From: Methylovulum sp.
Lineage (GTDB): Bacteria > Pseudomonadota > Gammaproteobacteria > Methylococcales > Methylomonadaceae
Assembly (NCBI GenBank): GCA_028712695.1
Contig: JAQTQZ010000029.1
Span: 1 to 41,137 of the forward strand
DNA length: 41,137 nt
Reading direction: 5' to 3'
Shown: positions 1 to 41,137 of the stretch, piece after piece
Layout of the letters: the number at the start of each line of letters is the position of its first letter
Numbering within the stretch: position 1 is the stretch's first letter
Position numbers and translations under genes: made by a program
The notes under the pieces: model-generated
Databases searched by the model: none
Seen by the model: only the letters and a program-made list of their open reading frames with translations
Told to the model about the DNA's origin: nothing

Positions 1-58
1 CCTCGACGGCCACTTTGGTTTTAAATTCCGTTGTGTGGTTCTTGCGTACATTTGCCAT
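1..58 (-). CDS. IS3-type transposase OrfA, N-terminal fragment cut by window edge
   Basis: The minus strand from the ATG at 58 encodes MANVRKNHTTEFKTKVAVE before the window ends. This N-terminus, with a basic start followed by FKxKVAxE, is typical of OrfA of IS3/IS911-like elements, where it begins the DNA-binding helix-turn-helix protein. Only 19 residues are visible, so family placement rests on this short motif. The upstream side of the element probably ends somewhere in 59-130, close to the 3' end of the next minus-strand gene, and may have clipped that gene. Confidence 0.6.
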   Translation of the reverse strand, partial: MANVRKNHTTEFKTKVAVE

Positions 59-105
59 ACTTTAGTTTGCCTTTTTGGGTAAGGCTTTCTATCTTAACTG
101 CTGGT

Positions 106-603
106 CTAAAATATGGGGAGTATCATAGTTTCCCTTTCTTGCTGAACAGAAACGAATTTATCCATATTTTCAATACGATTTGTGTTTGCCGATTCTACAG
201 CGGCTTGACTGCTTCCGTTATTGCCGATAAAGGCTTGAGGTTGATAACAAATAGCGTAGCGAGGACGCGCTCCGTTAAGCCACCAATGCACAACACCCGG
301 TAAGGCAATATTTAGCACTGTGGCTAATTCAGTTATTGCTTCCGTTAATACTTGATCGTCATTGTAAATTTCTCTATGTCCATATTTTTCTTTAAGGGAA
401 TAGGCAATAATCTTTTGCGTTTTCTCGTAATCTGGCATAACAAGCCTAGCGGTTTGCATAGGTGTGAGTGTTTGCGGTATCTCTCCGGTGGGTGGTATTC
501 CAACAATTGCGCAAATTTCCTGCTTGTATCGAACATGCAATTTATATTGCTCTTCTTCATCAGCCAAAGCTTTGGCGTGTTTAATAATCTCGGCAAAGTT
601 CAT
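106..603 (-). CDS. hypothetical protein, possible HTH regulator
   Basis: A 165-residue protein starting at ATG 603; a GTG directly before it at 606 is an alternative start. I do not recognise the family. Around residues 85-112 the stretch ending in VVHWWLNGARPRY resembles the recognition-helix region of small phage-type Cro/XRE or YdaS-like helix-turn-helix proteins (compare the common form xSxWLNGxR). A perfect 6-3-6 palindrome lies at 615-629, immediately upstream of the start, as expected for an autoregulated repressor. The C-terminal tail runs into the region next to the IS3-type element and may not be native. No toxin, nuclease or membrane signature is seen. Confidence 0.5.
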   Translation of the reverse strand: MNFAEIIKHAKALADEEEQYKLHVRYKQEICAIVGIPPTGEIPQTLTPMQTARLVMPDYEKTQKIIAYSLKEKYGHREIYNDDQVLTEAITELATVLNIALPGVVHWWLNGARPRYAICYQPQAFIGNNGSSQAAVESANTNRIENMDKFVSVQQERETMILPIF

Positions 604-614
604 CACACATAACC

Positions 615-629
615 ATCACTTTCAGTGAT
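615..629. promoter_or_regulatory. palindromic operator candidate
   Basis: ATCACT-TTC-AGTGAT is a perfect 6-bp inverted repeat with a 3-bp spacer. It lies 11 bp upstream of the start of the minus-strand gene ending at 106. Position and symmetry suit a repressor-binding site; the binding protein is inferred, not shown. Confidence 0.4.
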
Positions 630-660
630 TGCCCTTTCAAAAAAGAAAACCGCGCCAGTG

Positions 661-706
661 GGTGAAAGGTTGCCCACGTTCGCCCCGTCGGGCTAGGTGC
701 GGTTTA
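661..706. repeat. 46-bp direct repeat, copy 1 (flanks higBA)
   Basis: This 46-bp sequence recurs at 1382-1427 in the same orientation with a single mismatch (a676 versus g1397). It contains a short GCCC/GGGC hairpin. It lies just downstream of the higA stop codon, so the two copies bracket the toxin-antitoxin pair. Confidence 0.85.
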
Positions 707-719
707 TTCGGTGTGCCGG

Positions 720-1010
720 TTAGGCGTGTGTCTCCAGCCGTGCTATGGGTTGCCTTGGCTTTTGCCGTGCTTGCCATAGGTCATAATTCGCTTGCATGTG
801 CAGCCAGCTTTCCGCGCTGCCACCTAATGCGTCCGCAAGCCGTAACGCCATTTCAGGCGATAGGGCGGCGCGTCCGTTCAGCACCCGCGATAACGCCGCA
901 CGGGTAACGCCTAGGCGTTCGGCAAACTGTTTGATGGTTATGCCGCTTCCGGTAAAAACGCCGTCTTTCAGGACTTCGCCGGGATGTGGCGGGTTGTGTT
1001 GTTGGCTCAT
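720..1010 (-). CDS. higA: HigA-type antitoxin, XRE family
   Basis: A 96-residue helix-turn-helix protein of the HigA antitoxin family. HPGEVLKD near residue 10 is the usual opening of the family, and an XRE helix-turn-helix follows at about residues 25-60 (FAERLGVTRAALSRVLNG). HigA proteins bind and neutralise the HigB mRNA interferase and repress their own operon. It follows the toxin gene by 11 bp, which is the toxin-first order characteristic of higBA. Length is normal. The gene ends 14 bp before a copy of the 46-bp repeat. Confidence 0.9.
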   Translation of the reverse strand: MSQQHNPPHPGEVLKDGVFTGSGITIKQFAERLGVTRAALSRVLNGRAALSPEMALRLADALGGSAESWLHMQANYDLWQARQKPRQPIARLETHA

Positions 1011-1021
1011 GGGCTTCTCTC

Positions 1022-1300
1022 CTAGTGGTAGTCTTGATAATCAACCAGCACGGCATTATTGCTGTCAAATGTGAAGGTCATCCGCCAGTTTTTATCCACC
1101 CAGACCGCCCAATGGTTTTGCAGGTGGCCTTTTAGCGGGTGTAGCCGCCAATTGGGCAAGTCCATATCATCGGGGCTGGTGGCGGTGTCGAGTTTGGCAA
1201 GCTGTAAGTTAAGGCGTGTGGCATGTTGGGCTTGAATGCCCGCCTTGCTGCCCGTCTCGAAAAATGCTTTTAAGCCTTTGTGCTGGAATGATTTAATCAT
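1022..1300 (-). CDS. higB: HigB-type toxin, RelE superfamily mRNA interferase
   Basis: A 92-residue protein of the HigB/RelE toxin family, which cleaves mRNA at the ribosome. The N-terminal IKSFxHKGLKxFFE, the middle LHPLKGxxxxHWAVWVDKNWRMTFTF and the C-terminal LVDYxDYH are the family's conserved blocks. The first gene of the pair, it is followed by higA after 11 bp. Both look intact, so the module is probably functional. It sits inside an otherwise decayed island, where such modules are often the last cargo to survive. Confidence 0.92.
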   Translation of the reverse strand: MIKSFQHKGLKAFFETGSKAGIQAQHATRLNLQLAKLDTATSPDDMDLPNWRLHPLKGHLQNHWAVWVDKNWRMTFTFDSNNAVLVDYQDYH

Positions 1301-1307
1301 GCCATAA

Positions 1308-1336
1308 AGTGTATAGCGTAGAGTCTCTTAATTCAA
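1308..1336 (-). promoter_or_regulatory. higB: candidate higBA promoter
   Basis: On the minus strand, TTGAAT and TACACT are separated by 17 bp just upstream of higB. Both hexamers match the sigma-70 consensus at four positions. The predicted transcript would start within a few bases of the higB ATG. Weak evidence by eye. Confidence 0.3.
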
Positions 1337-1381
1337 CGCTATTTTGTTGCTGGGTATGGTTTTGAGGGGGGATTTAGCAAT

Positions 1382-1427
1382 GGTGAAAGGTTGCCCGCGT
1401 TCGCCCCGTCGGGCTAGGTGCGGTTTA
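1382..1427. repeat. 46-bp direct repeat, copy 2 (truncates integrase)
   Basis: Second copy of the repeat at 661-706. Its right end coincides with the point where the integrase reading frame loses family similarity, and the frame stops at a TAG inside the repeat (1414-1416). The repeat therefore marks a rearrangement junction. Confidence 0.85.
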
Positions 1428-1575
1428 ACGTCTTTTGTTTTCCGGCAAACCGATAGGCTAAACGCCAAAACTTTCCGCCTTGTGGTGTAACCAACAAAAA
1501 CAGGCCGCCGCCGTCGCTTAGTTTTTGCGGTTTTTCGGTTGGCTTGGTTTTGCGTAGTTGAATATCAGGGAGCAT
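1414..1575 (-). pseudogene. truncated tyrosine integrase (arm-binding domain only)
   Basis: The minus-strand frame from ATG 1575 encodes 53 residues. It reads as the N-terminal arm-DNA-binding domain (DUF4102) of P4-type phage/island integrases: KPTEKPQKLSDGGGLFLLV followed by PQGGKFWRLAYRFAGKQKTL. Full-length relatives have about 400 residues and continue with LALGxYPxVSLAxAR and a catalytic R-H-R-Y domain. Here similarity ends after KTL, exactly where the 46-bp repeat begins, and a stop follows. The gene cannot make a recombinase. It lies about 190 bp from the degenerate attachment site at 1765-1788, the normal place for an island integrase. Confidence 0.85.
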
Positions 1576-1606
1576 GGCGCACTCCTAAAGGGTTGTGGCA
1601 GTTTTG

Positions 1607-1666
1607 TTGGTATCGGTTGCTTCTTGGTGGTCGATACCAATAACTATACCAACAATATGTTGGTAT
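1607..1666. repeat. two inverted repeats carrying TTGGTAT boxes
   Basis: TTGGTATCG (1607-1615) pairs with CGATACCAA (1632-1640), and ATACCAAC (1646-1653) pairs with GTTGGTAT (1659-1666). Both are perfect. They lie between the integrase start and the degenerate attachment site, where integrase arm-type or excisionase sites usually are; that role is inferred. Confidence 0.6.
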
Positions 1667-1696
1667 TTGATGATACTTAGTGACACGGCTTAAGGC

Positions 1697-1732
1697 AATA
1701 AAAAACCCGCTAAGCCTTGCGGCTTGCGGGTT
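1697..1732 (-). terminator. terminator hairpin, copy of the tRNA-Leu terminator
   Basis: AACCCGC-T-AAGCC-TTGC-GGCTT-GCGGGTT forms a strong stem, followed on the minus strand by TTTTTATT. The outer stem and flank match the terminator behind tRNA-Leu (3181-3216), and the distance to the adjacent tRNA-end sequence is the same 33 bp in both places. Confidence 0.7.
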
Positions 1733-1764
1733 ATAACACCGTATGACACGGTGTGATTTTACAA

Positions 1765-1788
1765 TTTGGTACGATTGCCGGTATTGAA
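1765..1788. repeat. degenerate attachment site (remnant of tRNA-Leu 3' end)
   Basis: TTTGGTACGATTGCCGGTAT followed by TGAA aligns with 3249-3273, the 3' end of tRNA-Leu(GAG), with one missing base and three mismatches over 25 positions. Integrases of P4-like islands recombine at tRNA 3' ends and leave such copies. Together with the duplicated terminator this is best read as an old attachment site. Confidence 0.6.
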
Positions 1789-1840
1789 TTTTCTTATAAC
1801 ATAATGATTTTAAACAACTAAAAACAACAACAACCGTGCC

Positions 1841-1860
1841 GTATCACGATTTGTGTCACT
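1841..1860. repeat. 20-bp direct repeat, copy 1
   Basis: GTATCACGATTTGTGTCACT occurs here and, identically and in the same orientation, at 3118-3137. The two copies bracket the remnant genes at 1974-3074. Confidence 0.8.
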
Positions 1861-1923
1861 ACTTTGGTTTTTGCCCTCTGTTTTCGGCAAAACACCCGCA
1901 ACACTTGCCGATATTTCAGGCAT

Positions 1924-1948
1924 AAAAAAACCGCCCGTCAAGGCGGTC
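1924..1948 (-). terminator. rho-independent terminator
   Basis: GACCGCC / GGCGGT stem followed on the minus strand by a run of seven T. It lies 26 bp past the stop of the HTH gene ending at 1974. Confidence 0.7.
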
Positions 1949-1973
1949 AAGATTTTAGCCGGGCTGTGTTATG

Positions 1974-2324
1974 TCAAAAATCCAGCAAATTATCCATTGC
2001 CCGCCCTTTCCGTAGTTTGTCCGGTGAATCTGAGCCGATATGAACCGGCTTCGACACGCCCGCCATAACCAACACTTCTTTTGCCGCTGCCAGACGCACC
2101 GCGTCATTCTCTGAGCCGGTCATCAAGTCCGCTATGGTTTCGATAGCCAAGGCTGCTTTGCTCTGTATTGCCGCCCGTGCCGCCTCCTGAATTTCTGACT
2201 TTAGGCCGTTAAAGTACGCGATAAAAGCATCATCGTTTTTAAGCCATGAATAAACGGTCGTGCGTGTCGTAGCGGCCTGTTCGGCGGTCGTGGTTATAGG
2301 TCGCCCACGGTTTTTCGTCGTCAT
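1974..2324 (-). CDS. phage/island HTH protein, N-terminus probably replaced
   Basis: A protein of 116 residues from ATG 2324. The motif EQAATTRTTVYSWLKNDDAF at about residues 15-35 is the helix-turn-helix of small proteins common in prophages and islands (compare AxxVGVSRTTVxRWLxDPxF), followed by an alanine-rich helical region with LAAAKEVLVMAG. Similar proteins are sometimes annotated as terminase small subunits. The gene overlaps the 3' end of the DUF3631 remnant in another frame. Upstream of the HTH the sequence is shared with that remnant, so the native N-terminus seems to have been lost in a deletion that joined the two genes. Confidence 0.5.
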   Translation of the reverse strand: MTTKNRGRPITTTAEQAATTRTTVYSWLKNDDAFIAYFNGLKSEIQEAARAAIQSKAALAIETIADLMTGSENDAVRLAAAKEVLVMAGVSKPVHIGSDSPDKLRKGRAMDNLLDF

Positions 2325-3074
2325 CACACAAGGCTTCTATCAGGTCGGCGGTGCTGATTTTGTCGGTCTTGTTGTCGAACAGCTCTTTAATATCTGCTAG
2401 CAATTCAACACCGATACTCAGGCTTTCCGCGTCTGAGCCGGACAACTTCAAAGCCGCCCGTGTTGCCCTGTCCAGCCAAGCCGCCCCCGCCAGTTCGGCA
2501 ATGGCTAGCAAGGCTTCCCAATTGTCTTGGGCGCGGTCATGCAGGGCATTAGGTAGCACCGGCTTGGCTTGCCTTAATGCGGTGCGGTTGTCGTCGGCAA
2601 AACGTGCGAGCTTCGATACTAGGTCATCGAACAATTCCGGTTCAGCATGGCGCAACCTCTACACGTTTTCATTCGGCATTTTCCGGCGTAACTCCAGCGC
2701 GATAGCCCTGTCCATCAGGGTTTCTGATAAATGCCCGATACCCGCCAAGGCTTTTGCGCCCCAAACGTTGAAACGTGTTGGCGTGAAGGTGTCGCCCAGA
2801 CTATAAAACGTTTAATGGTGTTGGCGATCCCGTCGAGCAATTCAGCCGCGCCGACTTCCTCATGCCACGGGTCGGGAACGGTGAAAATATCTTGTTCCTG
2901 ATCTGGTTGTGACTCTTTCCGGTGTGCGGCTATTTGTTTATCAAGGGTGGCTGGCCTCACCCTCAACGCCTTGGCTTCGTCCCCCCTCACACGGTCATAG
3001 TCCATTGGTGATAAGGTTGCTAATCGCTGTATAGCTGCCCTGTAAACCGCGTCCTTATTGAGTTTTTCCGCCAT
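2239..3074 (-). pseudogene. broken DUF3631 (island replication/helicase-like) gene
   Basis: Three pieces of one DUF3631 protein follow each other on the minus strand. From ATG 3074, with a GGAGG site, comes the N-terminal part (LSPMDYDRVRGDEAKALRV, then DPWHEEVGAAELLDGIA). Around 2794-2803 a large internal deletion with a frame change removes the ATP-binding core. The next frame reads TRFNVWGAKALAGIGHLSET and is interrupted by an in-frame TAG at 2659-2661. The C-terminal part (RHAEPELFDDL, later DNWEALLAIAELAG and LLADIKELF) continues to 2239, ending in unrelated residues after PWATYN. DUF3631 occurs in primase/helicase-like proteins of phage satellites and islands. The gene is clearly dead. 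Confidence 0.85.
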
Positions 3075-3117
3075 TTCATGCCTCCATTTGTGATACGTTT
3101 TTAGGCTACATTAGCCT

Positions 3118-3137
3118 GTATCACGATTTGTGTCACT
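3118..3137. repeat. 20-bp direct repeat, copy 2
   Basis: Identical to 1841-1860. Just upstream, GTGATAC (3087-3093 region) and GTATCAC form an inverted pair around a GGCTA/TAGCC hairpin, so this copy is part of a larger dyad in front of the DUF3631 remnant. Confidence 0.8.
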
Positions 3138-3180
3138 GTTTGGCGTGTATGTTATGGGATTTCGCTGTATTTCGCTGGAC

Positions 3181-3216
3181 AATAAAAAACCCGCCAAGCC
3201 AGATAACTTGCGGGTT
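3181..3216 (-). terminator. tRNA-Leu terminator
   Basis: AACCCGC...GCGGGTT stem followed on the minus strand by TTTTTTATT, 35 bp past the tRNA 3' end. Confidence 0.75.
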
Positions 3217-3250
3217 CTTGTACTTCGTTGGGTCTCTTTAAACCCCTATT

Positions 3251-3335
3251 TGGTACCGATGGCCGGATTTGAACCGGCACGACTTGCGTCACCACCCCCT
3301 CAAGATGGCGTGTCTACCAATTTCACCACATCGGC
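3251..3335 (-). tRNA. tRNA-Leu(GAG)
   Basis: The minus strand gives a class II tRNA of 85 nt with encoded CCA. The acceptor stem GCCGATG pairs with CATCGGT, the D-arm contains AATTGGTAGAC, and the anticodon stem CCATC/GGTGG closes the loop TTGAGGG with anticodon GAG. A short variable arm and GGTTCAAATCC T-arm follow. In pseudomonads and relatives a leucine tRNA follows secG in the same place. The 3' end borders the genomic island and is the likely integration target. Confidence 0.95.
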
Positions 3336-3450
3336 TTAAAATTTATGGCATTGTTAACTTTGTATAGTTATCCATTTTATTCACTTGGAAATATTGATGT
3401 ATAAATTAAAACCTATACTAAATTGACAATGCCAAGTTTATTATTGCCGA

Positions 3451-3906
3451 CTATTTTTTTACTGGCTTTTCAATCGGTTTAATTGTTTCTGCGGCAGGCA
3501 CTTCAGTTTGCTTTATTTCTTCAGTTGGGGCAACGGCTTTATCCGGAGCGGGTACCGCCAGTATTTCTTCAGTGACGGTTGGCGTCACTGCTGTTTCTTT
3601 AGAGCCAGGGACATCAGGGAGTGTTTGTGTGTTTTGGTTGGCAACCGGCTCGCTCATAAGGTCGTATACTGCGCCTTGCTTGCTATTTAGCACTGCAAGC
3701 CCAAGGCTGGTTGTAAAAAACAATGCGGCCAAAATTGCTGTAGTACGGGACAAGAATGATGCTGCACCTTGGGCGCCAAAAACAGAACCTGAAGAGCCAC
3801 TGCCAAAAGCAGCGCCGGCGTCCGCCCCTTTGCCTTGCTGGATCAATATTAAGCCAATAATGCCTAAGCCCAACAAAACGTGAATAACAATAATTAATTG
3901 ATACAT
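3451..3906 (-). CDS. secG: protein translocase subunit SecG
   Basis: A 151-residue inner-membrane protein. SecG assists SecYE/SecA in moving proteins across the membrane. The first hydrophobic helix ends in the family signature LIQQGKGADAGAAFGSGSSG (about residues 22-41). It is followed by SVFGAQGAASFLSRTTA and a second helix at about 57-72. The C-terminal 65 residues form an acidic/Pro-rich tail of low complexity (repeated P, E, V, K), longer than in many homologues. It sits 17 bp behind tpiA, the usual arrangement, and tRNA-Leu follows. Confidence 0.95.
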   Translation of the reverse strand: MYQLIIVIHVLLGLGIIGLILIQQGKGADAGAAFGSGSSGSVFGAQGAASFLSRTTAILAALFFTTSLGLAVLNSKQGAVYDLMSEPVANQNTQTLPDVPGSKETAVTPTVTEEILAVPAPDKAVAPTEEIKQTEVPAAETIKPIEKPVKK

Positions 3907-3923
3907 GAAAGTCTAAATTTCTT

Positions 3924-4673
3924 CTAAATCGAATGATAAATCTTTAAAAAGGATTCCGCATCCAACGAAGCCCCACCTATTAAGCCACCGTCAATATCTG
4001 GCATGGAAAACAAGCCTTTTGCATTATCAGGTTTGGCGCTGCCACCATATAAGATAAGTAATTTTTCGGCAATTGCTTGGTCTTTAGCCGAAATATATTG
4101 ACGAATATAATGATGAACTTCTTGAGCTTGTTCATCTGTTGCCGTTTTTCCTGTGCCTATCGCCCATACCGGCTCATAAGCGATTACCGCTGCACCAAAA
4201 GCGGCTATGCCTGCCTGATTGATAACAGCGTCCAGTTGCTCTTCAATGATGGCAAAGGTCTGGTCTTGTTCACGTTGTTCCAAGGTTTCACCTATGCACA
4301 GGATAGGGGTGATATTTTGTTCTTGGGCTTGGCAAAAACGGGCTGCAACAGTTTCATTGGTGTCACCATAGTAGGTGCGCCTTTCTGAGTGTCCTACCAA
4401 TGCGTATTGGCAGCCAAATTCTTTTAGCATTGAGGCCGAAATTTCACCAGTAAAAGCACCTGATGGTTTATCTGCAACATTTTGTGCACCTAAAGCCAAT
4501 GCGGTGCCTTTAACAATTTCACTAACACAATCGAGATAGACATAGGGCACACAAACGGCAATGCCTGCATTACTGCGTTCATCTAAACCTGCGGTAATGC
4601 CTTGTGCAAGCAGCTTTGCGCTAGCACGCGTACTGTTCATTTTCCAATTGCCTACAACCAGTGACTGACGCAT
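3924..4673 (-). CDS. tpiA: triosephosphate isomerase
   Basis: A 249-residue TIM-barrel enzyme interconverting glyceraldehyde-3-phosphate and dihydroxyacetone phosphate. Catalytic residues are visible: Lys11 in GNWKMN, His95 in LVGHSERR, Glu167 in AYEPVWAIGTGK (which also holds the mobile loop), and the phosphate-binding LYGGSAKPDN near the C-terminus. I start it at ATG 4673 because GGTGGAG lies nine bases before it; the upstream GTG at 4688 is part of that ribosome-binding site. The gene is between glmM and secG. Confidence 0.96.
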   Translation of the reverse strand: MRQSLVVGNWKMNSTRASAKLLAQGITAGLDERSNAGIAVCVPYVYLDCVSEIVKGTALALGAQNVADKPSGAFTGEISASMLKEFGCQYALVGHSERRTYYGDTNETVAARFCQAQEQNITPILCIGETLEQREQDQTFAIIEEQLDAVINQAGIAAFGAAVIAYEPVWAIGTGKTATDEQAQEVHHYIRQYISAKDQAIAEKLLILYGGSAKPDNAKGLFSMPDIDGGLIGGASLDAESFLKIYHSI

Positions 4674-4730
4674 TGTTATTAGCTCCACCTAGAATAAAAT
4701 CGCCTATGATATAGTTTAATAACAACCAAT

Positions 4731-6071
4731 TCAAGCATCTATTGCTTTCTGAACTTCATCAGCAAGTTGCTGTGCATAATTTTCTACTAAATCGCGCTGT
4801 TGGCCTTCCACCATCACACGAATTAATGGCTCAGTGCCTGATGCCCTCAATAGTACGCGACCTTGCGTACCTAACTTGGATTCTAATGATTTTACTGCTT
4901 TCTTAATGCTTTCATTGTTATCAGGGTTAACTTTTTTAGTGCTTTTAATGTTAATTAGGATTTGTGGAAACTTCTGCATCCCAGATTTTAGTTCGTGCAA
5001 AGATTTACCGCTACACTGCATTTCTGCCATGACTTGCAACGCCGCGATAATGCCGTCGCCTGTTGTGGTTTTATCTAAACAAATGATATGCCCGGAGTTT
5101 TCACCACCTAAAATGCCTTTGTGCTCATTCAACATTTCCATGACATAGCGGTCTCCAACTTTAGCCCTTAATAAATTAATGCCCAAGCTTTTTAAGCCAT
5201 GTTCCATACCTAAATTGCTCATTAATGTCCCTACTACCGGCCCTGCCATCTGTCCCGATGCCATCCTCGATTTTGCAATAATGTAGATAAGCTCATCACC
5301 ATCAACAATTTCACCTTTATGGTCAACCATAATCAAACGGTCACCATCACCATCTAGTGCGATGCCGAAATCGGCGTGATGGGCAAGAACGCTTGCAACG
5401 AGTTGCGCTGGTTTGGTTGCCCCGCAATCCTCATTAATATTAATGCCATTGGGGTCAACGCCAATGGCAATGACTTCTGCCCCCACTTCACTGAACACAT
5501 GGGGCGCGATATGGTAAGTCGCCCCATGGGCGCAATCAACAACGATTTTCATGTCGCCAAAATCCAGGCGTGTCGGCACACTCGCCTTACAAAACTCTAT
5601 GTAACGCCCTGGTGCATCATTTAACCGTTTCGCCTTCCCTAATTTTGATGAGGTTACGGTCGTCATAGGTGTTTCTAGGTAGCTTTCTATCTGGTGTTCT
5701 ATGTCATCAGGCAGCTTGGTCCCATGCACAGAAAAAAATTTGATACCATTGTCATAATAAGGGTTATGGGAGGCGCTTATCACTATGCCTGCTTGTGCCC
5801 TTAAGGTGCGTGTTAAATATGCAATGCCAGGCGTGGGCATGGGGCCTAGTAAACGGGTGTCGACACCGGCAGCAGTCAGGCCAGCCTCTAGTGCCGACTC
5901 AAACATATATCCTGAAATGCGGGTATCCTTACCCACCAATACAAAATCATTCCCTGCATTGGCAAGCACCTTTCCGGCAGCCCAACCTAGTTTCAATAAA
6001 AAATCCGCTGTTATTGGTGGCTTGCCGACTTCACCTCGAATACCATCCGTTCCAAAATATTTTTTTGTCAT
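4731..6071 (-). CDS. glmM: phosphoglucosamine mutase
   Basis: A 446-residue enzyme converting glucosamine-6-phosphate to glucosamine-1-phosphate for peptidoglycan and lipopolysaccharide precursors. It opens with YFGTDGIRG. The phosphorylated serine is Ser101 in [17 protein letters not shown], the Mg2+ loop is DGDGDR near residue 240, the sugar-binding GGENSGH follows, and the phosphate-binding [12 protein letters not shown] is near the C-terminus. Length is normal. It is usually preceded by folP, which is absent here: the upstream gene is ftsH with a terminator in between, so glmM probably has its own promoter. Confidence 0.97.
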
Positions 6072-6120
6072 AGTGCTACCGTTTAATGACCTGGTTTTTT
6101 GCTTGAGCCGATTTTAAGAT

Positions 6121-6153
6121 ACTAAAAAAAAGAGAGGCATCATGCCTCTCTTT
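6121..6153 (-). terminator. ftsH terminator
   Basis: AAAGAGAGGCA / TGCCTCTCTTT is a long stem followed on the minus strand by eight T. It lies between the ftsH stop (6176) and the glmM start (6071) and should separate the two transcripts. Confidence 0.85.
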
Positions 6154-6175
6154 ATAGCTTCAAATTGAAAAGTTT

Positions 6176-8104
6176 TTAGTTTTGTTCAGCTGCGCCACCG
6201 ATTGACGGCTCGCCTTTTTTTTCATCTTTGCTCTTGATTTCATCAGTGGAGACACCGCCACGAGGAGGGATGTCGTTCCAGCCATCAGGATCTTTAACTG
6301 GCCTACGGGCCATTAAATCATCAATCTGGGTTTTGTCGATAGTTTCGTATTTCATCAGTGCCGCAGCCATCGCATGCAGTATATCGATGTTTTCTTTGAT
6401 AAGCCGTTCTGCGCGTTCATAGTTGCGGTCTATAAATGACCGGATTTCTTCATCAATAGTATGCGAGGTCTCTTCTGCCACCGATTTATGTTGCGTTACT
6501 GAACGGCCTAAAAACACTTCACCTTCCTCTTCACTGTAGGCTAGCGGCCCTAAACGTTGTGACAGCCCCCATTTAGTGACCATGTTTCTGGCCAATTCAG
6601 TGGCGCGTTCAATGTCATTGGAAGCGCCGGTACTAACCTGTTCCCAACCAAATATCACTTCTTCAGCAATACGGCCACCGTAAAGACTGGAAATCATGCT
6701 ATCCAACTTTTGTTTACTGGCGCTGTACTGGTCTTTTTCGGGCAAAAACATAGTTACGCCCAAGGCACGGCCACGCGGCATAATGCTTACTTTGTAAACA
6801 GGGTCATGTTCAGGTACCAGCTTGCCGACAATGGCATGGCCTGCTTCATGATAAGCCGTCATTTTCTTTTCTTTCTCATCCATAACCATGGAATAGCGCT
6901 CCGCCCCCATGATTAACTTGTCTTTGGCTTTTTCCAAATCCGCCATGTTGACGACACGCTTGTTCATCCTGGCAGCAAACAAGGCGGCCTCATTGATCAA
7001 ATTGGCCAAATCAGCGCCTGAAAAGCCAGGAGTGCCTTGGGCGATGTATTTGATTTCGACATCATCAGCCGTAGGGACTTTTTTTGCATGAACCTTGAGG
7101 ATTTGTTCTCGTCCCCGTACATCTGGCAGACCCACGGTGACTTGGCGGTCAAACCGCCCCGGACGCAATAAGGCTTTATCCAAGACATCAGGACGGTTGG
7201 TTGCGGCTATCACAATAATCCCTTCGTTGCCTTCAAAACCATCCATTTCCACTAGCAACTGGTTTAAAGTTTGTTCGCGTTCATCATTGCCGCCTCCCAG
7301 GCCTGCGCCACGCTGACGGCCCACCGCGTCAATCTCATCAATAAAGATGATGCAAGGGGCGTGTTTTTTGGCTTGCTCAAACATATCACGGACTCGTGAA
7401 GCACCGACGCCGACAAACATTTCAACAAAATCAGAACCGGAAATGGTGAAGAATGGTACTTTGGCTTCGCCAGCAATTGCTCGGGCCAACAAGGTTTTTC
7501 CTGTTCCAGGAGGGCCTATCATTAACGCGCCCCTAGGGATTTTTCCGCCCAGCTTTTGGTATTTCGCAGGGTCTTTAAGAAAATCAACCATTTCAGACAC
7601 TTCTTCTTTGGCCTCATCACAACCTGCAACATCGGCAAACGTCACTTTAATTTGGTCTTCTTCAAGCATGCGGGCCTTGCTTTTGCCAAAGCTCATGGCG
7701 CCTCGGCCACCTGCACCGCCACCTTGCATTTGCCGCATAAAAAATACCCAAACAGCAATCAGCAATAACATAGGGCCAAAAGAAACCAATAACTGCATGA
7801 GCAGGGAAGGTTGTTCTGGTGGGATAACCTTAATGTCAACACCGTTTGCCAATAAATCATCGACCAAATGTGGGTCAGATGGGGCATAAGTTTTAAAGGC
7901 TTGTCCGTTTTGTGTTTTTCCTTTGATGACATGCTCGTCAATCATGACTTGTTGGACCTGGCCTGCCTTTACGGAGTCGATAAATTGCGAGTACGACAAC
8001 GCAGAATCAGCCCGCTGGGCTTGTGGGCCAAAATTGTTAAATAGGGACATCAGCACCACAGCGATGACTACCCATAAAATTATATTTTTTATCATATCGT
8101 TCAC
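6176..8104 (-). CDS. ftsH: ATP-dependent zinc metalloprotease FtsH
   Basis: A membrane-anchored AAA+ protease of about 642 residues that degrades misfolded and short-lived membrane and cytosolic proteins, including LpxC and sigma-32 in E. coli. Two membrane helices (about residues 4-24 and 100-123) flank the periplasmic domain. Walker A GPPGTGKT is near 197, Walker B IIFIDEID near 253, the second region of homology ends in RPGRFDRQ, and the zinc site HEAGH is near 419. I prefer GTG 8104, giving MNDMIKN as in relatives; GTG 8110 and ATG 8095 are alternatives. rlmE lies upstream on the same strand. Confidence 0.96.
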
Positions 8105-8310
8105 AAACACGCCCCAGGTTTGAACAGCTCTGTGTAAAAACTGAATTAATTGTATCAGGATTATATTCCTGAATGATTGCTGTACTTTTTCGCTTTGTAG
8201 TGAATAAAAGTATAAGCATGGCTATAGCGATGAGCCGGAATACATTAATAGTGCACCGCGCTAAAATTGCAGGTGCAACACCATCATGCGAATATAAGGG
8301 TTTAAGTGCT

Positions 8311-8928
8311 TTATTTAAAGCCTTTAGCTAAAATATAAACTTCATTGCTTCGTGGCCTTGATGCTTTGGGCTTTCTAATGACCACTTTAGAGAAACATTG
8401 TTGTACGTCCCGATGAAATGCTTCAAAACCTTCTCCATGGAACAATTTGACCAAAAAGACGCCTTCTTTAGTTAAAACTGTTTTTGCGGTGTCTAATGCC
8501 AATTCACCCAGATAAATGGCCCGTGGTTGATCGACGCCTTTATTGCCGCTCATGTTCGGTGCCATGTCTGACATTACCAGATTAACCGGTGCATCATCAA
8601 GAACGTGATAGAGGTTTTCTAATACGGCCTCTTCGCGAAAATCTCCCTGAATAAAATCCACCCCTTCCAGAGGATCCATGGGCAAAATGTCAAGCGCAAC
8701 TAATTTGCTTTTTTTGCCAATAAGTGGCCTTGCAAACTGTGACCAACCACCTGGTGCGGCACCTAAGTCAATGATATTCATGCCAGGTTTAATGATCTGG
8801 TCTTTCTCTTGAATTTCCAGCAGCTTAAATACGGCACGTGAACGGTAGCCTTGCGCTTGGGCCATTTTGACATATTCGTCGTCAAAATGCTCCTGCATCC
8901 AACGATTGCTACTTTTACTGCGTCCCAT
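8311..8928 (-). CDS. rlmE: 23S rRNA 2'-O-ribose U2552 methyltransferase
   Basis: A 205-residue RlmE/RrmJ enzyme, heat-shock linked in E. coli, that methylates U2552 of 23S rRNA in the 50S subunit. The family opening SxSSxxWMxEHxxDxYVxxAQxxGYRSRAxFKL is present. The SAM site is [13 protein letters not shown] (about residues 53-65). The K-D-K-E catalytic set is represented by Lys in RAVFKL, Asp in [10 protein letters not shown], Lys in [11 protein letters not shown] and the C-terminal region [16 protein letters not shown]. yhbY is divergent after 48 bp, as in E. coli. Confidence 0.97.
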
Positions 8929-8976
8929 ATAGTTTTGTTTAGTGTAAAATTAGTTATTTGATTTTAGGAACAAAGA

Positions 8977-9243
8977 GTGAACTCTGTAGATAAAAAAAGG
9001 TTGCGGGCCGAGGCTCATGCCTTAAAGCCTGTGGTTATAATTGGTCAATCAGGCCTGACAGACGCGGTGCTGGCAGAAATTGAACTGGCGCTTAATAGCC
9101 ACGAATTGATTAAAGTAAAGGTACGGGCAGAACGGGAAGAGCGTGAGCAGATTAGTGAAAAAATTTGTACCATCGCAGGTGCCGAGCTTATCCAAGCGAT
9201 TGGTCAGGTTATTGTCATTTATCGTTTGAACCCCAATAAATGA
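8977..9243 (+). CDS. yhbY: ribosome assembly RNA-binding protein YhbY (CRM domain)
   Basis: An 88-residue single CRM-domain protein associated with the pre-50S ribosomal subunit. Family features are LKPVVIIGQSGLTDAVLAEI (containing the GxxGL loop), the middle block HELIKVKV and the end IGQVIVIYR. It starts at GTG 8977, with AGGA eight bases upstream. It is divergent from rlmE, an arrangement conserved in gammaproteobacteria, and converges with greA. Confidence 0.95.
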   Translation: MNSVDKKRLRAEAHALKPVVIIGQSGLTDAVLAEIELALNSHELIKVKVRAEREEREQISEKICTIAGAELIQAIGQVIVIYRLNPNK

Positions 9244-9250
9244 CAAGGCA

Positions 9251-9301
9251 AAAGGTACAAAGCCTAAAGGACGGGATTTTCGTTCCAAGCTTTGTTCCTT
9301 T
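9251..9301. terminator. bidirectional hairpin between yhbY and greA
   Basis: AAAGGTACAAAGC (9251-9263) pairs with GCTTTGTTCCTTT (9289-9301) with one mismatch, between two convergent genes. The T-tracts are weak in both directions. Confidence 0.5.
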
Positions 9302-9312
9302 AGCCCCATCAA

Positions 9313-9789
9313 TCAAATGTATTTGATTGAAATAATTTCATAATCGACATTGCCTGCGGGCGCTTTGACAGTAACGACATCTTCAACTTCCTTACCGATT
9401 AGCGCCCGCGCAATTGGCGAACCAATAGATATGCGTCCTTCTTTGATGCTTGCTTCGTCTTCACCCACAATCTGATAGGTGACCCGTTTTTCAGATTCGA
9501 TGTCTTCTATTTCAACGGTTGCACCAAACACGACTTTGCCATTGGCATCGAGTTTCGTCACATCAATAATCTGGGCATTGGACAGTTTCCCTTCAATTTC
9601 AGCAATGCGGCCTTCAGCAAAGCTTTGTTGCTCGCGTGCGGCATGATACTCAGCGTTTTCTTTTAAGTCGCCGTGCTCACGCGCGGTTGCTATTGCGGCA
9701 ATAATGCGCGGACGAACCACTGATTTTAATTCTTCCAATTCTGTGCGTAATTTTTCTGCGCCTTTTACGGTAAGAGGTACTTTGCTCAT
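9313..9789 (-). CDS. greA: transcription elongation factor GreA
   Basis: A 158-residue factor that reactivates backtracked RNA polymerase by stimulating transcript cleavage. The N-terminal coiled coil carries the acidic tip ([17 protein letters not shown], about residues 40-56). The C-terminal FKBP-like domain ends in [20 protein letters not shown]. Length is standard. It follows carB by 38 bp, as in pseudomonads, and may be cotranscribed with carAB. Confidence 0.97.
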
Positions 9790-9827
9790 TTTTCAACTCC
9801 AATCATTATTCATCCATTACTGACATG

Positions 9828-12800
9828 TTAAGTCAGGCTTTTATGCAAGTCTTGCAGACAGTTTATATTGCCGGCATCCAGCTCACCTAGTGCATAACAG
9901 GCTGCCCTGGCTCCTGCCATTGTTGTGTAATAAGTCACCCGATACTGCAAGGCTTCCCGGCGCATGGTAAACGAATCTGAAATCGCCTTTTTACCTTCGG
10001 TGGTGTTAATGACCAATTGAATCTGGCCGTTTTTAATCATATCGACGGTATTGGGCCGACCTTCATTTACTTTGTACACCACTTCACAGGGTATGCCCGC
10101 CTCTTTTAGAAATCGTGCTGTGCCACCGGTAGCTACGATTTCATATTTTTTATCTACCAGCATTCGCGCTATGTCGGGTGCTTTGGCTTTATCGACATCA
10201 CGGATGCTAATCAGCACTTTGCCGCTATGGTCTAAGTTGATGCCCGCTGCCCGTTGGGATTTGGCGAAGGCTTCACCAAAGGTTTTACCGACGCCCATCA
10301 CTTCCCCGGTTGACTTCATCTCTGGGCCGAGTAATGGATCAACACCTGGAAATTTAACGAAGGGGAACACCGCTTCCTTAACAGAATAGTAAGCGGGGAT
10401 GCGTTCTTCAGTGATACCTTGCTGGGTAAGCGTTTGTCCGACCATCACCCGCGCAGCAATTTTTGCTAAGGGGTAACCTGTCGCTTTAGACACAAAAGGC
10501 GCTGTCCTTGAAGCTCTTGGATTGACTTCCAGCACATAAATATCATTACCCTGTATGGCAAATTGGGTGTTCATCAGGCCTCTTACGCCCAGTGCTTCGG
10601 CCATCTTTGCGACTTGTTCGCGCAGTTGGTCTTGAAGTTCCGGTGCTAAATCATAAGGCGGTAAAGAACATGCCGAGTCACCTGAATGCACACCGGCTTG
10701 CTCGATGTGTTCCATCAGACCGCCAATTAATACGCGTTCGCCATCATAAATCGCATCGACGTCCATTTCCACAGCGTCGTCTAAAAAACGATCCAATAGC
10801 ACAGGCGAATCATTAGATACGCTAACCGCCTCTTTCATATAGCGTTGCAAGCCTTCTTCATTGAAGACGATTTCCATCGCCCGGCCACCGAGCACATAAG
10901 ATGGTCTGACAACTAAGGGATAGCCCAGTTCTTTAGCGGCATTCAGTGCTTGCTCAACAGAACGCGCCGTGGCGTTTGGGGGCTGTTTAAGGTTCAGTCT
11001 TTCCAACAGTTTTTGGAAACGCTCACGGTCTTCAGCCAAATCGATAGAGTCGGGCGAAGTGCCGATAATCGGCACCCCTGCCGCTTCTAGTGCACGTGCG
11101 AGCTTTAAAGGTGTTTGTCCTCCGTACTGGACAATCACGCCTTTAGGTTTTTCCAGATGGACAATTTCGAGCACATCTTCCAGTGTCAACGACTCAAAAT
11201 ATAAGCGGTCAGAGGTGTCAAAATCGGTGGAAACCGTTTCAGGATTACAGTTAATCATGATGGTTTCATAGCCGTCTTCACGTAAGGCGAGGGCGGCATG
11301 GACACAGCAATAATCAAATTCAATGCCTTGGCCAATCCGGTTTGGCCCACCGCCGAGAATAATGATTTTTTCCTTGTCTGAAACGCGGGCTTCGCACTCT
11401 TCTTCATAGGTTGAGTACAGATAAGCCGTATCGGAGGCAAATTCAGCGGCACATGAGTCGATGCGTTTATAGACAGGGCGTATCCCTTGCTTATGACGCA
11501 CGTTACGCACTTCACTTTCGGAAGTGTCGAGCAATTTGGCCAGTCTGATATCGGAGAAGCCTTTACGTTTTAGTTTATAAAGTTCGCCCTCTTTTAATGT
11601 AGACAGCGTTTTAGTTGACAGTGAATTCTCGGTAATAACTAAATCATGCACTTGTGCTAAAAACCAAGGGTCGATTTTGCAAACGCTATGCACTTCCTCA
11701 ATGGACATGCCGCTACGGAACGCATCGGCAACATAACGCAAACGGTCTGGCCCTGGGTGGCGCATTTCACGCTGCATTCTTTCTTGGGCGTCTTCGGTGT
11801 TTAGATCGATGATTTCATCAAGGCCACTGATGCCGATTTCCAAACCGCGCAACGCTTTTTGCAAAGATTCCTGAAAAGTCCGGCCTATCGCCATGACTTC
11901 ACCGACGGATTTCATTTGCGTTGTCAGCCGGTCATCCGCTTGCGGAAATTTTTCGAACGTAAAACGCGGGATTTTAGTGACTACATAATCGATTGAGGGC
12001 TCAAACGACGCAGGGGTTGAGCCCCCCGTAATTTCATTTTTTAATTCGTCCAGTGTGTAGCCCACCGCCAGCTTTGCCGCCACTTTAGCAATGGGGAAAC
12101 CGGTCGCCTTAGATGCAAGCGCTGATGAACGCGATACCCTAGGGTTCATTTCGATAACAATCATCCGGCCATTTTCGGGGTTAATCGCCACCTGAACGTT
12201 TGAACCGCCGGTATCGACGCCAATTTCCCGCAATACGGCCAGTGAGACATTACGCAAGATTTGATATTCTTTGTCCGTCAGTGTTTGTGCGGGCGCGACG
12301 GTAATCGAATCGCCGGTATGCACACCCATAGGATCAAAGTTTTCTATCGAACAAACGATAATGCAGTTGTCTTTGGAATCGCGGACAACTTCCATTTCAT
12401 ATTCTTTCCAACCGAGCACGGATTCCTCAATCAACAGCTCATTAGTCGGCGACAAATCCAAGCCGCGTTCACAAATTTCAATGAACTCTTCTTTGTTGTA
12501 GGCAATACCGCCACCGCTGCCACCCATTGTGAATGAAGGGCGGATGACTGTGGGATAACCCACTTCCTTTTGGGCCGATAAGGCTTCTTCTATAGTATGT
12601 GCGGTTTTTGACCGGGCCACATCAAAACCTATTTTGCGCATCGCCTGATTGAACAGTTCACGGTCTTCGGCTTTGTTGATGGCTTCCTTGGTGGCGCCGA
12701 TCATTTCGACGTTATATTTTTCCAGAACCCCATTTGCATCGAGTGCCAATGCGCAATTCAATGCGGTTTGTCCGCCCATCGTCGGTAAAATGGCGTCTGG

Positions 12801-13046
12801 ACGTTCTTTCTCAATAATTTTTTCTACGGTTTGCCAGTCGATAGGCTCGATGTAAATTGCATCGGCCATATCAGGGTCGGTCATGATGGTTGCAGGGTTG
12901 GAATTGACCAGGATCACCCGATAACCTTCTTCACGCAAAGCCTTGCACGCTTGGGTGCCGGAGTAATCAAATTCGCACGCCTGACCAATAACGATAGGGC
13001 CAGCGCCTAGTAATAAGATGGATTTTATGTCGGTTCTTTTGGGCAT
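9828..13046 (-). CDS. carB: carbamoyl-phosphate synthase large subunit
   Basis: The 1072-residue large subunit makes carbamoyl phosphate from ammonia (channelled from CarA), bicarbonate and two ATP, for arginine and pyrimidine synthesis. The two homologous ATP-grasp halves are clear: [20 protein letters not shown] with [12 protein letters not shown] in the first and [20 protein letters not shown] in the second. Glycine-rich ATP loops ([10 protein letters not shown] and [11 protein letters not shown]) follow. The last ~150 residues form the allosteric domain with [15 protein letters not shown]. The gene lies 23 bp behind carA and is full length. Confidence 0.98.
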
Positions 13047-13069
13047 TTTATGATGAGCTCTACTTATTA

Positions 13070-14200
13070 TTAACGGGCTTGCTGTTCCATCATAACGATG
13101 AAATCATCAAACAGTGATTCAACATCATGGGGGCCGGGGCTGGCTTCAGGATGTCCCTGAAAGCTCATGGCCGAACAGTCGGTGCGCGCGACACCTTGCA
13201 AACTGCCGTCAAATAATGAATGGAAAGTGGCTATGAGATTGTCTGGAAGACTCGCTTCGTTAACTGCAAAGCCATGGTTTTGGCTGCTGATCATTACTCG
13301 TCCGGTGGCTTTTTCTTGTACGGGGTGATTTGCACCATGGTGGCCAAATTTCATTTTCTCGGTTTTTGCGCCACTTGCCAAGGCCAGTAATTGATGGCCT
13401 AGACAAATGCCGAACACCGGGATTTTTTGTTCCAAAATGGTTTTGATTGCTTCGATAGCATAGGTGCAAGGCTCGGGGTCGCCTGGGCCATTTGACAAAA
13501 ACACACCATCAGGGTTGAGTGCAAAAACATCTGCCGCTGGTGTCGTCGCTGGAACGACAGTCACACGGCAGCCGCGATTAGCCAACAATCTTAATATATT
13601 GCGTTTGATGCCAAAATCGTAAGCGACCACATGTTTGGTGAGGTTTTCTGCTTGCGTGTGGCCATTTTCCAACTGCCAAGTGTTTTCAGTCCATTGATAT
13701 GGTTCGGCCGTTGTCACTTCTTTCGCCAGATCCATGCCCTTTAAACCTGGGAAGCTTTGGATGGCAGCATTTGCGGTGTCAAGGTCAACGGTTTCACCCG
13801 CCATAATACAACCACGTTGCGCGCCCTTATCACGCAACAGGCGTGTTAATTTGCGCGTATCAATATCGGCTATCGCAACCACATTATGCTTGATTAAATA
13901 TTCCGGCAGGCTGGTTTCACAGCGCCAGTTGCTTGCCAATAGCGGCAAATCCCTAATGACCAGCCCACTGGCAAAGACACCGGCAGACTCGTCATCTTCG
14001 CTATTGGTGCCTACGTTGCCAATGTGCGGGTAAGTTAATGTCACAATTTGCCGGGCATACGATGGATCACTGAGAATTTCCTGGTAGCCTGTCATCGCAG
14101 TATTAAAGACAACTTCCCCTGCGCTACAACCATCCGCACCTATTGATACACCATAAAACACCGTTCCATCTTCTAAAACCAACAAAGCAGGCTTACTCAA
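13070..14200 (-). CDS. carA: carbamoyl-phosphate synthase small subunit
   Basis: The 376-residue glutaminase subunit supplies ammonia to CarB. Catalytic Cys266 lies in [10 protein letters not shown], and the partner His and Glu are in [29 protein letters not shown] near residue 32 is diagnostic of CarA. The start is TTG at 14200, because a stop lies directly upstream in frame and no ATG fits; AGAGG precedes it by eight bases. A strong hairpin (14224-14257) occupies the leader. carB follows after 23 bp. Confidence 0.97.
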
Positions 14201-14223
14201 TCACGTCACCTCTAAATGCACAA

Positions 14224-14257
14224 AACGGGGTGAGCCTCTATAAAGGTTCACCCCGTT
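14224..14257 (-). promoter_or_regulatory. carA: leader hairpin upstream of carA
   Basis: AACGGGGTGA / TTCACCCCGTT stem followed on the minus strand by TTTTGTGC, ending 23 bp before the carA TTG start. It could terminate readthrough from the upstream methyltransferase gene or attenuate carAB; the sequence alone does not decide. Confidence 0.6.
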
Positions 14258-14381
14258 ATAAAAAATTAATTGTTACAATTCTACGAAATTATGCTGTTTT
14301 GGTCATTAACAATTTTAACCTTGATGTGTTCACGGATGTTTTTATGGATAGGGGAAGGGTAGTCCAGTCGCCCGTAACAAC

Positions 14382-15230
14382 TTACTTTTGCAGGCCATAG
14401 ATATAATAGTTAAGCAAGCTAAGCCTGCTTAACAATTCCACGCTTAGCGTTTCAAGCATGGCGCTTTTGCCGCCCACCCTTTGTTGGACGGCAAGCCGCC
14501 TTAGGAAAGTATAGGTTGGCAACGTGTTGGCGGTAATGTCCCGTTCGGTTAAAAGGGTGAATGCTGTTTGGGCGGCGAGCTTTCGATAATCATGCGCGCT
14601 GTAGTCAATGTTACATTTGCCGTAAAAGCCCCAAGCGGGCATCTTTAATCGGGCAACAGGTTGCAATAATCTGGTCGGGACAAAGTCTGATAACGCTAAA
14701 TAACCGCCTGGCTTCAGAACGCGATAGGCTTCCGCAAAAAACTGCTGGCGATCGGGGAAATGGAAAATGCACTCAACCGCCAACACCACATCGAATGACT
14801 GGTCAGGAAAAGGTAACGCACAGGCATTGCCTTGTTGGAAAACGATTGTATTGCCCGGCAGCGGCGTGACAGTAGCGCGGGCACGCTCCAATTGCCGCCC
14901 GTCAATATTTAAACCGACCAGTTCCATGTCCGCATAATGCTCGTTGATATGGGCGATGGTGCCGCCAAAACCGCAACCAACATCCAGCACCTTAAGGTTA
15001 TTTTCAAGTTTTGCCGCCAAACAAACTTCGGCGCTGAGGTTCTCTGCAGCCCCAGCAAAATCAGCAGTCGTTAAGGTGGCAGATTTAGGTTGCGCCCAGT
15101 ATCCCCAATGCACATGTCGGCCAAAGCTGGTCGCTACTGCCTCATTGCCGTCGTTGAGTATTTTTAGCAGGTAATCAAAATAAGGCAGCTTGATCTTGCT
15201 GTCGTTCACAGGAGGGGTAGGGTTGGTCAT
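14382..15230 (-). CDS. class I SAM-dependent methyltransferase
   Basis: A 282-residue soluble methyltransferase, starting at ATG 15230 rather than the upstream TTG. Motif I is LKVLDVGCGFGG (about residue 80). The acidic ribose-binding strand reads ELVGLNIDGRQLERAR, motif II is DQSFDVVLAVECIFHF, and motif III is RVLKPGGYLALSDF. This combination is typical of the UbiE/erythromycin O-methyltransferase group acting on small molecules; the substrate is unknown. It follows the sigma-54 activator gene by about 40 bp and is probably cotranscribed with it, which links it to the divergent operon. Confidence 0.85.
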   Translation of the reverse strand: MTNPTPPVNDSKIKLPYFDYLLKILNDGNEAVATSFGRHVHWGYWAQPKSATLTTADFAGAAENLSAEVCLAAKLENNLKVLDVGCGFGGTIAHINEHYADMELVGLNIDGRQLERARATVTPLPGNTIVFQQGNACALPFPDQSFDVVLAVECIFHFPDRQQFFAEAYRVLKPGGYLALSDFVPTRLLQPVARLKMPAWGFYGKCNIDYSAHDYRKLAAQTAFTLLTERDITANTLPTYTFLRRLAVQQRVGGKSAMLETLSVELLSRLSLLNYYIYGLQK

Positions 15231-15272
15231 TTTTAGTCCCAATGGTGGTTGTTAAGCAAAAAGGGGCCGCCG

Positions 15273-16829
15273 TCAGAGGGCCTTGTAATCCGACAGGTCA
15301 ATGGCGTATTTTTTTAGTTTGATATAAACCGCGCGCACGGTGATTTCCATGTTTTCAGCCACTTTTTTTATATCCCCCCGATGTTCTTTCAAAACGGCTT
15401 TAAGATATTTTTGTTCAACATCGGTGAGCGCTTGGGTTTTTATGTCATGCCACCGTTTCACAGGCTGTAGCCGGTCGGGCAGTTCTAAATCCAAGCAGGT
15501 GATTTCTTGGCCTTTAGCAAACAACATGCTGCGTTCAAGTACATTTTCTAATTCCCTTACATTGCCTGGCCAGCTGTAACCACGGATTTTTTGCATGACT
15601 TCACGGCTAACAGAGCTGATGGATTTGTTATATTTTTTACTTAGCCGCTGCAAAATCAATTGTACAAGATAAGGCAAGTCTTCAGGGCGTTCTGCGAGCG
15701 GCGGCACATTCAGGCGCACAACGTTAAGGCGGTAATACAGGTCGTTACGGAACAGCCCCAGCTTAACTTGTTCCTCCAGTGATTGGTTGGTGGCGGAGAT
15801 GATCCGCAAATCGACCGACAACGTTTGTTTGCCGCCAACCCGTTCCAGTTCACCTTCTTGCAGTACCCGCAACAAACGGGTTTGTGCGGCTGGCGATAAA
15901 GAATCGACTTCGTCCAGAAACAACGTGCCGCCTTCGGCCCGCTCAAAATAACCCTGATGGACTTCTATCGCGCCGGTGAACGCGCCTTTTTCATGGCCGA
16001 ACAGGGCGCTTTCGATGAGGCTTTCAGGAATCGCGCCGCAATTGATGGCGATAAATGGTTTTTGGCAGCGCTCGCTCATGGCGTGGATGGCGCGGGCGAT
16101 CAATTCCTTGCCAACACCGGTTTGCCCTTGGATCAATACTGTCGCCAGCGTGGGCGCAACCACTTCGATGGCTTGCAGGATTTTTTGCATCGCCGGTGAT
16201 TTGGCAATAATCGCAGGTGGTTGTTTTTTGCTGGGCTGCTTGCTTTGTTTGCGCCAAATTTGCTGCATGCTTTCTTCAATGCGCGAGTGCAGGGCGGTCA
16301 TGTCCTGTTTTGCTTTGACCGGCGTGGTGTCGGTGTATTCCAATCCAGAATGCTCTTTTGCCGCCTCTGGGTTGGTGTAAACGCAGACTTCGCAGCAGCC
16401 ATCCTGACGGGCGATGCTTTTTTTAATCTCAACTTTGGCATAGCCAAAATTCCGTGCGGCGATGCCGCCGAAAACACTGGAGGTCATGCGGCATAGTTCA
16501 GGAAAATTAGTCACCTGTTCACCAAAAGGGCAGCGGCTATTGGTGACAGTAATGCAGTCTTGTGTGCTGGACGCCAAAGAAAACTTGCCGCCGATGTTGT
16601 TTTTGAGCCCGAGAATCAGTTCGGTATAGCGTTCGTTGTCAAGCAAGCCGCTGTTCTGAGTGTCTTCGCGATAGATTTCTTCAAAAAAACACCCGGCTGT
16701 TTTGGCAATATGTTCAATTAACTGCTCGCAGTGCTGTTGCCCCTGTTGTTCACTGGCGTGCATCAATTCAAGGATAAACGTTTGGAGAAAAAATACCGGT
16801 GTCAGGTCAGCAAGGGAATCGGTGTGCAT
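15273..16829 (-). CDS. sigma-54-dependent activator with Cys-rich N-terminal sensory domain
   Basis: A 518-residue enhancer-binding protein. The AAA+ core has Walker A GQTGVGKE (235-242), the sigma-54 contact loop GAFTGA (282-287), Walker B GGTLFLDEVD (300-309) and WPGNVRELENV near 425. A Fis-type helix-turn-helix closes the protein (about 485-515). The N-terminal ~155 residues resemble the so-called methanogen output domain 1: NSRCPFGEQV, ELCRMTSSVFGGIAARNFGY, then RQDGCCEVCVYTNPEA. Cysteines at about 92, 100, 113, 145, 146 and 149 could bind metal or sense redox. No receiver domain is present. A -24/-12 promoter lies in the divergent intergenic region. Confidence 0.92.
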   Translation of the reverse strand: MHTDSLADLTPVFFLQTFILELMHASEQQGQQHCEQLIEHIAKTAGCFFEEIYREDTQNSGLLDNERYTELILGLKNNIGGKFSLASSTQDCITVTNSRCPFGEQVTNFPELCRMTSSVFGGIAARNFGYAKVEIKKSIARQDGCCEVCVYTNPEAAKEHSGLEYTDTTPVKAKQDMTALHSRIEESMQQIWRKQSKQPSKKQPPAIIAKSPAMQKILQAIEVVAPTLATVLIQGQTGVGKELIARAIHAMSERCQKPFIAINCGAIPESLIESALFGHEKGAFTGAIEVHQGYFERAEGGTLFLDEVDSLSPAAQTRLLRVLQEGELERVGGKQTLSVDLRIISATNQSLEEQVKLGLFRNDLYYRLNVVRLNVPPLAERPEDLPYLVQLILQRLSKKYNKSISSVSREVMQKIRGYSWPGNVRELENVLERSMLFAKGQEITCLDLELPDRLQPVKRWHDIKTQALTDVEQKYLKAVLKEHRGDIKKVAENMEITVRAVYIKLKKYAIDLSDYKAL

Positions 16830-16935
16830 GGCGGATTGTGAAATTAGTTTTCATTAATTGAAGTGCAGCTTCTCTCGTTGGGCTAAGTTAAAACCTAATT
16901 GATTGTAATGTAAAGGTAATTTTATTGGCGTCAAC

Positions 16936-16951
16936 TGGTATGTCATTTGCA
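16936..16951 (+). promoter_or_regulatory. sigma-54 (-24/-12) promoter
   Basis: TGGTATGTCATTTGCA has GG and GC separated by exactly ten bases, matching the RpoN consensus TGGCACN5TTGCA closely. It is 39 bp upstream of the DUF938 gene start and downstream of the divergent sigma-54 activator gene, so promoter and activator support each other. Confidence 0.8.
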
Positions 16952-16990
16952 GGTAATAAAGCGCTTATAACAATAAATGAGGAACACACC

Positions 16991-17644
16991 ATGAGCCAAG
17001 AAAAACCACCATTAGATCCACATCCGCTTAGCGAATATGTCGCATGGGCCGGTTCGCGCAACCGTGAGCCGTTATTGGGCGTGTTGAAAGAAAAAATGCC
17101 TAAAGACCCTGCCCGGGTATTGGAGATGGCCAGCGGCAGCGGGATGCACATTAACTATTTTGCCCCGCATTTTAAGCACTTGCACTTTCATCCTTCCGAT
17201 AGGGACAAAGAAGTCTTTGACAATATCAAGAAATTGACTGCCGACCATAGCAATGACAATATTGCCGATCCTACACATCTGGATTTGACCGACCCTGAAA
17301 CGTGGTTCAATCCCGGCCCGGCACATTCATTTTCAGCCATTTTCTGTATCAATATCTTCCAGGTGGCGCCCATTTCAATTGCCGATGGCATGATGCGCTG
17401 CGCTGAACATTTGCTTGATGACGACGGCTTTTTGCTGATTTATGGGCCGTTTAAGGTTGAAGGGACGTTTACCACGGATTCGAACAAAGAATTCCATGAG
17501 ACCTTAAGCTCGGCGGGCGTTGCGGAATGGGGCTTAAAAGATGTCGCCGATTTGAAAAAAGCCGCTGAAAGCCACGGCCTTGAATTGAAAGAACAAATCG
17601 ACATGCCTGTCAACAATTTCTCGCTGATCTTTGGCAGAAAATAA
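16991..17644 (+). CDS. DUF938 family SAM-dependent methyltransferase
   Basis: A 217-residue protein starting at ATG 16991, preceded by GAGGAA. NREPLLGVL, VLEMASGSGMHINYFA (SAM motif I), HPSDRD, FCINIFQVAPISIADG, LLIYGPFK and the final MPVNNFSLIFGRK are the signature blocks of DUF938, a methyltransferase-fold family of unknown substrate. It is the first gene of an operon with a carbonic anhydrase and an SDR enzyme, expressed from the sigma-54 promoter at 16936. Confidence 0.9.
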   Translation: MSQEKPPLDPHPLSEYVAWAGSRNREPLLGVLKEKMPKDPARVLEMASGSGMHINYFAPHFKHLHFHPSDRDKEVFDNIKKLTADHSNDNIADPTHLDLTDPETWFNPGPAHSFSAIFCINIFQVAPISIADGMMRCAEHLLDDDGFLLIYGPFKVEGTFTTDSNKEFHETLSSAGVAEWGLKDVADLKKAAESHGLELKEQIDMPVNNFSLIFGRK

Positions 17645-17683
17645 AATAAACAATAAATTAAAATAATATCTGAGGAGTGACCC

Positions 17684-18256
17684 ATGAGTAACGTATTAAA
17701 TGAAGTGTTAATGGCCAACCGTGATTATGCCGCCAGCTTTGACAAAGGCGACTTGCCGATGCCTCCAGGCCGCCATTTTGCCATTCTGACTTGTATGGAC
17801 GCCCGCCTTGACCCCGCCAAGTATGCCGGACTTTCCGAAGGCGACGCCCATGTCATCCGTAATGCGGGCGGCCGTGCCAGTGATGACGCGATCCGCTCGC
17901 TGGTCATTTCTTATAAGTTGCTCGGCACCCGTGAATGGTTTGTTATCCATCACACCGATTGCGGCATGGAGACTTTCACTGACGACATCATGCGCGGCCT
18001 GCTCGGCAGCAGCTTAAAGGCCGCCACGGTTGATGCCGATGGTTGGCATGATTGCTGTGAAGGCCCAGGTTCTGCAGAAGGCAAATATATTGATTGGCTG
18101 ACGATTAAAGACCAGGCGCAAAGCGTCCTTGAAGACGTCGTGCGGATCAAGTCACACCCGCTGGTGCCTTCTGACATTCCTGTTTACGGCTATATTTATG
18201 ACGTCAAATCAGGCGCCCTGATTGAAGTGCCAGACGCCACTGCCGCCGGAAAATAA
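17684..18256 (+). CDS. beta-carbonic anhydrase-like protein
   Basis: A 190-residue protein of the small beta-carbonic anhydrase subclass typified by Mycobacterium Rv1284. Zinc ligands are Cys37 in [10 protein letters not shown], with the Asp39/Arg41 dyad, and His90 and Cys93 in [26 protein letters not shown] is the conserved block next to the active site. It would hydrate CO2 to bicarbonate in the cytoplasm. GGAGTGACCC precedes ATG 17684. It is second in the sigma-54 operon, 39 bp behind the DUF938 gene and 2 bp before the SDR gene. Confidence 0.9.
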
Positions 18257-18258
18257 TA

Positions 18259-18993
18259 ATGGAGCAACCATGGTCAGCCGTCATCATCGGAGTTGGTCCA
18301 GAGCAAGGGTTGGGTGCTACACTCGCCAGCACTTTTTCTGCACAAGGCCTGCACGTTTTCATCGCCGGCCGGAGTGAAGATAAGCTCCAGCGGGTTGCCG
18401 AGAATATCAGGCGGGCAGGCGGCACGGTCACAACCGTTGTTGCCGATGCGACAGTTGGGCAGGATGTGGCGTATTTGTTCAACACGATACAGCAGCAAGG
18501 TTTCCGTATCGATATTGCCGCTTACAATGTGGACAGCAATATCCCTGCACCTTTGCTGGAAACCGACACCGAAACCTTCACCATGCTTTGGCAGCAAAAT
18601 TGTTTAGGCGCATTTTTGTTTGGCAAAGCGGCCGTTAATGCCATGCGGCCTAATCAACGGGGCTCGCTATTTTTTACCGGCGCGACCGCATCGTTAAGGG
18701 CAAAACCGCCGTTCACCGCCTTTGCCGCCGCTAAGGCGGGTTTGCGGGCGTTGGCGCAGGGCATGGCACGGGAGTTCTCGCCGCAAGGCATCCATGTCGT
18801 GCATGCCGTGATTGACGGTGTGATTGATGGCGAACGGGCCAGAAACCAATTCCCTGACTATGTCAAGGCTAAGGGTGAAGAGGGTTTGTTAAAACGTGAG
18901 GCCATCGCCCAAACCTACTGGGCGATCCATCAGCAACACCCCAGCGCATGGACGCATGAGCTGGATTTGCGCCCCTTTAAGGAGCCGTTTTAA
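18259..18993 (+). CDS. short-chain dehydrogenase/reductase family protein lacking the catalytic Tyr
   Basis: A 244-residue Rossmann-fold protein. The nucleotide-binding motif is GVGPEQGLG (residues 11-19), with AGR at 36-38. Ser145 in TGATASLR fits the active-site Ser. The YxxxK motif reads FAAAK, so position 155 is Phe while Lys159 is kept. This Phe form is recalled from a subfamily of SDR proteins; whether they are active reductases is unclear. It starts 2 bp behind the carbonic anhydrase gene and is the last gene of the operon, with a terminator at 19020-19068. Confidence 0.85.
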   Translation: MEQPWSAVIIGVGPEQGLGATLASTFSAQGLHVFIAGRSEDKLQRVAENIRRAGGTVTTVVADATVGQDVAYLFNTIQQQGFRIDIAAYNVDSNIPAPLLETDTETFTMLWQQNCLGAFLFGKAAVNAMRPNQRGSLFFTGATASLRAKPPFTAFAAAKAGLRALAQGMAREFSPQGIHVVHAVIDGVIDGERARNQFPDYVKAKGEEGLLKREAIAQTYWAIHQQHPSAWTHELDLRPFKEPF

Positions 18994-19019
18994 GTCGCTT
19001 TCAAGGTATTGGCTTAATT

Positions 19020-19068
19020 GCCGCACAGCCTCCATTAGGTCTTTTTGGGTTGCTTGTGCGGCTTTTTT
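19020..19068 (+). terminator. terminator of the sigma-54 operon
   Basis: GCCGCACA pairs with TGTGCGGC and is followed by six T, 27 bp after the SDR stop codon. Stem separation is long but the T-tract is good. Confidence 0.75.
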
Positions 19069-19134
19069 ATTGCCTTGAATAGCTCAGGAATACGTTATTG
19101 GACAAATAAATACGCAAACGAGCCGACCTAAAAC

Positions 19135-19785
19135 ATGAACTACGATCTTTTTGACGATTTGCCAGGCCATACGCAACGGCTTTGCCTTCAAGAAGGTGCG
19201 GTTTTGTTGCGTGGTTTCGCCATAAGTGCCATAGGCAACTTGCTGGCTGAGCTAGAAAAAATCATCATTGCAGCACCTTTCCGGCACATGCTTACGCCGG
19301 GAGCCCATCAAATGTCGGTGGCGATGAGCAATTGCGGTCAAGTCGGTTGGGTGTCTGACCGCAACGGCTATCGTTATGCCGCCATCGATCCTGAAACCGG
19401 AAGGGCTTGGCCGGAAATGCCTGCCGTCTTTTTGGAACTTGCGCAAAATGCAGCCGCACAGGCTGGATTTGCCAAGTTCTTGCCCGATGCTTGCCTGATC
19501 AACTGTTACGTGCCCGGTGCCAAGTTGTCGCTGCATCAGGATAAGGACGAGCGTGATGCCAGCGCCCCGATTGTCTCGGTTTCACTGGGTTTGCCGGCAG
19601 TGTTTTTGTTCGGTGGCCAAAAACGCACCGACCGCCCCCAGCGTTATCGGCTTGTCCATGGCGATGTTGTTGTTTGGGGCGGCGCTGCCCGGTTCAATTT
19701 TCATGGCGTTGCCCCGTTGGCAGACGGTACCCATCCTCTCCTTGGGCGTAGGCGGATCAATCTGACTTACAGGAAGACAGTTTAA
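19135..19785 (+). CDS. alkB: DNA oxidative demethylase AlkB
   Basis: A 216-residue Fe(II)/2-oxoglutarate dioxygenase that removes alkyl groups from 1-methyladenine and 3-methylcytosine in DNA. The iron ligands are His134 and Asp136 (LSLHQDKDE) and His190 (FNFHGVAPL). The 2-oxoglutarate-binding arginines are in RRRINLTYRK. NCGxxGWxSDxxGYRY is the AlkB nucleotide-recognition lid. Residue spacing matches E. coli AlkB (131/133/187) almost exactly. It appears to be a single-gene unit between the SDR operon and a metal exporter. Confidence 0.96.
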   Translation: MNYDLFDDLPGHTQRLCLQEGAVLLRGFAISAIGNLLAELEKIIIAAPFRHMLTPGAHQMSVAMSNCGQVGWVSDRNGYRYAAIDPETGRAWPEMPAVFLELAQNAAAQAGFAKFLPDACLINCYVPGAKLSLHQDKDERDASAPIVSVSLGLPAVFLFGGQKRTDRPQRYRLVHGDVVVWGGAARFNFHGVAPLADGTHPLLGRRRINLTYRKTV

Positions 19786-19840
19786 GGTTCCTGTCTATTT
19801 GCTATGATGGCGAAACCCTTACTGCCGCGAAATTAAACCT

Positions 19841-20503
19841 ATGCCTGCAATCATCCAATTTGACCAAACAACGGTCAGCGTCCGCGAGAAAACAATCTTG
19901 TCTGGCATCAGTTTTACGGTTTGCGCAGGCGAAAAAGCCGTGTTATGTGGCAAATCAGGGTCGGGTAAAAGTACGGTGCTGAAAACCTTGTTGGGATTAT
20001 TTGCCGTGACTGGCGGCCAGGTTTGTTTTCAGGGCAAGCCCTTGGATGCCGCCTCTCTCCAAGCCATCCGCAGCCATACCGCCTACATCGGACAAGAACC
20101 CGTCTTGGGGGCGGATACCGTGCGTGACGCGCTGTTATTGCCCTTTCAGTTCAAAGCGCATCGTGACCACAAACCGACTGACGCGCAATTGGTTGCGGTG
20201 CTGGCGCAATTGCAGTTGCCTTCCGCGCTTTTAAAGCAAGAAAGCAGCCGTATTTCCGGTGGTGAAAAGCAGCGGATTGCCTTGGCGCGTGGCTTATTGT
20301 TGGGCAAGAAGTTGTATTTGCTGGACGAAGTCACTAGCGCACTGGACAACGAAAGCAAACAAGCGGTGTTTGACGTGTTCGCCGACCCGAGTTTGACCGT
20401 CCTTTCGGTGGCCCATGATCCGGATTGGATAGAACGTTGCGATAGGGTTTTAGAACTTGAAGAAGGCCGCTTGATTAAGGAGACACGCCATGACCACGCT
20501 TGA
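19841..20503 (+). CDS. fetA: ABC transporter ATPase, FetA/YbbL type
   Basis: A 220-residue ATPase with Walker A GKSGSGKST (37-45), Q-loop in YIGQEPVLG, signature ISGGEKQRIALARGLL, Walker B LYLLDEVTSALD and an H-loop in SVAHD. Short length, together with an overlapping UPF0014-type permease gene, identifies it as FetA, which in E. coli exports iron with FetB and limits oxidative stress. The 14-bp overlap indicates translational coupling. Confidence 0.88.
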   Translation: MPAIIQFDQTTVSVREKTILSGISFTVCAGEKAVLCGKSGSGKSTVLKTLLGLFAVTGGQVCFQGKPLDAASLQAIRSHTAYIGQEPVLGADTVRDALLLPFQFKAHRDHKPTDAQLVAVLAQLQLPSALLKQESSRISGGEKQRIALARGLLLGKKLYLLDEVTSALDNESKQAVFDVFADPSLTVLSVAHDPDWIERCDRVLELEEGRLIKETRHDHA

Positions 20504-21281
20504 TATTGCCTTGCCGAAAATGGCGGTGCTTTATGGGCTTTGTTTTGTGCCATGGCTGTTGCTTTGGCTAATCGGGTTGCGCCTTAGCCGCGATATTGCC
20601 GTCAGCATCTTGCGTATGAGCGTCCAGTTGGCATTGGTTGGGTTTTATCTAAAAACGTTATTCAGCCTTAACGACCCTTGGCTTAATGGCCTTTGGATAT
20701 TGGTCATGCTGACCGTTGCCGATTTGAGTATTTTGCAAAGGGCAGGGCTTAAAGTGCGCTATTTTGTGTTGCCTACCTTTGCCGCGATTGCCTTGGGCAC
20801 CTTATTTGCGACATTCTATTTGGTGGTGCTGGTCATCCAGCCGACGCATTATTACGACGCCCGCTACATCGTCCCTTTGGCGGGCATGATCCTCGGCAAC
20901 TGCCTCCAAGGCAATGTCATCGCCTTGGAGCGGTTCTATTCGGCCTTACATAAAAACGAGAACGAATACCTCACTTTTTTACTGCTGGGCGCCACCCGTT
21001 GGGAAGCGGTGCGGCCCTATTACCGCACCGCCATCAAGGCCGCGCTCAGCCCGACTATCGCCAGCATGTCAACCATGGGGCTGGTGTCGTTGCCCGGCAT
21101 GATGACCGGGCAAATCTTAGGCGGCAGCGAACCCTGGTTGGCGGTAAAGTATCAAATCGCCATCATGGTCTGTATTTTCACCAGCACGACGCTGGCCTGT
21201 GTCGTCAACCTGAAATTGAGCTTGAAGGCCGCTTTTAATGATTATGACGTGCTGAAGGACGAGGTGGTAAAAACGCGTTAG
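20490..21281 (+). CDS. fetB: ABC transporter permease, FetB/YbbM type (UPF0014)
   Basis: A 263-residue membrane protein with about seven hydrophobic helices. Family blocks are SVQLALVGFYLKTLF, MILGNCLQGNVIALERF, LLLGATRWEAVRPYYRTAIKAAL and the highly conserved LVSLPGMMTGQILGGSEP. FetB forms the membrane part of the FetAB iron exporter. ATG 20490 lies inside the end of fetA. A hairpin follows before the convergent modA. Confidence 0.92.
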   Translation: MTTLDIALPKMAVLYGLCFVPWLLLWLIGLRLSRDIAVSILRMSVQLALVGFYLKTLFSLNDPWLNGLWILVMLTVADLSILQRAGLKVRYFVLPTFAAIALGTLFATFYLVVLVIQPTHYYDARYIVPLAGMILGNCLQGNVIALERFYSALHKNENEYLTFLLLGATRWEAVRPYYRTAIKAALSPTIASMSTMGLVSLPGMMTGQILGGSEPWLAVKYQIAIMVCIFTSTTLACVVNLKLSLKAAFNDYDVLKDEVVKTR

Positions 21282-21325
21282 GAACGTGCGCAAAACAACT
21301 TCGTCAAGTACGTTTTTACAAGGAG

Positions 21326-21366
21326 TAAAAACTACGGCCGCCAGTCCTTTAAGGAATGGCGGCCGT
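21326..21366 (-). terminator. terminator between fetB and modA
   Basis: ACGGCCGCCA / TGGCGGCCGT stem of ten pairs, followed on the minus strand by AGTTTTTAC. It serves modA and could also act as a roadblock for fetB transcripts. Confidence 0.65.
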
Positions 21367-21435
21367 TATGCCCCTGCAATTATTTCACGCCTGTCCCTTA
21401 GGAAACATTATGGGGCGCATGGGTTGCACGATCAG

Positions 21436-22218
<783 letters not shown>

Positions 22219-22224
22219 CTAAAA

Positions 22225-22368
22225 TTATTCACAGGTTTGGCGGGCAACCGCCAAAATGATATGCGACGCTTTGATCAGGGCGTAGGCCGGTTCGCCGACT
22301 TTATTGACGGCACTTTGACGAATGGTGCTGACCGTGCCTAAAAAATGATTTCGACAACTGCTTTGCAT
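22225..22368 (-). CDS. shortened Mop/TOBE molybdate-binding protein
   Basis: A 47-residue frame from ATG 22368 with AAGGAG seven bases upstream. The opening SSCRNHFLGTVSTIRQSAVN and the end GEPAYALIKASHIILAV match the two ends of the ~68-residue Mop domain, a molybdate-binding OB-like fold. The middle, normally AEVxLELPGGxxIxAxITxxS and the LGL turn, is missing, as if some 20-30 residues were removed in frame. Mop domains work as dimers; whether this relic folds or binds anion is doubtful. It lies 15 bp before modA, between it and the porin gene. Confidence 0.75.
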   Translation of the reverse strand: MQSSCRNHFLGTVSTIRQSAVNKVGEPAYALIKASHIILAVARQTCE

Positions 22369-22414
22369 GGGAAAACTCCTTATGGATGGATAGAAAATAC
22401 AGTTTGTTTTGGCG

Positions 22415-23929
22415 CTAAAAACGAAACTCGGTACTGACAAAAAAGTAATCGCTGTCTTTTGTTCCTCCAGCTGGCAAACCTGCTGCGGCGGGCAGGCGTT
22501 TGAAATAATCGCCTTTAAACCAATGTTCGTAGCCCGCTTCAAGCTGGACATTGCTGTTTAATTTCCATGACGCGACCAACTCCAGGTCGTGCCCTAGGAA
22601 ATTGCCGGCACTGCCGGTTTTATCCTGTAACGGTTTGAAGCCGGACAAGTTTGACCCGACAAACGCATCCTTGGCTTCGGCCAGATACCAGACATGATGC
22701 TTAATAAGCAATTTGACATCATGGCGTGGCTGCACAGTAAACCGGGAACCGACCGACTCAATATTGGAGCGGAAAAACGGCCCGAATAATCCGGTTTCCA
22801 TCATATCGGAGCGGCGCACACCGTAGAGTTTGTCAAACGTCTGGTTGGTGTTGCCGTTAGGGTCGCTGGTGCCGCTGGCGTAGTCATATTCACCGGCAAG
22901 CCTTGGAAACCAGGTCGTGTTCACGGTGTAGCCGATGTCAGCATGCCCCATGTAAGCAAAAAAATTCTGTCCGCTTTTATCGCCCGTTTGGAGGGCTGTC
23001 TCAAACTCGTAATCGAGGGCGCCGGTGTCGTATTTTCTGAACTGGCTAAACTTGGCGGGACTTTGATACGCGCGGACGCCAAATGTCGAAAATTCGCTGT
23101 ATTTGCCTTGTGGCGCGTTAATCTGGTCATTTAGGCCCAGATAATAAACTTCGTTGTTCAGCCAGCTTAGTTGGGTCGATTCAAATACTGCACCCCAAAA
23201 CATCCTACGGGTATCGCTGTGGTCGGATTGTGTCGGATCAATCTGCACGGGCGAGGTCAGGAATGTCCTGACCCGCCAGTCTTTGTCATTACCTAAGGCA
23301 AATTGCGCGCCATCAAAGCTATTGGTGGTGTTCCGATAGCCATTGCGGCCGACCAGACGGCCCGAACCTATGTGCATGGTCAGCCTGCCCACATGCAAAT
23401 CAGAGCGGAGGCCGGTATCGGCGATATTCTTAAAACTCGCCGAACCGAATAACTGCAAAATGTCGAAATTATTGGTCACCGTGTTGCCATCAAAATCAGT
23501 GGCATCGGCAAAATGGGTGCGTGAATCTTGCCCTTCAAAGAGCAGCCAAAACGGTCCTTGGTTAATGCCTAGGCGCAGACGTGATTGGATGGGGAGCTGC
23601 ACATCCGTTCCGCCGGTTTGGCCTGCACGCCAAGGCGCTGAGACTGACTCAAAACGGGTGCGCTGGCTTAAGCCGAATTCCACCCATTCGGGTAGGTTCA
23701 ATGCGGCTTTTGCCAGCCGGTTCCATTTTATTTTGCTGGCAGGGATCAACGCCTCATCGGGCAGTTCTTGTTTTGTTTTGGTGCTAAGGGCTTGGTCAAC
23801 ACGCCCCGCCATGCCGCCCCAAAAGGCATCTTTTTTTGAAGTTGTATCCGTTTCAGCCGCTAACGCATTGCCTTGTGCGAGCAGTAGCGTATTAACCGCG
23901 AAAGCCGCCGCATGGCAGAAATGTTTCAT
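22415..23929 (-). CDS. alginate-export family outer-membrane porin
   Basis: A 504-residue protein with a signal peptide (ends at ALAA, about residue 24) and the repeated aromatic beta-strands of an outer-membrane barrel, finishing in FFVSTEFRF with a terminal Phe. RTRFESV, LGINQGPFWLLFEGQDSR, FDILQLFGSASF and DLHVGRLTMHIGSGRLVGR are the blocks of the alginate_exp (AlgE-like) family. Many family members are not involved in alginate and sit next to small-anion uptake genes. Its position upstream of a Mop relic and modA suggests entry of molybdate or another anion; this is inference from context. Confidence 0.85.
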   Translation of the reverse strand: MKHFCHAAAFAVNTLLLAQGNALAAETDTTSKKDAFWGGMAGRVDQALSTKTKQELPDEALIPASKIKWNRLAKAALNLPEWVEFGLSQRTRFESVSAPWRAGQTGGTDVQLPIQSRLRLGINQGPFWLLFEGQDSRTHFADATDFDGNTVTNNFDILQLFGSASFKNIADTGLRSDLHVGRLTMHIGSGRLVGRNGYRNTTNSFDGAQFALGNDKDWRVRTFLTSPVQIDPTQSDHSDTRRMFWGAVFESTQLSWLNNEVYYLGLNDQINAPQGKYSEFSTFGVRAYQSPAKFSQFRKYDTGALDYEFETALQTGDKSGQNFFAYMGHADIGYTVNTTWFPRLAGEYDYASGTSDPNGNTNQTFDKLYGVRRSDMMETGLFGPFFRSNIESVGSRFTVQPRHDVKLLIKHHVWYLAEAKDAFVGSNLSGFKPLQDKTGSAGNFLGHDLELVASWKLNSNVQLEAGYEHWFKGDYFKRLPAAAGLPAGGTKDSDYFFVSTEFRF

Positions 23930-24392
23930 GAAGTCTCCTTAAAAACGCAGTTTTGTATTTTATGCAGTAAATGCGTGAGGTGCAATTTAATCAAATATAA
24001 AGCAAGTTATTTGCCAAAGTGCGCCAGAAAATAATAAATTTTTCGCTCTCTAAGCCGCAAATACCGGGCAACTTCCGGTATGGTCATTAGCCCGTTTCGG
24101 TTGGGGGTCTATTAATGTCATGAGCTTGTGAATAATGGGCCTGAGCATGCCCTAAATAAATAGCCAAGGATAATACCATGCAATCCGGCAGGCAATTCAT
24201 ACAGGCCAATTCGGTAAGGTGCGCTAGCCAGCGTTCCAGCACTTTAGCCAAATTATGAACGGGGCTGCAAAATAAGATGTTGCTCTGACAAGTTCTCTTT
24301 AGTTGCCTAGTTTTAGATAAACATATATTTCAAACGCTTGTCGGATAGGTGGTTTAGTGACGGCTGTTAATTGTTTTGCGAGGAGGGTATCA
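23930..24392. other. intergenic region without a recognisable gene
   Basis: The porin promoter (minus) and the promoter for the pseudogene at 24393 (plus) must lie here, but no convincing hexamers stand out. ATACCGG and CCGGTAT form a small hairpin at 24061-24081. A 26-codon frame from ATG 24178 has an AAGGA in front of it but no recognisable product. No Moco riboswitch or ModE-like site was recognised. Confidence 0.5.
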
Positions 24393-24741
24393 ATGCGGTT
24401 GTTTTTGTTTTTCTTAATGTGCTTGCCTACATGGGCCAGGGTGGATATTTACCAATGGCGGGATGCTGGGCATTTGGGGGCTGGCTGAATACGCGCCGAT
24501 AGCCGCCCAGACGCTGACGGCGGCAGGGCATGGCGGGTTGGACGCGGGTGACGGGCAAAGTTGTTGCCGTGCGGCATACCAAACGGATGGTGACGCTTTG
24601 AACGCCGTTGGCTGGACTTATTCCCTGAACCGGGCAAGTTATCAGGGCAAAACTATTGAAGTGCGCGGTTGGCTTACGCACAGCCGACAGGGGGTGTCGA
24701 TGCGGCTTCGGTATCCGAGTGCGCTTAAGTTATTGCCTTGA
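24393..24741 (+). pseudogene. degenerate exported DUF4124/nuclease-like gene
   Basis: AGGAGG precedes ATG 24393, which opens a 31-codon frame: a signal peptide, then VDIYQWRDAGH, the usual start of DUF4124 (compare IYxWxDxxGxxHF). It stops at 24486. Downstream, two further frames give RVTGKVVAVRHTKRMVTL (around 24540-24595) and, after a frame change near 24600, VGWTYSLNRASYQGKTIEV plus RGWL and MRLRYPSALKLLP up to 24741. These look like consecutive parts of one OB-fold/thermonuclease-like protein broken by frameshifts. The reconstruction is by eye. Confidence 0.45.
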
Positions 24742-25044
24742 TAGCGCGTTTAAATGGATATGCGGGATACCCCGGACGACGGTAGAAGAGCGCATTGGTT
24801 GAATCGAACCACACAACCGGGCAAGTGTGGTTCAAAACAACCATATAATTTATGGATAATAACTTTTTAATTAATATATATTTGATTATTAATGACTTTA
24901 ATTTTTGGTCTGGGTTTTGCTTTAGCTACGTTGTATTTGCATCATTCATGTGATTAAGAAGAGGATGGAATGGATGGTGTCCGTTTCCTGCTAAACGTGG
25001 GCAAATACTTTAGGCTTTTAAAACACATTCCATTAGGAGGAGCG
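24742..25044. other. AT-rich intergenic region
   Basis: No gene seen. The segment 24835-24930 is markedly AT-rich and probably holds the promoter of the exported protein at 25045; no clear -35/-10 pair was identified. Confidence 0.4.
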
Positions 25045-25344
25045 ATGAGATTTTTAATGACTTTAATTATGGCAACCGTTTTTGCGGCATCGGCCCAAGC
25101 AGACATAAAAACTGACAAACAAGGCATAGACACGGCGTGTGCCCAAGAAGCGGCCCTTGCTAATTGCGGTTCAGAGCAGGTAGGTTCTGGTCTTTTGAAA
25201 TGTTTGCACGCACATAAAATAGCGAATAAATCGGTGCAATTTTCAGATGCTTGTAAAGCCGCGCTCACTAATTTTAGAGCAGACAAAAAGGCAATAAAAA
25301 GTAATCAAGGAACGACGACTAACCAAACCACAACTAATCCATAG
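25045..25344 (+). CDS. small exported four-cysteine protein
   Basis: A 99-residue protein starting at ATG 25045 behind AGGAGG. A signal peptide of about 19 residues ends in AQA. The mature part has cysteines at 32, 41, 53 and 70 in the pattern ACAQE, NCGSEQVGSGLLKCL and DACKAAL, and a Thr/Asn/Gln-rich tail. The same CGxxQVGSGLLxCL core occurs in the protein at 26439, so the two are paralogues and likely form two disulfide bonds in the periplasm. Function unknown. Neighbours are a YfdX-family protein and related small proteins. Confidence 0.75.
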   Translation: MRFLMTLIMATVFAASAQADIKTDKQGIDTACAQEAALANCGSEQVGSGLLKCLHAHKIANKSVQFSDACKAALTNFRADKKAIKSNQGTTTNQTTTNP

Positions 25345-25383
25345 CCGGGGGAGGGTATTCAGCAATTGCCCGCTATAAATCCA

Positions 25384-25419
25384 CCGCTTTGTTTACAGGA
25401 TTAATCAAGGCGGTTCTTT
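25384..25419 (+). terminator. possible terminator
   Basis: CCGCTTTG pairs imperfectly with CAAGGCGG and is followed by TTCTTT, 40 bp after the preceding stop codon. Weak. Confidence 0.35.
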
Positions 25420-25481
25420 AGCCGTTAAAAGATAGTTGGAATTTATAGTTTTTTGACCAAGCCAAATGCGAGGGTATAACG

Positions 25482-26375
25482 ATGAACAAAATACAAAAAA
25501 ATAGTCAAGACATTGCCTTAATGTTACTGGTCTGCGGACAATTTTCCCTGCCGGTGTTGGCCGATAATTTGCCTAGTCCGCCTAAAAATGCGCTGGCCCA
25601 GGCGAAAATACTTGCCGTGCAAGAGCAGAAAATTGTCGAAGAAGCCCCAGAAATTATCGCGGCAACACAAAAAGCGCTGGACGCTATTGAAAATAAGGAC
25701 ATTAAAAAGGCCTTGGCAATTTTGCAGGAAGCCGCCAGTGAGCTCGATGTCATTTTGGCAAAATACCCGAATATGGCGTTAGTTTCGGCAGATATTGACA
25801 CCAATGTCGTCGAGTTTGATGGCAGTGCCGACACGGCAAAAAAAGCCATCGATGCCGCCGATGATTTTCTTGATAACGGTAATGTCCAATATGCCAGACA
25901 AATACTGGATGAGTTAATCAGCGAAGCACGGGTCACCACAACAAGCATCCCGCTTAAGACTTACCCTTTAGCGATCAAGCAATCCATCGCCTCGCTATCA
26001 AGCGGCAAAGCCAATGAGGCGGCAGGCACCCTTTATAAGGCATTGCACACCTTAGATATCACGACTGAAATCATACCTTTACCGGTATTGAATGCGGAAA
26101 TATTGCTGACTGAAGCCTCCGAAATTGAGCATAAACAAGGCTTGTCCCAAGGCCAAAACCGGACGGAAGTTTCGGGGTTGGCCGATGCGGCGACGGATCA
26201 GTTAAAGCTTGCCCAGTTGCTGGGGTATGGCGACAAGGCGGATTATAAGGATCTTTATGCCGCGATTGATGATTTTAAAGAAGCTTTGTTCTCTGAGAAA
26301 TCTTCTGCCATGTGGTCAACCGTTAAACAGCATCTCACTAATTTGAAAAATAAATTGACCTTCTTTAAGCAATAA
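25482..26375 (+). CDS. YfdX family exported protein
   Basis: A 297-residue protein with a signal peptide (about residues 1-27, ending VLA). The family core is visible: IENKDIKKALAILQEAASEL, then DVILAKYPNMALVSADID, ARQILDELISEARVTTTSIPL with KTYPLAIK, and TEIIPLPVLNAEILLTEASE. YfdX of E. coli is a helical periplasmic protein of the EvgA acid/multidrug regulon; its biochemical role is uncertain. The gene lies between two paralogous four-cysteine exported proteins. Confidence 0.88.
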   Translation: MNKIQKNSQDIALMLLVCGQFSLPVLADNLPSPPKNALAQAKILAVQEQKIVEEAPEIIAATQKALDAIENKDIKKALAILQEAASELDVILAKYPNMALVSADIDTNVVEFDGSADTAKKAIDAADDFLDNGNVQYARQILDELISEARVTTTSIPLKTYPLAIKQSIASLSSGKANEAAGTLYKALHTLDITTEIIPLPVLNAEILLTEASEIEHKQGLSQGQNRTEVSGLADAATDQLKLAQLLGYGDKADYKDLYAAIDDFKEALFSEKSSAMWSTVKQHLTNLKNKLTFFKQ

Positions 26376-26438
26376 CAAGGTGGTAAGGGGCGATGGCGCA
26401 ACCTTTCAATTTTTAATACACCTCAATAGGAGAGGACT

Positions 26439-26819
26439 GTGAAATTATTACCCACCTTAATTATGGTTTCAGCCCTTTTTGTCACGACGGCGGCTGAGGC
26501 AGGTTATGTGACAGACCAGCGGATTGTCGATGTTGCTTGCGCCCGCGAGGCAAGGAGGGCGCATTGTGGCGGTGCCCAGGTAGGGTCAGGCCTATTGATG
26601 TGCCTGCAAGCCAATCGGTATGTCCGATTGTCCAATGCATGCAGGGCGGCGATTGGCCAGTATCAAAGCTACATGCCTAGGCCGATTGTTACCAATCCAA
26701 TCATGGTGGTCAGGCCCGCTTATCCGATACCCGCACCAGGTTATCTATGGCGGCAGCATCCAGGTTATGGTTGGGGCTGGTACCATCCAAGATTCGGTTG
26801 GCATAGGGATAGGGATTGA
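26439..26819 (+). CDS. exported four-cysteine protein with Tyr/Trp/Gly/His-rich tail
   Basis: A 126-residue protein starting at GTG 26439 behind AGGAGAGG, with a signal peptide (about 20 residues). The middle repeats the core of the protein at 25045, with cysteines at 34, 43, 55 and 68 (CAREARRAHCGGAQVGSGLL then MCL). The C-terminal ~35 residues, PAPGYLWRQHPGYGWGWYHP followed by RFGWHR, are nearly identical to the tail of the next gene, at DNA level as well. The aromatic/His-rich tail may bind metal or the cell wall; function unknown. Confidence 0.75.
   Translation: MKLLPTLIMVSALFVTTAAEAGYVTDQRIVDVACAREARRAHCGGAQVGSGLLMCLQANRYVRLSNACRAAIGQYQSYMPRPIVTNPIMVVRPAYPIPAPGYLWRQHPGYGWGWYHPRFGWHRDRD
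26706..26807 (+). repeat. 102-bp coding repeat, copy 1
   Basis: Matches 26968-27069 with nine differences by my count, most of them silent. Encodes the Pro/Gly/Trp/Tyr/His-rich tail shared by two neighbouring exported proteins. Confidence 0.9.
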
Positions 26820-26883
26820 CGTTGAGGCGTCTGAAGCTGTTTGCGGGTATGCCTATTATCCTTTTTAAAGAGGAGTGACAATT

Positions 26884-27078
26884 ATGAAGCTATTTATTAA
26901 AGCAATTTTTTTAACGGTTATTTTGACTGGATGCGCTGTAGTGCCGGCAGGGGGCGGCCCTACAGCAGTGGTCAGGCCCCTTTATCCGGTACCTGCGCCA
27001 GGTTATCTATGGCGGCAGCATCCAGGTTATGGCTGGGGTTGGTACCATCCAAGATTTGGCTGGCATAGGCGATGGTAG
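26884..27078 (+). CDS. small lipoprotein with Tyr/Trp/Gly/His-rich tail
   Basis: A 64-residue protein from ATG 26884, with AGAGGAG upstream. The N-terminal hydrophobic stretch ends in the lipobox LTGC (Cys at about residue 17), so it should be a lipid-anchored envelope protein. After a short Gly/Pro linker it consists almost entirely of the tail PLYPVPAPGYLWRQHPGYGW, GWYHPRFGWHR, which duplicates the end of the preceding gene. It therefore seems to be a lipoprotein signal joined to a copied tail. Function unknown. Confidence 0.7.
   Translation: MKLFIKAIFLTVILTGCAVVPAGGGPTAVVRPLYPVPAPGYLWRQHPGYGWGWYHPRFGWHRRW
26968..27069 (+). repeat. 102-bp coding repeat, copy 2
   Basis: Second copy of the tail-coding segment at 26706-26807. 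Confidence 0.9.
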
Positions 27079-27238
27079 CCATTGGCTATAACGTATTGGA
27101 CGGTTAATATAAGCTCCACATTGGAGAAATTAAGTAACTTAAAAGCAATTGGTTATGTTTTGTGTAGGATGTGGGGCGGGTTAGTGGCAGCGTCATCAGA
27201 AGCTCGACTTTTCGCCCTGTCGAACCCCAACCAAGCGC

Positions 27239-28168
27239 CTAAACGGCTTTGTGTTGCAGCACCATTGCAACGGCTGCAGCACGCGTTGTCACACCTAGTT
27301 TTTCGTAGATATGTTCCAGATGTTTATTGACTGTCCGGTGGCTACTGTCCAATATCAGACCGACTTCTTTATTGGTTTTGCCGCGAGAAATCCACATGAG
27401 TATTTCAGCTTCCCGAAAAGTGAGGCCCATTGATGCTTTTAGCGATTCCAAATTCCAAGTGGTTGGGTATTCCTTCAGTAGCAGCAAGTATTCACCGGTG
27501 TTTTGGCAAGCCGACATTTGGATTGTAAAGCCGGTGCTGCTGCGATATTCATCGCTGTAAGGGGTGTCCGCCAGCATATTTTTTTTGCACCAGTCCAGTA
27601 TGGGCTTTGGTAACAGCGCACCTACTGCAGGCGTATCTGTCAGTGCGGAATGTTGTATAAAGCTTGAAAGTGTTTCTAGTGCGGCCGCTGTTAACCAAAT
27701 GATACGGCCAGACCTGTCTATTGTTAACGCGGGGAACGGGCTGTGGTTCAACGCCGTTTCTGTGCGTTGCCGAACCCGTGCTTGGTTAAGATGCACTTCT
27801 ATTCTGGCCAATACTTCCGGCGGACGTATTGGTTTGACGATGTAATCCAAACCGCCTTCATCAAAACCACGCAAAAGATTTTCCAGCTCATTCAAACCGG
27901 TCATAAACAACACCGGAATAGCGGCGGTTGTTAAGTCGGCTTTAAGGCGGCGGCAGGTTTCAAAACCATCTATGCCAGGCATCATCACATCCATCAAAAT
28001 AATATCTGGTTTTAAGTAGCCAATTTGTTCAATCGCCGCTAACCCATCCGTTGCAACCAATACCCGGTAACCGGCTTCCGATAGGGTGTCGGATAACAAC
28101 GCCAGATTAGCCGGGGTGTCATCAACAATCATGATGGTGCCATTTGCCGCAGAATTTATAATATCCAT
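27239..28168 (-). CDS. LuxR-type response regulator with internal PAS-like domain
   Basis: A 309-residue regulator. The receiver (about 10-130) has Asp16/Asp17, phospho-acceptor Asp60 (ILMDVMMPGIDG) and Lys112 (YIVKPIRPPE). A central stretch starting HSPFPALTIDRSGRIIWLTA resembles a PAS fold. The C-terminus is a LuxR helix-turn-helix (LTFREAEILMWISRGKTNKE, later SSHRTVNKHLEHIYEKLGV with RAAA). It lies 39 bp behind the permease-kinase fusion, so the two form a cognate pair, and the divergent porin-urt genes are the most likely targets. The operator is not known. Confidence 0.9.
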   Translation of the reverse strand: MDIINSAANGTIMIVDDTPANLALLSDTLSEAGYRVLVATDGLAAIEQIGYLKPDIILMDVMMPGIDGFETCRRLKADLTTAAIPVLFMTGLNELENLLRGFDEGGLDYIVKPIRPPEVLARIEVHLNQARVRQRTETALNHSPFPALTIDRSGRIIWLTAAALETLSSFIQHSALTDTPAVGALLPKPILDWCKKNMLADTPYSDEYRSSTGFTIQMSACQNTGEYLLLLKEYPTTWNLESLKASMGLTFREAEILMWISRGKTNKEVGLILDSSHRTVNKHLEHIYEKLGVTTRAAAVAMVLQHKAV

Positions 28169-28207
28169 GTCGATTATTTTTAGGGTTAAGTTAACAAGGT
28201 TTTTGCC

Positions 28208-31200
28208 TTATGCTAATAATTTTCTAATTTCGGCCAGCTGGAATCCATTGGTCAAGGTTTTAATTCGCCGAGCTAACGGCAGGTATTCCGGGTTATTTTC
28301 GACTAGCTCATCAAATTTTTTGTTCAAGCCCAACAAGTCGCCAATTCTCACCAATACATTCAATTCTTGGAGCACCGGTGCAGGGGGGAGCTTCAGCACG
28401 GCATCATCTACCGTGTCGCTAGAGACATCCGGCCCATCCTCTTGGCAAACCCAAGTCAGGCCGATGTGCAGTTTCAGCGCATTCAACAAGTCTTGGACTT
28501 GGATGGGTTTTACCAAAAAATCATTGCAGCCCGCATTGATGGCGCTGATACGGTCAGATGGATAGGCGTTGGCGCTCAGCACAATGATTGGCATCAACAA
28601 ACCTTGTTCACGCAACCGGATAGCGGTTTCTGAGCCATCCATAGTGGGCATGGCTAAATCCAGCAACACCAAATCAGGACAATAGCGTGCGGCTTGCAGT
28701 AAACAATCTGCCCCGGAGCTGGCGGTATCCGTCACAAAACCTAAGGGGGAGAGAATGGACGTCATCAATTCACGGTGTTCTTGTTGATCATCAACAATCA
28801 GGATTTTTTGCCGTCGCCCGCGATAACCGGTGATGTTGTTCTGTTGCACCTGTTCTGGAATGGCGCCCAAGTTGGGCAAAAATAGCCGCACGGTAAAAGT
28901 AGAACCTTTACCCAGTGTGCTACTGACGGCTAAATCACCCCCCATAATTTCGGCGAGAATCTTGCTGATGGTCAGGCCTAGGCCACTGCCCGATATGGCG
29001 TTGCCCGTCGCGGTATCCAAACGCGTAAAAGGTTGGAAAATAGTTTGCAATTGTTCTGGCGCGATACCGGGGCCTGTGTCAGTCAGTTGGAACGTTGCAA
29101 CACCACTGCTGTAACCGATGCGCAGTAAAACCTCGCCTGTTTGGGTGAATTTGATGGCATTGCTTAATATGTTCATCAAAATTTGCCCGACCCGCTTCTC
29201 ATCGGCACGGACGCATTGCGGGAGCGTGTTGAGCATTTGGCAGCGGAATGACAAGCCTTTGTCTGTTGCCTGGGCTTTGTAGATACACACTAAATGTTCG
29301 ATAAGGCCATGAAAATTAACAGGCTTATAGTTGAATTCAAACTTGCACGCTTCAATGCGGGCAATGTCCAGTATATCTTCAATCAGTGCCGACAAATGTT
29401 CGCTGCTGCGTTTGAGCGTTTCCACCGCTTGCCGCCGGTGTTCGGGGATGGCCGGGTCTTTGTGCAAGAGGTAGGAATAGCCGATGATGCTGTTCAGGGG
29501 GGTGCGGATTTCGTGGCTCATATTGCTCAAAAACCGGCTTTTTGCACTGTTTGCCGAATCGGCCATTTTGATGGCTTGTTCCAGTTTGGCATCGGTTTTT
29601 TTATGTTCTTCGATTTCCGTGAGCAACAATTGCGTTTGTTTGCCCGTTTCTTCATGCGCGACCCGGCGGCTTTCGTCATTTAAAATTAGCCACCAAGTGC
29701 ATAAGCCGATAAACACGAGCAGTGAGGTGTAGACCTTGACGAAATTGCCCAGCAGCAATTGGAAAGTGTGCAGCGAAGCTTCGGCGGCAAGCAAATCCTG
29801 ATAATAAATGATGCCGATAAAAATACTGGTCAGCACCGACAGGAAACCGAACAACAAAGTGAAGCGTAACAGCCGCAAACGCGCCGTCAGGTTCATGCGT
29901 GACGGCATCAACCGTTTCGCGAACAGTTCCAGATAATCATCAAGCCGCGCTCCTGGTTTGCAAGCGTCCAAACAGCGGGCGTCCAACGTGCAGCATAGCG
30001 AGCAAATACTGCCGTTGTAGGCGGGGCAATAGGCGATGTCTTCATGCTCGAATTCGTTTTCACAAATCACGCAGCGGTTATGGCTATGGCGGTTTTTTTT
30101 GTTGCGGTCACGCGCGAGATAATGTTTGTGCCCGGTGAAAAGCGCGATGGTTGGCACGAGGAGGAAAGCCAAGCCCAAGGAAATGAACGCTGAAAATGCG
30201 CGGGCATAGTCACCAAACAACCCGATGTAGGAAAGTATCGACACGACGGAGGCAACCAGTGTTGCGATAATGCCGACGGGGTTAAGATCGGGTAGATACG
30301 CGCGTTTGAATTCGATGATGTTCGGGCTGAGTTTTAACGGCTTGTTAATCATCAGCTCCGCCGCGACCACGCTGATCCAGGCGATTGACACGTTTGAAAA
30401 CAGCCCCAAGACTTTCTCCAAGGCGCCAAACACGCCAAATTCCATCAGCAATAAGGCAATCAAGACGTTGAACAACAACCAGATGACCCGCCCAGGATGG
30501 CTGTGGGTGATGCGCGAGAAAAAATTCGACCACGCCAACGAACCCGCATAGGCATTGGTGACGTTGATTTTGAGCTGGCTGATGACGACAAACAAAGTGG
30601 TCGCCGCCAAGGCCCATTTAGGATCTGGCAATAATTCCTTATAGGCAATCAAATACATCTGCGTCGGCTCATGCGCATGTTCGGCGGAAATGCCGTGGCG
30701 CATGGCAAGGTGCGCCAGCAGCGCGCCGCCCAACTGCCGGAGCATCCCAAACAGTATCCAGCCTGGCCCCGCGCTGATGGTTGCCAGCCACCAGCGGATT
30801 TTATTCTGTTCGGTTTTTTCCGGCATAAAGCGCAGAAAATCGACTTGTTCGCCGATTTGCGCGACCATCGAAAACGCCACAGTCGTGGCGCTGCCGAACA
30901 GCAACCAGTCAAAACCTTCGCCTGTACCGGCAATCCAGAAAAAAGTCTGCGCGGTCAGCAGCGCGTCTTGCTCGTGCATGACCACGGCGATATACGGGGC
31001 GATGAGCAAGATCAACCAGACTGGCTGCGTCCACAGCTGCATCCGGCTGATGGTGGTGATGCCGAAGGTCACCAGTGGTATGACCGTGACCGCGCTGATG
31101 ACATGGGCGAGGGCGATGGGGATTTGGAAATACAATTCCAAGGCCAGCGACATGATTGAGGCTTCCAGCGCAAAAAGCGTGAAGGTGAACGAGGCGTAAA

Positions 31201-31570
31201 TCAGTGACGTGACAGTCGAGCCAATATAGCCGAAACCTGCGCTGCGCGTCAGCAAGTCGATGTCGATATTGTAACGGGCGGCGTAATAGCTGATCGGGAA
31301 ACTGGTGATGAAAATGATGAGGCCGACAATCAAAATCGCCCAAAACGCATTGGTGAAACCGTAATGGATCGCTAAAAAACCGCCGATGGCTTCCAGCACC
31401 AAAAACGACGTCGAGCCGAATGCGGTGTTGGCGACTTGGAATTCCGTCCATTTACGGAAACTGCGCGGGGCAAAGCGCAAGGCATAGTCTTCCAGGCTTT
31501 CGTTGGCAACCCATGAATTGTAATCGCGGCGGATTGTGGAAATATTTTGGTAAATGGTTTTGTTTTTCAT
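28208..31570 (-). CDS. NCS1-permease / histidine kinase / receiver fusion sensor
   Basis: A 1120-residue protein. Residues about 1-480 resemble an NCS1 (purine-cytosine/hydantoin) permease with roughly twelve helices (WTEFQVANTAFGSTSFLVLE, LKINVTNAYAGSLAWSNFF). Residues 500-537 carry eight cysteines (CVICENE, AYCPAYNGSICSLCC, ARCLDAC). Two further helices (about 566-635) and a coiled coil lead to the kinase: His686 in SHEIRTPL, Asn804 in NILSNAIKF, DTGPGIAP (831-838) and GSGLGL (861-866). A receiver follows with Asp971 (LLDLAMPTMDG) and Lys1021. The last ~55 residues are helical. Permease-fused kinases are known for other transporter folds (CbrA carries an SLC5 domain). The ligand here is unknown; the urt genes alongside suggest urea or a related compound. 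Confidence 0.92.
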   Translation of the reverse strand: MKNKTIYQNISTIRRDYNSWVANESLEDYALRFAPRSFRKWTEFQVANTAFGSTSFLVLEAIGGFLAIHYGFTNAFWAILIVGLIIFITSFPISYYAARYNIDIDLLTRSAGFGYIGSTVTSLIYASFTFTLFALEASIMSLALELYFQIPIALAHVISAVTVIPLVTFGITTISRMQLWTQPVWLILLIAPYIAVVMHEQDALLTAQTFFWIAGTGEGFDWLLFGSATTVAFSMVAQIGEQVDFLRFMPEKTEQNKIRWWLATISAGPGWILFGMLRQLGGALLAHLAMRHGISAEHAHEPTQMYLIAYKELLPDPKWALAATTLFVVISQLKINVTNAYAGSLAWSNFFSRITHSHPGRVIWLLFNVLIALLLMEFGVFGALEKVLGLFSNVSIAWISVVAAELMINKPLKLSPNIIEFKRAYLPDLNPVGIIATLVASVVSILSYIGLFGDYARAFSAFISLGLAFLLVPTIALFTGHKHYLARDRNKKNRHSHNRCVICENEFEHEDIAYCPAYNGSICSLCCTLDARCLDACKPGARLDDYLELFAKRLMPSRMNLTARLRLLRFTLLFGFLSVLTSIFIGIIYYQDLLAAEASLHTFQLLLGNFVKVYTSLLVFIGLCTWWLILNDESRRVAHEETGKQTQLLLTEIEEHKKTDAKLEQAIKMADSANSAKSRFLSNMSHEIRTPLNSIIGYSYLLHKDPAIPEHRRQAVETLKRSSEHLSALIEDILDIARIEACKFEFNYKPVNFHGLIEHLVCIYKAQATDKGLSFRCQMLNTLPQCVRADEKRVGQILMNILSNAIKFTQTGEVLLRIGYSSGVATFQLTDTGPGIAPEQLQTIFQPFTRLDTATGNAISGSGLGLTISKILAEIMGGDLAVSSTLGKGSTFTVRLFLPNLGAIPEQVQQNNITGYRGRRQKILIVDDQQEHRELMTSILSPLGFVTDTASSGADCLLQAARYCPDLVLLDLAMPTMDGSETAIRLREQGLLMPIIVLSANAYPSDRISAINAGCNDFLVKPIQVQDLLNALKLHIGLTWVCQEDGPDVSSDTVDDAVLKLPPAPVLQELNVLVRIGDLLGLNKKFDELVENNPEYLPLARRIKTLTNGFQLAEIRKLLA

Positions 31571-31694
31571 CGGGTTAGCTGGTGTTGTTTTTGGCGGTCA
31601 GGCGGTTGGCCGGAACTGGCTATCCTGCGCTAATGCGAAGATGGCTTTATTCCGAGCGACAACTGCAACCAACTTTCCCGCAGGGCTTAACGTC

Positions 31695-32465
31695 TTACCG
31701 CCGCTCATGGCCAAATTTTAAAATTAAAGGCGAGCCTTGGTTATGGATGATGATTTGTTTGCGTTCTTCATCCGGTACAACTATCGGTTTGGCTGGGGTT
31801 ATGGCATCCGAGCCGCTGTCAAGCGTGGGTTTTTGCTGCGGTACCGGAACCGTTTCTATTTGCACTGAAGGCATCCACGTCGGTTTGCGGATGGCTTCAG
31901 CCGGTTGCCCAGGATCGTTTGGATTGGCGGCTACAGAGGGTGGCAAAAATTTTAAGCTGTCGAGCAAATCAAAACAAACGGTGCTGATATTTTCCACTAA
32001 CGTGTCTTGCAATTTGTGGGTATTGACAGGTGTGGCCGGTGCGCTAAACGTCATGGTCAATCCGGCCTGTTGCGCCGGATTTGAGTTGGCGTTCAAACGG
32101 CATTGGATAGGGATGACATTGGCTTTTTGGAAGCCCAGTGCGCGTGGGTCAGAGTTGCCGGAAGAGAAAGAAAACCCCACCGGTGTTTCGGCGTTTTTGA
32201 TTTCGCCAATGTCGACGGTCATCGTATGCGTGTAAGTTTGCCCATTTTCAGCATGAAGCGGAAACCGCCATTGGCTAAGGTTGCCAATGACAGCCTCGTG
32301 AAAATCCTTGGCATTGGAGAAGCCCAAATGTGCGAGTGGTTGCGGGGTGATTTTCAAGTCAATCGCTTTGATTGCTTGGCTATCCAGCGGTTGTGCCATG
32401 CTGGCGTTGCTACTGAATAGCAGCCAGATGACAGGCAGAAAGGTTATCGGTGCAGGTATCTTCAT
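31695..32465 (-). CDS. exported protein of unknown function
   Basis: A 256-residue protein starting at ATG 32465; an upstream frame extension lacks the signal peptide context. Residues 1-24 form a signal peptide ending ASMA. The mature part has a single pair of cysteines and sequences such as THTMTVDIGEIKNAETPVGF and ENISTVCFDLLDSLKFLPPS. A Pro-rich stretch near the C-terminus contains PVPQQKP. I recognise no family. It precedes the permease-kinase fusion on the same strand (124 bp apart) and is divergent from the porin, so it may be part of the sensory or uptake system in the periplasm. Confidence 0.65.
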   Translation of the reverse strand: MKIPAPITFLPVIWLLFSSNASMAQPLDSQAIKAIDLKITPQPLAHLGFSNAKDFHEAVIGNLSQWRFPLHAENGQTYTHTMTVDIGEIKNAETPVGFSFSSGNSDPRALGFQKANVIPIQCRLNANSNPAQQAGLTMTFSAPATPVNTHKLQDTLVENISTVCFDLLDSLKFLPPSVAANPNDPGQPAEAIRKPTWMPSVQIETVPVPQQKPTLDSGSDAITPAKPIVVPDEERKQIIIHNQGSPLILKFGHERR

Positions 32466-32830
32466 GTACTGGGTTCCTATGGAGAATGTTTTATGGTTTC
32501 GTGGGACGGACGTTTTAGGCAGCCGGTTTGTCTTCCGCTTGCCCGAACCTGGAAAAGTAGTGGTGAATGCCGCTTGCTGCCACATAAATAATAACGATAA
32601 AACGCAATGGGGGAGGGTTGAATTTACACGTCCCTAGCCCTCATCTGACTAGCCCCTACTTTAAAAACCCCCCGGCCTTTTCGATATACGTCATTTAACT
32701 CATGAGTCAGATGACGCATTGAGAAATATCCATGCAAGCCAAATAATCCCCACCAGCCGCAACGCATGGCTGCATCAAACGAGGTTTGATGTATCAATTA
32801 ACGCAAGCTTATTGATCTAAGGGGCTTAAC
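32466..32830. promoter_or_regulatory. divergent control region between sensor genes and porin-urt genes
   Basis: No gene in these 365 bp. They hold a perfect 10-bp inverted repeat TCATCTGACT (32641-32650) / AGTCAGATGA (32705-32714), G-rich and C-rich tracts facing each other around 32609-32640, and the palindrome CATCAAAC-GAG-GTTTGATG at 32773-32791. These are candidate operators for the neighbouring LuxR-type regulator. No sigma-54 promoter with the GG-N10-GC spacing was found in front of the porin. Confidence 0.5.
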
Positions 32831-34033
32831 ATGATTAATCCAATCGGGCATTCAGCAAAAAACCACAGTTTCCAGTGGTTGCCGACTATGGCCTTAATGG
32901 CTTTGGTGGCGGGCCATTCATCCGTAGCCGAAGCTGGGGCGACGTTTAAAATTGACGATACCAAATGGGTGAGTATCGGGGCAGGTTTAAGAAGTAGCTT
33001 CACTGCCAACGAAAACGCCGCGCCCAATGGCACGGACTACAGCAACAATTTCAACTTGGATAATATCCGTTTGTATATGAACGGACAAATCCACAAATAC
33101 ATTAAAGTCGAATTCAACACCGATTGCCAAACCTGTAGCAATGGCGGCGAAGTCAGGGTGTTGGACGCTATCGGTAAATTTGAAATCAATCCTTACGCCA
33201 ATTTATGGATAGGCCGGATGCTGGTTCCAGCCGAACGCCGCGAAATGAACGGGCCTTTTTACAGCGCTATCTACAACGTCTTCGCCAACGGCACGCCGTT
33301 TGAACCGGCCGACCAAAACCTGACAATCAAGACTGACGGCACGTCGGCTGGCTCGTATGGCCGTGATGACGGTGCGACATTCTGGGGTGCAGCACTGGAC
33401 GGGCGTTTGCAATATGCCTTCGGTTTTTTCCGTGGCTTAAGAAACGGGGCCAACCAAGATGGCAATGTCCTGTTTTCACAACGGGTGGCCTATAACTTCT
33501 GGGAAGTGGAGAAAAACCCCGGTTACTACACATCCGGCACTTACTACGGCACCGGCGGCGATATTTTAACCGTTGCCGCATCGAATATTTATCAGAAACA
33601 AGGCGTAGGCACGCTGGCTAATCCCGGCAATTTCCGTGGCACGTCAGTTGATGTGTTGATGGAAAAAGTGTTGCCCGGCAATGGTGTCGTGACACTGAAT
33701 GGCGAATACAAAAACTACGGGGTGGATGGCAACAAACTCCCTGTGCCTTCAGCGCCTGGCCCGGCAGGTAGCGGCAGCTTTGGCCTGTTCCAAGGCAACG
33801 CGATTGATGTCAGCGCCATGTACTTGTTCCCGCAGAAAGTCGGTTACGGCAAAATCCAACCCTATGGACGCTATGTCAATAACATGGCAATCCACAGCCC
33901 TGACCAAGATGTGTTTGAAGGCGGCATGAACTACATCATCGACGGTCACAACGCCCGCGTTTCTTTAAGCTACCAACGCTATCTCGCTGCCGACCTGAAC
34001 GGCATGACCCTCGGTTTCCAATGGCAAATCTAA
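32831..34033 (+). CDS. outer-membrane porin of the urea uptake cluster
   Basis: A 400-residue protein with a signal peptide (about 36 residues, ending AEA) and alternating aromatic beta-strands, ending in MTLGFQWQI. NFNLDNIRLYMNGQIHKYIK, VEFNTDCQ and LWIGRMLVPAERREMNGPFY look like porins that accompany urtA genes in proteobacteria. It lies 26 bp upstream of urtA on the same strand and presumably lets urea or short amides across the outer membrane. AAGGGG precedes the ATG. Selectivity cannot be read from sequence. Confidence 0.82.
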   Translation: MINPIGHSAKNHSFQWLPTMALMALVAGHSSVAEAGATFKIDDTKWVSIGAGLRSSFTANENAAPNGTDYSNNFNLDNIRLYMNGQIHKYIKVEFNTDCQTCSNGGEVRVLDAIGKFEINPYANLWIGRMLVPAERREMNGPFYSAIYNVFANGTPFEPADQNLTIKTDGTSAGSYGRDDGATFWGAALDGRLQYAFGFFRGLRNGANQDGNVLFSQRVAYNFWEVEKNPGYYTSGTYYGTGGDILTVAASNIYQKQGVGTLANPGNFRGTSVDVLMEKVLPGNGVVTLNGEYKNYGVDGNKLPVPSAPGPAGSGSFGLFQGNAIDVSAMYLFPQKVGYGKIQPYGRYVNNMAIHSPDQDVFEGGMNYIIDGHNARVSLSYQRYLAADLNGMTLGFQWQI

Positions 34034-34059
34034 AGCCTATTCGCTAGGAGAATCACTCT

Positions 34060-35352
34060 ATGAAAAATTATCTGCAAGCCTGTAAAAAATTGGCGGTGAC
34101 CGTTGCGGTTTCTGCCTTAATGTTCACCAGCGCACAAGCCGAAGAGACCATTAAAGTCGGCGTGTTGCATTCTTTGTCCGGCACGATGGCGATCAGTGAA
34201 ACCACACTGAAAGACACCATGTTGATGTTGATCGACGAGCAAAATAAAAAAGGTGGTTTGCTCGGCAAAAAACTCGAAGCGGTCGTGGTTGACCCTGCGT
34301 CCAACTGGCCTTTGTTTGCGGAAAAAGCCCGTGAGTTGTTGACCAAGGATAAGGTGTCGGCAATTTTTGGTTGCTGGACTTCCGTATCACGTAAATCGGT
34401 GCTGCCTGTCATTGAGGAGCTGAACGGCATTCTCTTCTACCCCGTGCAATACGAAGGTGAAGAATCCTCGAAAAACGTTTTTTACACGGGTGCGGCCCCT
34501 AACCAACAAGCCATCCCAGCCGTTGATTATTTGATGAATGATTTGGGTGTCAAACGTTGGGTGTTGGCAGGGACTGATTATGTCTATCCACGCACCACCA
34601 ACAAAATCTTGGAAGCCTATTTGAAATCCAAAAAGGTCAACAAGAAAGACATCATGATCAACTACACGCCCTTCGGTCATTCCGACTGGCAAAGCATTGT
34701 TGCCGACATCAAAAAATTCGGTTCGGCAGGTAAGAAAACCGCTGTGGTGTCCACCATCAACGGCGATGCTAACGTCCCGTTCTACAAAGAATTGGGCAAC
34801 CAAGGCATATCGGCGGAAAAAATCCCCGTTATGGCTTTCTCAGTCGGTGAAGAGGAATTGTCCGGTATCGACACCAAACCGCTGGTCGGTCATCTGGCGG
34901 CATGGAATTATTTCATGAGCGTTGACACCACCAAAAACGCGGCCTTCATCAAAGAATGGCATGACTATACCAAAAACCCGAAACGCGTCACTAACGACCC
35001 GATGGAAGCGCATTACATCGGCTTCAATATGTGGGTGAAAGCGGTGGAAAAAGCCGGTACGACTGACCCGGACGCCGTGCAAAAAGCCATCATCGGTGTG
35101 GAATATCCTAACCTGACTGGTGGTATGGCGAAAATGCTGCCCAACCACCATATCAGCAAACCTGTTTTGATTGGCGAAATTCAAGATGACGGCCAATTCG
35201 TCACCGTTTGGCAAACCAACAAACTGGTTGATGGCGATGCCTGGTCGGATTATTTGAAAGAAAGCAAACCCATCATTGCCGATTGGACCCCACCGATCAA
35301 CTGCGGTAACTACAACACTAAAACCAAAAAGTGTTCTGGTCAAAACTATTGA
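34060..35352 (+). CDS. urtA: urea ABC transporter substrate-binding protein
   Basis: A 430-residue periplasmic protein with a 27-residue signal peptide ending AQA. IKVGVLHSLSGTMAISETTL, DPASNWPLFAEKARELL, VSAIFGCWTSVSRKSVLPV, LFYPVQYEGEESSKNVFYTG and AAPNQQAIPAVDYLM are UrtA hallmarks; the last blocks hold the urea pocket. FmdD amide-binding proteins are relatives, so short amides remain possible ligands. AGGAG precedes ATG 34060. A palindromic repeat unit separates it from urtB, which may allow higher expression of urtA than of the membrane genes. Confidence 0.96.
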   Translation: MKNYLQACKKLAVTVAVSALMFTSAQAEETIKVGVLHSLSGTMAISETTLKDTMLMLIDEQNKKGGLLGKKLEAVVVDPASNWPLFAEKARELLTKDKVSAIFGCWTSVSRKSVLPVIEELNGILFYPVQYEGEESSKNVFYTGAAPNQQAIPAVDYLMNDLGVKRWVLAGTDYVYPRTTNKILEAYLKSKKVNKKDIMINYTPFGHSDWQSIVADIKKFGSAGKKTAVVSTINGDANVPFYKELGNQGISAEKIPVMAFSVGEEELSGIDTKPLVGHLAAWNYFMSVDTTKNAAFIKEWHDYTKNPKRVTNDPMEAHYIGFNMWVKAVEKAGTTDPDAVQKAIIGVEYPNLTGGMAKMLPNHHISKPVLIGEIQDDGQFVTVWQTNKLVDGDAWSDYLKESKPIIADWTPPINCGNYNTKTKKCSGQNY

Positions 35353-35407
35353 TTTGATAAGCAATAGGATGGGCTGACGAAAGGAAGCCCATCGTTTACG
35401 CTCGATG

Positions 35408-35518
35408 CTCGTTCCCAAGCTCCAGCTTGGGAACGCAGGGCGGGAAGTTCCAGCTTCCCGACACTCCCGAAGCTAGCGCTTCGGGGGCGGCATTCCCAAG
35501 CCGGAGCTTGGGAACGAG
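35408..35518. repeat. palindromic repeat unit between urtA and urtB
   Basis: Four consecutive palindromes: CTCGTTCCCAAGC...GCTTGGGAACG (35408-35435), GGGAAGTTCCAGCTTCCC (35442-35459), CCCGAAGCTAGCGCTTCGGG (35466-35485) and TTCCCAAGCCGGAGCTTGGG plus AACGAG (35493-35518). The outer two are inverted with respect to each other, giving a MITE-like or REP-like unit. A related unit lies at 37258-37384. Confidence 0.9.
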
Positions 35519-35573
35519 TACAAATGAGTGTCAAATCCAATCCCACACCGCCCAAGCATAACAAGGAAATACG

Positions 35574-37220
35574 ATGACCATCTCCCCGTTAACGCGCCGC
35601 TATCCTTTAATCGCGCTGCTGATGCTGGTATTTTCGCTAGCGGCGCACAGTGGCGAGGCTCCTGAGTCACAGCCTTGGCTGGACGCATTGGACACCCTCA
35701 AGAAAGGCTCCATGCCGGCGCGTGAAAAAGCCATCCTGCAGCTTGCCGAAATCAAAGATGCCCACAATCTGGCGATTTTACAGGCCTTGCTTGACGGCAA
35801 ACTTTACCTTACCAAGACCGATGCCAAACTCGTCATCGGCACCGACAACCATCAAGGTTTTGACATCAGCAATGCCATCAATGGCGCCTCTTTAGGCGTG
35901 GTCGAGCATGATGCCTTAAGCAAAATCAATCTGACCAACAAAATGCGCGGCACGCTCCGCAAAATCATCGGCGAATTGGAACTCAGCGCAGATGACCCAA
36001 AAGTGCGGCTGGCGGCGGTCAAGGCCATGGCAAAGGATGCCGATGAAAAAGCCTTGGCCTTATTACGTGAGCGCGGTGGGCTAGAACAGGACGAAGCGGT
36101 ACGCGCCGCCATTAAATTGACCTTGTTATTGCAAGACATGGACAGCGAAGACAAAGGCGTGCGCATCAAGGCGATTGAAGGCGTGAAAGGTTTCGATAGC
36201 CAAGAAGCCGCCAATCGCCTAAACGCAATGGTTGAAAAAGATGAAAACGGCGAATTTATGGAGCCTGACGGCGACATCCGCGATCTCGCCAAAGCCGCGC
36301 TTATCAATATCAACAGCCGTTTGCAACTATACAGCTCGATTGAAACCGTGTTTTTCGGCCTCAGCTTAGGCGCGGTTTTGGTGTTGTCCGCCATCGGCTT
36401 GGCGATCACCTTTGGGGTAATGGGGGTCATCAATATGGCGCACGGCGAGCTAATGATGCTGGGCGCATACACCACTTACGTCATGCAGCAACTCATGCCC
36501 AACTATTTGGGTTGGTCGATCATCCTGTCCATCCCCGCCGCGTTTGTCATTTCCGCGTTGGTCGGCATTGCCATCGAGCGTGGCATTATCCGCTTCCTCT
36601 ACGGACGGCCTTTAGAAACCTTGCTGGCGACTTTTGGCGTGAGCCTGATCTTGCAACAAAGCGTGCGCTCCATTTTCTCCCCGCTCAACCGCAGTGTCGC
36701 CACGCCGGAATGGATGAGCGGCTCATGGCAGATCAATGACTTTTTGTCGCTGACCTGGAACCGCTTTTACATCCTGGTGTTTTGTTTGTTGGTGTTTGTG
36801 TTGCTGCTGCAAATCCTCAAACGCACCCGCTTAGGCCTTGAGGTCCGCGCCGTCGCGCAAAACCGCAAAATGGCAAAAGCGATGGGCATCCCCACCGCCC
36901 GCGTCGATGCGATGACCTTTGGTTTAGGTTCGGGTATTGCCGGTGTTGCGGGTGTGGCGTTAAGCCAAATCACCAATGTCGGGCCTAATTTAGGCCAAGC
37001 CTATATCGTCGATTCGTTCATGGTCGTGGTGTTTGGCGGTGTCGGCAATTTGTTGGGCACCTTAGTGGCGGGGTTCTCACTAGGCATTGCCAACAAGTTT
37101 TTGGAACCGTTCGCTGGCGCGGTGTTGGCGAAGATTCTGGTGCTGGTGTTCATCATTTTATTTATCCAAAAACGCCCCCGTGGCTTGTTTCCGCAAAAGG
37201 GCAGGGCGGCGGATTCTTGA
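35574..37220 (+). CDS. urtB: urea ABC transporter permease UrtB
   Basis: A 548-residue inner-membrane protein. After a signal-like N-terminus, residues about 25-255 form a soluble helical, HEAT-like domain typical of proteobacterial UrtB. Eight or so membrane helices follow, with LAITFGVMGVINMAHGELMM and LGAYTTYV, IAIERGIIRFLYGRPLETLL, AVAQNRKMAKAMGIPTARVD and VDSFMVVVFGGVGNLLGTLV. UrtB pairs with UrtC to form the channel. AAGGAA precedes ATG 35574. The gene is flanked on both sides by palindromic repeat units. Confidence 0.96.
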   Translation: MTISPLTRRYPLIALLMLVFSLAAHSGEAPESQPWLDALDTLKKGSMPAREKAILQLAEIKDAHNLAILQALLDGKLYLTKTDAKLVIGTDNHQGFDISNAINGASLGVVEHDALSKINLTNKMRGTLRKIIGELELSADDPKVRLAAVKAMAKDADEKALALLRERGGLEQDEAVRAAIKLTLLLQDMDSEDKGVRIKAIEGVKGFDSQEAANRLNAMVEKDENGEFMEPDGDIRDLAKAALININSRLQLYSSIETVFFGLSLGAVLVLSAIGLAITFGVMGVINMAHGELMMLGAYTTYVMQQLMPNYLGWSIILSIPAAFVISALVGIAIERGIIRFLYGRPLETLLATFGVSLILQQSVRSIFSPLNRSVATPEWMSGSWQINDFLSLTWNRFYILVFCLLVFVLLLQILKRTRLGLEVRAVAQNRKMAKAMGIPTARVDAMTFGLGSGIAGVAGVALSQITNVGPNLGQAYIVDSFMVVVFGGVGNLLGTLVAGFSLGIANKFLEPFAGAVLAKILVLVFIILFIQKRPRGLFPQKGRAADS

Positions 37221-37257
37221 TTATTGAGTCCACGAAAAACAAAACAAACGCCGTTCG

Positions 37258-37384
37258 CTCGTTCCCAAGCTCCAGCTTGGGAACGCAGTACGGGAAGCTC
37301 TTGCTTCCAGAATGATTAGGACGGGAAAGATAGGAAGCTAGAGCTTCCAAAACCGCATTCCCAAGCTGGAGCTTGGGAACGAGC
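37258..37384. repeat. palindromic repeat unit between urtB and urtC
   Basis: Same architecture as 35408-35518: an outer palindrome CTCGTTCCCAAGC...TTGGGAACG at the left, the inverted TTCCCAAGCTGGAGCTTGGG with AACGAG at the right (to 37384), and shorter palindromes with GGAAGC arms between. Its right edge reaches to within 15 bp of the urtC start codon. Confidence 0.9.
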
Positions 37385-37399
37385 GTAAAAGGTTACAAA

Positions 37400-38494
37400 A
37401 TGAAACTCCTGACACTCGCAACCCAAGACAAAACCTGCACCACGGTGCTGATGCTGTTGGCGGCGGTCACCGTCGTCATCCCGCTGTGCAATGTGCTGAC
37501 TGCCGTCGATTCGCCGCTGCATTTTTCCGCCTATACCGTCTCGCTGGTCGGCAAATATCTGACGTTTGCGCTACTGGGCATGTCGTTGGATTTGGTCTGG
37601 GGCTATTGCGGCATTCTGGCATTGGGTCATGGTGCATTTTTCGCTTTAGGCGGTTATGCAATGGGCATGTATCTGATGCGCCAAATCGGCACACGCGGCG
37701 TTTATGGCGACCCGTTGTTACCGGATTTTATGATTTTCCTGAACTGGAAAGAACTGCCGTGGTACTGGTTTGGCTTTGATAACTTTGGCTTTGCACTGCT
37801 CATGGTTGTGCTTGCCCCTGGCGCGTTGGCGTTTGTGTTCGGCTGGTTGGCGTTCCGCTCCCGCGTCACGGGTGTGTATTTGTCGATCATTACCCAAGCC
37901 TTGACTTACGCACTGTTGCTGGCGTTCTTCCGCAATGAGATGGGCTTCGGTGGCAACAACGGGCTGACTGATTTTAAAGACATCCTCGGCTTTAATATCC
38001 AATCCGAAAACGTCCGTTCCATGCTGCTGTTTTTGTCGGGTTCGGCGTTAATCATCTCATTCCTGCTCTGCCGTTGGATAGCGGGCACTAAATTAGGCCG
38101 TGTGGTCACTGCCGTCCGGGATCAAGAATCCCGTGTCCGCTTCCTAGGCTATCGTGTCGAAATGTTCAAGCTGTGGATTTTCGTGTTCGCCGCGATGCTT
38201 GCCGGCGTCGCCGGCGCTTTGTATGTGCCGCAAGTCGGCATCATCAACCCCAGCGAATTTACCCCGCTCAACTCCTTGGAAATTGTCGTCTGGGTGGCAA
38301 TGGGCGGACGCGGCACCTTATACGGGGCAATTATCGGCGCGGTAGTGGTCAATTACAGCAAAACCGTGTTGACCGGACTCATGCCGGATGCGTGGTTGTT
38401 TATTCTGGGCAGCTTGTTCGTTGTCATCACCGTGCTGCTGCCGGACGGTATCGTCGGCCTGATGCGGCGTAATATAAGGGGTAAACAAGTATGA
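37400..38494 (+). CDS. urtC: urea ABC transporter permease UrtC
   Basis: A 364-residue membrane protein with about ten helices. ALLGMSLDLVWGYCGILALG with HGAFFALGGYAMGMYLMR, FFRNEMGFGGNNGLTDFKDI, AVRDQESRVRFLGY and IVVWVAMGGRGTLYGAIIGA are UrtC blocks. ATG 37400 is preferred over an upstream TTG that lies within the palindromic repeat. The stop overlaps the urtD start (ATGA), indicating translational coupling. Confidence 0.96.
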   Translation: MKLLTLATQDKTCTTVLMLLAAVTVVIPLCNVLTAVDSPLHFSAYTVSLVGKYLTFALLGMSLDLVWGYCGILALGHGAFFALGGYAMGMYLMRQIGTRGVYGDPLLPDFMIFLNWKELPWYWFGFDNFGFALLMVVLAPGALAFVFGWLAFRSRVTGVYLSIITQALTYALLLAFFRNEMGFGGNNGLTDFKDILGFNIQSENVRSMLLFLSGSALIISFLLCRWIAGTKLGRVVTAVRDQESRVRFLGYRVEMFKLWIFVFAAMLAGVAGALYVPQVGIINPSEFTPLNSLEIVVWVAMGGRGTLYGAIIGAVVVNYSKTVLTGLMPDAWLFILGSLFVVITVLLPDGIVGLMRRNIRGKQV

Positions 38495-39309
38495 ATAGCT
38501 TTGCGGAAAATCTGTTTAATGAAGATGACAAAGTCAGTAGCTTGGTAGTGGAAGGAAAAGTCGATACCCGCCACGGCCCCATTTTGTATATGGAGGATGT
38601 GAGTGTCAGTTTTGACGGCTTTAAGGCATTGAATAAGCTGTCTTTATTTATAGATGCTGGCGAATTGCGGTGCATGATCGGCCCTAACGGCGCGGGCAAA
38701 ACCACAATGATGGATGTGATTACCGGCAAAACCAAACCCGATACCGGATCGGTGTTTTTCGGGCAAACCATTGATTTGTTGAAAATGGACGAACCCGCAA
38801 TTGCCCAAGCGGGCATCTGCCGGAAATTCCAAAAACCCAGCGTTTTTGATGCCTTGTCGGTATTTGAAAACTTGGAACTGGCCTTAAAAACCAACAAAGG
38901 CGCGTGGAACACTTTATTTTTCCGCCTTAACAGCGAACAGAGCGACCGCATCGGCGATGTGATGGAAACGGTTGGCTTAAGTGCGTTGGCGCATTCCCGC
39001 GCGGGCATCCTCTCGCACGGGCAAAAGCAATGGCTGGAAATTGGCATGTTATTGATGCAAGAGCCCAAAGTCATGCTGGTCGATGAACCTATCGCCGGTA
39101 TGACCCATCAGGAAATTGAACGCACCGCCGAATTGTTGTTATCGCTACAAGGCGAAAGGTCATTGGTCGTTGTCGAGCATGATATGGAGTTCGTCCGCTC
39201 AATCGCGCAAAAAGTCACCGTCCTGCATGAGGGCGGTGTCTTGACCGAAGGCACAATGGATGAAGTGCAAAACGACCCGCGTGTCATTCAAGTGTATTTG
39301 GGGGGCTGA
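38491..39309 (+). CDS. urtD: urea ABC transporter ATPase UrtD
   Basis: A 272-residue ATPase with Walker A IGPNGAGKTTMMD (about residue 68), signature LSHGQKQWLEIGMLL, Walker B VMLVDEPIAGM and H-loop VVEHDMEFV. Residues 1-25 form an extension before the core YMEDVSVSFDGFKAL. LSHGQKQWLEIGML is the particular signature variant of UrtD. It overlaps urtC by 4 bp and urtE by 1 bp. Confidence 0.96.
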   Translation: MNSFAENLFNEDDKVSSLVVEGKVDTRHGPILYMEDVSVSFDGFKALNKLSLFIDAGELRCMIGPNGAGKTTMMDVITGKTKPDTGSVFFGQTIDLLKMDEPAIAQAGICRKFQKPSVFDALSVFENLELALKTNKGAWNTLFFRLNSEQSDRIGDVMETVGLSALAHSRAGILSHGQKQWLEIGMLLMQEPKVMLVDEPIAGMTHQEIERTAELLLSLQGERSLVVVEHDMEFVRSIAQKVTVLHEGGVLTEGTMDEVQNDPRVIQVYLGG

Positions 39310-40091
39310 TGCTAAAAATTAACCAATTGCAACAATACTACGGCGAAAGCCACACCTTATGGGATTTCAATTTGGAGGTGCCCGAAGGCGCGTGTGTCTG
39401 TCTGATGGGGCGTAACGGCGTGGGCAAAACCACCTTGCTGAAAGCTATCATGGGCTTGATTCCGGTCAGGGAAGGCAGCATCACGATGGACGGCGAACCG
39501 CTCGCCGACGGTAAAGCCGAAAAACGCGCCGAGATGGGTATTGGTTATGTCCCGCAAGGCCGCGAGATTTTTCCGCTGTTGACTGTGGAAGAAAATCTCA
39601 AAACCGGATTACGCGCCGCCAGCAAGCACGGCATCAAAAAAGTCCCCGACGCTATCTACGAAATTTTCCCCGTGTTAAAACAAATGCTCAGACGGCGCGG
39701 CGGCGACTTGTCCGGCGGTCAGCAACAGCAATTGGCGATAGGCCGGGCTTTGGTGCTTAACCCTCGGCTATTGATTTTGGACGAACCCACCGAAGGCATC
39801 CAGCCGAACATCGTCAGCGAAATAGGCGATGTCATCATTCGCCTTAACCGTTCACGCGGCACCCCGCTAACCATGCCAAAACCCAACCCAAACGCCTTAG
39901 GCGAAGTGCATGAGGCCATCCACAAAATCAACCAAGAACTCGGCGTGACCGTGTTGTTGGTCGAGCAAAAACTGCCGTTTGCCAGAAAAGTCGCTGACCG
40001 GTTTTGTATCATGGACAGAGGGCGCACCGTAGCCATAGGTGATATGGAGGAATTGTCCGAAGGCATGGTGAAGCAATATTTGACGGTTTGA
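39309..40091 (+). CDS. urtE: urea ABC transporter ATPase UrtE with unusual insertion
   Basis: A 260-residue ATPase, about 30 longer than usual (about 230). Walker A is GRNGVGKTT (35-43), the signature LSGGQQQQLAIGRAL, Walker B LLILDEPTEGIQPNIV. Between IGDVIIRLN (ending at 180) and QELGVTVLLVEQKLPFARK (from 208) lies an extra segment, about 181-207, containing GTPLTMPKPNPNALGEVHEA. The helix after it (EVHEAIHKIN) resembles the one before it. The frame stays open, so the protein should be made. The ATG overlaps the urtD stop (TGATG). Confidence 0.94.
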   Translation: MLKINQLQQYYGESHTLWDFNLEVPEGACVCLMGRNGVGKTTLLKAIMGLIPVREGSITMDGEPLADGKAEKRAEMGIGYVPQGREIFPLLTVEENLKTGLRAASKHGIKKVPDAIYEIFPVLKQMLRRRGGDLSGGQQQQLAIGRALVLNPRLLILDEPTEGIQPNIVSEIGDVIIRLNRSRGTPLTMPKPNPNALGEVHEAIHKINQELGVTVLLVEQKLPFARKVADRFCIMDRGRTVAIGDMEELSEGMVKQYLTV

Positions 40092-40313
40092 TTATTGGCA
40101 AAAGCGGGGTACGATGTAACGGCCTAAACGGTGCGTTTTGATGCCGAACTAACCAATCAAGCTTGCCCCGTTTCCAATCACGCATCACGGCATTAGGTCA
40201 GTGTTGAAACCCCTTTTAGGAGTTCAAACCTAGGTTTGCACTCCTTTTTAGTAACTGGATAGTAGTGACACGCGAAAGCAGGAACAAGCATCAATTAACC
40301 TAGAGGACTTATC
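40092..40313. other. intergenic region urtE-hupE
   Basis: Holds the terminator at 40218-40249 and presumably a separate promoter for the following gene. No gene seen. Confidence 0.4.
40218..40249 (+). terminator. terminator behind the urt operon
   Basis: AGGAGT-T-CAAACC-TA-GGTTTG-C-ACTCCT stem followed by a T run, 126 bp past the urtE stop. Confidence 0.8.
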
Positions 40314-40901
40314 ATGAAAACAAAATCACTTATCTTATCCGCCATCCTATTAAGCCTCGCCACACTACCTGCCCATGCCCATACCGGCATCGGTACAGTC
40401 CACGGCTTGCTGGATGGCCTTGTGCATCCCCTAGTCGGCATCGACCACTTGCTGGTCATGCTCGCCGTCGGCCTATGGGCGGCGATGCGCGGCGGCAAAT
40501 CGTCATGGCTATTGCCGCTGGCGTTTTTGACCGCAATGGGCGCTGGCGCTGGGTTGTCCTCACTAGGCATCACCATCACAGCGGCAGAAACCTGGGTCGC
40601 ATGTTCAGTCGTGGCGGCAGGCGTGTTGGTGTGGCGTAACACGCGCATGTCATCGGCATTGGCAGTTGCGTTGGTGGCAGTTTTCGCCCTCGCCCACGGC
40701 TATGTCCATGCTTTGGAATTGACAGACAGTGCCGATGCCTTGGCGTATTCAGCAGGATTTCTGCTAACCACGGCGGTGTTGCATGGCTTGGGTTTGGCAG
40801 TTGGCTTATTGGCGGCGGCTAGGGTGAAAATGCTGGGTGCAGGCTTGGGCTTGGTTTGTGCGTTGGTGGGGGTGGGGGTGGGGCTGTTGGTTGGGGTTTG
40901 A
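40314..40901 (+). CDS. HupE/UreJ family membrane protein
   Basis: A 195-residue protein with a cleavable signal (ending AHA, about residue 22) and six further hydrophobic helices. The family signature lies after the signal: HTGIG, then HGLLDGLVHPLVGIDHLLVM, whose His and Asp residues are thought to bind metal. HupE/UreJ proteins are linked to nickel supply for hydrogenase or urease. Here the urea transporter upstream points to urease (UreJ-like), although no urease gene is in the window. A short frame overlaps its stop codon. Confidence 0.88.
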   Translation: MKTKSLILSAILLSLATLPAHAHTGIGTVHGLLDGLVHPLVGIDHLLVMLAVGLWAAMRGGKSSWLLPLAFLTAMGAGAGLSSLGITITAAETWVACSVVAAGVLVWRNTRMSSALAVALVAVFALAHGYVHALELTDSADALAYSAGFLLTTAVLHGLGLAVGLLAAARVKMLGAGLGLVCALVGVGVGLLVGV

Positions 40902-41017
40902 TGAAATCGTTCGCTCGGATGAATGGCATGGGCGATAACTTTGATCCTTTGCATGAACGCTACGCTGATTTTGACTTTGAACAGAGTATCTACAATCCTG
41001 CAACATCGGATTATTAA
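40901..41017 (+). CDS. 38-codon frame coupled to the hupE/ureJ gene
   Basis: ATG 40901 overlaps the preceding stop (TGATG), as in coupled genes. The product MKSFARMNGMGDNFDPLHER continues with an acidic/aromatic stretch (YADFDFEQSIYNPATSDY) and stops at 41015-41017, at the probable edge of an insertion sequence. It may be a real small gene, or the start of a gene cut by the IS. I recognise no family. Confidence 0.35.
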   Translation: MKSFARMNGMGDNFDPLHERYADFDFEQSIYNPATSDY

Positions 41018-41137
41018 CTGATGTTACGCACCCCCATCCCAAAAAGCGTATCATTCCAGGATGGATAAAGAAAAAACCGAACTCTACACAGACTACCTGA
41101 TCTGCAACCAAGGCTTAGCAACGGCGACGGGCTTGTC
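41018..41137 (+). mobile_element. left end of an insertion sequence
   Basis: The element seems to begin near CTGATGTTACGCACCC (41018-41033), which has the look of an IS terminal sequence and sits 28 bp before a transposase start. The right end is beyond the window. Confidence 0.45.
41061..41137 (+). CDS. transposase N-terminus, cut by window edge
   Basis: ATG 41061 opens MDKEKTELYTDYL followed by ICNQGLATATGL, resembling the N-terminus of DDE transposases that begin (Y)TDYLIxxxGxxTATGLSxLL. Only 25 residues are visible, so the IS family is not assigned. Confidence 0.6.
   Translation, partial: MDKEKTELYTDYLICNQGLATATGL

Follow-up and report, generated by a model that had tools for sequence, protein, structure and literature searches.

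A permease-headed hybrid histidine kinase beside urtABCDE in Methylovulum sp., a candidate sensor of urea and small carboxamides

Does a permease domain fused to a histidine kinase sense the compound taken up by the products of nearby genes? The question is raised by a 41,137-nucleotide stretch of Methylovulum sp. DNA (contig JAQTQZ010000029.1, hereafter the window), in which such a kinase is encoded close to the urea transporter genes urtABCDE. To our knowledge, it has not been established how most bacteria sense extracellular urea or formamide; the uptake of urea is usually attributed to general nitrogen control. The architecture, conservation, gene linkage and operator of the kinase were established computationally. 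We consider it likely that kinase and partner form a two-component system responding to urea and other small carboxamides related to it, in which an NCS1-type input domain acts through the kinase and a NarL-type regulator on porin-urtABCDE.

The original prediction had joined an NCS1-type permease, a cysteine cluster, two more helices, a kinase and a receiver in one protein, with no strand given. The open reading frame was real, was located on the minus strand (Table 1) and carried all these parts, as judged from its translation, Pfam, hydropathy and profile comparison. HisKA (residues 676-741), HATPase_c (790-898) and Response_reg (923-1032) were matched with Pfam. The hydropathy scan gave 12 peaks in residues 50-479, the cysteine stretch, and then peaks at 570-588 and 605-623; a weak peak at 864-882 falls within the ATPase domain. 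In 156 aligned kinases, His686 was 100% and the receiver Asp971 99% conserved, and cysteines 500, 503, 515, 523, 526, 527, 533 and 537 were each 100% conserved; four of the eight (CxxC...CSLC) persist in L124 and L129, which are stand-alone homologues. With HisKA, HATPase and receiver domains, the conserved His and Asp and an adjoining REC-GerE regulator, the protein is a hybrid kinase; no HPt domain was seen with Pfam between the kinase receiver and the regulator. Residues 1-660 gave no Pfam or NCBIfam model above cut-off (the best 25 of 157 NCBIfam matches were all within the kinase part), and no Pfam match was obtained in residues 1-675, where STAC would sit.

The input domain was compared with profiles using hhalign. 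The NCS1 profile (5 sequences) was matched with Prob 99.0 and E 4.7e-18 over 406 columns, and the 12 hydropathy peaks equal the helix number of NCS1 permeases. The Pfam family PF02133 was not matched in the kinase protein at E≤1, nor in any of 54 aligned members at E≤0.1. In L124, a homologue that is 43% identical, PF02133 was matched over 36-438 at 31.9 bits, above its cut-off of 23.5; of the other four homologues scanned, three had no match and one had only a chance zinc-ribbon match. PDB sequence searches with the permease part returned nothing, or one chance cysteine-stretch match (E 1.8). By profile comparison and the single homologue above the PF02133 cut-off, the permease part is classed as NCS1-type. 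SLC5 identity was not supported: the SLC5 profile (13 sequences) gave Prob 1.3, and no SSF (SLC5) family match was found in the kinase protein with Pfam.

A LuxR-type regulator directly follows the kinase on the same strand, as anticipated, and at 52 of 54 phylum-sample loci a homologue of it likewise comes after the kinase. Porin-urtABCDE is indeed divergent, with one correction: the gene of a 296-aa protein intervenes between kinase and porin, and the divergent promoter region is therefore 32586-32830. The 296-aa protein has no Pfam or NCBIfam family above cut-off; its relatives in Methylococcales kinase loci are mostly 32-53% identical.

Table 1. Features of the kinase-urt region (coordinates of the window)
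Feature	Position	Strand	Basis
Partner response regulator, receiver (Asp60) + NarL/LuxR-type DNA-binding domain	27239..28168	-	Pfam Response_reg 12-123, GerE 248-303
Permease-fused hybrid histidine kinase, 1120 aa, ATG start	28208..31570	-	ORF and translation, Pfam, homologues
Kinase receiver domain, Asp971	28475..28804	-	Pfam and conservation
HisKA + HATPase_c, His686	28877..29545	-	Pfam and conservation
Two extra hydrophobic helices, residues 570-623	29702..29863	-	Hydropathy
Eight-cysteine cluster, residues 500-537, zinc-ribbon-like (putative metal site)	29960..30073	-	Conservation
NCS1-type 12-helix domain, residues 1-485	30116..31570	-	Hydropathy and hhalign
Uncharacterised 296-aa protein, upstream of kinase	31695..32585	-	Similar proteins in many Methylococcales kinase loci
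Predicted regulator operator 1, ATACGTCATTTAACTCAT	32686..32703		Best window match; matrix built without it
Predicted regulator operator 2, tandem, ATGAGTCAGATGACGCAT	32702..32719		Second-best match in window
Promoter-like TTGAGA-17-AATAAT abutting operator 2	32719..32747	+	Promoter-like scan, spacing
Putative porin gene (name from the original prediction)	32831..34033	+	Precedes urtA in many Methylococcales loci
urtA, urea ABC transporter binding protein	34060..35352	+	TIGR03407, 576.5 bits (cut-off 492.75)
urtB	35574..37220	+	50% identity to annotated urtB in L126
urtC	37373..38494	+	67% identity to annotated urtC in L126
urtD	38491..39309	+	61% identity to annotated urtD in L126
urtE	39309..40091	+	47% identity to annotated urtE in L126
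HupE/UreJ-like gene	40314..40901	+	39% identity to annotated HupE/UreJ protein, urease operon of L133

Kinase homologues were kept at 80 loci in Methylococcales and were present in 52 of 398 phylum-sample genomes; many are plasmid-borne (539 plasmid records). The expected co-occurrence with urea and amide genes was found, and the homologues were not scattered without such a link: urt, urease or formamidase genes lay within ~10 kb at 53 of 56 phylum-sample loci (58 places listed; the window's own and that of G107 left out) and in 0 of 20 control windows (18 from phylum-sample genomes; two, G249 and G358, from class-sample genomes). The linkage covers both urea and short-chain amides. In the class sample, where the input domain occurred in 18 of 369 genomes, UrtA was present in 14 of these 18 (86 of 369 overall; hypergeometric p 8e-7) and UreC in 16 (85 of 369 overall; p 2e-9), both p values ignoring relatedness. 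Stand-alone input-domain homologues adjoin fmdA/fmdB (L129, L112) or urease (L124).

Under strict cut-offs, only 10 of 19 class-sample loci were linked; these cut-offs score L115 as negative (urt set at 41-51% identity), and among the 19 are L107 and L108, which overlap within a single genome, the two short contigs L120 and L125, the two G137 fusions and L124, a stand-alone homologue. Of the 37 Methylococcales loci flanked by 9 kb or more on both sides, 12 had no urt, ure or fmd genes nearby; the same holds for L110, L111, L117, L121 and L119/L122, and all of these count against the linkage. The neighbours scanned at L110, L111, L117 and L121 include an RND pump, a D-Ala ligase-like gene and a nucleoside transporter. 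On a tree of 108 of 171 sequences (only 21 from Methylococcales, hand-picked; L136, L221 and L125 left out), the neighbourhood changed repeatedly (amide 12, urea 16 changes).

A palindrome, ATACGTCA-NN-TGACGTAT, was found in other genomes in the intergenic regions that separate the kinase from its target. The consensus, TACGTCA-NN-TGACGTA, has the arrangement that we take to define NarL/FixJ-type operators, namely inverted heptamers (7-2-7) starting TAC. TACG-N8-CGTA occurred in 38 of 56 intergenic regions (63 divergent regions cut to 56 by similarity, the Methylovulum window not among them), and the top dyad in five Markov-shuffled sets in only 12-15. The best two matches of the window are the tandem sites just upstream of porin-urt (0.05 expected by chance). 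Elsewhere in the 3.79 Mb genome, one match at ≤3 mismatches was located within a transposase-like ORF; a reversed control pattern gave 10 genome matches, against 3 for the operator motif, so that the position of the motif, and not its number, is telling. In Methylococcales, the single best site was ≤300 bp upstream of the porin in 47 of 50 loci.

Unlinked urt loci carried the operator in 3 of 7 genomes having the kinase and in 0 of 13 without it, with stretches shortened by contig ends in the site-less G032 and G052 (of the 7) and in G001, G021 and G068 (of the 13). The operator precedes the unlinked urt of G128 and G197, whose kinase loci (L111 and L117, respectively) lack urt, ure and fmd; no operator was found at the second urt of G138. 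In loci outside the matrix set, sites were located before ureD and urtA (L105) and between the kinase and a stand-alone permease-fmdA operon (L112). The best operator score was below 10 in 7 of 54 phylum-sample loci (control-window range 3.4-10.5). The shared predicted operator ties the regulator to porin-urt. Promoter-like sites were found 11 times overall (14.1 expected by chance), and TTGAGA-17-AATAAT is therefore only suggestive; its -10-like element and the centre of the operator are 31 bp apart, a distance that is enriched at other loci (47 of 56 regions, score at least 14). Sigma-54 sites were found 31 times (35 expected by chance), so no NtrC-type promoter was supported.

For the ligand, signal transfer and activation, we infer the following sequence of events. 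The NCS1-type domain would bind, and maybe transport, the ligand; the resulting shape change would be relayed via the cysteine module and the pair of extra helices. The histidine kinase would then phosphorylate the NarL-type regulator directly or via its own receiver. The phosphorylated regulator would bind the tandem operator sites, activate porin-urtABCDE and probably also its own operon; in other genomes, the same sensor would serve formamide/acetamide operons. The NCS1 profile match, the linkage and the operator upstream of porin-urt thus leave the original prediction of an NCS1-type input, a phosphorelay and a NarL-type activator of porin-urtABCDE largely supported at the sequence level.

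The hydantoin pocket of Mhp1 is taken to consist of Trp117, Gln121 and Trp220, with both tryptophans stacking on hydantoin. In a chained sequence alignment these positions are Leu132, Glu136 and Val236 in the kinase, and no Mhp1-like hydantoin pocket was recognised in the input domain. Allantoin and hydantoin, originally offered as alternative ligands, are disfavoured because both stacking-tryptophan positions are occupied by Leu132 and Val236. Glu136 and Lys334 are conserved; Lys334 (at least 97% in 86 rows) aligns with Mhp1 Ala309, presumably a sodium-site position, and coupling may therefore differ from ordinary NCS1 permeases. When 6 urea and 11 amide clades, hand-picked on the tree, were compared, no highly conserved residue split the groups: the top 25 specificity columns were mostly variable loop or terminal positions (e.g. 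198, 206, 311, 491), and the three in helices (83, 407, 449) gave no clean split. Urea or a small carboxamide is the most likely ligand; in the Methylovulum genome it is most likely urea, because urease is present (on another contig) and an FmdA/AmdA-type formamidase was not found there.

It is also conceivable, though unlikely, that the kinase controls urt/fmd operons while its permease domain senses another nitrogen-linked signal (ammonium, cyanate, a purine breakdown product or a membrane gradient), urea being only a downstream target. A common signal would fit the lack of conserved core residues separating urea- from amide-neighbour kinases, and Lys334 at the sodium-site position would fit altered coupling; however, a sensor of the shared H2N-C=O group accounts equally well for the conserved core, and the stand-alone homologues beside urease or formamidase fit a urea/amide substrate.

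We give very little credence to sensing of allantoin/hydantoin-type rings, as by classical NCS1 carriers, with urea uptake following ureide breakdown. The NCS1 relation, the name 'allantoin permease' given by NCBI to some homologues, oxoprolinase/hydantoinase-type genes 2-6 kb past the L135 regulator (with similar matches in L194), and distant homologues (27-30% identity) that neighbour either genes of this type or an allophanate-hydrolase-like set point that way. Against it stand the replaced stacking tryptophans and the annotated kinase loci examined, which have formamidase, amidase, urt or urease by the kinase (L135 included, with urtABCDE) and no gene named allantoinase. Equally improbable is an ordinary neighbour effect, the kinase pair being a general regulator that travels with nitrogen islands on plasmids and chromosomes. 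The many plasmid-borne homologues and the repeated switches of neighbourhood on the tree would suit such a regulator, but the known neighbourhoods are mostly urea or amide genes, control windows gave none, and the same operator marks both kinds, some unlinked urt loci and the ureD of L105.

Returning to a sensor of urea and carboxamides, we lean slightly towards a broader reading: the NCS1-derived module (12 helices and conserved cysteine cluster) may be a portable receptor of the carboxamide group (urea, formamide, acetamide) across Pseudomonadota. It would occur on its own as a carrier of urea and amides, at the head of NarL-partnered kinases, and on other outputs (PAS-GGDEF-EAL, PAS-PAS-kinase, receiver-less kinase), with one operator code switching urea and amide operons alike, even in one genome.

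The partner regulator here is NarL-type, whereas CbrB, in the CbrA/CbrB pair, is a sigma-54 type regulator. CbrA and CrbS are SLC5-STAC-histidine kinases described as 'transceptors' (PMC13022988, PMC5715377, PMC7096432, PMC9100948); they likewise combine a transporter domain fused to a histidine kinase with a regulator of nutrient uptake or use, but the transporter domain here is NCS1-type, not SLC5, and a cysteine module with two helices lies at the position that STAC has in CbrA. The Amt-type ammonium sensor kinase of Kuenenia also uses a nitrogen-compound transporter domain as input (PMC5764959), from an unrelated transporter family and with a different ligand. The input domain resembles NCS1 carriers (Mhp1, CodB, MetT) in profile and helix number but differs in its fusion to signalling, in the replacement of both stacking tryptophans and in its conserved Glu136 and Lys334. 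Characterised bacterial NCS1 substrates are mainly heterocycles, with metformin an exception (PMC13390362).

The fmdCABDEF genes of Methylophilus methylotrophus, induced by formamide and urea, resemble porin-urtABCDE in combining a porin with a binding-protein-dependent transporter for urea/short-chain amides; in the sections consulted, their regulator is only a putative positive regulator and a sensor kinase is unmentioned (PMC10781810). Possible counterparts of the present kinase appear, uninterpreted in the parts consulted, as a 1131-aa kinase with a 308-aa receiver beside UrtA in Dechloromonas (PMC2907700, Table 4) and in a two-component pair of the LuxR family that adjoins a third urtABCDE operon, near fmdA by locus number (PMC13296017). 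Transporter-kinase fusions (CbrA, Amt-type) are known; an NCS1-headed urea/amide sensor was not found in the literature searched.

If the proposed system is correct, it would be a widespread, undescribed kind of nitrogen sensor with a transporter as sensing head, and NCS1 would join the transporter folds used as kinase inputs. The named operator is immediately testable. A dedicated transporter-type receptor, distributed as found in the phylum sample and on plasmids, would give urt, urease and formamidase operons a specific regulator.

The window corresponds to contig C36 of a 3.79-Mb genome (feature coordinates are collected in the table below). Hydropathy analysis of the kinase gave 12 peaks in residues 50-479, a further pair at 570-623, with eight cysteines (residues 500-537) in between, and a weak peak at 864-882, inside the ATPase domain. 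The cysteines and extra helices were followed by HisKA, HATPase_c and receiver domains (Pfam). Across 156 aligned full-length relatives, no substitution occurred at His686, the phospho-acceptor, or at any of the eight cysteines, and the receiver Asp971 was conserved in 99%. The original prediction of a permease, a cysteine cluster, two helices, a histidine kinase and a receiver in one protein was upheld. The LuxR-type partner claimed to follow directly was a REC-GerE gene, found at the same position in 52/54 phylum-sample loci; the other two (L210 and L212) had kinases without a receiver. The closest named homologue, detected by scanning genome contigs, was a Methylovulum miyakonense protein (94% over the input domain).

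Features of the window, the genome and the compared loci
Feature	Location	Strand	Remarks
Permease-fused kinase	31570-28208	minus	1120 aa, translated ORF
REC-GerE regulator	27239-28168		309 aa, downstream of kinase
Uncharacterised protein	31695-32585	minus	296 aa; no family; internal signal peptide-like by eye
Predicted operators	32686-32703 and 32702-32719		matrix ranks 1 and 2 in the 41-kb window
urt genes	34060-40091		no urease alpha gene beside them
Urease alpha subunit	C34:37562-39256		sole match in the genome, another contig
G137 fusion, L119	6749-10420	minus	PAS-GGDEF-EAL (c-di-GMP turnover)
G137 fusion, L122	8923-12741	plus	PAS-PAS-kinase-receiver
Stand-alone homologue, L112	10712-12307	plus	divergent from kinase; neighbours fmdA, fmdB and a nitrilase-like gene

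No Pfam or NCBIfam family named the input domain or its aligned members directly; one homologue (43% identical) cleared the PF02133 cut-off over 36-438. A profile of 86 input-domain sequences matched the NCS1 profile with a probability of 99.0 over 406 columns, versus 1.3 for SLC5, and the assignment as an NCS1-type permease therefore stood. Mhp1 residues were mapped onto the kinase through the NCS1 profile alignment, a sequence rather than a structural alignment: Trp117, Trp220, Gln121 and Ala309 (a sodium-site residue) corresponded to Leu132, Val236, Glu136 and Lys334, respectively. Glu136 and Lys334 were each at least 97% conserved across the 86 rows.

The input domain was present in 18/369 class-sample genomes, 52/398 phylum-sample genomes and 539 plasmid records (342 from Klebsiella). 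The expected co-occurrence with urt or urease genes was confirmed, with the amide gene fmdA counted too: urtA, ureC/ureG or fmdA lay inside the 20-kb stretch at 53/56 phylum-sample loci, versus 0/20 control stretches taken elsewhere (18 from phylum-sample and 2 from class-sample genomes). Two of the three unlinked loci (L192 and L221) ended at contig ends, the start of a urtA being visible in L192, and the third (L222) was a 26% homologue. Linkage was weaker in the class sample (10/19 loci under strict cut-offs) and was found at 25/37 of the Methylococcales loci flanked on both sides by 9 kb or more. Class-sample genomes carrying the domain had UrtA in 14/18 cases (86/369 overall) and UreC in 16/18 (85/369 overall). 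Annotated neighbourhoods comprised urease with urt; urt with formamidase and amidase; and urease with a more distant urtA. Two of the plasmid loci (L127 and L128) carried the kinase, urtABCDE and formamidase, one with an aliphatic amidase besides; this set is a plasmid-borne amide-utilisation island.

The dyad TACG-N8-CGTA was found in 38/56 divergent intergenic regions of other genomes, while the commonest dyad in five Markov-shuffled sets reached only 12-15 regions. At least 12/16 positions of the consensus ATACGTCA-NN-TGACGTAT, whose 7-2-7 layout is that of NarL-type operators, were matched in 40/56 regions versus 0.8% of shuffles. A matrix was built from the better sites, excluding the window. 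Both predicted operators lay in the 245-bp gap separating the 296-aa gene from the porin, with 0.05 matches expected by chance in the window. Genome-wide, with up to 3 mismatches, one further match occurred, in an ORF that is transposase-like by eye; since the reversed control pattern gave 10 matches, the operator argument rests on position, not number.

The best scores in 20 control windows were 3.4-10.5. Scores above 10.5 were obtained in 47/54 phylum-sample kinase loci, many of which had contributed to the matrix, and not in the other 7. The best site lay at most 300 bp upstream of the porin in 47/50 Methylococcales loci having a porin and upstream stretch, which are related and hence not independent. 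In L070, L077 and L090 it lay upstream of an fmd operon instead, with a second, equally good site upstream of the porin in L070 and L090. Unlinked urt loci had a site scoring above 14 in 3/7 genomes with the kinase (of the others, two were cut by contig ends, one had a weak variant and one had none), and no site in 13 kinase-less genomes (best 9.6; three stretches short). No site above 12 was found with homologues lacking a directly following NarL partner (L119, L122, L124, L129, L210 and L212), the highest, 11.9 in L124, lying at a distance from the permease and urease genes of that locus.

Toward the target, -10-like elements occurred at offset 31 bp from the operator centre in 6/47 cases and at offset 53 in 8/47 (mean per offset 0.48), the next highest being 5 at offset 6, the operator edge; toward the kinase, 5/47 occurred at offset 31. 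In the window, AATAAT sits at offset 31, the arrangement to be expected of an activator in contact with the -35 region.

Relatives of the 296-aa protein, possibly an accessory of the kinase system, occurred in many Methylococcales kinase loci (mostly 32-53% identity). The "urtABCDE" genes adjoining formamidase (L108, L109 and similar loci) constituted a distinct set, with some 40% identity to the window UrtA, and probably encode amide transporters; several of their UrtA proteins nonetheless passed the urea model TIGR03407.

Transporter-kinase fusions have been described, namely CbrA, CrbS, RpuS and the Amt type (PMC13022988, PMC5764959). Two other papers (PMC2907700, PMC13296017) give kinase-regulator pairs adjoining urt, without interpretation in the parts consulted. 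The literature searched, with most subscription journals outside its coverage, yielded neither an NCS1-headed kinase nor one that senses urea, in line with the claim that such an input is little or not described.

The input domain also occurred as a module. Stand-alone copies adjoined formamidase (L129 and L112) or urease (L124), and in genome G137 the domain headed two further fusion proteins (L119 and L122), in stretches with no urt, urease or fmd match. An almost perfect operator lay in L112 between the kinase and the operon of the stand-alone homologue, a candidate formamide carrier replacing the ABC transporter. In a rapidly built tree (108 sequences), the amide neighbourhood label changed 12 times (shuffled mean 36.1) and the urea label 16 times (shuffled 30.6): neighbourhoods were clustered, yet had switched repeatedly. 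No highly conserved input-domain residue tracked the switch. Most simply, a single receptor would recognise the group common to urea and small amides; the main rival is that the domain would sense a shared indirect signal rather than urea or the amide itself.

The computational results show the architecture, its conservation, the gene linkage and the operator. In the inferred mechanism, the input domain would recognise the ligand, the signal would pass through the cysteine module and the two helices, and phosphotransfer would follow, then activation by the regulator. In agreement, the fmdCABDEF porin and transporter system for urea and short-chain amides in Methylophilus methylotrophus is reported to be induced by formamide and urea (PMC10781810). 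Because this genome has a urease and no FmdA/AmdA match (in a search limited to that type of amidase), urea is the favoured ligand here.
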